This document shows positions 1 through 64,000 of a stretch of DNA of 64,000 nucleotides, one piece after another. Numbering within the stretch: position 1 is the first letter of the stretch; every line of letters begins with the position of its first letter. Made by a program: the position numbers and the translations under genes. Source of the DNA: Phaeotremella fagi (lineage: Eukaryota > Basidiomycota > Tremellomycetes > Tremellales > Phaeotremellaceae); the NCBI GenBank assembly GCA_001599715.1, contig BCHU01000005.1, forward strand, positions 496,001 to 560,000. The letters are read 5' to 3'. A model generated the notes under the pieces. That model had not been told where the DNA came from. It searched no databases and saw nothing but the letters and a program-made list of their open reading frames with translations.

Positions 1-77
1 AGATGAACACTGATCTCGAAGTTGCTTGGGATCCTGAAGCTGCCCATGGGGATGTCATTGAATTAAGTGATCTTTAG
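1..77 (+). CDS. 3' end of an unidentified protein (partial)
   Basis: An open frame enters from the left edge and stops with TAG at 75-77. The visible C-terminus ends in VIELSDL and is acidic. Too little is present to name a family. It is read as a gene end because the frame is open from the edge, the next gene converges on it, and an AT-rich, 3'-UTR-like stretch follows. Confidence 0.5.
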   Translation, partial: MNTDLEVAWDPEAAHGDVIELSDL

Positions 78-588
78 GGATGGAGGGTTATCAGTGTTGG
101 TTTAATTCTTGTTTTACCATGATTTCAAGTCAGATTTTATTCCTAAATAATTCATCAAATCCTATCTGTAATATTAATAATGTAACGTCGCCAATGAAAT
201 GAGATGAAATGCAAATAAAAAAAAAATCTCTGCCACCACCCCCATAACAACAAACAAAACAAGTTCAAATAAGAAATTCATCTCATCAAGAGTCTCAGAC
301 TCGATATAAAGTTTTTTTTATTTTATGTATCTGTATGAATAAAAAAGGAAAAAAGGGAACCAAAAAAAGGAAAAGAAAACGAACGTAAAGCAAAGCATAT
401 TCAAAAAAGTAAAAAAAAGTGACATGATTAATGATGAAGATGTTTCTTTTTAATGACTGAAAGCAAAAAAATGTATATCTAAAAAAAGTAACGGTATTGG
501 GTATAAATGAAGAGTTGACGGTTGGGGTATATATAATCAAGAAAACAGACGATTCGTATCGTCAATGATAATGTCATTTTCTGTTAAC
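78..588. other. intergenic region between convergent gene ends
   Basis: About 510 bases without a supportable gene lie between two converging stop codons. The stretch is AT-rich with several A runs, for example around 217-226 and 362-420, as expected for two facing 3' UTRs. An 81-codon minus-strand frame here is a phenylalanine-rich product of the A runs and is not believed. Confidence 0.6.
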
Positions 589-3012
589 CTAGAAAGAGGC
601 CGCGACTAATTCATCAGCAGCTGCGATAACATCGTCAACTGCCCATCTAGGACCGTGTTTTAGATCTAGGACGTCCCCAATTTCGTCGCAAGCGCGTAAA
701 ATCAAATCGATATCGTGTTTAGTATGTGAAGCTGATAAACAGAATCTAACTCTGGACGAAATAAGTGGTGTTGCCCTGTACCATTCGTTAGTTTTTAATC
801 TAATTGCCAAGAGGTAAAGAAAACGACATACGGGTAAGCGACTACAACGACGACGATGGGAGTTCTCTCAGGACCTAGACGATCTAACATCATTCGAGAG
901 AAGATTGGCATTTTACCTGGATTGAATAGTAACAACGGGATAATCGGGGAATCCCTATGTCCATAAACGATGAAACCTAATTTTCGTAAACCACTAGAAA
1001 GATATCTTGAATTGAACGCCAATCTACGTAACCTCTCACGACCTTCTGTACCGTTCAACAAAGCCGGTGCTAGATTCAACCAATTGGGGAGAGCTGATGA
1101 AGGTGCTGGTCCATAAGCTGGATGTCTTGATGTGATGGATAGGTTATCTTCTGGATTGTCGATATCGGCAGGTAAAGCTAATGGAGGTGAGATTCCCATG
1201 ATTGATCCCATCGACGCGATGATTTGAGTAAGGATAGGGGGTGACATCGATTCAGCGTAACACATCGCATGTGATCTTCCACGTAATCTGTCAATGACTT
1301 CCTTGGATCCTGCAATATATCCACCAGCAGCTCCGAACGATTTCGTGAACGTTCCCATGAGAATATCAATTTCGTGAGGATCGATACCGAAGTAATCACA
1401 AACTCCACGTCCGTTTGGACCAAGTGCTCCAATTGAATGAGCTTCGTCCAAGTAAATGTAAAACTAAATGAAAATCAGCATCCCTAGTTGTCAAATAAAC
1501 ATCCCAAACTCACCTTGTATCTCTGTTTCAATTCAAGTAATTTAGGTAATTCAACCAAACTACCCTCCATAGAATACAAACCTTCCACAACAACCAAAAT
1601 CTTTTTCCAAGGTCTATGAGTTCTAGGTTGACCTTGAGAGATACACTCTCTCAACAATTCCTCCAAAGCGTTCATATCGTTATGTTTGAACCAACGTACA
1701 CTAGCACCAGACAATCTAACACCGAATCTTATAGATGAATGATTGAACTCATCAGAAATAACCAAGCATCCTTTACCAACCAAACCAGGTAAAGTAGTTG
1801 AATTAGTTGCGAAACCTTGTGAGACGACCATGGCAGATTCAGCACCAACGAATCGAGCAACTAATTTTTCGGTTTGAACGTGTAAATCTAAAGTTGACGC
1901 GTCGAGTCTTGCTCCTGTACCGGATGCACCATATTTTTTGATACAAGCTTCAACAGCATCTGCACATCCACCAGATGAAGATGCGAAACCTAGATAATTG
2001 TATGAAGAAACGTTTAGAGCACGAGTCGTGGTTCCAGTCAATTTGAAATTTTCGTTGTGATCTTCAGTCGTACGATCGTAGCATACGATGGAACGACCTG
2101 CGACACCAGTCGTTGGACGTGAGAAACAATCATCGAGACGTTTCTTCAATCGACGTGTGTAGAATGAATCGAAATCTGAATTGAGCGCGGCGTATCCCTA
2201 AAAGAAAAAAGTCAGTTTTGTTGTGCCGATCGCGAAAGTAAGCGACTCACGTCGTGTGGTTGAAGATGTTGATAATGAGATGGATGAAATTTCTTTCCAA
2301 AGAAATCTCTCATATGACCAATGACAATCAAGAGGAGGTAACTGTCGTGGTCAATAAGTGCAAACAGTAAATACGAAAAACAACTTACCTAATATAAGTA
2401 CTTAAAAGAATATAATAAGGAGGTTGGGGTTCAGCGTGAATAGCTTCATTTGGGTTATACTAAAAACATCATCAATCTTCTATCCCTAAGATTGACCATG
2501 AAATCACGTCGAAAACTCACTTGACTCGTCCATCGATAATTTGGATTATTACAATGACCAAATTCCGAATGTCTCATAGTACTCTTGGTAACCACGAAAG
2601 GTTTCTCCAAATAATTTTTATACAATCTAGCAACCTCCTCAGGTGAGGGTTTCCCATTCAACCCACCAAAATTGGATGAATTACCGCTAGAAACTGAAGA
2701 AGGGTAACTACTGATCGTTGAGATATCAGAATACTCATCTTCGGGTGAAGCGGGGATGTTGTTGTTGCCTTTAGATTGAGCGGTTGCAGTAGCTGAAGTA
2801 TCGTATGAAACTGCTGTGATGGGATGTCTGGGTCTGGTGAGGACGTTTAATAACGAGTTTCTTGCTGTTTGAGGTTCAGAGGGGGAATTGGTTGATGAAG
2901 ATGATCGAGAGAGGGAACCGAACAATTGTCTGGAATGGGGTGAGATCGTGCTTGTTGTTGTGGTTGTTGATGAGGGTGAACTGTTATTCGATCTACGAGG
3001 TGATCGAACCAT
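589..3012 (-). CDS. LCB2: serine palmitoyltransferase subunit 2 (LCB2)
   Basis: Catalytic subunit of the ER-membrane enzyme that condenses L-serine with palmitoyl-CoA, the first step of sphingolipid synthesis. It belongs to the PLP-dependent alpha-oxoamine synthase family. The first exon (3012-2521) encodes a Ser/Thr-rich N-terminal extension of over 100 residues, then short exons carry EPQPPYYILLSTYI and GHMRDFFGK, typical of the LCB2 membrane-proximal region. The main exon holds YNYLGFAS and DEFNHSSIRFG. After another intron come LDEAHSIGALG and GTFTKSFGAAGGY, whose lysine is the expected Schiff-base residue. The last exon ends in ADELVAASF. Splice sites follow the short-intron pattern and the reading frame is intact. 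The length fits LCB2 plus its extension. The partner LCB1 is not in the window. Confidence 0.96.
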
Positions 3013-3770
3013 TTTGGAGTTGATTTTTGAAATGCAAAGAGGGAGTTTTTGGTATTGATTATAAGTGATGTTTTGATTTTAAAGAAAGAGTGTGAGAAAG
3101 GGTAAAAGTGGTTTGAATGGAATTAAAACAGTAAAAATAGTGTAGGTTATAAGGTGAATGTGGATGCGATCATGTAGATGTAGCTACAATGGATGTGGAT
3201 ATGGAATGTGAATATGAATATGAAATAGAAATAGAAACAAAAAGGGGAAGATGAAGAATAAGATGAAAGTAATAGTAATTGTAATTGTAAGAGGCTGTAG
3301 CTGTAACTGACCCCGTAGGCCTGCCTCTATTACGAATTACCTACTCAATTTATTAGTGGTAACTTAATGTAGCAAGCAACAACGCGCATCTTATCGCGCA
3401 GATTAGAGGGGGAGGGGGAGGGACAACGTCGTCCTGCATGGATGCATACATACACCATATATACATCATACCAAAGAATACATACACCACCACCACCTTG
3501 TTCATGTCTTCTTCTCGTTAACATCCCCATACTAACTCTTTCTCACCACCATCGCTTAGCTACCACTCACCATAATAACGCGGCTAAAATGTGCTTCAAT
3601 CACGTGACCATCCCCTCCCATTAATCATCCACGGCCAGCTACGGCCGCCGACCCCGAGTAAACAATCCATCACATTTTGACCGAGTGAATACATTTATAA
3701 TCCCGAAATGTGGCATCGGGGAGGACCCGTTGAGTACAACAACAATCTAGATATCTATCGTCTACACCAC
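3013..3770. promoter_or_regulatory. upstream region of LCB2
   Basis: Gene-free stretch of about 760 bases between the LCB2 start and the transporter stop, so it should contain the LCB2 promoter and the transporter 3' UTR. It holds a degenerate GAAATA/GATGTG purine-rich run near 3180-3245, a G-rich patch near 3411-3422, a CACGTG hexamer at 3601-3606, and a direct repeat of ACGGCC near 3631-3646. Short frames here do not look like proteins. Confidence 0.5.
3601..3606. promoter_or_regulatory. CACGTG hexamer (candidate bHLH site)
   Basis: A palindromic CACGTG lies about 590 bases upstream of the LCB2 start codon. In fungi this is the core site of bHLH factors such as Cbf1 and Pho4. Binding is inferred from the motif only, and a hexamer of this kind can occur by chance. 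Confidence 0.3.
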
Positions 3771-5429
3771 CTACTCCTCCCTAGTATTCACATTCACTTC
3801 AACCCCATCACGACTCTCTATATATCCTTGCCATCCCAACGCACCGAATCCTATAAAAACTAAAGTAGCTCCTGAGATACTTAGTAACGTTATCGAGTCC
3901 GTAGATGTATTGGGTAGAATCACTGATCCAATCAATGCTAATGGTATCGTGAGGGAAAGTCCAATAGTGACAACTAGCGATGTGTACAGGTGTTAGTTAT
4001 CTCTCTCGAGGGTGGTTTTACTACTCACGCATGGGACTTGTTTTGAGCATTGCTACGAAGTGTCAACAAAGGAATCGTAATCATAAGAAAACATCCTCAC
4101 CTAGCATATACAGATAATCACTAGAAAGGGTGATACTCATGTTAATACCGCAAATCAACCAAGCCATTCTTGTAGGTGGTAATTCAAAAGTTTCCCAACC
4201 GGTATAATGAAGTAAAGGGAAAACAGGTATCAAACAAACGATACTGAACAATCCAGCGAACCTAAATACAGATCAATCAATTAACATTTATCCAAAGACT
4301 GTGAGAAGTACACCTACCCTAGCATCAACTTCATATCGGCTCGATCTTCGTTACCAACTTTAACTTTTAAGAGGACGACGTAGACTGCATAGAAAGCCGC
4401 TGAGAGGAGCGCGGCAAAATCACCTAGAAGGGGATGAGACGGGGTGTCGGAAGACGAAGAGGAGATGGTTGAATCGGAGGTCGTTACTAGTATAACACCG
4501 AAGAAACTGAAGAATTCACGTAAACGATCATCCCTTACAAGACGACCAGTAACTTACCTAGCGAAAACGGCGAAACCATTGACGAAATTAATCTTGTCAA
4601 CACCCAACAAACGTCCTAACGCCAGTGTAAAAAAGCCTTTAACCCTTAATTAGCAAAATGAAACATCATCGTAAAAAGTACAAAAAGATGACTGACCACT
4701 GGTTCCACTGAGAATAGTGACACTAGCCACACTAGTCAAAGCCAAACTAGCATTAATAGCGTAGTTAGCGATAAACCAAACGACAGACCACCAAGCAGCC
4801 ACCACAGCCGTTTCTTTCACCGACAACTTGAGTTCATGGTTAGGAAGTTCAATCGCATTTTCCAAACCTGTGGGATTGGGATCTAGGATTCGGATTGAAG
4901 TTCGAGGTGAAGAGGGGGCTATCGATCTGGTGAGTGAGGTTGAGCGAGGGTGAGGGTTTGGGGAAGCTGGATCGGGGGTTTGGGAAATTGGTTCGTATTG
5001 ACTAAACGGGGTTAGGGCTGGTGGACTGAACACGGGCTTACGTTTCGTTGGTCTCTTCTCGGGATTGAAGGGGTTTACCTAAAATGTATCTACAGGATAT
5101 TGGAATTAGGTAAACGACGAAAGACGCCGTGCTGAGATACGTGATTCTGAGTGACCAATGATTAGATACAGTGAATGAGTGACAACTGTTGAACCCACAA
5201 AAAAGGTTTATTCCATCCTTGATCACCAGTTTCCAATTCAGCAGTTAAGAAATTAGAAGCTGTCCACAACTAAACACGGATTCACGTCAACGCTGAGCTG
5301 ACTTTCGCGAATTGAAGGGGACATACCAAAACTACACCTAACAATAGAGTTACACCTACTAGATACCTTTTAGCGTTGGTGATGATATTCACAGGCATCT
5401 TGTTGGAGAGAAGAGGGAGTGATTCCATG
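3771..5429 (-). CDS. SLC35F-like drug/metabolite (EamA) transporter
   Basis: Polytopic membrane protein of the drug/metabolite transporter superfamily, most like SLC35F5 and yeast YML018C, which sit on vacuolar or other internal membranes; the substrate is unknown. The likely start is MESLPLLSNK, with a second in-frame ATG ten codons later. A first hydrophobic helix follows (YLVGVTLLLGVVLVWTASN). The exon at about 5033-4690 holds a Pro/Ser-rich loop, then VKETAVVAAWWSVVWFIANY and ALTSVASVTILSGTSG, matching the conserved second and third helices of the SLC35F group. Later exons encode more hydrophobic segments. The C-terminus (GFGALGWQGYIESRD) is followed by TAG at 3771-3773. At least six introns are needed and some internal borders are approximate. 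Confidence 0.85.
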
Positions 5430-5657
5430 AATCTCACTCCTTTGTGGTGGTGGTGGTTGTTGTTGGTGGTGGACGTAGGATGTTGAAATCTAGATAAGAC
5501 GATAGGAGGTTTTTCGAAGAGATAACTTTATGGTGTGATGTTGTGGGGCTCCGCGTCACGATAGTTGGATCCAAGCTCACATCAGCCATAATCGAGACTC
5601 TCCCCTTCAAATATCTACATCTACACCTCACTGATCACTGAACAAGATATCGATGGG

Positions 5658-7786
5658 ATGGGTATAAAAGGTCTCACTCAATGGATAACCAAATCCTAGT
5701 CAGTTAATCCTCTCAAAGACAGGTTCTCCAACTAACCTTCCAAAGTCCGGGTATCATCAAAACCTATAAAAAAGGATGGGCATCACCAGAAATAAAAGGT
5801 AAAAGAGTTGCCATGTATGTCACATCTCTACTATTGAAAGTATCTCATTTGATTCTGACTTAATTAACAAAGTGACGCAACACTCATGACTAATCGATTC
5901 CATTTCGCCGTTCAAGATGGTCCATTGAAAGGTAAAGGGGGTGGCATGATGTGGTACAAGTGAGTCTTGCAATTCTGATTTTGAATCGACTGAACGATGA
6001 CATCAGTTTGATCTCTGAGATGAGAGCTAATGATGTCAAACCCGTTGCTATCTGGGATGAAAGGGGTGTAAGAGATTGGAAAGCGCCAGAGGTAGGTTGT
6101 CGTTAACAACTCTCGCATAGTCGGTGGTTAATACTGATGGTTGACCATAGGCCAAAAAACGACTTGCAAACAGAGCACTGCAGCTTGCTAGAAGGAGTCA
6201 CGAAGATCAAAGAGCGATTCGACTGATCGAACTCAAGAATTTACTAGCTATCGTTGGGACTTTATCGGGTGATGATCGAAAATTATTCATCGATCTTTGG
6301 AACTCTACTTCATCAACAATTGATTCGTCATCTCAACCCCCAATCCCCATGATCGAGCTCAAAGAAACAGTCAAATCTTTATATCAACGATTCCAAAATT
6401 CCAAAACTCCCCAGAACCCCAAACCATCAACGAAAACAGAAGACCTAGTTTCCAACCTCATAGACCAAGAAACGATTTTTCAAGATTACGAAGATAAAAT
6501 TTTACGATCGATCGATCTCCCGTTGAACGATACTGAAACTGATGGGAAAGAGACGACTCATTTTGTACAAGATGGAGTGGCTAGGGATATCATCTCTAGT
6601 CCACCTGATAAAGTCTCTGCGGGGATTTTAGACGCTAGATTGACCTCGTTGTTTTCTTTGGAGGTTTATACGGAGACTCCTAGACAGAGGGGGTTGACTG
6701 AGGAGGAAGGGAGGGTTTGGGAGGGTTTCTTTGGGGATTTGGGTTTGGCTGATGGAGATGGGAGTCGGGAGCGGGTGAGGGTGGATGATACAACGGTGAT
6801 GAATGGTTTGGATGGTCAGCTACAAACCGATAAATCCGATCATGGAATCACAACTATACCCAAGACAACACTCGAATCCCTTCTACTTCCCAAATCAGAA
6901 ATTAAATCCTCAACACCATCAACTGACCTCATCACAACACCACCACAGACCCCTGAAGACAGACTTGAAAATCTAATAAAACTAGCTCCGGAAGTATGGA
7001 AAATCCATGATCGGGCTTTAGCCCAACCAACCTCCCAAGATCATTTGGATTGTAAAGAGCTACTAGAGAAGATGGGTGTACCTATCCTAGAAGCTGTTAT
7101 ACCGTTCGAAGCTGAAGGATTAGGAAGTTGGCTCTATAAAACTGGGTTGGTCGATTATGTAGTCTCAGAAGATTCTGATGTTTTGGCTTACGAGGTACGT
7201 GAAAACCCAACTATCAATATATGGTTTGGTTGATGAAAACGAATAGGCCCCGTTACTCCGTAACGCCTCACTATCAACGAAACCACTAACCCTAATCCAC
7301 GGTGAAGAACTTCGTGAAACCCTCAACCTAACCTCGGAACAATATCTAGATTTCTGTATTTTACTAGGAACAGACGCCTCGTCCCGAATACCTAATCAAG
7401 GTCCTCAGAGATCATTCAATCAGATAAGGAAATACAAATCCATTGAAAGTGTTTTAGAGAATTCACGTGGATTGGTTGATAAACTGGGCGAAGGCGAAGG
7501 CGGGTTTGATCTTGAAGAATGGTGGAAAACTGTACACAACGCTCGATGGATTTTCACGACGATACCTAAACCTTTGGTTGAGGGGATTGAATGGGAGGTG
7601 GGACAGGGGTATGATGAGAAAGTTGTGGAAGAGTTTTTGGAGGAGAGGTGGGGGGTTAGGTTGGTTGATGTTGGTTCGGAGGTTGAGGTTGAGTTGGATG
7701 GTGAGATGGAAAGTTTTGAGAGTGAGGTGGATGGGAGATTGAAAGATAATGGGGTTTGGGATGAGAAGGATTCTCCTGGATACTGA
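5658..7786 (+). CDS. XPG/FEN-family structure-specific nuclease
   Basis: Member of the FEN1/XPG/EXO1/Mkt1 nuclease superfamily. The start is the second of two overlapping ATGs (the first meets a stop at once) and gives MGIKGLTQWITKS, the family N-terminus whose glycine must sit next to Met. Exons two to four give an XPG-N-like block (GKRVAM, AVQDGPLKGKGGGMMWYN, KPVAIWDERGVRDWKAPEA). A long exon with a low-complexity acidic spacer follows. The XPG-I block is LGVPILEAVIPFEAEG with YVVSEDSDVLAYE, whose acidic residues fit metal binding. After an intron the H3TH-like segment reads CILLGTDASSRIPNQGP. The C-terminus has no obvious PCNA box. It differs from FEN1 in its long linker and may be a fungal side branch; its role in repair or in post-transcriptional control (Mkt1-like) cannot be decided here. 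Confidence 0.85.
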
Positions 7787-8151
7787 AAGGGTCTGTTTTT
7801 TTCTGTCGTGTGACTGGTTTCCACTTTATCGATGGGTAAGTTTTGATACCCAAATTTTACTTATTGGTTTTTTGTTGTTCTTCGTTTTAAATTGGATCCA
7901 ATTTTTTTCACATCAATACCTCTTATACCTCGCATATATATCTCAATTTAAACGATTTTGTATTTCGTGTTGATACGCTGTAAACGTTGGAATGTATTCA
8001 CTTTCATGGAAAGAGAGAGTTCAATCACATTCCAGAGAGATGCAATTTTCTCTTGAAACAAAATGTCATCGATCTGAATGATCAACACCATATTTGAGTG
8101 GTCCAAGTTATACATTGATCACCCGTCTGTTAAACATAACCAAACCCCCTC
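7787..8151. other. intergenic region between convergent genes
   Basis: About 365 bases lie between the nuclease stop and the RCC1-like gene stop. It is T-rich in its first half, as in a 3' UTR. No gene, RNA or repeat was recognised. Confidence 0.6.
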
Positions 8152-10220
8152 CTAATCGATAATCTTGTTATACAAAACCGAAGCGTTCCAACCAGCCACA
8201 ACGACTTCTTCACACCTAACCCCCCTCTTCAACAATTTCCCATTCAGATCATAAGCGTTAGTTTTACTTTCATGCAACTGAAGTCTTGAATGTGGCATCG
8301 GTGACAACTACAGTATTAATGTTAATGAGATTTTGGCTTTCTGTTTTAAGATAAGACATACAGTTCCGGAACTTAAACTCGATTCTTTGGATGTTGATAA
8401 CCCATCAACGTCAATGGCTTTGGGTATCAACGGTGGTAAATGCTGTGGAACAGCTAAACTCGATCTTTTACCGTTACCCAATTGGAAATCGGCTTTCACA
8501 TGTTGTCAATACATGCCACGAGTGAAGGGTGTGTGTGTGGTGGACATACCATTCCCACCCCAAACCATGACGTCTTTACCGTACATCCCGGCTTTCACAC
8601 CTGTGCTATCCGCTTGAGTAACTGTATCTAGAACTGCGAATGCGTGTGCTGAGGGTGAAGGGGAGATTGAGATGTTATGGATTCCCAGTGGGAGGAGGGC
8701 GTTTGCTTTTTCTGAATCTGGGGGATTGTCAGTTTGGTGTTTGATACTTTTGCCTCAGGGTGATTTTTGACTGACATTCTTGTAAACCGCTCACTCTGAA
8801 GATAGTTTATTAGCCATCTTCTCTACTAAGTTACATTCTCGCACTCACGTCTTAACCCTTACAGGGGATCCATTAGCCGAACTCCAAAGTCCATTACCCA
8901 AAGCCCCACTCAATCCATTCCCACAAGCCAGTAAATCCACGAAACTCTGTCCAGTCCCCTCCCCCGATCCAGGTTCATCCCGTTCAACAACGAAGAACGT
9001 AGTAGCGAACCCAGCCTGGATATCAACACACTTGATCGAAGTTCCACCAGGATAATTCCTAGCTAAAACAATTTCAACGGGTGAATGAACCGTTTCGACC
9101 GATGTCAAAGATCCTAAACCGATTTGACCTGATTCGTTGGCTCCGAATCCTAAGACTCTACCTGTGGAGGTTCGGACGAATGAGGTTTTATCTGATGTTT
9201 GGACTTGGGAGATTTGGAGTCCTTTCAGAGAAGGGATTTCGGTTAGTTTGGTGGAATATCGGGGATCTTCTTCTGGGTTTGGGTTTGTGGAGGTTGCGGG
9301 AGGGAGGGGTAGACGATGACCTAGTTGTCGATGGGTGTTGGCTGATGGTGAGAGAGGTAGGGAGAAGGTTCTTCCTTTGTTGGTAACTGCTAAAACGTGA
9401 TGTCTACCGGTAGACACGCCAGACCATCTGGGTTGAGTGTTAGACAATGGAATCGTCTAAAACGATATCAACTCACCTCTCACCACGTTTCAAACCCCCC
9501 TCAGCTTGAAGTTCAACATGATCAACACCAGCGTCACCCCAAACCAACCAATTCCACCAACTCTGGTTCAAAAGATCTTTTCGATCAGCTTGTGAACCTT
9601 TAGAAATCGAGACCGAATATAATCTCCCGTCTTTACTTAATGCTACGAGTTTACTTGGTCCAGGTGAGATTTTGGTTATTTTCTGGGTATTATATGAGAA
9701 AGTTGGATTTAGGTTTGAATTGATTGAGAAAGTAGGACTTACTCTGTTTTTCAGTGATTTACCGATTTTACCTTCGAGATCATAGCCTGTGCCCCACATC
9801 CAGATATCTCCGTGGGCGTCTACACAAGCACCGTATTTCTCTGCTATGATGAGATCACGGAAAGGTGTGGATCCGAGATGAGGAAGGGGTGTTGGTCTTT
9901 TCACAGTCGTAAGTGAACTATCAGGGAATAATGTCATATAACTACAATCGAGGGTTAGATAGGTTGGTAGACTAGAGACATGCTTACCGATTACTACCCC
10001 ATCCTAAAGGTGTATAAGGATTGGTAGCTATTTTCAGAGCTGTTTTTTGTTTGGTGACTGAAGTGGAGAGAGGATCTATGTCATCCTCTGAGAATATTGG
10101 TTTTGAGAGATGTGAATGAACAGTATAGACTGATATGGCTAGAGCGGAAGTGGTGAGGAAAGGTATCGATCGGGTTCGAAGGGAACGTAGAGATGACGAT
10201 GACGAAGAAGCGAACGGCAT
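8152..10220 (-). CDS. RCC1-repeat mitochondrial protein (FMP25-like)
   Basis: Predicted RCC1-type beta-propeller tethered to the mitochondrial inner membrane. The N-terminus (MPFASSSSSSLRSLRTRSIP) is Ser/Arg-rich without acidic residues, as in a mitochondrial presequence, and is followed by one hydrophobic segment (FLTTSALAISVYTVHSHL). Propeller blades follow: YGACVDAHGDIWMWGTG, LVALSKDGRLYSVS, HHVLAVTNKGRTFSLPLS, TSTGRVLGFGANESGQIGLG and LLACGNGLSGALGNG. The order presequence, single helix, RCC1 repeats is that of yeast Fmp25, which is needed for respiratory complex III assembly, so that role is inferred. The gene shares its upstream region with a complex I subunit. Exons in the 3' part (8312-8850) are less certain. 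The last codons read ASVLYNKIID. Confidence 0.8.
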
Positions 10221-10542
10221 GTTGGGAGGGTAGGTATGGGGATTTGTTGTATGGGTAATCTTCCTCTTGCTGGTTTCTGGTTCTCTGCTATGCTAGCTAT
10301 AGATGGTTTCTGTAGATATATAAGATACAAGGATTACATTTCGATCTACAGTATCTACGATCTGTGGACTTTCGATATGTGGGGCTCCGTTGTTGTCTAC
10401 TGTAGGATTAATTAGAATTAAATAACGATAAACAAATAACAGATCAACCAACCATTATCGAGGTATTACTTTGGTGTAGCAGCGTAGTGTATTGTATATA
10501 CATTTCAACACCACCCCCCTCACTACCACTCTCATCACTACC
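10221..10542. promoter_or_regulatory. divergent promoter between two mitochondrial protein genes
   Basis: These 322 bases separate the start codons of the FMP25-like gene (-) and the complex I 24 kDa subunit gene (+), so both are probably driven from here. CT-rich stretches near the + start (about 10500-10540) resemble a transcription start region. No specific factor site is claimed. Confidence 0.6.
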
Positions 10543-11715
10543 ATGGCATCAGTCGTCAGATCAGTATTAGCTTCATCAAGACGCCAAACCTCTTCAGCAA
10601 TCAACAATGCAAGAAGGACGATCGCCTCAAGTAGCGTAGTCAAATCAGAATCACTCTTCGTGGTAAGTGTAACTCAACACCCAATCCAACGACCAAAAAG
10701 ACTAACATCCCCAAAGCATAGAGATACTGATTACAACAATCCATCAGTAAGTCTTATCATTACCTTTACTTGGGTTTAGAAGAAATGGATTGACAGTATC
10801 TACCCAGATCCCATTCGAATTCACAGCCGAAAACATGAAATTAGCAGAAGAGATCATCTCGAGATATCCCGTTCAATACAAGAAAGCGGCTGTCATGCCA
10901 ATCCTTGATTTAGGTCAAAGACAGAATAACGGTTGGACAAGTATAAGTGTTATGAACGCTGTTGCTAAATTATTGGAAATGCCCAAAATGAGAGTTTACG
11001 AGGTAGGTCTATTCATTTATTTACCTTAAACTACCAGACATGGTGTTGAAAAGTAACGTACAGGTCGCAACTTTCTACACCATGTACAACCGTGAACCGA
11101 TAGCTCAAAATTTCTTACAATTATGTACGACGACACCCTGTCAACTTGGTGGATGTGGTTCAACCAAGATTCTAGAAACCATCACTAATCATTTAAAAAT
11201 CAAACCTAATCAAAGTACCAAGGACGGTAAATTCTCTCTGATCGAGGTTGAATGTTTAGGTGCTTGTAGTAATGCCCCAAGTGAGTTTTGAGTCTTTGGG
11301 TTTTTTTGGGTTTTCTTGTGATTGACTAACAACGGATTGTAGTGATGCAAGTCGGTGATGACTTTTATGAAGATCTTACACCAGAAACTACTATTAGGAT
11401 TTTGGACGCCATGGCTAAAGGTGAAAAACCTAAACCAGGTCCTCAATCCGGTCGTCAAACTTCAGAGGTGAGCTACAAAAATCTTTTTAGACGACGAATC
11501 TAGCTGACAAAATTGTGATAGAACTCCGCTGGTTTAACAACGTAAGTAGAGTGAAATATAATTGTGGTAACATAAATACTGATCAATCTTTATCGTGATT
11601 TTTTAGTCTTACAACTGAAGTGAGTTATTTATTCTGCAAAGATGTATAATCTAATACTGATTCATCGTTATAGCCAACTGGACCAGGTTTCGGTTGTCAA
11701 CCAGAATTCCAATAG
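10543..11715 (+). CDS. NADH:ubiquinone oxidoreductase 24 kDa subunit (NDUFV2-type)
   Basis: Subunit of the NADH-dehydrogenase module of mitochondrial complex I, holding the N1a [2Fe-2S] cluster. An Arg/Ser-rich presequence ([20 protein letters not shown]) is followed by [19 protein letters not shown], the typical thioredoxin-fold start. The cluster ligands are visible as C-x4-C in CTTTPC and C-x3-C in CLGAC, in the usual spacing and order. Conserved [12 protein letters not shown] and the C-terminal GFGCQPEFQ are also present. The gene has many introns, two of its exons being only 20 nt (11522-11541) and 13 nt (11607-11619); joined, they keep frame and encode NSAGLTTLTTE. The length is normal for the family. 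It supports an organism with a conventional complex I, unlike Saccharomyces. Confidence 0.96.
11522..11619 (+). other. pair of micro-exons (20 nt and 13 nt) in the 24 kDa subunit gene
   Basis: The 20-nt exon at 11522-11541 and the 13-nt exon at 11607-11619 are each flanked by AG and GT. The previous exon ends in GAG at 11467 and the next begins at 11674. Together they add 33 nt, eleven codons, and reach the conserved C-terminus in frame. Confidence 0.8.
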
Positions 11716-11908
11716 ATGACATCAATATATCAATTCAAGGAATGAATGCATTGTATTGATTCCACTGAGCCCAAGACCCAACACACAAACGTGAACTCCA
11801 TAGACAGACAAATCTTTGCATCTCGCATCTATTTCCGAAATAAAATAAATTGTACAAATGAAGGGTATACCGTCGAACCCAAAACAAAGATAACTTCCCC
11901 CTACACGT

Positions 11909-14025
11909 CTACGAACCATACCATGAATTATGTAATCCAACTGAATCGTTGGGAGATGGCATAGCAGTTGGACCCAAGTTGGGTGAATGATTCATCAAAC
12001 CGATGAGTGAATCCGCACCGTCTAGCGAGATGTCAGAAAGACGTAATTACTCGACGAACACATAACTCACTCATTGGTCCATTACATCCATTAGCAGTCA
12101 AATCAAGTTCTTCCATAACATCACCATTCTTCTTAGCTTTCGCCTTGTCATTTCGTAATTTCTGCAAATGTTCCAAATATCGATCATCAACTCCACCAGT
12201 AACGTATTCCCCTGTGAAGACTGAACAATCGAATTCCTTGATATCAGGATTGAATTGATTACAGGATTGAATCAGATCGGGTAGAGTTTGGAAAATGACT
12301 AGATCGGCGTTGATGTGTTCGGCGATCTCTTCGTTGGTTCGGTTGTAGGCTACGAGTTCGTGGGGTGAGGGCATGTCTATACCGTAAACGTGGGAGTAGC
12401 GGATTGGGGGTGCACAAGAGGCGACTATAACTTTTTTGGCACCGACGTCTTTGGCCATTTGGATGATTTCTTTGGACGTTGTTCCTCGGACGATGGAGTC
12501 TGTGAAGGTGTAAGTTGGGTGTTTCAATCGAATTGCTCGGTGTCGAGAGCCAACTTACCATCTACGAGCATAACAACTTTACCGTCGAATTCCATTGGGA
12601 TAGGATTAAGCTTCTTTCTAACGTTTTTACGTCTGTGATACGTCAGTCGCATGATCTTTCTCATCAACCCTTGACCCACCTTTGACTTTGACCGGGCATG
12701 ATGAAAGTTCTACCAACATAACGGTTCTTGACGAAACCTTCCCTATAAGGTATACCCAAATGTTGAGCAAGTTGTAAAGCAGCAACACGGGATGTATCAG
12801 GAACAGGAATGACAACATCAACGGTTAGACCAGCTTTTGCCAATTCCTTCTTAGCAGTTTCAGCGAGGAAATCACCCATTGCCATTCTGGATCTGTAAAC
12901 GTTGATTCCGTCCATTGTTGAATCTGGTCTTGCGAAGTAGACGTATTCGAAAATGTCTGGTGCGAAGGTTGCTGGTGCAGCTACTTGTCTTCTGGAGACT
13001 TTACCACGAGTGATAATCAATGCTTCACCTATTCGAGAGTAAGTATGGGATTCTTCAAGAAGTCGTCTCTTGCAACTTACCAGCCTTGACGTCTTCCCAA
13101 TCAGTGAAACCCAAACCTTGGGCAACGACACTTTCACTAGCGGCCAAATAATCTTTCCCACCACGAGCACCTTGTCTGGTTGCATAACCGATAGGTCTGA
13201 TTCCGTTAGGATCTCTGAAAACGATCAAACCGAAACCGGCGAGCATGGCAATACAAGCATAAGAACCGACACAGACTTTGTTGAGATCTCCAATAGCCGT
13301 GAAAATATCTTCCTCGTTGATACGGGCTTTACCGGTCTTTTGAAGATTATCAGCAAGGACGTTTAAGAGTAATTCAGAGTCTGAATCTGTGTTGATGTGT
13401 CTGTGGGCTTCTGAATCGAGAAATTGACGGATGGAAGGGGTGTTAACCAGGTTTCCGTTCTGAAAGGGGGTACGATTAGTTTAAAGGGTAGTGGTAGTCA
13501 CACGACAAAGGAATACTTACATGAGCGAAAACGATACCGTATCTACATGATGAAGTGTCCAATTTAGTGAAATAAAACATGAGACCACAGATAGGATGGA
13601 CTACTTACGGACTGTTAACATAGAAAGGTTGAGCCTCTGCATGAGCAGAACTACCAGCAGTTGGATATCTAACATGACCAACACCCATCCAACCTTTCAA
13701 ACCAGCTACGGCCTGAGCGTCAAAAACATCTCTAACCATTCCATTAGATTTGACCTGATAGAATCGACCGTTAGGTCCACCGGTGACTATACCAGCTGCA
13801 TCTTGTCCACGATGTTGGAGAAGAGATAATCCTTCGGCACTGTACCGTTGTTAGGGGGACGAAATTTTGATGGGTGAATAAAGGGGGTTGGACTTACAGC
13901 TCTGCACCACAGGCTGAGGTTTGAGTTGCTAGGGGATCATGAAGAAGGAGACCGAGGATACCACACACTGTTGCAGATTGGTTGGTTTCGTTGGTCTGGC
14001 TTACTCAAGCAAAAGAAGACTCACT
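11909..14025 (-). CDS. ADE4: amidophosphoribosyltransferase (purine synthesis)
   Basis: Transfers the glutamine amide to PRPP, the first committed step of de novo purine synthesis, in the cytosol. The N-terminus after splicing is [16 protein letters not shown]; Met removal exposes the Ntn-hydrolase nucleophile Cys1. The glutaminase domain continues through NGNL and the [17 protein letters not shown] loop. The phosphoribosyltransferase part shows [45 protein letters not shown] and the PRPP loop [18 protein letters not shown], followed by [11 protein letters not shown]. The last exon ends with HNSWYGS and TAG. The start codon is interrupted by an intron: A at 14025, TG at 13967-13966. An in-frame TAA lies four codons upstream of it in the leader, so no longer N-terminus is possible. 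It is divergent from VPS54, with CACGTG sites between them. Confidence 0.95.
13968..14024 (-). other. 57-nt intron splitting the ATG of the purine gene
   Basis: On the minus strand the leader ends ...CAAAAA, followed by donor GTGAGT. The acceptor CAACAG precedes TGTGTGGTATC. Splicing creates A|TG TGT GGT ATC, that is MCGI, required for an active Ntn glutaminase. No other ATG precedes Cys in frame. Confidence 0.85.
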
Positions 14026-14246
14026 TTTTGGTGATTAATGGTTGTAGATTTGTATGACGAGGGATATAGGCTGGAATCTGATACTCAGTACTTATACAGT
14101 ATGAAGTTGTTTAGACTGTTTGGAGTCGAGTTGGTGTTGATTTCAGATATGAGATATGGATATAAATGTTAACAACCAATATGAGATGATGATTTAAGAC
14201 CTGATTTAACGCGTTGAGACAGTAATTTTTAAAATTAATTCGAAAT

Positions 14247-14256
14247 GCCACGTGGC
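14247..14256. promoter_or_regulatory. GCCACGTGGC palindrome (E-box)
   Basis: Perfect 10-bp palindrome centred on CACGTG in the divergent promoter. CACGTG is bound by bHLH regulators in fungi; which factor acts here is unknown. Confidence 0.5.
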
Positions 14257-14286
14257 TGCCACTCATTTTAAAAGCTAAAGTGGCAC

Positions 14287-14292
14287 CACGTG
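14287..14292. promoter_or_regulatory. second CACGTG site in the divergent promoter
   Basis: A second CACGTG lies in the context ACCACGTGACC, 38 bases from the first. The pairing in one short promoter makes chance less likely than for a single hexamer. Confidence 0.45.
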
Positions 14293-14462
14293 ACCTTGGA
14301 CGGTGTTGTCGCGCTCGTTGACATGCACCACCACGACGACTGTTCAGTGGTGAACATCAATTAACTATCATAAAAATGGCATATTAAGATCATATTACAT
14401 CCTAATGATGACCTAAAAGATACGTTCATAGCAATAACATAACCCTATCTACCCTCTCAAAC

Positions 14463-17400
14463 ATGTCAAAGCCACCCTCAGTCTTACCTTCAGTAGCACC
14501 AACTCCAGCTCCTTCATCACCACCACCAACTGAATCCAATTTCTCAGAATTCGATCAAGACGGTTCAGCAAGTGTCATTGACACGAGCTACGATTTCTCA
14601 TGGGATACAAAGGCAGATCCTGGTTCTCTAAATATCGTATCGTGGAAATTCGATGTCAACGCTAGAGCTGAAGACGGGGTTGAGAAGCGTGGATTTAATG
14701 GTAAGTCTCGGTCATCTACTTTAATCGAACTTGGATTGATTTATTTCGATAAAAGCCATCTCGACCGTACTTAATCATCCTACAAGAAAGGCCAATCCTT
14801 TACGATCATCACGTAAACCTCTACCACCCATTTCACAACCTTTACCTGTTCTACCTAAACCTCCACCTGCTAATCACTATGATACATATCTGAAAGCCAT
14901 CACACCACTCTATGAAATTTTTTCCGCTGGTCAATCATCTTCCATCGCATCCATTTCCGGTGAATACGAACCCACTTCACAAACAAAAACTAAAACGGAT
15001 TTACCTGAATTATCATCTATACCCGATTTATTCTTCGATCCAAATTTCAATTTATCAAATCCGTTGACATGGACTGATATTGTCGGTATCTCATCTTCGA
15101 CCTCGGTCATTGACCCTAACATCCAAGAATCACTTTCATCACATTTAGACAATATAGAAAGACATCTCGTCCATGAAATCACTCTTCGATCTACATCATT
15201 CTTCTCAGCTCTTTCCAATTTACAAGATCTCCATGCAGAGTCTTCCCTCTGTTTATCTAGAATATCGGAATTACAAAATTCATTGAAGGAAGTTGGTAGT
15301 AAACAGGCTAAAAAAGGTTTGGAGATTATCGATGCTCAAGAGAAATTGAGGGTTTTGAGAGTAACTGAGAATGGAATTCAGAAGATAGCGGAATTAGAGG
15401 AACTTGTTAGATTTGGTAGAAATCTCGTGGAAGCGGGTGACTGGACTGGTGGAATAGGTTGTTTAGAGGATGTTGTCAGATGGTGGGAAAGATATGGGAT
15501 TGAAGAGCCCTCAACAGATGGACAGGAAGCGTTGACGTCAAGTTCCAATACCCTCCCCTTATCCACTTTACCCGCTCTTGCAATTTTACCTACAACTCTT
15601 CAATCTTTGACTTCAACCATTTCAACCCAATTAGAATCTGCTTTATCCCTCTTATTGATATCTGTTATCTCCAAAGATCAATCAGTGGATTTATTCGACA
15701 ACGATGAATTTAAAAGATCGGTGGAACCGATATTGGCTGGATTGGTGAGATGTGGAAGGACTGAGAGTGTGGAGGATGTTTGGCGAAATGCAGTAACCCT
15801 CTCCATAAGAGAGGGATCTCGACAGGTAAGTGTGTCCTATCTTCGGTAAACTATTAGCTGACTAAATTGATTAGCATCTTCCAGTGTCACAAGGAGACGA
15901 TGATGGAGATGAAAGTAACAAGGGAATGTCAAATCGAGGGTTGGTTAGATGGTTTCTCCTCGTACTAACCCCATCGTAGTCAAAATCTTGCTCAGGCTCT
16001 ACAGGCAATGGATCATTCCAGTTTCCTTTCGCTCACAAAACGCATGTACGAAACCATGATAGCACGGATCAAACTAGCTCAAAAGATGGGCGATAACCTG
16101 TCGGAAGTGGTGATAGCTGTTAGGTGAGCTAATTTTTTTTTGGCTTGAAAAATTGTAGCTGACAAAAATTTTAGCTCCTTACCGATTCTTTCCATTTCGT
16201 CTTTTATTCCCGATACAACGACACCCCCACCATCCGCCAAGTCCCCCACACCTCCATCAACCGATTACTCCGATATTATATCTTCAGCGTGCGAATTGGC
16301 GAATTCAAGATCATCCAAGATTTTGGCTGTTCGATCCGAACAAAACGCTGCTTTGAACTTGGAAGAGTTTGTTGAACTTTTCAAAGAAAGTTGGGAATTC
16401 GTCGTTACAACCGAAGGATTGGCTAAACGGATGATAGTATCTCTACGAGGTGTTACGGCTTCACAGGTATGTTGTTTGGGATTCTTGGTGATCTTCTCTG
16501 ACATTTGATATAGGCTAGAGCTTTCCTTGTTTCCTATCACGCAGTTCGACTCACAAAATCAGCAAAACAAGTAGAGGACGAGCTATGGACACAGATCGAT
16601 ATACCCAAATCCACCCAGCACGTCGTTGACCTAATCATCCAATCGGCGGTATCAGATCCTGAAGAATGTAAAGTCCCCCCACCTCAAGAAACTATCACCA
16701 ACGGAGATAGCGCTAGTGCCAGACCTCTATCGAAAATTCTTTCCATCGAAGATAGGTCATTCTTCGTTGTCAAAGCCACTGCAGAGAGTTTGGAGTTATT
16801 GGGTGATTATCTTAAAATCGTCGTTAATCTTGAATTGGTGACTACGGACGTTATGGCTAGGATCATCGAGTTCTTGAAGGTCAGTCCGATCGTGGATTCA
16901 TTGAACTTTGCTGATTTGATATTCCAGTCATTCAATTCAAGGACTTGTCAAGTAGTTTTAGGAGCTGGTGCTATGAGATCAGCGGGTTTGAAGAATATCA
17001 CTGCTAAGCATCTTGGTAAATTCTTTTTAACTATCTTTGCACACAGTCAGAGTGGCTGACAAGACAACAGCTCTGGCATCTCAATCTTTATCTGTAATAG
17101 TCAACCTAATACCTTACATCCGTGAATTCATCCGAAGACACCTCAACGCGAAACAAGCAGTTATGCTGATAGAATTCGATAAATTGAAAAGGGTATGTTG
17201 GTTACACTGTAGAATTGGTTGATGGCCGCTGACAATCGAACAGGATTATCAAGAACATCAGAATGAAATTCATTCTAAGCTTGTGGCTATCATGTCAGAC
17301 CGTTTGGCTGTACATTGTTCAGCGTTACGTGTAGGTGTTCATCATGTTTTCCTGAACATTCACTGAACCTGTTTTCCACGTCTAGGCTATTGACTGGGAA

Positions 17401-18541
17401 GCCACACCTGAACGTGATTCTGCTCGACCATATGCGGAGATGCTTGTTAAGGAGACTGCAACTCTTCATAAGGTCTTATCTAAATATCTTGCTAGTCAGA
17501 CGGTTGAGGTGAGCTACGTGCCCAGTACGTTTGCGTCACCAAGCTTACTAGACTTTTAGGATGTCATGTCCCAAGTTCTTGCTGCGATAGTTCATCGGCT
17601 TAGCGAAGAATATCGTAAAATCGAGATTAAATCGGAAGATGCCAAGAAGAGGTACGTTGCAAGTAGAGAAGAACATGATACTAACCCTACGAAGGATGTT
17701 GCAAGATGTTGCCCTTTTATCAAACAGACTCACGCCTCTATCGGAATCAGGAAAAACAGTCTCATCATTAGAAACTCTAGTTAAAGATAAATCAACACCT
17801 CGAAAACCGTTGACGCAAACCATGTCTGGGTTATTACGACGGACTGGATCTACTAGTGTTTCTAAGGAGGAGGTTAAGGATGGGGCTGATGAAGTTGGAG
17901 CTGAGGATGATCTTACGGGTGATGGAATTGAGGCTGATGGTGAAGGAGAGAATGAAGGGTTAGGATTGGGATTAGGTTTGGTTGAAGGGACCGCAGACAA
18001 CGTTCCTCGAGTGGTCGTTGAGAACGCCGAACCGACAAATGGAGTTGTCGAGGACGTTCCAAAAGAAAATACAGATGAGATCAAAACGACTGAAGAGAAA
18101 TCAAAACTCGTCGTCAACAATCTCGAATTACCAGATCGACATCGATCCCTACCGCCCACGCCTATTATTGACATTTCATCACCCGACATTACATCTCCAG
18201 TAATCGATTTATCTCCAAGAGTCGTCTCCCCGAATGTCGAGATGCCAATTGAGACTCTTGACCAATTGATTGAACAGGTGACTGAGGGAGTGGAAGTTAA
18301 ACCGGTCGATGAAGATCCTGTGGCCGTTTTGGAAACGGAAACGGAAAAGACTGAGACTAAAGTCGAAGTGCCTAAAGCTGAACAGGAGGAGGCGGCAGAG
18401 AAACTAGATGTTGTTTCAGAGGAGATTAAAGAGAATGGAATGACGGATCCGAAAACAATCGAAAACGAAAAACCTTTGCCCTCTACCGAAGAAACAGAAG
18501 CCAAAGAAACAGAGATACCAGGGAAGGAAGATACCGAATGA
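14463..18541 (+). CDS. VPS54: VPS54, GARP tethering complex subunit
   Basis: Subunit of the Golgi-associated retrograde protein (GARP) complex, which tethers endosome-derived vesicles at the trans-Golgi. A Pro/Ser-rich N-terminus is followed by the Vps54_N region: AISTVLNHPTR, NHYDTYLKAITPLYEIF, then the helical HLDNIERHLVHEIT, FFSALSNLQDLHAESS and LQNSLKEVGSKQ typical of CATCHR proteins. Later exons give SFLSLTKRMYETMIARIK and SLRGVTASQARAFLVSYH, and the C-terminal Vps54 domain shows VVKATAESLELLGDYLKIVVN, GAGAMRSAGLKNITAKHL and LASQSLSVIVNLIPYIREFI. After about 17850 a long tail rich in Glu, Lys, Thr and Pro extends for over 200 codons to KEDTE and is not part of the conserved fold. A large antisense frame over this tail is a shadow. 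At least ten introns are needed. Confidence 0.9.
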
Positions 18542-18600
18542 TACATACCTTGTAAGAAAAGCTTGAATTAGATCATACAATATGAACATGTGTAGAATAT

Positions 18601-21600
18601 CTATATCTCTCTCTTTTGACCAATACGACCAACAGGCAATGGTTCTACTGGAAAACACTTTCTCCAAGCTTCAAAAACCTTTTGTTCGGGTTTATCATTC
18701 CTCTCCCACCATTCAAAAATGGTTTTATGGATTGAACCAAAGACTGCTCTCGAGACATTCACGTTGACCATGTTACCCAATTGACCGTCTTGCTAATTGA
18801 TTTTTGGGTCTATCAGTTGCAGTCCTACGACAGAAGTGGAGCAGTCACTGACCTCCTGAGGATTCCCTGATAGATGATAAGAATCTGGAAATCCTGAAAA
18901 TCGTTTCCTTTCGGCGATTGTCATCGTTCGTCTTTGCTATTAAGAAATCCGAACTTCAGTGACTACGTCAAATACTGAGAGTAAAAGCTCACGTCATAAT
19001 GAATAACCCCAGTACTTTTCCCACCTGGTTTCGAAGATGTTAACAGAGTCGTGGCACCACCCTCAGGATCGATTCGTCGTTTGCAACCTACATGTGTACA
19101 GAGTTGTCAATTACAGAGCAAGCGAATAAATGCCATCTTACCAGGAACAGAAGAACCTTTTTCACCAACTACTGGGATCTCTTTCATATCTCTCGTAGCG
19201 AAAATAATCTCCATCTCACCAGGTGTTGCGTACGGTGTATAATGATCGAAAACAGATTTCCGACCTTCCCGAAGTTGTTTTTGGTAATCGTTCTGAGCTT
19301 CTCTATGGTATCTAACTGATTTTGAAAATCCAATTCTGGTTTGATCGCCAGTCTCACCCTTTAGAGGTGGAAATGATAGTAGTCGATCTCTAGGTAGATA
19401 GGAGATATCGTTTCTGATGATACTGTAAGCTCGCTTTGAGAAGACGACACCACGACACTTACGGTCTAAAATGGAACCCTGGAAGATCAGAGATTGCATC
19501 AGACACTGTAACAGCTGGAAGAGGTCCTGAACCCGGTGTCCCAATCCCAGGATAGAATGTCACTTCTGAATCCCCAAACAATTGAAATCGAGCGAGTTGG
19601 ACTTTAGGATTAGAATGTGTAGGTAAAGGAAATTCCGGAAGTCGAACACCGATTTTAGCAGCCAGCACGAATAATCGAATCCGATTTTGAGGACTTCCAT
19701 AAGCTCGACTATCTAAAAGAGCTAATCGACATTGATATCCCCGTTGAAGCAATTCCTTTATCAGCTGTTGTGAGTAGTTCCTGATGAAGGCTTTGTCGAT
19801 CTCTTCTTCACTCAACTCCCTTTTGAAACCGGGTACGTTCTCGAACACGAAGAATGAAGGCTGAAGTCGATCTAGTTCCCTGAGAGCTACGAATAATTCG
19901 TTGTTTCTTGAATCGTCGGCAACACCTCTCATATGGTTTGCTCCAGAATGACCTTGACATGGTGGACAAGCTGAATAGACCATGATATCTCCACGACGGG
20001 GGAGGTATGTCTGATGTCTCTGTCGGGGATTCTTTAGAGCTTGATGAACCTTTTTATCGAGTTTTCGAGCAGTATCCGACGCTTGGTTCAATTTTGACAG
20101 GATACAGTTGGTGTTTGGATGATTGTTTTCGACGGTGTTCAGACCAATCGGATCTAAGTCCAAAGCATACTTCATCTCGAAATGATCAGAAGCTCCAGTA
20201 ACCAGACCACCGCCTCCAGAATAAGAATCTGCAGCAGGCATCTTTTCTTCTAGTTTTCCAAAAGCAGACAAAGCAAGTTGATGATTGAGACTTTTGGTTC
20301 GACATAATCGACAGGTTTGAAATTGTCTTTGAATAGGAATGAGGTTCCCTGTTTGATCCAGCTGTGAAGTGCAGTAGTATTCTCCAGAATATCTTGCATC
20401 TGCTTGGGACAAAGCGACGTGGCATTTACCGATCAGCTGATTGACTGAGATATTTTTAAGCTCCTCAGAACGATAGATCTGACGCTGTATCAAATTCAGC
20501 CAAAGTCACTAACCCCCCTCACCTCGGATAAAAAGCCCTCCCCTAATCTCCCTCTTCTTCTCAGGTCAGTGACCCGTCCAAACATCCTAACAGTGACCAT
20601 TGTCTCCTTAGCCAAACCAAGAGGTTTAGGTAGAACCTGAATCTGACCTATCCCCCAGGCTTCAACTCTACCCTGATCAACATAAACGAAATCATGTAGA
20701 TGGAAATTCATTCCTTTGTATCTGAATCCGAACCCCACTTTCAGCTGTTTTATCGATTCACTCCTCATTTTCCTACTGTCACACGAATCACAGCTGGAGG
20801 AAAGCAGTGGATCTCTGAAAGTGGCATTCGATTTATCCGCCACGAATCGACAGAATGGTAATAATTCTGGAATAGGTTGATTAGGTTTCACCATGATCAG
20901 ATCGAATTTGTTTTGGATGGAATGGAGACTGATATCATCGCATTGGCAATGATCAAGAAAGTATTCTTTTGGTCTTCCGATATCAGGTACTTCACAGAGC
21001 CATTGAACGTGGCATCGTTTTTTACCTTCTTGGTTGAAAAAGATTGATCGAATTAGACCGATTTTATTAGATTCGTTATTGGAGATATTTATGACCACTG
21101 CGTCGTCGACCATGACTTTCTGTTTGTGGTTAAACTGATGTTCCCGGAAATACGCTTCGGATAGTTGAACCTTGCCCATGGTTGTTTGATCTACCGTCTC
21201 CATCGGACATTCGAGTTTGAGATTTAGATCTTCAACGTCGTCCTGCGATTCCTGAATAGATTCTGGAGTTGTTTCGATACTATCCCAAATATTCTTGTGA
21301 CTTTTCATTATCCTTCGAAGATGCTCTCTTCGAGATCCTTTAGGTAATTCCTGAACCTTCCTCAATTTCTCGAACAGAGGTGACCTGCTGATATAGGATA
21401 TTCGGTCATGTATCTTGACATCGTCGAGGTCATGTAATACCGAGGCTAAAATCTCAGAACCATACTCTCGAAATTTTGATAGAGAAGTGTCGAGCTATTG
21501 TCATCCAATGAGCTTGAACACGCAATTAAACACCCACATGTCGTATCAAATCACCCTGAGTAACTCCTTGAAGCTCTTTCAAAAATTCCCGTAAACTCTC

Positions 21601-22756
21601 ACAACACTCTGAACTGGCTTTACAAATCTGTGCAATTAATTGATAAGGGATCTTGAAATTATCAAAGGTTTCTCGGTAGCACGCCAGAGGATTTTGAAGT
21701 ATGTAAGAACAATCCGGTGTTTTTAATCTGATTTGACTGAAAACGATTCCTCAGTTTGAGTCAATCAAACTTCGAGTAAGGGGAAACGACTTACACATTG
21801 AAATCAGAATCAGAGGATATCTCGTAACCGTCCAATTCCCCAAGCAACTCTCCTTTCCCAACAATCTTGATAACATCCTCAACCCTCCCTTTCCCTTTCT
21901 TATCAAGATTCCTCACAAACCCAAAAGCCCAAATACTTTCGGTAACCTCGTTTCTCTCCCCACCATCCATTCTCCCATCTTCATAATCAAATACCCCAAG
22001 CGAATAGAGTGGTCCAGGCATATCATCTCCGAATTCATTCTTTACCCTTTGGAAAATCACGAAATTTTCTAGAATCATCTTATGGCCTTCGGGATAGGTT
22101 GATTCGTCGTGATTAGAGGTTTGAGGGGGGATTTTGAAAGTTAGTCTTTCGTCTGGAGTTCGCTTAGTCTCATCTTCCATTGACTGAGGTTGACTTACGA
22201 CGAAATGTTTCTGTGTTGGGTCGAGGAAATTCTTTGGAGAGAATCATATCTTCTGGTGTACGGAAATATCTTTTCTTGTTTGGTTTCGAATTGGAAGACT
22301 GATGCTTATCGTCAGCGCAATCATGTAAATCATCTGATTGATACTTACATTCATAGTTCTCTTCCTACCCCCTGAATGAACACCACCTACCACTACTCTA
22401 GAAGTAGAACCAGCTCCAGTATCATTCTCGTCAACAACAATTCCCGTTGAACTGGTGAGCAAGATATCCGCTGCTTTGTGTATATCACCCCCAGCTCTCC
22501 TAATAGCCTCATCAATTTCAACTGATTCCTTCTGTCAGCGTAACATCAACGTGAAAGGATTCCATCCATACCTTTCGAAGTCGCTTCGAAGATCTTGAAC
22601 AGCTCTGTCTTCTCCTTTACGTGCATTGTATCTACTTTGAGATGTATTTGATTACAGTACTTATACGTAAAAGGTAGAGAAGAACGTTGAAGGGTGTTGC
22701 TTGACTACACCACCCAACGCTCTTGACAACAGACCGTCGATCAAAAGTATCTTCAT
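18601..22756 (-). CDS. DNA (cytosine-5) methyltransferase with two BAH domains (DNMT1/Dim-2 class, DnmtX-like)
   Basis: Nuclear enzyme predicted to methylate cytosine C5. The catalytic domain has all key motifs: I DSYSGGGGLVTGASD, IV SACPPCQGHS with the catalytic cysteine, VI FENVPGF, VIII SPQNRIRLFV, IX ERKRFSGFPDSYHLSGN, and X QLGNMVNVNVSRAV near the end. Upstream are two BAH-like domains: about 21220-20800 (VMVDDAVVINI, GLIRSIFFNQEG, EYFLDHCQC) and about 20760-20400 (LHDFVYV, WGIGQIQVL, VRMFGRVTDL, IYRSEELKNIS). A region near 22160-21500 (MILENFVIF, LYSLGVFDYED) resembles a replication-foci (RFTS) domain. No SNF2 or RING region follows, so it is not DNMT5. From memory, Kwoniella species carry a de novo enzyme DnmtX that Cryptococcus lost; identity is inferred. 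The 5' exons are uncertain: the best model starts at 22756. The gene converges on VPS54 with 59 bases between stop codons. Confidence 0.92.
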
Positions 22757-22910
22757 AAAAAGGTATAAAAACTGAGTAAATGCAATTATTACAAACGGAC
22801 CAACATAGAACGATTTACAAACTTCATAATACCTTCCTCATCATCATCATTGAAACCAGCTCATGATACGCCAATCGAAATGTCCATATCCATATTCATA
22901 ACCGACCCAC

Positions 22911-25900
22911 TCATCGTAAAGGAGAAGTCTCAGGATCAAGTTGACTCAACAACTGTCTCAAGATCTGGACGTCCTCCGTGAAAGGCGCACCATTCGAACT
23001 TGGGACTAAACGTCCTGAATTAGCTTGTGGATCTTCCATCGCTAGCCATCTGGTAAAGTAGGTGAGTTGAAGTCGATTTTTCCATCCAGGAAAGCACAAG
23101 TAACTCACCGATCAATCTGTGATCTAAGGGATTTAGCCTTTAATCTGAAATGTGAATAAACGGCTTGTTCAACTAAACCCCGAATCAGTATTTCGTTACC
23201 AGTCCAATATCGATCATTCAACTCACATGGGAAAGGCGTTTTCCCATCACCGCCATTCTCCAAATCCTTCAATCTCTCATACAAGAATTCCTTCTCTTCA
23301 CGTTCATCTTCAATTTGTTGCCTCAAACCGTTAATCTCGTTTTCGAGTGTCCGAATCCTTTTAGTAGATTGTAGATCGATTGAAGGGGATCCTGAACCCA
23401 TTGAACCAGAATATGAATGTCCATGTCCATTAGATAAAGACGCGTTATGTCTACGTGAAGGTGTCAACGGTGTTGGTGATTGGGTATTTGTCGATGCTTC
23501 TGATAATTTCTTGATCTGATCAGACATGTCTCTACCAAGTGCGTCGTGAGATTGTTGAAGACCACGTAAGATATCAGCACGAGATCCAGTGGTAGCAGGT
23601 GAAACGATATCATTTTTCGCAAGTGTTCGTTGAAGTTCCGAGATCTCTCCTCTCAATCGATTATTCTGACCTAAAACACTTTCATGAACCTGTTCCAATC
23701 TACTCAATTCATCTCTAGTCTTGGCGTATTTGGTTTCAAGAGAATTGGTGTTGATTCGATTAGGTGAAGGAGCGAAATTAGCTTTCGACAATTGTTTCCT
23801 TGAATCCTGTAAATCTTTTTCCAAAGATGATACCCGATCCTCAGCAATTTGTCGACGTCGCCTCTCTTCCTCCAGAAGTGTCGCTGAATCTTTATCCTCA
23901 TTCGACATAGACGCTCGAGCCGTTCTAGCTTCCTTTGATTTAGAAGCTTTCAGAACGTCACGTTCACGCATCGCGTCCTCTAAATCTCCTTGTAAACGAT
24001 GTTTCTGAGCTTCCAGTCCTTTAAGCACATTATTCAATCGACTGTTCTCTCGAACTTGTTCAACCAATTGTCGATCCGTGACCTTCTTGGCCGATTCCAA
24101 TACATGAACATGTTCGACGATAGTTTTATTCTCCCTCGATCTTAATAAAGCGATTTCAGCGTCTCTAGATTTGATATCACCAGCGGCTTTAGCTAATTCT
24201 CTCTCAGCTTTCAAAGCGTTGTTTCGATGGGACGCAAGTTCAGCTTGACCATCATGAACCAATTGTTCGAAATGTTGTCGACGTTGGGTTTCTTGTTGAA
24301 GTTGATGTGATGTACTTTCCATTCTTTTCGCCCAATCAGCCTTTTCATTTTCAATGACTAAAACGGCGTCTTCTAAATCAATGAAACGGTCGTTGGCATC
24401 TTGTAATTCTTGTTCGAGATTCTATACTGATCAGCTTGGTTCCATATTTCTGCACTTACATCCCGAGCTTGAATCGTCCCTTTCAAAGCTTGCTCAGAAG
24501 AACGTAACTGTTCCCTAACCCCGGCCAACTCAGTTTCCAACTTTCGTTTACCCTGTTCAACCTCTTGAGCAGCGTTACTAGCAGCAAGCAAAGATTTCTC
24601 TTTATCCGCCAAAGATCCTTTAACAGCCGTCAATTCTCTTTCAGCAGCCGAATAACTTTGTTTCAAACCTTCAACATCGACTCGTAATTTGTTAGCGAGT
24701 GATAGAGAGTTTTCACGCTGTTCATCCAAAGCTCTTTGAAGTTGATTCACTTGGGTACGTAAACCTGCCATTTCAGTTTCACGAGATTGATCAACTTGAC
24801 GTCGTTTGGTATCCTCCGATGTTTTAGCTGCCATGAGTTGTCTCAATTCATCTAAATCTTTTTCGAGTTTCGAACGAGCACTGAGATCTTGTTGACGTTC
24901 TTTATCCCTTGTCAACATCTCTTGCGTCAAAGCGTCGATTCGAACTTGTAACGAAGATTTCGCTTTTTCGTTCTCGGCATGAACCTTGTCACTGGCGGTT
25001 CGAGCTGATTCGAGTGAGGAGATATCTTTTTCCCTACTTGAAATAGTATATTCATGTCTCTTGATTTGAGCTTGAGCTTCGTCGTACTGATCCTTGAATC
25101 GACGTAAATCCTCGTTCAAGGCTGATAATTGAGAATTACCAGATTCACTAAAAAATCAGTTTTGACGCTCAAATCTAAAACTCACGCTTTGCCTTTCTCC
25201 AACTGTAACCTTTTCTCCAACTCCGCAACGTTCATTTCAGCTCTTTCTTTAGCCCGTCTCATCCCATCCTCTTTAACCCCAACATCTCTCTTCAAACCTT
25301 CAACCTGTCTAACAAGATCCAAACGTTCCGAATCCAATTTAGACAATTTAGTCGACTGGTCCTTGGTCTCCTTGAGAAGTTCAGCCTCCCGTTTCCGCCA
25401 AGATACACCTTCCTTCTCAAGCATCGCAGCTTGTTCGACCAACTGTTCGTATTCATGTTGAACTTGATTTAATCGTTCTTGAGCTGCCGTAGCAGCTGCG
25501 ACCGCCTCTTCACGTTCTCCATCAAGTAGATCTAAATCACCTTCGAGTTCGATGATCTTTTCCAACAATTCAGCTTCCTTAGCTTTACTTCTTTCAAGAA
25601 TAGCGTCCTTCTCTCTACCAAGTTGTTGTTCAGCGGTCAAATCCAATTCAACCTTATTCTTTTCAGCTAGCAAAGTTGCTTTAACCTCCTCCAATCGAGT
25701 TTTTTCTGCTTGATCCCTCTCAGCTCTTTCTTTAGCCATAGCCAATTCAGCCTGTTTTTTGACCAATTCATCGTCTGATCTAGTGGCGGCGAGTAAAGGT
25801 CGAACTTTAACGTAGAGAGACCACCAAGGCCAATCCCTCAAAGCGATATAAACCCGAGCATTACGCTGAATAGTCTTGATAGCTTGAGATCGATTGATAA

Positions 25901-28874
25901 GTTTGTTGATCCTTCGACGAGCGATATACATTCTAGCAGAAGCTTGGAAACGTCTAAACATATCCGTCAGAAGATTGTCACGTCTCTCTTCCAATTCTGC
26001 CAGTATACCAGCTTTAAAGAAGATTTTGGTCGCTCCGATTTTGTAGAAATCTTTATCCAAATCAAGAGCTTCAGCGATTTTAGCTGCTGCTTTACGGCCA
26101 TCCATGTATCCCTTTGGGATAACACCCGGAGTCAAAACTTCGTAACGGCTTCTGAATTCAGCAAAAGAATGTCTATTTGGATAACCTAGACGAGCGATTC
26201 TGATACCCTCTAGAACACCGTTACATCGAAGTTGATCCAGTACCAGGTTAACTTCAACTTTACCTGGTTTCTTGATGGAGTTGGGAACGATACATCGAAC
26301 GAAATGAGGTTGGGTGGAAGAAAGCTGTTGCATAAGCTGTCCAAGTTGTTCTTTGTGACGTTGGCCGACTGTTCTGAAAGCACCTCTTTTGACCTTCTTC
26401 ACGACTCCAGTGTTGGCAGTGTCTTCAGCATAATCAACAAACAAACTTGCTACAGCAGGAATCTCTGACGTAGCCAATAATCGAGCAACAGCGTCATTGA
26501 TTGGATCTTTGTTCTTTTCCAACCATCCCGTGGTCTTATATTCGACATCGCCAGCATAATGCTTAACAATGAAACCTTGACCGAAGCGAGTTGATTTGAA
26601 TTTGGATGAACCTTGATGAGTTGGACTGGCACCTTTTGGTGTTTCCCATAGTGCCTCGACCTTTTCGGTGAACGTTAAATCAGTTGCTCGAGGCATGATA
26701 CATTCTTCGTCGAGACATGAAAGGATACCGATTGGCATTGATGATTCGATAAGCTCGATCGTCGGTTGAAGATCCAATCCAAAGTTGACGTAATCCCATT
26801 CGATACCTTCACGAGCGTACTCTTCTTGCTCAAGGGTGAACATGTGGAAGTTGAAGAACTGTAGGTTAGCATGTCATTTCGAGTCGATTGCTTACTTGTT
26901 GCTATATGGGGCGTCAGGTATGTCTAGATTGTAGGAAACGAGCTTACCAGTTTTTCATTCGTAAAATTGATCAACAACTGTTCGTAACTATTCTCAACTG
27001 GACAAATATCAGAAATCATATACGTATACCAACATACCAAAAATTTCAAACCCAGCAATATCCAAAACTCCAATCGACAACCTACACAGTAGATTAGTTC
27101 CTTCCACCATGATGAGGGATTAACCTACGCTTTCGGACTAGGTCTATCAATAGCTTTATTGATTCTATCCACCAAATTCCCAAAAGTCTTTTCATAAAGG
27201 TATTTACACAACGCCGCCAGTTCATCCTCAGCCTGTTTCTTACTTCGAGCCTGAGTAACCCATTCACGTCCAGCTTTAACTTTAGGTCTCAAAACGGCCT
27301 TTGTGAATTCCCCAACATCTATGCCTAACAGATGACAAATCTTCTCAGCGACTGATTGAGATGTTGGTGGTAGGAAAGCTTGATCTGATCTATCACCTGT
27401 TAGAACGAGGTTACCGATTTGTAGGATTATCGCTGGTATACGGAACAACTCTATTTGTTCTGGTTGGTTGAAGCCTACTACTTCCAGAGCTGATTTCAGG
27501 ATTCTCCATTCGGCTAGGTCATCAACTCCATCGATTTGTAACCTTGTCTTCTTCAAGAAATCATAGCTCCCAGCATCCCCGTCAAGTAACAAGGGACCTG
27601 AAGGTGTTATTTTCCCCTCTCACACTTCAAACTCCAAAACTTACCACTAAGACCAGCTTCTTTGGCACCCTTCAATAACTGATAGAAAACATGAAAACTC
27701 CTCTCCCCTTCAGCTCTCGCCGTCACTCTACTTTTCTCCAAGAGATACCAATCAATATTAGCTCCAGCAATAGCCCCAGTTGGTGAAAAGAAGATTCTAA
27801 TGAATTTACCAAATCTACTTGAATTGTTGTTTCTTGCCGTCTGTGCATTTCCGAAGGCTTCCAAAATGGGATTGGCTTGTAGGATCTGTTGTTCAAGTAA
27901 TCCTAAAGATGGATTTGATGTCGATGGACCACCGATCTCTTCAGCATCTTTACCTTTGAAACTTGATGATCTGGGAAGACCTGTTGATGGTGCTGTAGAC
28001 ATTGAACCCGAACGTGTAAGAGAGGATGAGGGTTCATTGGCAGTCGTTGCGATAGCCGCTAGATACTGAATGACTTTCTTGGTGTTTTCAGTTTTACCTG
28101 CACCAGATTCACCGCTTTGAAGAAGTTAGCTAAAAACTGATGTTTCTGTGAGGTTGACCTACGTGATAAGGATACTCTGACTCTCTCTCTCGTCACCAAT
28201 CTGCTGCCAAGCTCTTTCTGCTATTGCGAATATATGGGGTGGATTCTCTTCCCTCCTCTTGGTTCTATATTGAGCGACGATGTTTGGTGTATATATAGGT
28301 AATTGGGTATAAGGGTTGAGTGATATCAAGAAAAGTCCTGAATAGGTCTAGAAGATGTGTCAATAGCTGATAAATGGTCTAAATATTAGCTACCTACATA
28401 GATTTGTCCACTGCCATATCTCATCCTCAGATCATTCACTACACTAGCTTCATTAAGATGAGTTAATTCTGCAATATCCTCAACACCATCGAATTGAGGT
28501 GGATTCATGGGCGATAACATGTACAGGGGAAGTTTCCGTATCTCTCCAGTAGTAGTTACTACCACTTCTGCTATCGTTTCTGTCGAGTTATCATCTCCTG
28601 ATTGTGATTTGATCCAACCAGGTAAAAATCCTTCATCCTTGTCGGGAATCCACATTCGTCTGTTTGGGAATGGTGTGTGGGATGATGAATGATCGCAAAG
28701 ACGGGTAGGTGAAGGAGATTTAAATTTGATAAAATGGGTTAGACAGTTCTTGGTCAATATAATTTTCGTCAATGGGACATCAGAGACTTACCGTTTCTCG
28801 TTGAACTCTGCTTGCGCAGCTGCGTTGATGGTAGCATCTTTGTTTGTACGTCCCAGTAGTTTAGTGGGATCCAT
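22911..28874 (-). CDS. conventional myosin (class II) heavy chain
   Basis: Actin motor of the cytokinetic ring, comparable to budding yeast Myo1 and fission yeast Myo2. The N-terminus is [20 protein letters not shown], followed by [14 protein letters not shown] (SH3-like). The motor shows the P-loop [14 protein letters not shown] near 28100, the switch I stretch [21 protein letters not shown] with [16 protein letters not shown], and [20 protein letters not shown] (converter side). After [21 protein letters not shown] comes [14 protein letters not shown], diagnostic of class II just after the light-chain site. The rest, from about 25800 to 22911, is a long coiled-coil tail of EELKKR-type heptads with a Ser-rich break near 23420-23500. 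At least nine introns. It ends DPETSPLR. The promoter is shared with DHH1. Confidence 0.94.
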
Positions 28875-29703
28875 GACGGTAAGTAGGTCTAGTTATGACC
28901 TTGAATTTCGTTGACGCAGTTGCAAGTGGAGATAAAGTATGAATGTCGGTAGAATTGGAAAGGGGTGATAGGTGGCGTTGAATGATAGACAGGAGGTGGA
29001 CTTGTCGAAGGTGACTGGATGATAGTACTGCGAGGGGAAGTGTAAGCTGAGAGATGGAGGTGAGCCACTTGGATAGGTATATGATGTTACTGTATCTCCA
29101 TGTATGTTGTTGGGGAGAGTTAATGTTGTAAATGCTGTAGGTTGATTTTGATGTTGTTGTTGATCTTTAGGTTTAGCTCAAACGCGAACTGAGCTCAGCT
29201 TACGTGGGTGGGTTATTTAAAATCGAAAAAGAAATCAACCCACGTGGTGGGGGTAGGCGTTAGACCAGTGCCACATTGCCGGTATTTCGGTAATAAGCCA
29301 ACCTCCTCCTCTACACCACAACTACTGTTCATCTTTCTGTTATATATACAAATCAAACAGCAATTAAACAACACTCACCACCTAACCCCATCTCATAACA
29401 ACAAAATCATCCCCCAACTCAAGTCAAGTCTTAGTCAAATCACTCCACAGACAGAACGGTAATCAATCTGTTTCATCAGACCCTTCTCTCATCAGCTCCG
29501 ACCTAGTCAATTCTCAACTCATTGTTCTGATTTTGGCCCAAGTCCACGTATCAACGTTCTTGGCAGAGTTGTAGACATCAAATATCAATAGTCTATTCTC
29601 AAAGGTCGAACTTAACATCTTATAACTTCATCTCTGCATTGACCACCTTCTCAATCCCTACAACCTCCTAGTCCTCCTCATCAATCAACCTTCCCTTACT
29701 ACC
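28875..29703. promoter_or_regulatory. divergent promoter and leaders between myosin II and DHH1
   Basis: These 829 bases separate two start codons. They contain CACGTG at 29241-29246 within CCCACGTGG, a TATATATA-like stretch at about 29340-29347, and a long CT/CA-rich leader on the DHH1 side (29350-29700). GGTAATCA near 29458 could be the donor of a leader intron. The short frames here do not look like proteins. Confidence 0.5.
29241..29246. promoter_or_regulatory. CACGTG site upstream of DHH1
   Basis: CACGTG in the context CCCACGTGGTGG, about 460 bases upstream of the DHH1 start and 370 upstream of the myosin start. Candidate bHLH site by motif only. Confidence 0.35.
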
Positions 29704-31679
<1,976 letters not shown>

Positions 31680-32580
31680 AGAAAAAGAGGGGGATTCGGA
31701 GAGGAGAGGGGAAGGGGAAGGGAAGAAGTATCTATCAGAAGTTTATTGGAGAATAAGGAAAACCTGAGGAATTGGATGATCTGAGGGAAAGAGCGCTAGA
31801 GGGCAAGTGAGAAGTGGGAACGGGATTCAACTCCCAATGAACGAAGGGGATGTTCTGGAAAGGTTCATTGATATATGTTTCGATTTGATTTGATCTTTAT
31901 TGGTATCTCGTTAGATCTGTTAGTTTGATCAAGGGGATTATGCATATTATCCTTTTCAGCTGTGGTGGTGGTGGTGGGTTGATGCAAGAAATGATTTGAA
32001 TGGCGTGCCACTTAGAGTTGACTGACTAACCTGACTGTGAATAGATCTGGGGATAACGCGGGGGGATGCTGAATGTGGTAACAGGTAAGGTATCTAAGAG
32101 AGACAATGGATTGTCTTTTGATTATTACTTTACATCTCACTTGGGATTGTTATATACGTAGTAGTTAAATCAATAGAACATCCATATCTTGATTCACATC
32201 AATCAAAGCCAATATCCCCTTTCACGAAAATAGCTCCAGCTCTGAGTCAACAGTCAACTCGACTCAGGCGTTTTGTTCGCAGATCAATCCATTGATCCAG
32301 TTTCATCAAGTAAGTACCAACCAATTCACTCAACCCAGACCCATCGTGGGAAACGGAAACGCGCCCAATCAGCTGATTGATACTAGTCTTCTTGATAACA
32401 AAAGATCAACGGGTCCTCTATCACCATCCTCCTTTCATCTCATAAATCTGGTTCTTGGTCATTCGGATTTCTTGGGTCGTCATTTGGTATATTTCATTCA
32501 AAGGATCTTATCATTGTAATTCAATAAAAACCTATTGAACCTCTTCGCCACCAAAATCGAATCATCCGTTCAAACTTATC
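31680..32580. other. intergenic region between DHH1 and the CCCH gene
   Basis: About 900 bases between a + stop and the next + start. It should hold the DHH1 3' UTR (purine-rich at 31680-31850) and the promoter and leader of the zinc-finger gene. AAGTAAGTACC near 32310 followed by CT-rich DNA could be a leader intron. Short frames are not convincing. No repeat or RNA gene was recognised. Confidence 0.5.
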
Positions 32581-34606
32581 ATGTCAATCCCAATCCCAAC
32601 AGATCCAATCCCAAATCCATCATCCCAAGATCCAGGTGTATCCAAATCCATCTCAATGTCAATGTCTAACGGTGATAACTGGAGAGACAGGGACAGGGAG
32701 AACAAATCAGAGAATCAGACTGGGAATGGTAAATCCACGAAGAACGGTCCTGAGAAGACGATTGGGGGGTTTGGATTTGAGAAGAGGGAGATTAGGGGGT
32801 TGGGGGTTGGGGGTTCTGTACCCTCGGGAGTTAGTGTTGGGAAGGATAAGGATAAAGATAAAGATAAAGATGTTGATGGGAAGGGTGGGTTTTTTTGTGA
32901 TTAAATGTTGCATTTACGAATAAACTGATTGATTGATTTAGCGGCACTCTCTCACGTCCCTTGTAGATTCTTTAAAGCTGGGACTTGTACTGCTGGAGCT
33001 AGTTGTCCTTTCTCACATAGTGCTCCTGAACGTAAGCTAGTTTCCACCTTTGATATAATAGAATTAGCTGATCGTCTGGTGGTTAGCTGGGAAAAAGGAA
33101 ATTTGTCAATGGTACTTGAAAGGGAATTGTAAATTTGGACATAAATGTGAGTTTCTGACAGGTAGTGCACATGGATATTTTCACTTACGCACCCTAGGTG
33201 CCCTCGCCCACGTCAACCCAGGTGAACCACTATCAATGGATCGCAAGAATAAACGTGAAGCTCAAAAGGAACTACGTGAAAAATCAGAAATCTCATCCTC
33301 ATCACCACGTATCAAACGAGACGCTTCAGACGAAGTCTCTTCACCTGTACCCATCAAATCAGCTATTTCAAGTTCTATTCAAAGCCAAAATCAAATCCCG
33401 ATTCAATCACCACCGTCTCGTCTACAAAGTGCTTCTTCACCTATGAGGGAACCTTATGGACCACCAACTGGAATTGCAGGTTCGCCATCAACCGGATTCG
33501 GACTTGCTAGAACACCTATTTCAGGATTTGCTTCGTCACCAAGTCGACCTTCACCTTTATCAGCATCTTTTTCAGGTAGGAATTCGGTTCCCGGTCCGCT
33601 TTCACTTAAATCTCATCCGACTACTTCGATCCATTCTCCACTACGACCTTCACTTCATTCAGGTTCGGTTTCAGCTTTTTCAAGTAGTTTATCACATTCT
33701 CATACTCATTCACCTTTGAACGTTAACAATCGAATCGAGAGACCTATCTCGGCATCCTACGTGGATCCAATAAGGAATATCTGGGCTCGACATGAATCAG
33801 CTGAAGAAGTTCTTAGTCCACGTAAACCGATTTCAAATGTTATCAGTTCAACCAAGGATTATTTGAATAATCAAGGTGATGAAGATGATGAAGAACATGG
33901 AGAAGATTTCTTGCCATCGTCGTTGAACGAATTGTTAACTCCTTTAGAGAGAGCTAGAAGGATTAGAAGGGAATCACAAGAATCATATTCGAGTTCACCT
34001 TCACGAGCTGCTTTCATTGCTTCACATCAGAACAATAACAATAATTTACAGCAACCGTGGAATTCGGAACGATTGGCTCAATCGGCTAGTGCGACTTTAG
34101 GTCCTGGTAGTGGTTTCTTACAAGGACTTTGGTCAGCTGAAGGTGAAGATGCACGTAAAGGTAATCACAACAACAGCAATAATCCGACTTCAGATCCAGA
34201 ACTCGCATTCAATTTATCACCAGTTTCACCGGTTCTACCAACAAGTGCCAGACAATCTTTACTCACTCAACAACGGATTCCACAAGTTGGTTTCAACAGC
34301 AACACCAACGTTAACGTCAACGTCAACAATGTGATTCCAGATACATCTTATATAATCAGAGATCCAGTTTCAGCAGCTTCGCCAACTGCAGCCAGAGTTT
34401 TATTGGAACATGCCCCAGGTCAATCTTTACCTCAAGGTTTAGCTGCTGGTCTATCTAGATTGCATCTAAGAGGTCCGACTAATCTTGGTATGGCTGTGGG
34501 AGTGGGATCGAATCATTTAAGTGGGAACGTTACGCCTAGCGAGAACGGGGAGAAGAAAGATGAGAATGACGATGATGAAGGTCATTTGTTCGAGATGGAT
34601 GGGTAG
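32581..34606 (+). CDS. tandem CCCH zinc-finger RNA-binding protein
   Basis: Predicted RNA-binding regulator with two CCCH fingers near the N-terminus. Finger 1 is CRFFKAGTCTAGASCPFSH and finger 2 is CQWYLKGNCKFGHKCALAH, both C-x7-C-x5-C-x3-H. Each finger is interrupted or bordered by short introns at 32895-32940, 33031-33084 and 33148-33199. The N-terminus is polar and contains a KD repeat (KDKDKDKDKD). About 450 residues of Ser/Pro/Asn-rich, probably disordered sequence follow the fingers, with PS-rich segments, and the end is acidic (DENDDDEGHLFEMDG). The finger pair resembles fungal Lee1/Cps3-like proteins; the orthologue and the RNA targets are unknown. It lies next to the DHH1 gene, another mRNA regulator, but the genes are separate units. 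Confidence 0.85.
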
Positions 34607-34887
34607 TCGAAAATTGGGTTTTCCATCGGATGTTTTTAGTTTGTTGGGTTTTTGAAAGAATTTTCTTGAGGATGGTTGTGGTTATGGATGACTGTTCTTT
34701 ATTGTTAATAGGTAATCTTAAATAATGTACAAATACAAAAGCAAATGCAAATCAATACAACTACGAGCGGTGCATTTTCGGAAAACAACATGGGCCCCAC
34801 TAACTGACTGAACTTTAACAATAACATACACCTCCTCCATCCAATTCATCCTTCCAAACAAATCTAACCACCGTTAAATCAAGGACA

Positions 34888-37800
34888 ATGCCAGCAAGTC
34901 TTTATCTCTGTCATCAACCCAGAGCGTTTTTCTTAGTGACCTCGACTCATGCTTTGATATTTCGTCAACCCGATGAAAAGGAGAGTAAAGGTTCTAAAAG
35001 TGTGGTGGTAGCTGAATTCATCCCTGTTGAGGAGGTTGATATGAGGGGATTGGTTCTAGCTAGTCGATCGAGGAATGTTGATGGTGTACTGGGATTGACT
35101 AGTGTTCTTAGTGGTCAGTCTTATCCAAAACGAAGTTGAATTATCTGACTGATTTCACTTCTTCAGATCGATCACCTATACCTGAAATCTTTCTTCTTGT
35201 CGTATCAACTTCCATCACTTTATCCCCATTAATCCCTTCGACCAGTCAACGACCCTCAAAAGTGACCTCAGTAGAATTCCATTCTCTCTCAAGTTCATTC
35301 TGGGATTCACCCTCTCTCTTCCCTTCAAACGATTACCCATCGTTCGAAGATGATTTCTATGAAGACCGATTCAATTCACTCAACACCACCACCACCAACA
35401 CCGGTCACCCGACTTCATCAGGATACAATTCACCCTCTTCTCAATCGCAATCTCAAAATTCTTTGGCAGGGATCGAACATCCTTGTAACGGGATGAAGAA
35501 ATATTTGGAGAGTGGGAGTTTCTTTTTCGCCGAGGATTGTAAATGGGATATCTCTTCTCGGATGGGTGAATCCAATTGGATCCAATCTGAGAAAAACAAA
35601 ACCAATCCTTCTTCTTCTTCTTCGCCATTAGAAACTTTCGATGAAAGATTCATTTGGAACACGACGTTGTTGAAACCATTATTGGAATTTCGTCATGGTC
35701 TAACAATGGATTTAAAGAAGAGTCTAGACGATCAAGCATTTTTGTTACCAGTCATTCAAGGTTTTATAGGCTCTCTACCATTGGCGTTACCTTCTGGATA
35801 CTCTGATGGAACCTCTTCAAATGAATTAGCTGCTTTGGGTCTGATAAGTCGGTTAAGTTGGAAAAGAGCTGGTGTGAGATATAGATCTAGAGGGGTAGAT
35901 GATGATGGGAACGTCGCTAATTTCGTCGAAACTGAAACTATACTTTCTGTCGGTGGGGTTTGTTATAGTTATGCTGAAGTTAGAGGGAGTGTACCGTTAT
36001 TCTGGAGTCAACCTGAATCAGGTTTTCAGACTTTACAACAGAAAGTTCAATTGACTAGGGTAAGTCTATATCGTTCTGTTTAATTGGATCAGTCTCTAAT
36101 CAAACATCAACCCATAGCCACCAGAAGCGACTCAACCAGCATTCGACAAACATTTCCTAGATCTTTTGGAACACTATCAAGCAGTCCACGCGATCAATCT
36201 TCTAGGTCAAAAAGACGCTGAATCAATGCTATCAGAATCATACAGTCAACACCTGAAAACCCTCAAAAGGACTATCGAACGATCACCAACTCAAGATTTG
36301 ACTTCACAACAGAAAGATACTTATGGTACCGTACTTTCCACGATACTTTCTTTGACACCTTATGATTTCCATGCGGCGCTACGAAGTGGTGGTCATGAAT
36401 CTGTTAGATTCGATTTTGAGAATCGTTTGATTGGCGTTATGGATTCTATGGAGGATTTCGGTTGGACGGCTATTGACGCTTCTACTGGTCAGATTGTTGA
36501 GAAGCAGTTGGGTGTTTTTAGAGTCAATTGTTTAGATTGGTGAGTGGTTTGATTCGTGAAAGGAATGTTCAGCTAATCGATTCTTCACCAACCATTCCAT
36601 CCAATCTCTCATGTTAATTAACCTGAACCCATCTCACTCTCCAGTCTCGATAGAACAAACTACGTCCAAGACGTAATCTCTTCCATCACTTTATCAAGAT
36701 TCCTCAAATCAATAAACTCCCCTCTCCTAAACAGTCCAACTCTCTGGTCAGCCCATCGAGAACTCTGGGCAGACAACGGTGATAGATTAAGTAAGATTTA
36801 CGCTGGTACCGGTGCACTTAATACCAGTGCTACTAGAAGTGGGAAGAAGACTTTTGCTGGTTTGATCAGTGACGCTACTAAAAGTGTTGGACGGTTGGTT
36901 ATTTCTTTCATCTTTGGGGTTGGAGCTGATTGTGTGGGTTTAGGGCTTATGTGAACAATTTCCAGGATAAGGGGAAACAAACGGCTATCGATATGTTATT
37001 GGTGTGTCATGTTCTTCGTTCATCTTGAAGATGTAACTGATGAAGACAAGGGAATGATGGCCGGTCAACGTCCCGTTGTACTTTTCGATCCTATAGGGGA
37101 TACGGTACAAACAGCATTAAATTCTAGGTAAATTTACTTCCCTCATTTCTATCTTGACATTGATATGAAAACTCATTTTGGCTTAGGATCAACGAATTCT
37201 CTTCTACTCGAAATATAACGATTTTCTCGGGGACTTGGAACCTTAACGGGAAGGTGGGTTTGACTTACAGTTCGAGCTGATAAGCGTTAGGCGCCGAGTG
37301 AAGCTCTGGATTCATGGTTATTCCCACCGAGTGAGTTTAAATGATACGATAGCGAAATGATCAATCTGACTGTTTAAAAGATTCTTCCGAGTAAGTTATT
37401 GCTATGATCGTGCGAATTTAGGTTAACCAAAACTAGACCCGATATATACGCTATAGCTTTCCAAGAAATTGTTGAACTTACTGCTCAACAGATATTGCAG
37501 ACTGATCCTGCGAAACGGTGAGTCCTGGACTTGTCAGATGTGATTTCTGGGCTAACTCGAACAGTCGAATGTGGGAATCATATATCAAAGATACATTTGC
37601 TCAGAGAAAAAGTAAAACGTCGGATTATCTTTTGTTGCGTAGCGAACAGGTCAGTAAAGTGATGTTGAGATTGTTGGGTATCTGCTGATAAACATAAACA
37701 GCTCGTTGGAACAGCTCTTATCGTAATGATTAAAGCAAGTCTGGCATCATCAATAAGGAATGTTGAAACAGCAACAAAGAAGGTACATTCCATCCAACCA

Positions 37801-39383
37801 TACCCCCCGTTTTACTAACACTGAAAACTTAAAGACCGGCTTACAAGGTCTAAGTGGTAACAAAGGAGGAGTTGGGATCAGATTGGACATATTCGATAAT
37901 TCTCTTTGTCTGATGACTTGTCATCTTGCCGCGGGACATGGGAATGTTACAGAGCGGAACGCGGATTATAGAACTATTTCTCAAGGTTTGAAATTCTTAC
38001 GAGGCAAAGTTATCGATGATCATGAGTGAGTAAATCCGTCGCTTCTTTTTGAAGTAAAGGTTAATTGTTATTTTAGTATCGTGATTTGGGGTGCTGATTT
38101 CGTAAGTGGATTCAAAAATCTGTTTGTTTTTCACATCTGACTGAGATAGAATTATCGAATCGGATTACCTAATCTTGATGTGAGGAGTCTGGCGGCTGAA
38201 CATCAGTTAGACGATTTATTCGCATCGGATCAATTGGTACATGCCATGGGTGATGGTGAAGTCTTTGTTGGATATGAAGAAGGACCCATCACGTTCTTGT
38301 GAGCTTCATCCTTTTCATTTAGTCAAGTAGCTTACTTGCCGTCTAGACCGACGTACAAATAGTATGTCCATTATTGTTTGACATTATGAAATTTGATTCT
38401 AACGAGAGTAGTGATAATGGTTCTGATGAATATGATACGAGTGAAAAACAACGGATACCAGCTTGGACTGATCGGATTTTGTTCAAGGGATCTCCAGTGC
38501 GTGATTCGATAAGTGGTTTCTGTATCTATTGACTGATCTTGTTTTCAGCTTCGATTGAAGGATTATAACAGAGCCGAACTATATTTATCAGATCATCGAC
38601 CAGTGTACGCTATTTTTGACGCAACGATCAGAGAAGTTGATCAAATCAAGAAAGACTCTATTACCAAAGAACTCATGAAATCCATTCGTCAACAGTCGAA
38701 TGGAACTTCTTTGATTGACAACGTGAACGGGAATGGCTTCGTCAAGACTAGAGACAAAAATGGGATCGTGTCGATCACAAACAAGATGACTTCGGGTGAG
38801 TGAGTTTGGTTGAATCATCAACTGATGGATATTTGAAGCTTCCATATCGCCTTCTTTCTCACCTATTTTGAAACCTTACGTTCCTCGACAGATGACACCT
38901 AAATTACCTCCTCGACCGAACGCACCCCCATCCCGTGGGATAACACCCACGTCAGCTCCAATCGCAAAGAATGGAAGTAAAGCAAAACCATCACCACCAC
39001 CCATTCCATCCAGACAATCGATCACCTCCTCACCATCGATAACACCAGAAACGACTGGCGATTTCGTCGTTATCCCATCCATCAAAAGACCAGCTCCAGC
39101 ACCACCTCTACCAATCCGACTTGTGTCTCCACCTTCCAAACAGAATTCTTTGGATATCGATTCATCCCCACCGGCTGGTTTGGCTTCTCCAGTGGTTCCT
39201 GATGTGGTGTTTAGACCGGTTGTGGAGAGGAAGGGTTCGTCGACCTCGGCCTCTGGGTTGGTAGGGAAATTGGTTGGTCAGTTTGAAAAAGATGGTAGTG
39301 GGGAGGTTAGGAAGGGTCCACCGCCTTTACCTGTTAAACCTGATAGATTGAGGAGTATGAGTGTGGGGGAGAATAAGAAATAG
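34888..39383 (+). CDS. synaptojanin-type phosphoinositide phosphatase (SAC1 plus 5-phosphatase)
   Basis: Two-domain enzyme comparable to yeast Inp51/52/53, dephosphorylating PI(4,5)P2 and other phosphoinositides during endocytosis. The Sac domain runs from [17 protein letters not shown] to the catalytic CX5R loop [16 protein letters not shown] near 36530-36670; the intron at 36541-36640 lies inside this motif. [18 protein letters not shown] is also typical. The inositol 5-phosphatase domain starts at [12 protein letters not shown] (37210) and shows [79 protein letters not shown] and [12 protein letters not shown], the full set of catalytic motifs. The C-terminus (38868-39383) is proline-rich with PPLPVKP, suited to SH3 binding. 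More than ten introns. Confidence 0.93.
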
Positions 39384-39949
39384 TTTGTACCAGTAGAAGT
39401 TGTACTTGTAATTGGTTGTAATGCCACTGCGAGACGCGCCACGTTTGTTGATCACCTTGACCTTCAGTTTCTGTTCCGCTTAGACTGGACTTAGTACTTA
39501 GTGGGAAGAGAAGAGGAGGAAGAAACCTTTAATTCAATTCAATTTATTGCATTAATATATCACTATATTTATACTACTACATTCACGTTCACATCCATCT
39601 CAATAAGGTGATGAAGGGTTTAATCAATCTCTACACAAGTTTATTGAGACTTTGTTAATTTGATTCACACCACACCCCACACCCACACAGCACGACGAAC
39701 AGGGCGCAACCAAGCAACCACCGCAACGCCTACCAAGACCCAGCAACAGCAACCCGCAACTTCACGAAAGGCATCCCATTGGGATTGGATGTTGATTGCC
39801 TTGAACCGAATCATTCTGTATCCTCCATAGAACACCAAATAATCACCTTTGTTCTATCTCATTCATAAATTCATCCACACCCCCTTCTCAATTGAATATA
39901 TTCCCTCACTACCAACGTATCGATTATCAAATTACCACCGAGAAAAAGC
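39384..39949. other. intergenic region upstream of the RhoGAP gene
   Basis: About 565 bases between same-strand genes, so it holds the phosphatase 3' end and the RhoGAP promoter. An ACAC/CCAC-rich stretch lies at about 39665-39760 and a TTATAT-like block near 39545-39575. No gene or structured RNA was seen. Confidence 0.5.
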
Positions 39950-42900
39950 ATGGCACACCCACTGGAACATCGATCAAGTAGCAATCAAACCACCTCTCGA
40001 CCTTTATCAGAAATCTCAACAGGCAACAATAACAATACCACCAGCAATAATGAGAATAGGAAAAGTTTAATAGCGAATCGCCCAGAGAAGACATCCAGAC
40101 CATCGAGTGAAGTTCGTGAACCAGATGCGAAAAGACAATCACTCTCCTTACCTCTACAAACTTTAACTGTTAATCTTGTCGATTACGGTCTGTCAACTAC
40201 GAATCTGAACATCAACACGTCTTCACCTAAATTAGGTCAATCACCTGCCGATTCAATTATCTCTTTAAACGGTAACGGTAACAGTAACCCCCCAATACCT
40301 CCTTCACCTAGTACAAAACCTGTCACTATGGTCATTGGTAAAGTCGAAAAGTCGGTCGTGAGACCTATATCTAATGGCTCGGTGAATGATGAGAAAACTC
40401 GTGGTTCTACTAGGTAAGTTCTTTGTTCCTTTCACAGGTTCTTGCTAATCTTTCTTTTGATATAGTGAACAATCACAAGACGGTATATCTCCCCTGTTAG
40501 CCGCTAAAAGAGCGTCGTTACGGCCTACGACAACTTATGCAGATGTCGTCAAACCAACTCATTCACCTAACACTTCAATCGGGAGTATCAAAGATTCATT
40601 CGACAGTCCCCGTTCATCAACCGATTTATCTAAACCACCCCCACCAACTAAATCGAAACCTAGTTGGTTGCGTCGTGCAAGTATGACACCTGCTTTACGC
40701 TCCAAATCAAGAAGTCCTGGTTTGTCGACCGAAAATTTACCAGATACAGATACACCATTAACGTCTCCTTCTTTACCCGTTTCTGCCTCTTTACCACCTA
40801 CTCTCCCACCTCGACGATTTGGCCTTACGGAAGACAAAACTACTGAGAGGAATCGAATCATGGGTCCCCCACCTACTATACCTACCAGACCTACTTATGC
40901 TGGAGTCACAGTTTCAAGAAGTCAATTGGCTGATGGTCAAGGTAGACCAGCTTTTTCACCATCATCTTCTAGTTTACCACCTTCACATCCATCTAGGGAG
41001 AACTCTGGATTCAAAGGTAGATTAGCAGCTTGGACTTCAGCAGCTCAAGCCTCCGGATCTTCATTTTCGAGATCAGACTCCTCGAGTAGTTTAGCTCAAT
41101 CGTTATCTGGTAATTCGTCTCAAAGAATTCCTGCATCAGCACAAAGAGTATTGGGAAACGCTGGATCAGCAGTGCAGAAAGGATGGGCTGGACTTCGATC
41201 AAAAGGAGTCAGTGGATCTATAAGTTCGATGAGTAATCTAGCTTCCTCATCGAGAAGAAACGGTAGTAAAGATCGAACGATTGATTCGAGTAACACTTGG
41301 AGTTCAGCTCTGTCCAGAGGGAGTAGTGGCAGTGGGTCGATTGATCAAAGGAAATCTTTCGATATGGGAGCTGGAAGTGATGGTCCCATCTTCGTTGATG
41401 GTGTAGTGAAACGGAAAGGTCTGGGTAGATCTGGTAGAGTGTTTGGAAGAGAGTTGGTTGAAGTTGGTCAACTTTGGTCGGTGGCTGAAGCTACTTCTTT
41501 GGAGGATGATGTGGATGAATGGGAGAAGAGACGAAAACGATGCCTGCCTGCTTTAGTGGTTAGAGCCGTTGATTATCGTATGTGGATCCAATTGTGTTTG
41601 TGTGCTGCACTGACCTTGGCTCAGTCGAAATTTGGGGACCGAAGGAAGAAGGTATATTTAGGATAAGTGGGAGAAGTAGTCATATCTCCAGACTGAGGAA
41701 GGAATTTGATGCAGGTCAGTCTTTGTTTTCGAATAGCATTCGATTCTTCTTAACACACTTTTTAGGCGCCGATTTGGATCTCACACTATGTCACCCTGGC
41801 GATCTTGATCCACACGCTGTATCTGGTATCTTCAAATCGTATCTTCGAGAATGTACGTAAATGTCAACGAAAATGGTACTGACTGCCGACAGTGCCTGCA
41901 CCGCTGCTCACTTCATCACTTGTTCCTAAATTTGACGCTTATGCTAAACAGAAACAAAAGATAGCCAATGGGTCCATGAGGTTACCTGTAGATGGAGAAG
42001 ATTTGCCTGAATTGGAAGATCTACCCACGCTTCTCCAGCAACTACCCAGTGCAAATTGGTTCCTACTCGCTGATATCGGTAAGTCTCTTGATTCCTACAA
42101 CTTCTGTTTGTTGAGACACTCTTCCAGTGAAATTGTTGGATCTCATACCTAAACATACCGAAGTCAATCGAATGTCCCTCAGTAATCTCATGCTAGTTCT
42201 TGGACCAACTTTGAACATATCCGGGCACGTATTGAATCTCCTTCTCGAACAGAAAAATGTTTTATTCGCTACACCTCCACCACTTTCAAATTTGGAATCC
42301 GCCAAGTCCATTATCGATTTTGGCGACATCAAATTGTTAGATACCGCAGCTTCAAACAGTAGAATATCAATCGCAGACACTTTGTCGCTGAACAACGATC
42401 GTAACGAAGATTTACCTTCTGTTCCTCCGACTCCAACCAAAAAAGTGCCACCAAAATTACCAAAGAAACCGAGTCTCAGTCGATTACTGAATGCTAGTTC
42501 AACTTTTGTATCCGCAACACTTGCTAGTGCAGGTAACGGACCAAGTAGTCCTAAACGCGTACCAAGGGAACAAGCCAGTATCGAATCAATGTCCTCATCC
42601 ATTGTCAACGTTTCACCACCTCGTGTTGAACTGGATACAAATCTTACATCGCCTCTACCGACTTTCATCGATTTGAACGATCCACCGAAGATGGAACAAT
42701 TGGTTCCACTACCCGTGAAAGCGAACGATGTCGTCGAAGATCATAAATATCCTGTGGGGACTGTGGAAGAACGTGCGAAATTGTTTAGCACTGCGGCAAC
42801 ACCTACTCCAATTGCCGATAAATTTCAAGGCACAGGGTCGACATTACCTTCGTTACGCGAGATCAAACCGAATCCATCGTTGATATCTTTAAACGACAAC

Positions 42901-43185
42901 GGGTCGATGATATCCATGAGACTCAACGAATTCGGACAACCAGTTCCAACGAATCCTGCACAGATAGTTCGAAGAGGTCAGAGCACTTTTTTCAGTGCTT
43001 CGGGGAGCGAGAGACGATCTAGATCTTCGACTAATGGTTCTATAATCAGTAATGGACAAGCTAAAGCTCGTAATGAAGATGAAAAGGCGGATGGGAAGGG
43101 TGTTGATAATGGTGGCAGTGTTGTTGTTGATTTGAATGATCTGGATGGTGGGGAGAATCCTCAATCTGTAAAGTTAAATGATTAG
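39950..43185 (+). CDS. RhoGAP-domain protein
   Basis: Predicted GTPase-activating protein for Rho-family GTPases, acting on polarity and the cytoskeleton. The first 500 residues are Ser/Pro/Asn-rich and low in hydrophobics. The RhoGAP domain begins at LPALVVRAVDY, followed across an intron by WGPKEEGIFRISGRSSHI, whose arginine is the expected catalytic finger. It continues with DPHAVSGIFKSYLRE, LPAPLLTSSLVPKFDAY, LPSANWFLLADIVKLLDLI and NRMSLSNLMLVLGPTLNIS, all canonical. The C-terminal 300 residues are again disordered, with PPTPTKKVPPKLPKKP, a possible SH3 ligand. No PH, BAR or LIM domain was recognised, so the subfamily is left open. About six introns, with donor and acceptor sites visible at each domain break. 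Confidence 0.9.
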
Positions 43186-43518
43186 GTGATTAGAGAAGTG
43201 TAGATGTGTGTTGTTATTTAGGTATATCTTTTGGTTTGTGTTCTCTCTTACATATCTTGTTCACTTGGATTTTTCTTTACTTTACATTCATTATTTAATA
43301 TAGATCTTTTTGATGTCCCTTCCCAGAAAATCTCATCATTGAAATCTACTCGTATACTGACTTATACATATTATTTGTGTTCTCTGATATCCCTTTGTAT
43401 ACCTACGTACAAATTATATTACCAGGTTTTATATTCAGCATTTTGCTTGATCGAGTATTCACGCTGTATCGTATGACCGACTTGAAAGTGCGAAAGTGTT
43501 TCTTTGATTGAATTGGAA
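43186..43518. other. intergenic region between convergent genes
   Basis: About 330 T-rich bases between the RhoGAP and MFS stop codons. The run of TTT/TTG codons looks like two facing 3' UTRs. No feature beyond this. Confidence 0.6.
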
Positions 43519-45518
43519 TCAACGTTGCTTTTTGTCGCCTTTCCTATGACTTGAAACCAGAACCCATAACAGTAAATCAGCCGCGATGAGAGAAACCATC
43601 AAAGGCTGAAGAGTCCAAAATCCATACTACAAAACAAGAGTAGTCAGTTGGTCGTAATACACTCCAGAATCTCATATTAGACTTACTCGATCAGCCAAAG
43701 CACCTGTCAAGCTATAATATCAAATCAACCAAAGCCCTAATAAATCTCGATGAAACAGACATACAAAGGAATAGCGGCAGCTCCAGCTCCAGCCGTACTA
43801 CCAAATAAACCCATCACCCCTCCTCTCAGTTCATCCTCAATATTCTCAGAAATAACCATCAAAGCAGCCGGATAAACTGGCCCAAACAGTAACCCAATTA
43901 AAGAAAAACAAATCGAATTTCCGATTAAAGAATTCGTCGTCCAGATTATAATACTTAGTACCAACGAAAGCGTTGAACTGTGATATGTGATTATCAGTTT
44001 AAAGTTTTTGGAGGAAGGGGTTGGTGACCTCTTACTACACGTAGACTGAAATTTTATAGCCCATTTTATGGGTGATTGGGATTAAGATTATACGACCCAA
44101 AGTCATACCGGCGAAGAAACCTGTGGTCACGTATCCTGCTGAACTTGTTCCTCCTCTTTCCGCGATAAGGAATGACGTCTAATTGAGAAGAGATAACGAT
44201 CATGAGTCATTAGAACCAATTAAATGAAAAACGACGTACCAACCATTGACCGATGGTGATCTCCACTCCGACCTGTAATCAGAGGTTCAGCTTGCGTTTT
44301 CCAGCCAGCAATTTCACTTACGTAGATGAAATTGTAACCGAGTAGAGCATAAACGATTGGCGTTTTCAAAATGATCATGAGTTTCTTTGAACTACTTCTA
44401 TGATCACCAGAACTGTTCCTTCTGGAACTGGGATGATCGATTCGATCGATATCCCGACCTTCCACATCTGCACCGGCACCACCTTGACCAACTTGTTTGG
44501 ATGGATTTCCGTTAGAACCATTCTCGGTATCAACAGCAGCTGCCACACCGATAACTGGAATTTCAAAGAGTTTATTCCCATCCTCCCGGGGAGACGTCGT
44601 TCCAGATCCAGATTCAGATTTACTGACACCAACAATTTGATCCATTGTTCTGATTTGGAAGACTAGAATCAAGAAGACAACCATTATGAGGGAAGCGACT
44701 GCCGAGACTATGAAATATAGATAGGCCTGTTGAGGTAGTTTCTCTACGAAAGCTGTACTGATGAATGGACCTATTATACCACCAAGACCGAAACATGCTT
44801 GAACGAAGAACATCTTCGTTGATGCCGAGGGTAATCTGGTTGTGATGTTGTTGATTTGTGCTTCCTAATGAACAAATCCAATCAGTAAGAATTGTCTCAA
44901 AACAAGAAAAGTTCAACTCATTTCACCCACCTGTAGTCCAAATCCCAGACCTTGAAGGACAAACGTAAAAGCAAACAACGAATATGGACCACCGAAACTT
45001 GCTAAAGCGTTACATAGAACTTGAAAGATCGCTCCGAGAGTAACGACGATTCCGAAACCGAATCGATCAGTTAAATAGATATTCGTGAGACCTGAGATGA
45101 TAGATCCAACGAATGAAACCACGTAGATGATCGACACTTTCAAACGTGGGTAAGTAAACTTAGGATTATTCCTGACTCACTTATCAAAGATGAAATCTTG
45201 ATTTTGTCAGCTTCTCTTGAGACTTCTCTTGAGAGGATCTACAACCTACCTGATAGTATTCTTCGAGAAATGGTAAAAGTGGTCCGGTTGCTCCACCGTT
45301 CCATCCAAGAAGAACCATGCTAAACATTAAAGCCAGTCTACAGTAAAGTAAAAGTTACATCGTCAGTTCTCTGAAACTCCTATCGAGTTGAAGTTGGCTC
45401 ACAGCATCATATTCTGTCGAGATTTAGATGGAAGTGGCATTTCCTTCCTCAGTCTCGCAAATACCAAATGAGATTTATGGCGTGGGGGAGAGTGGGTACC
45501 ACTCTGCGTCGAAGACAT
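43519..45518 (-). CDS. major facilitator superfamily transporter
   Basis: Polytopic transporter with about 12 membrane helices; the substrate is not predicted. The start is MSSTQSGTHSPPRHKSHLVF, then GWNGGATGPLLPFLEEYYQ in the first helix region. VSFVGSIISGLTNIYLTDRFGFG is the helix 2-3 loop (the D-R-x-G signature), followed by FVLQGLGFGLQ and FFVQACFGLGGIIGPFIS. The central cytosolic loop (about 44560-44390) is Gly/Ser/Asp-rich. In the second half LIGLLFGPVYPAALMVISENI and GLFGSTAGAGAAAIPL are MFS-like. The arrangement resembles fungal transporters of the fucose-permease-like group. The C-terminus ends VSSHRKGDKKQR. About eight short introns; some internal borders are approximate. Confidence 0.85.
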
Positions 45519-46002
45519 TCTATCTGAAATCTAGTCTGACTGTTGTTTGCTATCGGACCCAGTTGAGAGTTGGAGTTATCAACATATTTAGATTTTGAGA
45601 CACTTTCGAGATTTCCGACTACGAAGGTGGAGGAGTGGGTTAAATCTCGGGTAGACGTCGGTCTATCTTTCTCTTGGAGCCATGCTGTAGCAAGATAATC
45701 CTTCACAGAATCAGCTGTTTCAGTCTTTCCGTCTCTAAGTATGACATTATGCGTGAGGAGGGTATAGCCGTTCAGCAGATGCAGTAGAGGTGTTGCAATG
45801 GCCTACTCAATACCTCGTAGCTAATGTGTTGAGTGTGGCAGAATTGTCTTCTTCTTGAGATTGATTAGAATAATACAACCCTTTCATGGAAGATGAAGAC
45901 CACTTTGATTCAGCCTTCTTAGACTGCACATAACTCTTCATAAGCTCAATTTCCCCCATGATTTATAACTTGTTTTGTAAATCTGTACAACCAACTATCA
46001 AA
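45519..46002. promoter_or_regulatory. divergent promoter between MFS transporter and F-box-like gene A
   Basis: These 484 bases lie between two start codons. The minus-strand frame overlapping the transporter start is out of frame with it and is taken as a shadow. An ATG at 45958 in frame with gene A was not chosen as the start because the paralogues begin 30-40 residues before the LPxLPxELW motif. No defined site was recognised. Confidence 0.45.
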
Positions 46003-47292
46003 ATGTTCGACAGAGAATCACATTCAGACAACAAAATCAACACATCAAGCAAGACTCACTCAACTCGTACTCTTCCACCTCTTCCAGTAGAGTTGTGGAG
46101 AGAGATCATCAAAGCCTCCTTGAACCCCATTCCCAATGATATTTACCACTCAGATTGGCGAAGACTCCATCAAACTTCTTTAACAAAATGGGCCCTTGTC
46201 AGTAAAGTGAGTACTGTGCATGTCTAGAATGTTTGAACTAGCTAACAAGCCCAACAGAAACACCACGCTATAGCCACACCTCTCCTATATCAAACTGCAG
46301 TACTCTTCGACGTTGGAAGTTATGTTTTTGGCATTGATAAAACCAATGATGGTTCTTATTTTTCCAAGAAGGAACTTTTGAATCAAACAAAGGAGCTTTA
46401 TTTGATTGTCGATTCACTTTCTAATACCGGTGTCAATGAAAGGTTAGCGACTGATCTCAACAATGTTCATACATTCGACTCACTTATCGAGTCCGACAAC
46501 AAAGTCTATCAAAACTGGGAGGAACATCTTGAAACTCTCACCAGATACTTGAGAGAGGAGAGACGGTATCCCAACAATCTTTCGATTATTGCTATCAAAC
46601 CAACTGTAAGGTCAAGTCTTGCTCATTCTCGAGAGTTGGCGGACCTCTTTGATGACTTGTGTCAACGCGATCATGGTGTGAAGGAGAGAGGGATTGAAGG
46701 ATTACAAGTTGGATGGCCTATTGAAAACAAATTGGTGGATTTGATTGAACATAGCAGACCAGATAGCTCATGTCTGAGACTGGCTCAATTCAGCATGGCA
46801 GACCACTACATCTCAACACTGGAAGATGACTTGAAGAGAGCTCAAACTCAACACCACACAACCAGCTTTCATCACTTTCATCCTCCAAGTACGGGGGTCC
46901 TTTATGAGCACAACCTTATACTTGGTAGTCATAACGTTCTTCTTTTACCCGACAACTCTGGAAATCTATTTAAAGCAGAACGAGATCTGTACCACAGTCT
47001 TAAAGCAGTGCTGTATGGAATTGAAGATAGGTTCAAAGCAGTGGATCAGGGGGGCAAAGTCAAAGGAAAGCTAGAGGAATTGATCAAGAGAACAAGTATT
47101 GAGTGTTATTCACACAGCCGGATCAAGGTTTTAACTGCCGATCAATCATCTAATGATACTACTTTTGGAAACTTACGTAGAAGCATCATTCATGATTGGC
47201 CTGAAGATTACCGATCGATGAGTATTACAGAGGCTCATTGGTCAGAGCGGAAATTGATGTGTCCTGTTTGTGAGGGAGGGAGTAAATCTTGA
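46003..47292 (+). CDS. F-box-like family protein A (complete)
   Basis: One of four related proteins in the window (A-D). The N-terminus has LPPLPVELWREIIKASL, close to the start of an F-box, then WRRLHQTSLTKWALVSK with an intron directly after SK, as in all four copies. The second exon begins KHHAIATPLLYQTAVLFDV and continues with NDGSYFSKKELL, YQNWEEHLETLTRYLREER, a variable centre, AHNVLL-type and TSIECYSHSRIKVLTAD segments. It ends in HWSERKLMCPVCEGG, a Cys-Pro-x-Cys-Glu tail shared by all copies. An F-box would make it a substrate adaptor of an SCF ubiquitin ligase, but the box is weak, so this role is only a suggestion. The frame is intact throughout. Confidence 0.75.
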
Positions 47293-47615
47293 GGTGGTCG
47301 TGGGGCAGAGTGAGGTATCTTGAAAGTACCTCGTAGTAAGATTATGCGACGTTGGGCGTTATGATAAGTCTAGTGTTGAATCCCGAAGTTATTGAGTCGT
47401 GTCATGAAGAGTATTGTACAACATGATGATGAATTTGTGCTTTGAATATTGCAATCTCCCCATTACACAACTGACGTGAATTCTGACACACTTTGTTCAT
47501 TGATATTGCGATGTAAGAGCTTATACACTGTATGTACTGTATGTACTGCACGTAGGACAGAAACAGAGACACTTATACCGTCGGATCAATTTGTGGCATT
47601 TCGACTGAGGTTTTC
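47293..47615. other. intergenic region with a short TGTATGTAC repeat
   Basis: About 320 bases between convergent stops. Around 47525-47550 the sequence repeats ACTGTATGTACTGTATGTACT, a short tandem of 9-10 nt. Nothing else was recognised. Confidence 0.45.
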
Positions 47616-48525
47616 TCATAGACTTGGTAATAAGGGTGTAACGAATTTGATGGCCCCCTAAGAAAATGGTCAGATTAACAAAGTATCGGAAATCAACATC
47701 TGACATTACTCACGTAAATGAGCTTAGGTGGTCTGGATTTAGATTGACTCTCGGCTTTCTCGACAATGCAATAGCAAACAAAACAGAAAACAGTCTTGAT
47801 CTGTGCCACATCAGTACACTGTACTGTGCTTGTACAGACGGAACACATACCACTTGGAATAACATCGATGTACTGGTCGAAACAAAGAAAGCATGTTCAG
47901 AATATTCGACCAAAGATAGTAATAACCAATAACACTGCCTGACGAGCGTTTCAGAACGAACAACCATTCATGACTCACCATAGAACCCTATCTTTCCCGT
48001 TGTAAACCGATATCAAGGTGTTGACCAAAGGTATGAAATAGATTATACCGTAGGATATCAGGAATCTCAAATACCAAGGGAGGACGTATCTGACATCAAT
48101 CAAAACATGTCAACCTCGAGACCAACTTGGAAAACCATGAAACTTACATCAAGACAATATGAATCCCAACGAGTAAGATAAAACTCACGTGAGCTTCTCC
48201 GAAAACCTGTAAAAATCCAACTAAAGGCGGAGAAACGATTTTCAACTATAAACGTCCAATCAATATCAATTCGTCAGAAGATGGAGAAACCAACCAAATC
48301 ATCCATGACCACCCCAGCAGAAACTTTTTCAGGAGCCACACCCCTAGCCTTAATTTTTTCTTGTTCCCTGTCTTCCAGTTTTTTCTCTTCTGCAGCCGTT
48401 TTCTCTTTTTTGGTGACTTGTTCTGCCGAGTGTAGGGCTCTTAAGGCTGCTTGTTGAGCTGGTGTCCAGGCTGTCAAAGCACCTCTTTCTAGATCTGTTC
48501 CTAGACCTTTTCCTGATTTTGACAT
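47616..48525 (-). CDS. probable TB2/DP1/HVA22 (REEP/Yop1)-like membrane protein
   Basis: Small predicted ER-membrane protein. The soluble N-terminus (MSKSGKGLGTDLERGALTAW, then a Glu/Lys-rich helix) is unusual for the family. After the intron at about 48297 come SPPLVGFLQVFGEAHVSFIL and VLPWYLRFLISYGIIYFIPL, then VYNGKDRVLWCYWLLLSLVEY, which fits the conserved K-x-x-x-W-x-x-Y-W element of TB2/DP1 proteins, followed by a hydrophobic stretch and LIYGAIKFVTPLLPSL, matching the usual GA-IY-FLRPLL end. The exon chain was built by hand, choosing introns with TGAT-like branch points at about 47950 and 47820. The gene is likely; the family assignment is tentative because matches are short. Confidence 0.5.
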
Positions 48526-48741
48526 GTTGTATAATATCGTTGTTAGTCTAACTGTCTTGGGAGGTTAGTGATTGGTCTTATCTTTCACATTTGATTGTTG
48601 TGATGTATCCTTTCTCTTTGTTATCCTTTGTCTACGACTCTTGAGTACGATGTAAGGAGTTTCAGAGAAATGTTGAAATACATCCGCATGATAATAAATC
48701 TACAAAACAATCGTCTACGTTCTACCTCTAAGCAAATCTAC

Positions 48742-50444
48742 CTACTCTTGATTCTTAACGATGACCTTTATTTGTGTACCACTTCTAACAGCTTCAAAGG
48801 CTTCAGTACTTTGAGTAAGTGTGTAAGTCTTTGTGATGAGTTGGGTGAGATCGACAACACCTCTTGTAAGCATGTCGATGGCAGATGGGAAACATGAGGC
48901 TGAGTATCGTGTGATACCTGAGGTTTTGATTAGTATGATACATACATGAAAAAGTTGACTAATGATTCACCTCTAACATCCAATTCTTTGTTGGTCACAG
49001 CAATAGTTGGGAAGTATTTAGTTTGAGCATGACTAAGTCCAACTGCAAGATCTGGAATACGAGTATAAGCACTTGATCGAGTATCAACGTAAATATACAC
49101 TCACAATTGGCACCCTGTTTAGCAACAGCAACACCTAATAAACCACAATCCTCACTACCAGTAGCTTCGACGACTCTATCGAAACCTTCCTCCTCAGTCA
49201 AACCAACAGCAGCAATATATTCTTCAGCTCTAGCTTTAGCATGTTCCCATTTTTTATCACCATCAGACTCCTCATCGTGATCGTTTTCAAGTACGTCGCC
49301 GTCCCCGATAATCTCTTCGTGACCGTTACCGTTGGCATGGCCGTTAGTAGCTGGTTTACTGTTTAACGAAGTTGTTGGAAGATCGGTAGTCAAGAAGACT
49401 TGATCTATGATTGGTTTACCGGTCAATGGTGAGATGCATTTACGAGCGAATTCAACTCTTTTGGGGTTGATGTCGAAGGCTACGATCTTTCTTGCTGAAT
49501 AGGCGTGAGCGACGGCAGCTGTGATCAAACCGATTGGACCGCAACCCCTAGAATGTGTCGAATCAGTCTAAAGTGTCTTTACAGCTACAACGCAACCTAC
49601 ATGATAGCAATAGTTTGATGAGCACGGAGATCAACACGTTTTCCGATTTGTACACCAATCTAAGCCGTGTCAGTTGCGATGTCGAGTTCCAGCTCGAGCG
49701 ATAAACTCACAGCTAAAGGTTGGATACTTCCTGCAACCTCCCAAGGGATGTTATCAGGAATATGAGGAGCCATATCTGAAGGAAGAGCGAAGAATCTGAG
49801 TTATTCTGTCAGTGTAGATCGATTGGCATCAACATGTAGACTCTAACTTACCTTTGTAAAGAACCAACGGATCCGGGAGCACCACAATAGTGCATACCTG
49901 GTTCCACCCGTCAATCTCTTCCTTCTTGAAATCCTAGGAAATTCTATCTACTTACTCATACAAATATTTGGTCGTCCATTTTTACAGTTGACACAACGTC
50001 TACATGGAAGTCCTGGTTCGACTAAGAGCAAAAATTAGAATAAGATTTACCGTATAGTGATATCGAGTAACATACCAGCAACTCGATCACCGACTTTATG
50101 CGTAGTAACCAAATCGCCAACAGCGACGACTTCACCGGCAGATTCATGACCCATGATCGTAGGGAAAATGACTGGTCTACCACCTACACCTCCAAGATAC
50201 TGATGTAAATCAGAGCCACAGATACCTGTTCCTCCTCGTCAACGCTCCGACCATTCATCAATAAAAGTGACTCACCAGAAGCCATGATCTTCACCATCAC
50301 ACCATCAGGTTGTAGGATTGGTAAATCGACAGGATGAACAGAGATTTTTTCATGGCCTACCAAATTACAGGCGTAGTTTGGTGGGAGGTTTAGGGAGGTT
50401 ACTTGAGGTGGTTGGACTTTGTTTAGGAAATGGAAGTGTGACAT
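48742..50444 (-). CDS. zinc-dependent polyol dehydrogenase (sorbitol/xylitol dehydrogenase-like)
   Basis: Medium-chain NAD(P)-dependent dehydrogenase, predicted to oxidise a polyol such as xylitol or sorbitol in the cytosol. Catalytic-zinc residues are in [12 protein letters not shown] and GHESAGEV; the structural-zinc loop is [15 protein letters not shown] with four cysteines. [17 protein letters not shown] and the Rossmann start [20 protein letters not shown] with [14 protein letters not shown] follow. [13 protein letters not shown] and the C-terminal [17 protein letters not shown] segment fit the family. An acidic, Asn/Gly-rich insert of roughly 50 residues (about 49390-49225, with [13 protein letters not shown]) sits inside the nucleotide-binding domain and is unusual. 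Eight or so introns. The exact substrate cannot be told from sequence. Confidence 0.85.
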
Positions 50445-50816
50445 TTTGGATTGATTTGGTTAGTGTCTAGTGTGATCGTTCTTGGATGCTGTTGTGAGGT
50501 GTTGCTGAGTGGTCTTAGAGCCAGATGGATACCTGTCTTTGACTTGACTTTATAGCGTTCGGTAACTTTTAGCAGGTCGGCTACCGGGCCGAGCTCATCC
50601 ATTCGATCATTCCGGGTAGATGCCGCTTAAATACTTAGTACAAATTCCGGTGGGTGATCTGAGCTGATGTTTACGAGCGCATTTCATTCTTCAAATACCA
50701 TATGTACAACAATAAATACAAGATACAGTACAAGATGTTACAATTGTGATCTGTTGAACTCCAGACACCAGGCAATGTAGCCATTCTTCAAGATTCTATC
50801 CCTCTAACCCTCTGGT
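50445..50816. promoter_or_regulatory. upstream region of the polyol dehydrogenase
   Basis: About 370 bases between same-strand (-) genes, holding the dehydrogenase promoter and the 3' end of the next gene. A GGTCGGCTACCGGGCCGAGC block near 50576-50595 is GC-rich against its surroundings. CGG-type spacing is suggestive of zinc-cluster factors but not proof. Confidence 0.4.
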
Positions 50817-52267
50817 CTACTTATGTCGACTAACAGTAACTCTAACAGCTCTATGATCGCTCCATCTCCCTTGCCAACCATCTGCATCACCCTCTTCAAT
50901 CCAATTATCAATCACAGCATACTGTCTAACCCACCACCCACCTCTAGCTCGATCAAAAGCCAGAGAATTAGAATCAAAATCGTTCGTTACCAATTCGTGA
51001 TGGATTGAGGATTCACTACTTGCCATCATGATGAAATCGATTCTTTCCGTGGAAGTTTTACCTGGTGCAGTGAAGCCCGTGTATGTCTTGATTGGTCCGT
51101 ATGGTGTTGATTGTCTTGCTGTCGATGAGTGATATTTTGGATGATGGGTTGCGTTGCGTGCTTTCAGATGTGTGAATGAATCTTGGAATGAGTAGGAGGG
51201 TTTCCCACTGGGTAAGGGATTGGGTGAGATGATATTCTTGTATCCATCTTCGTTGGGTGGGGAATCTATTTTTGGCATTTGATCAGTAATCTCCTGTTGA
51301 CATGCGACGATCGGGGGACATACTGAAATCTCCAAGCAAGAGTACCAAGGATTCGTCGCTCCACGTAATACCTTCCCTACTTTCAACGCTGTCTACCCAA
51401 TTTCGAATCTCCTGTCTTATGAGAAGACTACTTTGAGCTCTAGCTTGTATACCTCGATCATCGTAGTGTGTATTGACGAAATGAACAAGATCCCCACTGT
51501 CATATGCATGAGAACCAACGACTCTCAACGAAATTAAAGTTGCTATTCTCGTTTGTCCCTATGATTGAGAGTCAGAAATTGATCTTACTTTCCAAGAAAT
51601 TCAAAATCAATACGCACCGCATCCCATCCTATTGAACCAGCAACATTAGGGGTTGTAGATAACCAAATAGTTTTCCAATCCACCAAAGTGAATCGTTCGG
51701 TATTAAAGAATATTGGACTATATTCACCAGCTCTCAGGCCATCATCACGTCCTACACCAACATGATCATACTGTGGACCAAGCAATTGAGACAAATCTTG
51801 AAGTTGGCTATAATAAACCTCCTACAATTTGGTCAACAAAATGACTCACTTTTATACGAACGTGCTAATACATACCTGAAAACCGACTATATCAAGATCC
51901 CCCGTTGACAGTAATGAATCTACTAGTCTACTTCTTCTTTGTGCCCAGGGTAATTCCCTGTATGGATCTGCACCTGCTTCAGAAGGTGAAGGTGGAACAG
52001 CACCCTGCGCAGGTATTGGTATTGGATTATTTCGCTGACCATCGTATCGTCTAGCAGTCATATGAGTCAATGGGGAGCTCTGTACATACAAAGGAACATT
52101 ACTCACACGTTTACTGTTGCTACATGTATCGAAGATAATGGAGTGTTGTCACCATGTCGTTTCGATTCTGGTTGTGAATGAATGGGTTGAGCGTTGCATG
52201 TTCCAGTCAACATGTTGAAGGATAACAAAAGAGTGAATTGAATGTAGAAATAAAAAGATAGGTACAT
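50817..52267 (-). CDS. secreted endonuclease/exonuclease/phosphatase-fold protein
   Basis: EEP-superfamily protein with a signal peptide: MYLSFYFYIQFTLLLSFNML followed by TGTCNAQ. After a short linker come VRYDGQRNNP and RRSRLVDSLLSTGDLDIVGFQEV, whose last Glu is the usual metal ligand. SQLLGPQYDHVGVGRDDG, EYSPIFFNTERFTLVDW, LVHFVNTHYDDRGIQARAQS and LLLGDF are typical of the secreted fungal EEP group. IDFIMMASS and the final SDHRAVRV contain the catalytic Asp-His pair. All core motifs are present, so it should be active as a phosphodiesterase or nuclease, probably extracellular. The substrate is unknown. Introns are at about 52120, 51880, 51560 and 51300. Confidence 0.85.
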
Positions 52268-52652
52268 CTTGGATACGATACTTATACTCCAGAGGATGTG
52301 TTGATTAGAGTTGTTTCAAAGGAGTAGGTGTGTCAAAGGACCTTCTGTAACATCCTTCTACTCTATATATACATTCCTTTCAACTTGGCAGGTTGATTCA
52401 AATGTTCTGGATTCAGCTTAGCGCAAAAGGGCGTTAAACAGTTCAAAATTACCTTTAAAGGAAATCTTGTTATTTGGAGCCCCGGTTCCTGTCAACTGTA
52501 ACCAAATCTTTTAGTCTCTTGGAATCAAACTTCAACCTATATCTTATCTATCTATACTAAAATATACCTCTTGGCTGTTATATCATATCTTACTCATATT
52601 GATACTTTAGTCTTTCGTCTTATAAACCAACGATATATACCCCCCTAACAAA
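52268..52652. promoter_or_regulatory. divergent promoter between EEP gene and arginine methyltransferase
   Basis: These 385 bases lie between two start codons. TATATATAC at about 52367-52375 and TATATACCCCCC just before the + start are present. No regulator site is claimed. Confidence 0.5.
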
Positions 52653-54554
52653 ATGGATAAGGATAAAGCAGTGAGATTCGATGAAGATGTTACCATCAAA
52701 TCCGTTGACAAGTGAGTTGAACGCCTTCTGCATCATCATTTCCTTTTAAACTCAAATGTTTCCACTTCAGAAAGGAAGGTAAAGCGAAAGATCAAGACTA
52801 CTATTTCAACTTTTATTCGTCGTTGCAAAATCAGTGAGTTCCTTTCCATCGACTCCTTCAGCTCAACGTGTACGACTTGAGCTGATGACCGTTGATAGAG
52901 CAAATATGATCGGTGATATAGCTAGGACAGGGACGTATCGGAAAGCTATTCTTGGGAATGCTGCTGTTGCAATTAAAGATAAAGTCGTACTTGACGTTGG
53001 TGCAGGTGTGTTGAGCAGTCATAGCATCAGTTTATCACTAACCCATTTTTTCAGGTAACGGTATATTATCGTACCTCTCTGCTCAAGCTGGTGCAAAGCA
53101 TGTCATAGCGTTAGAAGCTTCTTCAATGGCGGATAAAGTTCTTATGGTCGGTTTTAACACCATCTTTCAAATGTCAACAATTACTAACCGACTGAATTAG
53201 ATTGTGAAACAAGCCAATCTTGGTTTGGCGAACCCTCATTTAAAAGATCGAATCCGTGTCGTCAAAGGAATGGTGGAGAATGCACAAGTTCAAGAGCAAG
53301 TTTTGATCACTGGGAAAGTAGATTCGATAGTTTCAGAACCTATTGGAGTTATGTTGTTACATGAGCGAATGGTGGGTCCTATTCCTCCTAAATTTATGCC
53401 GCATGGATCAATTAAGATAATTTAGGTGGAATCTTTCTTGTTGGCACGGGACATGTTCTTGAAACCTGGAGGTCATCTTTTACCTTCGGCTGGACATATC
53501 TTCTTCTGTCCGTTCAGTGATGAAGGTTTATATACGGAGACGGAACAAAAAGCTCAATTCTTTAACAACACTTTATTTGGTCAGCTACCTTATCACTGAT
53601 GAAATTTGAGCTGATGTCGATATACAGGGACCGATTTTTCTGAATTATATGCCGTGGCCAGGGAAGAGGTATTCGGTACGTCAAACATCCCACACTCGAT
53701 GCCTTCTTTGCTAACGACCGTAGCCCAACCTGTTGTCGGAATGTTCCCACCAACTTCACTCATCTCTACACCGTGTCCACCAAAATCCTTCGATTTCTAT
53801 ACCTGCACCAACGAAGATTTATTAGAATTCACAATCCCAATAGATTTCATCGCAACAAGAACGGCATTATTGAACGGGGTACGTCTTTCGACCCGACTTG
53901 CTTCGCGTTGCTGATCAGACAAATAGCTCGCGTCATGGTTTGATTTAGATTTCGCACCTAATCCCAAAACTGTTACTCCGTCAGCATATCAAACACCAGA
54001 GGAAGCTGCTTTATATCAAGCTTGGCAGTATCCTGTGAATTCTGTTCCATCTTGGCCATGGTTACAGGGACCTGTTGATACGCCTTTGAATCCTGGACCT
54101 ACACCTGAACCATTAAGAGATGGATTGGAGGTTAAATTGTCAACTGGACCTGATGGTGGGTAGAAGCAATAGATCCACAACTGACATTCTTATCAGCTGC
54201 TAGAACGCATTGGCAACAAACTAGATTACTGTTACCGGAGCCTTTGGCGGTTAATAAATCAGAAAGAGTGATTGGAAGTTTACACTTCAAGGTATGTTCT
54301 CGTGAATCAGTCAATGAAAGTGTTAACACCATGGATAGGTTAACGACGCTCGTTCATACGATCTAACGTTGGATCTTTGCGTTGACAGACCTGGTCCCGG
54401 AGTTCAACCCAATCCTTTACATAGAATCGCTAAATATGATCTTTCACAACAATGCTTCAAGTGAGTCGTGCAAGGGGCTGCTGATATGTCCAACTATTGA
54501 GATTTGCTGACGATGTTGACTTTTAGTTATTCATATACTGGTGATGGAATATAA
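52653..54554 (+). CDS. type I protein arginine methyltransferase, CARM1/PRMT4-like
   Basis: SAM-dependent enzyme predicted to form asymmetric dimethylarginine on nuclear or cytosolic proteins. After a short acidic N-terminus, YYFNFYSSLQNQ and RANMIGDIARTGTYRKAI match the helices preceding the Rossmann fold. SAM site: VVLDVGAGNGILSYLSAQAG with IALEASSMA. The double-E loop is SEPIGVMLLHERMVESF and is followed by LKPGGHLLPSAGHIFFCPFSDE, which fits CARM1 better than PRMT1 or PRMT5. Then FSELYAVAREEVF, QPVVGMF and the THWQQTRLLLPEPLAV stretch with the conserved THW. YSYTGDGI ends the protein, equivalent to the CARM1 core end. An insert of about 50 residues, Pro-rich, lies before THW (about 53960-54120). 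Around ten introns. Confidence 0.9.
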
Positions 54555-54678
54555 ATTTTAGAACGATACCTTGGAATGGGAATGTTTTTCTAAAATGCGA
54601 TGGATGCAGGCATTTCATGTTGCGACGATCAATGAAATATGTGTAAATGGCTAGATGCATAACCAAGAATAACCCCCA

Positions 54679-55991
54679 TCAATTTCCCTCCTCACAACAA
54701 GGACATCTTCTCCGTTCAGACCATTCCTTTTCAACGACCTTCGGAGGGTACGCAGTCGAGGACCAATTTTTAAGAACCAACTCATTCAAAGAACCATACG
54801 GGGCAAAAGTACCGTCTGACAGCTGGTCACCTACCAAAATACTCGCTGAACCAAGTGTATAACATTCCAGGATTGTGTTCGAGGCGATTTTGGTTAAAAG
54901 CTTTTTTATGATCTCCATCGGGTAGTTTTTTGATCTGACAGAAAAAACTATCAAATCCGGAAATTCCTCTGTTTAAATCTTGCTGATATCGTTTCTCCAG
55001 TCCCTTCAACGACTGTATAGGGTCGGGTGAACGTAAAAATATATTCGTATAACCTGGAACCATACTGATGGGACTGTAATTACGGGTTATCTCGTCTCTC
55101 TCATTCACGCAATGATGAAATATAGTCATTGGTAATTGCGATTTATACAAATCCTCGACTGTCGTCCAACGATCGAACAGTGAGCTATGAAAGCCTGTAG
55201 CTCTCAAACATATATTCTGAGATTGACTTTGAATTATCAATTGAGCAATTTTTTGACTCACTCTCTCTCCAGCTATTAACGCTTCCTCTCTTTCTTCGAT
55301 CAGATTGTGGTTCAAGGATCGAAGAGGATAAAGGATGTCGAAGGCCGATTCTGAAAAGTGGAAAAGTGATCTATCGGTTGAATTGACAGAAAGAATAAAA
55401 AGAGGTCTTGAGTCTTCGGATCGTCTCTGTTCGAAGTGTTTAGAAAGAGCACCCAAATTATCATGCCAATCTTCATAGACCCTTCGAGTATTCTTAAGGA
55501 AGAAAGACATTGACTGTGGATTATTCAATGAACTTTCAAGTTCCTCAATCGTTTGTGGGCTATCATATGAATCTACAATCAAATTGAGCCCTCTCACACA
55601 TCTCAAAAGTTGGTCTTTTGAGAAGTATGACCCATCATTAGATTGATTGATACCAAGAACAAAACTTCTGAGATTGAAAACAAACACCTTATCATCATAA
55701 AGGAGTGGTCCACCTATACTGTTATGTCTCTGTAGTCTTGTTAATTTACATGGCATTCATTGAAATCAAGTAGAAACTTACTTTACTGAGTCTCATGCAT
55801 TTAGCTAATCCATTTCTATTGAGCTGAAACCATGTAGCTTTAGATAGATCTTTTGGTGACGTTGGTTCGAATGTGAGTTTCATGATTTTTTGCCACAGTT
55901 CCGTTGCGAGGAATGGAAGTTTCTTCTTGGTAAGCGTTAGCGTCGAGTTGAAAGCAGTGTTGTTGGAAACACTTGCATCGGTTACTTCCAT
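54679..55991 (-). pseudogene. F-box-like family protein B (frameshifted copy)
   Basis: Paralogue of genes A, C and D. The start chosen is MEVTDASVSNNTAFNS, followed by LPFLATELWQKIMKLTF and WFQLNRNGLAKCMRLSK, with the family intron right after SK. The second exon reads RHNSIGGPLLYDDKVFVF, NDGSYFSKDQLL, YEDWHDNLGALSKHFEQR and QSQSQNICLRATGF. Near 54907-54902 the frame is lost in a run of six A on the coding strand; the conserved end TILECYTLGSASILVGDQ with KEWSERRRCPCCEEGN continues in another frame to a TGA at 54679. One A fewer would rejoin the frames, judged by the neighbouring copy. It is either a recent pseudogene or an assembly error in a homopolymer. Confidence 0.7.
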
Positions 55992-56467
55992 CCTTAATTT
56001 TTTTGATAGGTTGAGTGTCGATTTGATAGGATTGCGAAGGGCCAAGTTCAAGAAGTTGTGAAAATGAGAGAAGAATAGAAGAGACTTCAATGACGAGACT
56101 ATAAGGACATCGGTAGTTTCCGTTAAATTTGAGAAGGCCAGCTGGTGCTGAGTACAGAATGGTTGCGTGATTGTCATATCGAAGTGCACACCCAAGATCA
56201 TTTCGTTGTGGTGATACAGGCAGGTGCGTTGGAATACCGTACTGCTTACAGTAGTATCAGATGATATGGTCGGCCATACATTTGGTACAGCGGTAACGCC
56301 ACATCCTTTCAGGGGTGAACAGTTGATGAAGTCTTGGAAAGTACTCTCGCTGTTGAGCAATTTTTCATATTTTCACTGTATACAATCATTCATTTACATA
56401 TAGTTCACACTCATATCATTTATAAACAAAACCCCTTCAAATGAAAGCAATCCCCACAGTTCTCTCA
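55992..56467. other. region between F-box-like genes B and C
   Basis: About 475 bases between same-strand genes. The frame of gene B stays open upstream for another 123 codons to an ATG at 56360, but its translation has no resemblance to the family and is rich in Ser/Thr/Phe, so it is treated as leader and promoter. No repeat recognised. Confidence 0.45.
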
Positions 56468-57846
56468 TCAATCGACAGCCTCCCCTTTAGATCCTTCGCA
56501 GCAGGGACAAATTCTTCGTTCAGACCATTTTTTTTCGATAAGCTGCGGTCCATATTCAGCAGACCATCTACTCGGCGCGCCATCTAACAAACCACCCTCG
56601 GGAGCACGAACACCATTTGAATATCTTTCGTCTGCCAAAATACTAGCTGAACCAAAGGTGTGACATTCGAGGATTGTCTGTTTGGAGATTTTGGTCAACA
56701 AATCTCTGTGTTCACCCGGAGGGCAATTGCTGATTTTCTTATAGAATTGATCGAACCTTATAAAACCAGCATGTAGTTCTTGATGGGCTTTGGTCTCTAA
56801 TTCACTCAATGTTGCTGAATTTGGTGAGAGTAAGTAGATGTTGGTACAGCCTGACAAGAAAGTGAAATCTCCATTCGAAATGTTGAGGTATCTATCCCGA
56901 TGATGAAAAATAGTCATTGGCGATGGTGAGTACAATAGATGTTTGCCCGAGGTATTCCAAGACTCGAATAGTGGACAACCGAACCTTGCACTTCTCATAC
57001 AGATATTTTCCGGCTGACTTTGAATGATTAATTCAAGGATTTTCTCAGGAAGCTGTGCTGCAGCTTCCCAATTAGGTGTCTTGTATATGAGAGAAGATGG
57101 TTATCACTACTGACCCGGTCTTTGTCAAATATTATTTCAGGGACCGTACGTAGAAGAATGTTATCACCATTGACCTTGCGATGGTCAAGAATTATATCAT
57201 GGATCGCAACGGAAGTACTGAGATTTGAGCGACTGGTTGAATTAATTGAAAGCCCAAAAAGTCTTCTACCATTCTTTAATCTTTCTTCCCCAAGATATTG
57301 CGAGAGAGTATCAAGATGTTTAAACCAATTTTCATGAACTTTGCGGTCGTTATCAAGAAATGACCACATCTTTAGTGGGTCTTTCAACCCATCTAAAAAC
57401 TCTTCAGTCGTTTTGTCCTCTCCATATGATTTTGAATCAACAACCAAATTGAGTCTCGTCATGATATCGAGTAATTGTTTCTTAGAGAAGAAAGAACCAT
57501 CGTTAGAGAGATTGATACCATAAACCAAACTTTTGACGTCGAAAACAGTTATCGGGTCTCGATAAAGAAGTGGCCCAGCTATAAGATTCGTTTGCTGTGA
57601 GAGTTTTGTCAGAACTGAGGGAATAGTCTTGGCTTACCTTTTTGATACACATGAATTTGCTCAATTGATGTCGATTCATTTGAAACCATGTAGCTCCAGA
57701 TAGCTGGGCGGGAGTAATTGAATCGTCGGTGTAGTGGATGATTTTGAGCCACAGCTCCGTTGGAAGGTGCGGAGCTGGCTTTCTGGCTTCAGCGACACTA
57801 GAGCTCAACTCATTATCATTACAGAAAGATGTATTTGTCTGCACCA
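56468..57846 (-). CDS. F-box-like family protein C (frame broken or with a very short intron)
   Basis: The start MVQTNTSFCNDNELSSS is followed by PHLPTELWLKIIHYT and WFQMNRHQLSKFMCIKK, with the family intron next. The second exon has GPLLYRDPITVFDVKS, NDGSFFSKKQLL, HENWFKHLDTLSQYLGEER and SINSTSRSNLSTSVA. At about 57120-57085 the frame does not reach the conserved rest; QLPEKILELIIQSQPENI, TILECHTFGSASILAD and WSERRICPCCEG lie in a shifted frame down to the stop at 56468. Two readings are possible: a frameshift, or a 35-nt intron (57119-57085, GTCAGT to CAAG), which restores frame exactly but would be the shortest here and has no YAG end. A 60-nt tandem duplication lies beside the break. Confidence 0.65.
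57089..57208. repeat. diverged 60-nt tandem duplication within F-box-like gene C
   Basis: Units 57089-57148 and 57149-57208 align without gaps with 41 of 60 identities (hand count). Both are read in the same frame (minus strand), giving two related 20-residue stretches with the shared pattern IIxDxxxVxxDNxLL. The other family members have only one copy at this place. Confidence 0.75.
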
Positions 57847-58570
57847 TGATTGATTGCTTGAAAGTTTCTGGGTGGAGTCGAAAGGGAGGGGAATGGTGAA
57901 GTGAATTCAAAAAAGGAAGATGTAAAGAAACGAGAATTCAATAAGGAAAATGGGCGAATTATACAGCAGCAAAATTCGAGAGAAGGCTTCGACAGATTGT
58001 GGCTTCTGATAGCAAATGGATGGTTTTTTCACAAAGGAAGCGACAATGACGATCATAGGCTTCTAATTTCCTGATCAATGGTTGGCTGTTATGGAGGAAG
58101 ACAAAGTGGCACTACTCGAAAGCTCTGCTGACTAGCTCGAAGTACAGCGTGCTGCAATGGGACTCCCCTGCATGATCGTGCGAATACAGTTAACAGAACT
58201 GGTGCTGTACTTACGTTGTAGTACCTCAGGCTTGAATAACCAGTAGCAGAACCTCTTGACGTGCAAGAATAGCTAGATTTCTTACTCGTAGACTGAACTG
58301 AAACCTGAGTGGCCTTTTTAGAGTGGCAGAATTCGATCTTCTCAAGTCGTTATAGCAATTTTGGTATGTATACAGTAGTTCTTTGACTTCATGCTCGATG
58401 TTCTCGGTGGAGATATTCGAACGATATCGTTAGACCAAAATTTTCAGATACAAATTGCACGTTTCGACTATCTAAATAACTGCTTTTATCACAACATCAT
58501 TTCGTTATTCCATCCCTCAAAACACACTCTCCAGCTTTTCGACCAAACCTTTCACACAATACCCTGACTC
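57847..58570. other. intergenic region upstream of F-box-like gene C
   Basis: About 720 bases without a supportable gene between gene C start and gene D stop, both on -. It should hold the promoter of C and the 3' UTR of D. It is not notably repetitive. A GTGGCAGAATT word at 58323-58333 also occurs at 45836-45846 upstream of gene A but in the opposite orientation to its gene, so no shared element is claimed. Confidence 0.45.
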
Positions 58571-59907
58571 TTAATGTGATTCCTCGCACGCAGGACATTT
58601 TCTCCGCTTAGACCAATCTCCCCTGATAAATTTTGGTCGATATTCAGAAGGCCATTTGTTGATATAAGTTTCCATCAAATTTCCTGAGAAGGTTTCCACA
58701 CCATTAGAGTATGTATCAGCTACCAACATATCTTTGGGGTGGTTTATATAATACTCAAACGATGTCGTGGAGACATGTTTAAGCACATGGATTTTTTCTT
58801 TTTCTTCTTGTGGATCACTAGGTTCCCATTGTTCGACGTCTGAGAGGAGTTCATCGTAGGCTTGACATAAGCCTTTGAGCTCCAAGTAGATTTCAAATTC
58901 TGCTTTATCCAAATCCTTCTCAACGGAATAATTCAAGTAAACGTTATGAGCACCTGGTTTTATCTCCACAGGACCCTCGTCCAGGAACGAGAGGTCGTCA
59001 TTGGACGAGAGAACGTTGTACTGTAATTCGGAACGGTGATGATAGACCGTCGTGGGCTGATAGGCTTCCATTACATCATCTGTCACAAAAAGCGATGTAA
59101 AGTCTCGCCCAAGTTCGACTGTCCTTAAGCATAAGGTTTGAGGCTTGTTATTGCCGATAAATGTAACTAATTTTTTCTTCGCCAAATCTGGATCAATCGT
59201 AGTTTGAACACTTTGCTGGGCCTGAACCACTTCTTCAGGAGTGATTTCAATTTCTTCCTCCCATAAACGATAAGCCGTTGGCAATACGGAAACGATGGAG
59301 AGATTGTTTGGATAACTTCTATATTTGATCAAGTAACTAGATAGTTTATCCAGGTTCTCATACCAGTTTTCGTGAATTCTACAATAATCAGTCAACCGAG
59401 CAGTAACCTTCTCAATCCGAGAGAGCGAAGAAGCAAATATCTCCTCATTTGACGCAACCACAAAATAAAGATTCTTCATGTAACCCAAAAGTGTGTTCTT
59501 GGAGATCGTTTGTTTATCAGCTTCTTCTAAAGGTAAATCCATGTCCAATCCTACCAACAGACCATTGATATCGGAAACATCAACTGAGCAATATAGCTCA
59601 CGCCCAGCCAGGAAAAAACAGTTCTAAACAGTCAAGGATATCAAAAATCTATCTCGTAGAGTTGGACAATTAATGATAAAGAAATATGTAGACTCACCTT
59701 ACTTACTTTCATCCAATCGGTTAAAAGTTGCTGATGAAAGGACCATACTGTCTTGTGGAGTTCTTCTGGTGATGAACGACGTGAGAATTTGATGATATTC
59801 GCTATCAATTCCATCGGGAGGTGTGGGAGACGTTTGCTGTTACTGTTACGGTCTGAATCAACTGCGGTACAGGATTCGATGCTGGATACCGAGTCTTTGA
59901 TTTCCAT
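58571..59907 (-). CDS. F-box-like family protein D (complete)
   Basis: The most divergent of the four paralogues, with an intact frame. The start MEIKDSVSSIESCTAVDS is followed by LPHLPMELIANIIKFSR and HQQLLTDWMKVSK, then the family intron after SK. The second exon begins NCFFLAGRELYCSVDVSD, with TISKNTLLGYMKNLYFVV, HENWYENLDKLSSYLIKYR, SYPNNLSIVSVLPTAYRLW (closest to gene A) and KPQTLCLRTVELG. The end has TTSFEYYINHPKDMLVADTY and GDWSKRRKCPACEESH. Conservation is strongest at the LPxLPxEL box, the HENW block and the CPxCE tail. No enzyme motif was seen; a ubiquitin-ligase adaptor role is only suggested by the N-terminal box. Confidence 0.75.
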
Positions 59908-60445
59908 GATGTAGCTCTAGGTTTTATGATTGTTGTATGGTTGTTGTAAAGTGGAAGAAATGGAAGAACAGTGAGAAAAAAAGTACCCCCTCAACGACTT
60001 AAGTACAGAACTACACCAGAAGACCATTTCATAAAGGTTCACCATGAATGGAGGTTGTACAGTAGACTTCTTATAAGTTATCGGAAGAAGACCTCCATGA
60101 ATCATTAGCTGAATAGCAGATTCCACCTTTTCAAAGGCTTTGTACAAATGCCAAATGAAAGGGACTTCGAATTCACCGAGATGTGACGGTCAGCTTGACT
60201 CACTTACTTCGAGGTCATCTCGATCTCCTATATAGTCGGTTATTTTGTAGGCAGTACGCCAACCAGTCAAACACCTCTATCCTCTTCAACCCTCTCCCTC
60301 TCCTCAACCGTCAATCCGTCAACTGCATTCGTAACTTCTGCCACTTCCGGTACAAACCGATCGAAGATAAGATAAAGTAACAACAGTACTCTACATGTAA
60401 CGTAACTTCCGACTTTGTTATTCATCTTTTCAGCACGAAGCACAG
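59908..60445. promoter_or_regulatory. divergent promoter between F-box-like gene D and the MBL-fold gene
   Basis: These 538 bases separate start codons. A TATATAG at about 60230 and a CT-rich run at 60280-60310 are consistent with the start of the + gene. TTTTCAG just before 60434 looks like an acceptor, so the + gene may have a leader intron or an extra upstream exon. Confidence 0.45.
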
Positions 60446-61846
60446 ATGGATCCATTCGACAAACCACCAACGGCGCCTGTAGATAAAGTAGAATTCCTGA
60501 TTCTAGTAGATAACTGTGAGTGAAACACGGTCGGCGTACGCTGTAGGGTGACTAACCGATTACTCAAGGTATAGAATGGTAACTCCCGACTCAATCGATA
60601 GAGTAGATCAACGAGATTGATAATTCCAAAAACAGGTTTTCCCAATTACCACCAGGTTTCACCCATGAACTCCCCCAACATCTTTCCAGACCCCCACCAA
60701 ACGGTCCACCGATAGATGAATTGACAGGTCTCCCGATTCTAGATCTAGATAATTTCTGTTGTGGAGCTCATGGATTGAGTATATTGATTGTAGGTCCGTC
60801 CGGTGTTTTGTCCGACACATGGTAAGAACTGATAGATACGAAGAAAACAACCATCGATGATCAAGTGACAACAGTGTTATTCGATACAGGACCAGAAGAA
60901 ATTTCCATCGAAAGGAATATAAAAGCTATGAACGTCGATGTGGACTCTATCGACATGGTGATATTAAGTCACTGGCACAGGGATCGTAAGGCATCTCTCT
61001 TCTCTAACCCTAAAAAATGTCCAACTGACTCGAAGAAAAAGATTCAGGCGGTATCCCCAAAATCCTAAAACTACGTTCCCCCCACCCACCCCTAAAAATC
61101 AATCTCCACCCCGAAAGACCAATCCGACGAGCTATCTCCAAGCCCCCCGATCCGACTCCATTAGTCCAACTGCCCCTCGATCCGACGTTCGACCAAATAA
61201 CAGCTTTGAATGGAGTTGTAGAATTGCATGATGAATGGCATGAGATTGAGGGGAGTGGGATAGGGGTTAGTGGGTTCGTTCCCCGGGTTACGTCTTTTGA
61301 GAAGGGTTTACCTGGGGGTTTGGTTTGGTCTGAAGATGATGGGATAGGGGGTTGGTATACTGATGAAGTGGGCTTTTGGTTTTTTTCTTTTTGGTTGAAT
61401 TTCCATACTGATCAGAATACGATTAGCAAATCCGAGATGAACGGTATTTGGTTATCGACGTTAAAGGCAAAGGCTTAATAGTGTTTAGTGCGTAAGTGAA
61501 TCATTCAACCACATTCAGACAAAACTCGAACAACGTATCGTATCCAGCTGTTCACACGCTGGAATCTGTAACGTCCTAAAAGACGTTATTGATAAATACA
61601 AAAAACCAATTCACATGGTAAGTCCGGAACAAACTGAAGGCTAATTTCCAGGTTGTCGGAGGTTTACATCTCGTCCCATCAACTCAACCAGTCAACGAAA
61701 CCGTCAATTTCCTATCGAAACTAATCCCAAAACCGAAATACATCTTACCGCTCCATTGTACAGGTCTCCATGCTCGTGGTCTACTAAAAAATGAATTCGG
61801 CGATGGATGCATCCCAGCTGGTGTTGGTATGAAAGTTGTCGTTTGA
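60446..61846 (+). CDS. metallo-beta-lactamase-fold hydrolase
   Basis: Protein of the MBL superfamily, like the archaeal and fungal group often labelled dihydropterin ribofuranosylaminobenzene-phosphate synthase-like. The start MDPFDKPPTAPVDKVEFL leads, after introns, to LDNFCCGAHGLSILI, TVLFDTGPEEISIERNI and VDSIDMVILSHWHRDH, the zinc-binding H-x-H-x-D-H motif; its final His is split by an intron with the acceptor AAAAG before ATTCAGG. SGGIPKILKLRS, LIVFSACSHAGICNVLKDV, VVGGLHLVPSTQPVNETV and ILPLHCTGLHARGLL provide further metal-ligand histidines in the expected order. A putative cytosolic hydrolase; the substrate is unknown. It ends GVGMKVVV at 61846, convergent to HOG1. Confidence 0.85.
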
Positions 61847-62368
61847 TAGTGTTTAGACTTTTCTGCAATAACATATATATCGTTTTCATTTCCTTGTACT
61901 GAACAAAAGCCTCCTCTAAACCACAAAAACCTTGATTTAAACTGCATCTACCTGAAAGCTTCACTTGTCTTGTATTTTGTCTTTTCAAAATAAACGTACT
62001 TCCTTCCACTAGGCTAGTCTTCAACACCGATACCTTCCAAACGCCCAAATGATGGAAACAGTTCTAAGTTTGAGAATAAAATGAAAGCATGAAAAAGGGG
62101 GGGGGGGGGGGGGAAATGACGGATTGTGACTTTGAGAGGGAAGGAAGAAGACGAACCAATACCTAATTGTGTATGTAATATTGATCAATCTTGTTTGTCT
62201 GAACTCGCTTGGACGCGATGAAAGAAGTACAAGAAACTGTTAAAAGAATCTCTAAAAGAAATTAAAGTTGAAAGACGACCGAATTTGAATAAAAAGTAAT
62301 AGAAAATTGATCGAAGGTATATCGAAGAAAAGAAAAAGCAGGGGAATTTGAACACGAAATGAACTTGA
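61847..62368. other. intergenic region between convergent genes, with a G17 tract
   Basis: About 520 bases of facing 3' regions between the MBL-fold and HOG1 stops. It includes a run of 17 G at 62097-62113. The minus-strand frames here are not protein-like. A CATAATAC-type 3' end signal was not identified with confidence. Confidence 0.55.
62097..62113. repeat. mononucleotide G17 tract
   Basis: Seventeen consecutive G on the + strand, read as C on the HOG1 coding strand, about 260 bases past the HOG1 stop. Such long G runs are rare in AT-rich fungal intergenic DNA and are prone to length variation and assembly error. Confidence 0.85.

Positions 62369-64000
<1,632 letters not shown>

Follow-up and report, generated by a model that had tools for sequence, protein, structure and literature searches.

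An intact cytosine-5 DNA methyltransferase gene, probably of the DnmtX type, encoded in one genome with DNMT5

The window, the whole 64-kb stretch of DNA that was analysed, carries on its minus strand an intact cytosine-5 DNA methyltransferase gene of probable DnmtX type (18601-22626), whose spliced model comprises 11 exons and encodes 1181 residues followed by a stop codon. All ten introns are GT-AG and measure 36-58 bp. Exon 1 (22572..22626) opens with the start ATG at 22626, followed in the spliced model by exon 2 (22349..22521) and exon 3 (22199..22298); a bipartite-NLS-like basic stretch, recognised by pattern only, covers residues 71-86 at the end of exon 2 and in exon 3. The first and second parts of an RFTS-like region fall in exon 4 (21795..22152) and exon 5 (21538..21736), exon 6 (20523..21494) holds a linker, BAH1 and the start of BAH2, and exon 7 (19463..20484) holds the end of BAH2 and catalytic motifs I-VIII; all four were assigned from the model together with profile matches. 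Motif patterns helped to place exon 8 (19142..19413), the target recognition region in the interval between motifs VIII and IX, as well as exon 10 (18829..18936; motif IX) and exon 11 (18601..18792; motif X and stop), with exon 9 (18993..19087) coming from the spliced model. Splicing is supported because domain matches bridge the junctions: the UBA-like match spans exons 1/2, RFD exons 4/5, BAH2 exons 6/7, and the catalytic domain exons 7-11.

An earlier note on this DNA had drawn the gene from 18601 to 22756. Its 3′ end holds, since the minus-strand model stops at 18601, but its start had to be moved to the ATG at 22626, 130 bases further downstream; the frame opened at 22756 soon hits a stop, and no in-frame splice linking that ATG to the gene was found when the frames were inspected by eye. 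A frameshift, which the same note had considered, was not seen in the spliced 1181-residue model, and this model has no internal stop. In a protein search of the own genome, 9/9 matches at E ≤ 1 were the gene's own exons, and no second or degenerate copy appeared among the best candidates scored. That the locus is a decaying or silent copy seems hardly credible, given 11 exons open across 1181 residues, retained motifs, canonical introns and no degenerate duplicate found.

The catalytic domain occupies residues 705-1140 (18727..20229, minus strand) and was delimited by Pfam DNA_methylase, by DNMT1 chains and by the catalytic motifs, which are numbered I-X. All motifs looked for in a pattern search were present (DSYSGGGG at 705, PPCQG at 793, ENV at 834, QNRIR at 885, RTMTIAERKRFSGFPDSY at 1085 and QLGN at 1122), bearing out the complete, in-frame set that had been read at first inspection. 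The whole protein matched Pfam DNA_methylase at 102.7 bits (E 3.4e-29; best stretch residues 769-1140), and its best PDB sequence matches were DNMT1 chains, at E 1.1e-27 and weaker. With NCBIfam, exon 7 matched dcm at 66.8 bits, under the cut-off of 100.65, and exon 6 gave no match. RID and Masc1 belong to the cytosine methyltransferase family as well, and are described as having EQT or EET in motif VI and a short TRD (PMC6709928). The present protein differs from them in its ENV at 834, in the 193 residues that separate motif VIII from motif IX, compared with a TRD given as 80, and in possessing BAH domains. Apart from a DNMT5 exon, this gene was the only place in the genome to match PF00145 at E ≤ 10, which leaves it as the only non-DNMT5 candidate found.

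Two BAH domains are supported by two stretches of the whole protein that match Pfam BAH (38.6 bits, E 1.1e-9), above the cut-off of 30.8. BAH1 lies at residues about 421-523 (20811..21119, minus strand) and scored 26.6 bits (E 6.1e-6) with exon 6 alone, below the cut-off of 30.8, and BAH2, the higher-scoring BAH stretch when the full protein was searched, at residues 559-644 (20410..20705, minus strand). A PDB search with the linker and BAH region returned three DNMT1 chains only, over BAH2 (E 1.3), and none of 2276 candidates was a homolog of the BAH exon at E ≤ 0.001. Single-sequence structure prediction was too poor to use (mean pLDDT 34.5 for exon 6 and 41.9 for most of exon 4).

The RFTS-like region that had been proposed is weakly borne out: the likeness persists, below the Pfam cut-off. 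DNMT1-RFD scored 12.2 bits (E 0.18; cut-off 22) on the whole protein and 15.4 bits (E 0.019; cut-off 22) when residues 106-345 were searched, with the match at residues 212-285 (21568..21847, minus strand). In nine shuffles of this region RFD was matched in none and other Pfam families in two (E 0.034-0.083), so that the E of 0.019 is meaningful only as the test of a single expected family. Pfam RFD run over the own genome found nothing and missed even the methyltransferase gene itself, a result that is no proof of absence. A UBA-like N-terminus, absent from the earlier note, appears at residues 9-41 (22454..22602, minus strand) with moderate support below the Pfam cut-off (PF24767, 22.5 bits, E 1e-4 with residues 1-80; cut-off 27; E 0.0039 on the whole protein). 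The same stretch was also matched by HTH_8 (residues 15-39; 15.6 bits, E 0.014), and PF24767 was matched in 1/5 shuffles of residues 1-80 (14 bits, E 0.047). PDB searches of the N-terminal 397 or 56 residues contained no UBA chain; the sole match of the former, an actophorin chain (E 0.083), and one match of the latter, a Gp53 chain (E 1.5), were judged to be chance.

No SNF2, RING or chromodomain match was listed by Pfam for the protein, in agreement with the claim that the SNF2 and RING parts of DNMT5 are missing. The chromodomain, RING and SNF2 ATPase that distinguish DNMT5 are present instead at another locus (C13) of the same genome, where the search for DNMT5 that had been recommended was successful. 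A 770-residue ORF there aligned to PDB chain 7r76 at 1225 bits, with 532/761 residues identical, and chromodomain and helicase-C ORFs as well as an SNF2 exon adjoin it. Chain 7r76 was deposited as 'DNA repair protein Rad8', which we take to be Cryptococcus neoformans DNMT5. A published account likewise considers Rad8 to be likely DNMT5 (PMC7862722). The 70% identity to the Cryptococcus enzyme indicates kinship, not genus.

Very probably, these features mark the DnmtX ortholog in a Kwoniella-type tremellomycete yeast, which would encode a nuclear C5-cytosine DNA methyltransferase of the DNMT1-like eukaryotic group. The name is suggested by the architecture, the presence of DNMT5 and the literature, the gene having been compared with published descriptions of DnmtX. 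DnmtX is reported from all Kwoniella species studied, as a protein that is shorter than DNMT5 and combines BAH with a catalytic DNMT domain (PMC11185503); that of K. mangroviensis is XP_019001759 (PMC10538959). When put into a C. neoformans dnmt5 mutant, DnmtX gave 5mC, and it is described as acting de novo (PMC7862722). The present gene resembles DnmtX (DMTX gene) in its BAH and DNMT catalytic domains, in lacking SNF2, in being shorter than DNMT5 and in sharing its genome with DNMT5, as in all Kwoniella studied. It differs in having two BAH domains, an RFTS-like and a UBA-like region, compared with the BAH and DNMT named in the descriptions of PMC11185503 and PMC7862722. The biology of DnmtX is thus largely known, and what is new is a full gene model with N-terminal domain hints. 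The importance first attached to the locus was too high, DnmtX having already been published for all Kwoniella studied (PMC11185503).

A divergent fungal DNMT1-type enzyme, whose RFTS and paired BAH domains would serve the copying of hemimethylated CpG together with the genome's SRA-domain (UHRF1-like) protein, would account for several of the same observations. Catalytic motifs, an RFTS-like region and two BAH domains are the layout of DNMT1 and MET1; the top PDB matches are DNMT1 chains; chains 5guv and 9ped are presumably mouse DNMT1 and plant MET1; and an SRA match of 79.9 bits was found at C9:726779-727162, with weaker exons to 727461. Homologs bear on the question from both sides. The full-length search gave 2 matches at E ≤ 0.001 among 7991 candidates scored, and environmental catalytic fragments in the gene's clade showed 42-53% identity, with one short stretch at 71%. 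In two trees the gene joined such environmental fragments with support of 99/100 and 100/100, outside the animal and plant DNMT1 and CMT rows, and in both of them the gene and P0003-P0010/P0011 formed a clade outside the two DNMT1/MET1 rows (animal and plant). The first tree held 43/44 fetched proteins, with P0002 left out and P0001 split in two, and the second 21/44, with ZMET2, P0011 and other long or partial rows left out; DIM-2, RID, named DnmtX and named fungal DNMT1 are represented in neither. Both trees raised long-branch warnings, for P0011 in the first and for P0013, which joins the gene's clade, in the second, where the deeper forks had bootstrap values of 83-85. An AU test of the gene, DNMT1 and MET1 as a single clade gave p 8.6e-113, a value that mainly mirrors how the gene is tied to the environmental fragments and is hardly informative on the deeper branching. 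The DNMT1-type alternative was weighted slightly up, and DnmtX slightly down, because P0004-P0007, among the closest fragments, carry the source name 'DNA (cytosine-5)-methyltransferase 1' and because the trees are without named fungal DNMT1. The UBA-like N-terminus is a difference from DNMT1 and MET1. Against a maintenance enzyme stand the clade separate from the two animal and plant rows, the lack of a PIP-like motif by one pattern, and the lack of zf-CXXC among the Pfam matches listed for the protein (E ≤ 10; filters remove most matches above about 0.1), a finger that plant MET1 also lacks. Maintenance is, moreover, already covered by DNMT5, and a de novo action has been reported for DnmtX (PMC7862722). 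We consider the DNMT1-type explanation unlikely.

Still less likely, in our judgement, is a basidiomycete survivor of DIM-2, guided by heterochromatin, methylating de novo and activated both by HP1 and by H3K9 methylation, which its RFTS and BAH1 would read. The order RFTS, BAH1, BAH2, MTase is shared with ascomycete DIM-2 (PMC11315935), and a de novo role, as we infer it here, would be a further likeness. HP1 binding by DIM-2 involves its N-terminus and TRD, and the genome also has an HP1 candidate at C8, with a chromo match at 1395207-1395266 and a chromoshadow match at 1395511-1395681. However, chains 9bap and 9baq, presumably Neurospora DIM-2, scored 77.5 and 78.1 bits compared with up to 99.6 for DNMT1, and the pattern P.V.[LIMV] occurs only twice, at 912 and 942, both in the catalytic part, leaving the N-terminal part without a PxVxL-like pattern. 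Dim-2 is, in addition, held to be lost in Basidiomycota (PMC7862722).

For the favoured DnmtX ortholog, we infer an expressed, nuclear enzyme that is recruited to chromatin and active de novo. The N-terminal readers (RFTS-like, BAH1 and perhaps UBA-like) would guide it to transposons and other repeats whose chromatin is marked; a cytosine would be flipped out by the catalytic domain and attacked by the PCQ cysteine, with assistance from the ENV glutamate; new 5-methylcytosine would be added to unmodified DNA; and DNMT5, encoded elsewhere in the genome, would copy this mark after replication. The UBA-like and RFTS-like N-terminus is a lead that goes beyond the DnmtX descriptions in PMC11185503 and PMC7862722, and such possible ubiquitin- or histone-reading domains bear on the targeting of a fungal de novo enzyme. 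A bolder and rather doubtful version holds that DnmtX is a UBA-RFTS-BAH-BAH-MTase and not a minimal BAH-DNMT, its N-terminal modules reading ubiquitin-marked (and H3K9-methylated) H3, so that ubiquitin would license de novo methylation. If true, this would be a fungal parallel, on a DNMT1-like body, to plant DRM2, which depends on its UBA domains in vivo. DRM2 is not known to have RFTS or BAH, and its catalytic domain is permuted. The likeness lies in a UBA-type domain preceding a de novo cytosine methyltransferase (PMC7617993), and DRM2 differs in having three UBA domains.

Loss of DnmtX, according to published work, left Cryptococcus with CpG methylation that is inherited and no longer established, and an intact gene together with DNMT5 in one genome offers a natural comparison for that loss. 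The CpG ratio was 0.835 in the window, 0.854 in the methyltransferase gene and 1.009 at the single integrase locus, where no CpG depletion was seen as a methylation footprint, one locus being too few. Kwoniella is described as carrying few transposons (PMC11185503), and the single integrase match in the genome is in keeping with this. The host genome, at 22.6 Mb, falls inside the Kwoniella range of 18.1-26.0 Mb, and the introns of the methyltransferase gene are short, whereas Kwoniella introns are described as longer than those of Cryptococcus (PMC11185503). The environmental fragments in the same clade suggest that this gene type may extend past close relatives of the host species.

The cytosine-5 DNA methyltransferase gene, modelled from the reading frames of 18401-22950, comprises 11 exons on the minus strand from an ATG at 22626 to a stop ending at 18601, with GT-AG boundaries at 10 of 10 introns (36-58 bp), and its spliced product has 1181 residues and zero internal stops. 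A start near 22756, proposed in an earlier note made from the sequence alone, was abandoned: it lies in a different frame that meets a stop, and no connecting splice was found by eye. Domain matches span the splice junctions, which supports the model. A pattern search of the protein located the catalytic motifs DSYSGGGG (residue 705), PPCQG (793), ENV (834), QNRIR (885), IX (1085) and QLGN (1122). No second copy was found among the candidates scored in the same genome, all 9 of 9 protein matches at E ≤ 1 being the gene's own exons.

Searched whole against Pfam, the protein matched DNA_methylase (E 3.4e-29), BAH in two stretches (E 1.1e-9; 38.6 bits vs a cut-off of 30.8), the UBA-like family PF24767 (E 0.0039) and the DNMT1-RFD (RFTS) profile (E 0.18); a UPF0561 match (E 0.097) was taken as chance. 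When pieces were searched, BAH1 in exon 6 gave E 6.1e-6 (26.6 bits, under the cut-off when alone), residues 1-80 matched UBA-like at E 1e-4 (22.5 bits vs a cut-off of 27) with HTH_8 competing for the stretch (E 0.014), and residues 106-345 matched RFD at E 0.019 (15.4 bits vs a cut-off of 22), before BAH1, where an RFTS is expected. In shuffle controls, RFD appeared in 0/9 shuffles of its region and other families in 2/9, and shuffling of residues 1-80 produced a UBA-family match in 1/5 cases (14 bits). On these Pfam scores and controls, the predicted BAH pair is well supported, a UBA-like domain moderately so and an RFTS-like domain weakly, by profile score. Thus the catalytic domain and two BAH domains described earlier stand, while the RFTS-like domain stays below cut-off. 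Single-exon structure predictions were too poor to be informative.

The domain content excludes DNMT5: Pfam listed no SNF2 or RING on the whole protein, as the earlier note had stated, and no chromodomain. RID/Masc1 enzymes are also excluded: they carry EQT or EET, and their TRD spans some 80 residues (PMC6709928, in the portion available), whereas in this protein the triplet is ENV and motifs VIII and IX are separated by 193 residues. Animal DNMT1 has a CXXC zinc finger, and Pfam listed no zf-CXXC for this protein; the animal and plant DNMT1 rows compared fall outside its clade. DIM-2, compared by layout, has the same layout (PMC11315935, in part). The gene fits DnmtX as matched to published descriptions: accessible parts of PMC11185503 and PMC7862722 give DnmtX a BAH and a DNMT domain, and the former describes it as shorter than Dnmt5, which accompanies it in all Kwoniella species, and as missing through loss from Cryptococcus and Bullera alba. 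An excerpt of PMC10538959 counts DnmtX among orphan DNMTs. The genome (22.6 Mb) lies inside the Kwoniella size range in the extracts available.

Of 2375 candidates in a homolog search with exon 7, 42 proteins matched at E ≤ 0.001, led by environmental fragments: P0003 (42% identity over 86% of the query), P0004-P0010 (48-53% over 44-49%) and P0011 (71% over 27%). In the alignment, the window protein shares GS(P/T)QNR(I/V/L)RLF with P0003-P0011, ENVPG(F/I/M)KR with P0003-P0010 and QGH(S/T)GANH with P0004-P0008; at the last site P0003 reads QAFTGAN, and P0009, P0010 and P0011 begin downstream. A 48-row tree grouped the window protein with P0003-P0011 (support 99/100), and this clade joined the DNMT1/MET1, CMT and P0012 (another database homolog) rows (100/97), separate from the remaining 33. 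In a 24-row tree, the clade without P0011 was recovered at 100/100 and the surrounding forks at only 83-85; long branches were flagged in both trees. The fragments in this catalytic clade suggest that DnmtX-type enzymes may occur beyond Kwoniella. Alternatively, the clade may include what a source calls DNMT1, and P0004-P0007 bear the source name 'DNA (cytosine-5)-methyltransferase 1'.

PF00145 (DNA_methylase) matched the genome in two places only, the window gene and a weak exon at C13:426606-426764 (E 0.028). This exon is part of a DNMT5 gene with ORFs spanning about 428.7 to 420.7 kb, and therefore the genome encodes both enzyme types. DNMT5, which the earlier note had proposed to look for, is thus present: the locus contains a chromodomain (Pfam E 8.8e-6), the strings GTSCVDYSN and ENVC in its ORFs, a helicase C domain (E 9.2e-8), an SNF2 exon (E 1.6e-10) and a RING-like segment that stays under the cut-off (E 0.015). 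Its 770-residue ORF matched PDB chain 7r76 with 1225 bits and 532/761 identical residues; the chain is deposited under the name Rad8, and we take it to be Cryptococcus DNMT5. Elsewhere in the genome we observed an SRA-domain (UHRF1-like) match at C9:726779-727461 (-) (best exon 79.9 bits), an HP1 candidate with chromo and chromoshadow matches ~0.25 kb apart at C8:1395207-1395681 (+), and a zf-4CXXC_R1 (CDCA7-like) match at C13:795458-795714 (+) (best piece 29.5 bits); K. mangroviensis reportedly has a zf-4CXXC_R1 protein of class II (PMC10538959, in part).

Catalysis would use the PCQ cysteine and ENV glutamate, as follows from the family and is also given for it in the available text of PMC6709928. 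The enzyme would act de novo, an expectation based on an experiment in which DnmtX was introduced into a dnmt5 mutant, as recounted in the accessible part of PMC7862722. By analogy with DIM-2 and DNMT1 (PMC11315935, in part), the RFTS-like region and BAH1 might recruit it to histone marks, and the UBA-like domain could have a role like that in DRM2, whose UBA domains are required in vivo (PMC7617993, in part). Most likely the gene has been described before; what merits further work is its N-terminal architecture. The portions of the DnmtX literature examined make no mention of an RFTS or UBA in it; the primary paper, Catania et al. 2020, may already report them. In the literature searched, UBA, RFTS and BAH came up together with DNA methyltransferase in plant work only.

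Of the neighbours named earlier, VPS54 and myosin II, the myosin side is clear, with a myosin head at 25182-26843 (-) (E 3.7e-87); on the other side, a Vps54_N match at 15064-15849 (+) is in line but weak (E 0.0017, below cut-off). Adjoining the gene, a 332-codon antisense ORF at 17548-18546 (-), probably a by-product of codon composition, overlies a 300-codon acidic ORF at 17639-18541 (+). A single rve integrase match was found in the 22.6 Mb genome, at C10:356622-356834 (+); such counts are lower bounds, and elements carrying an integrase seem to be scarce in it.
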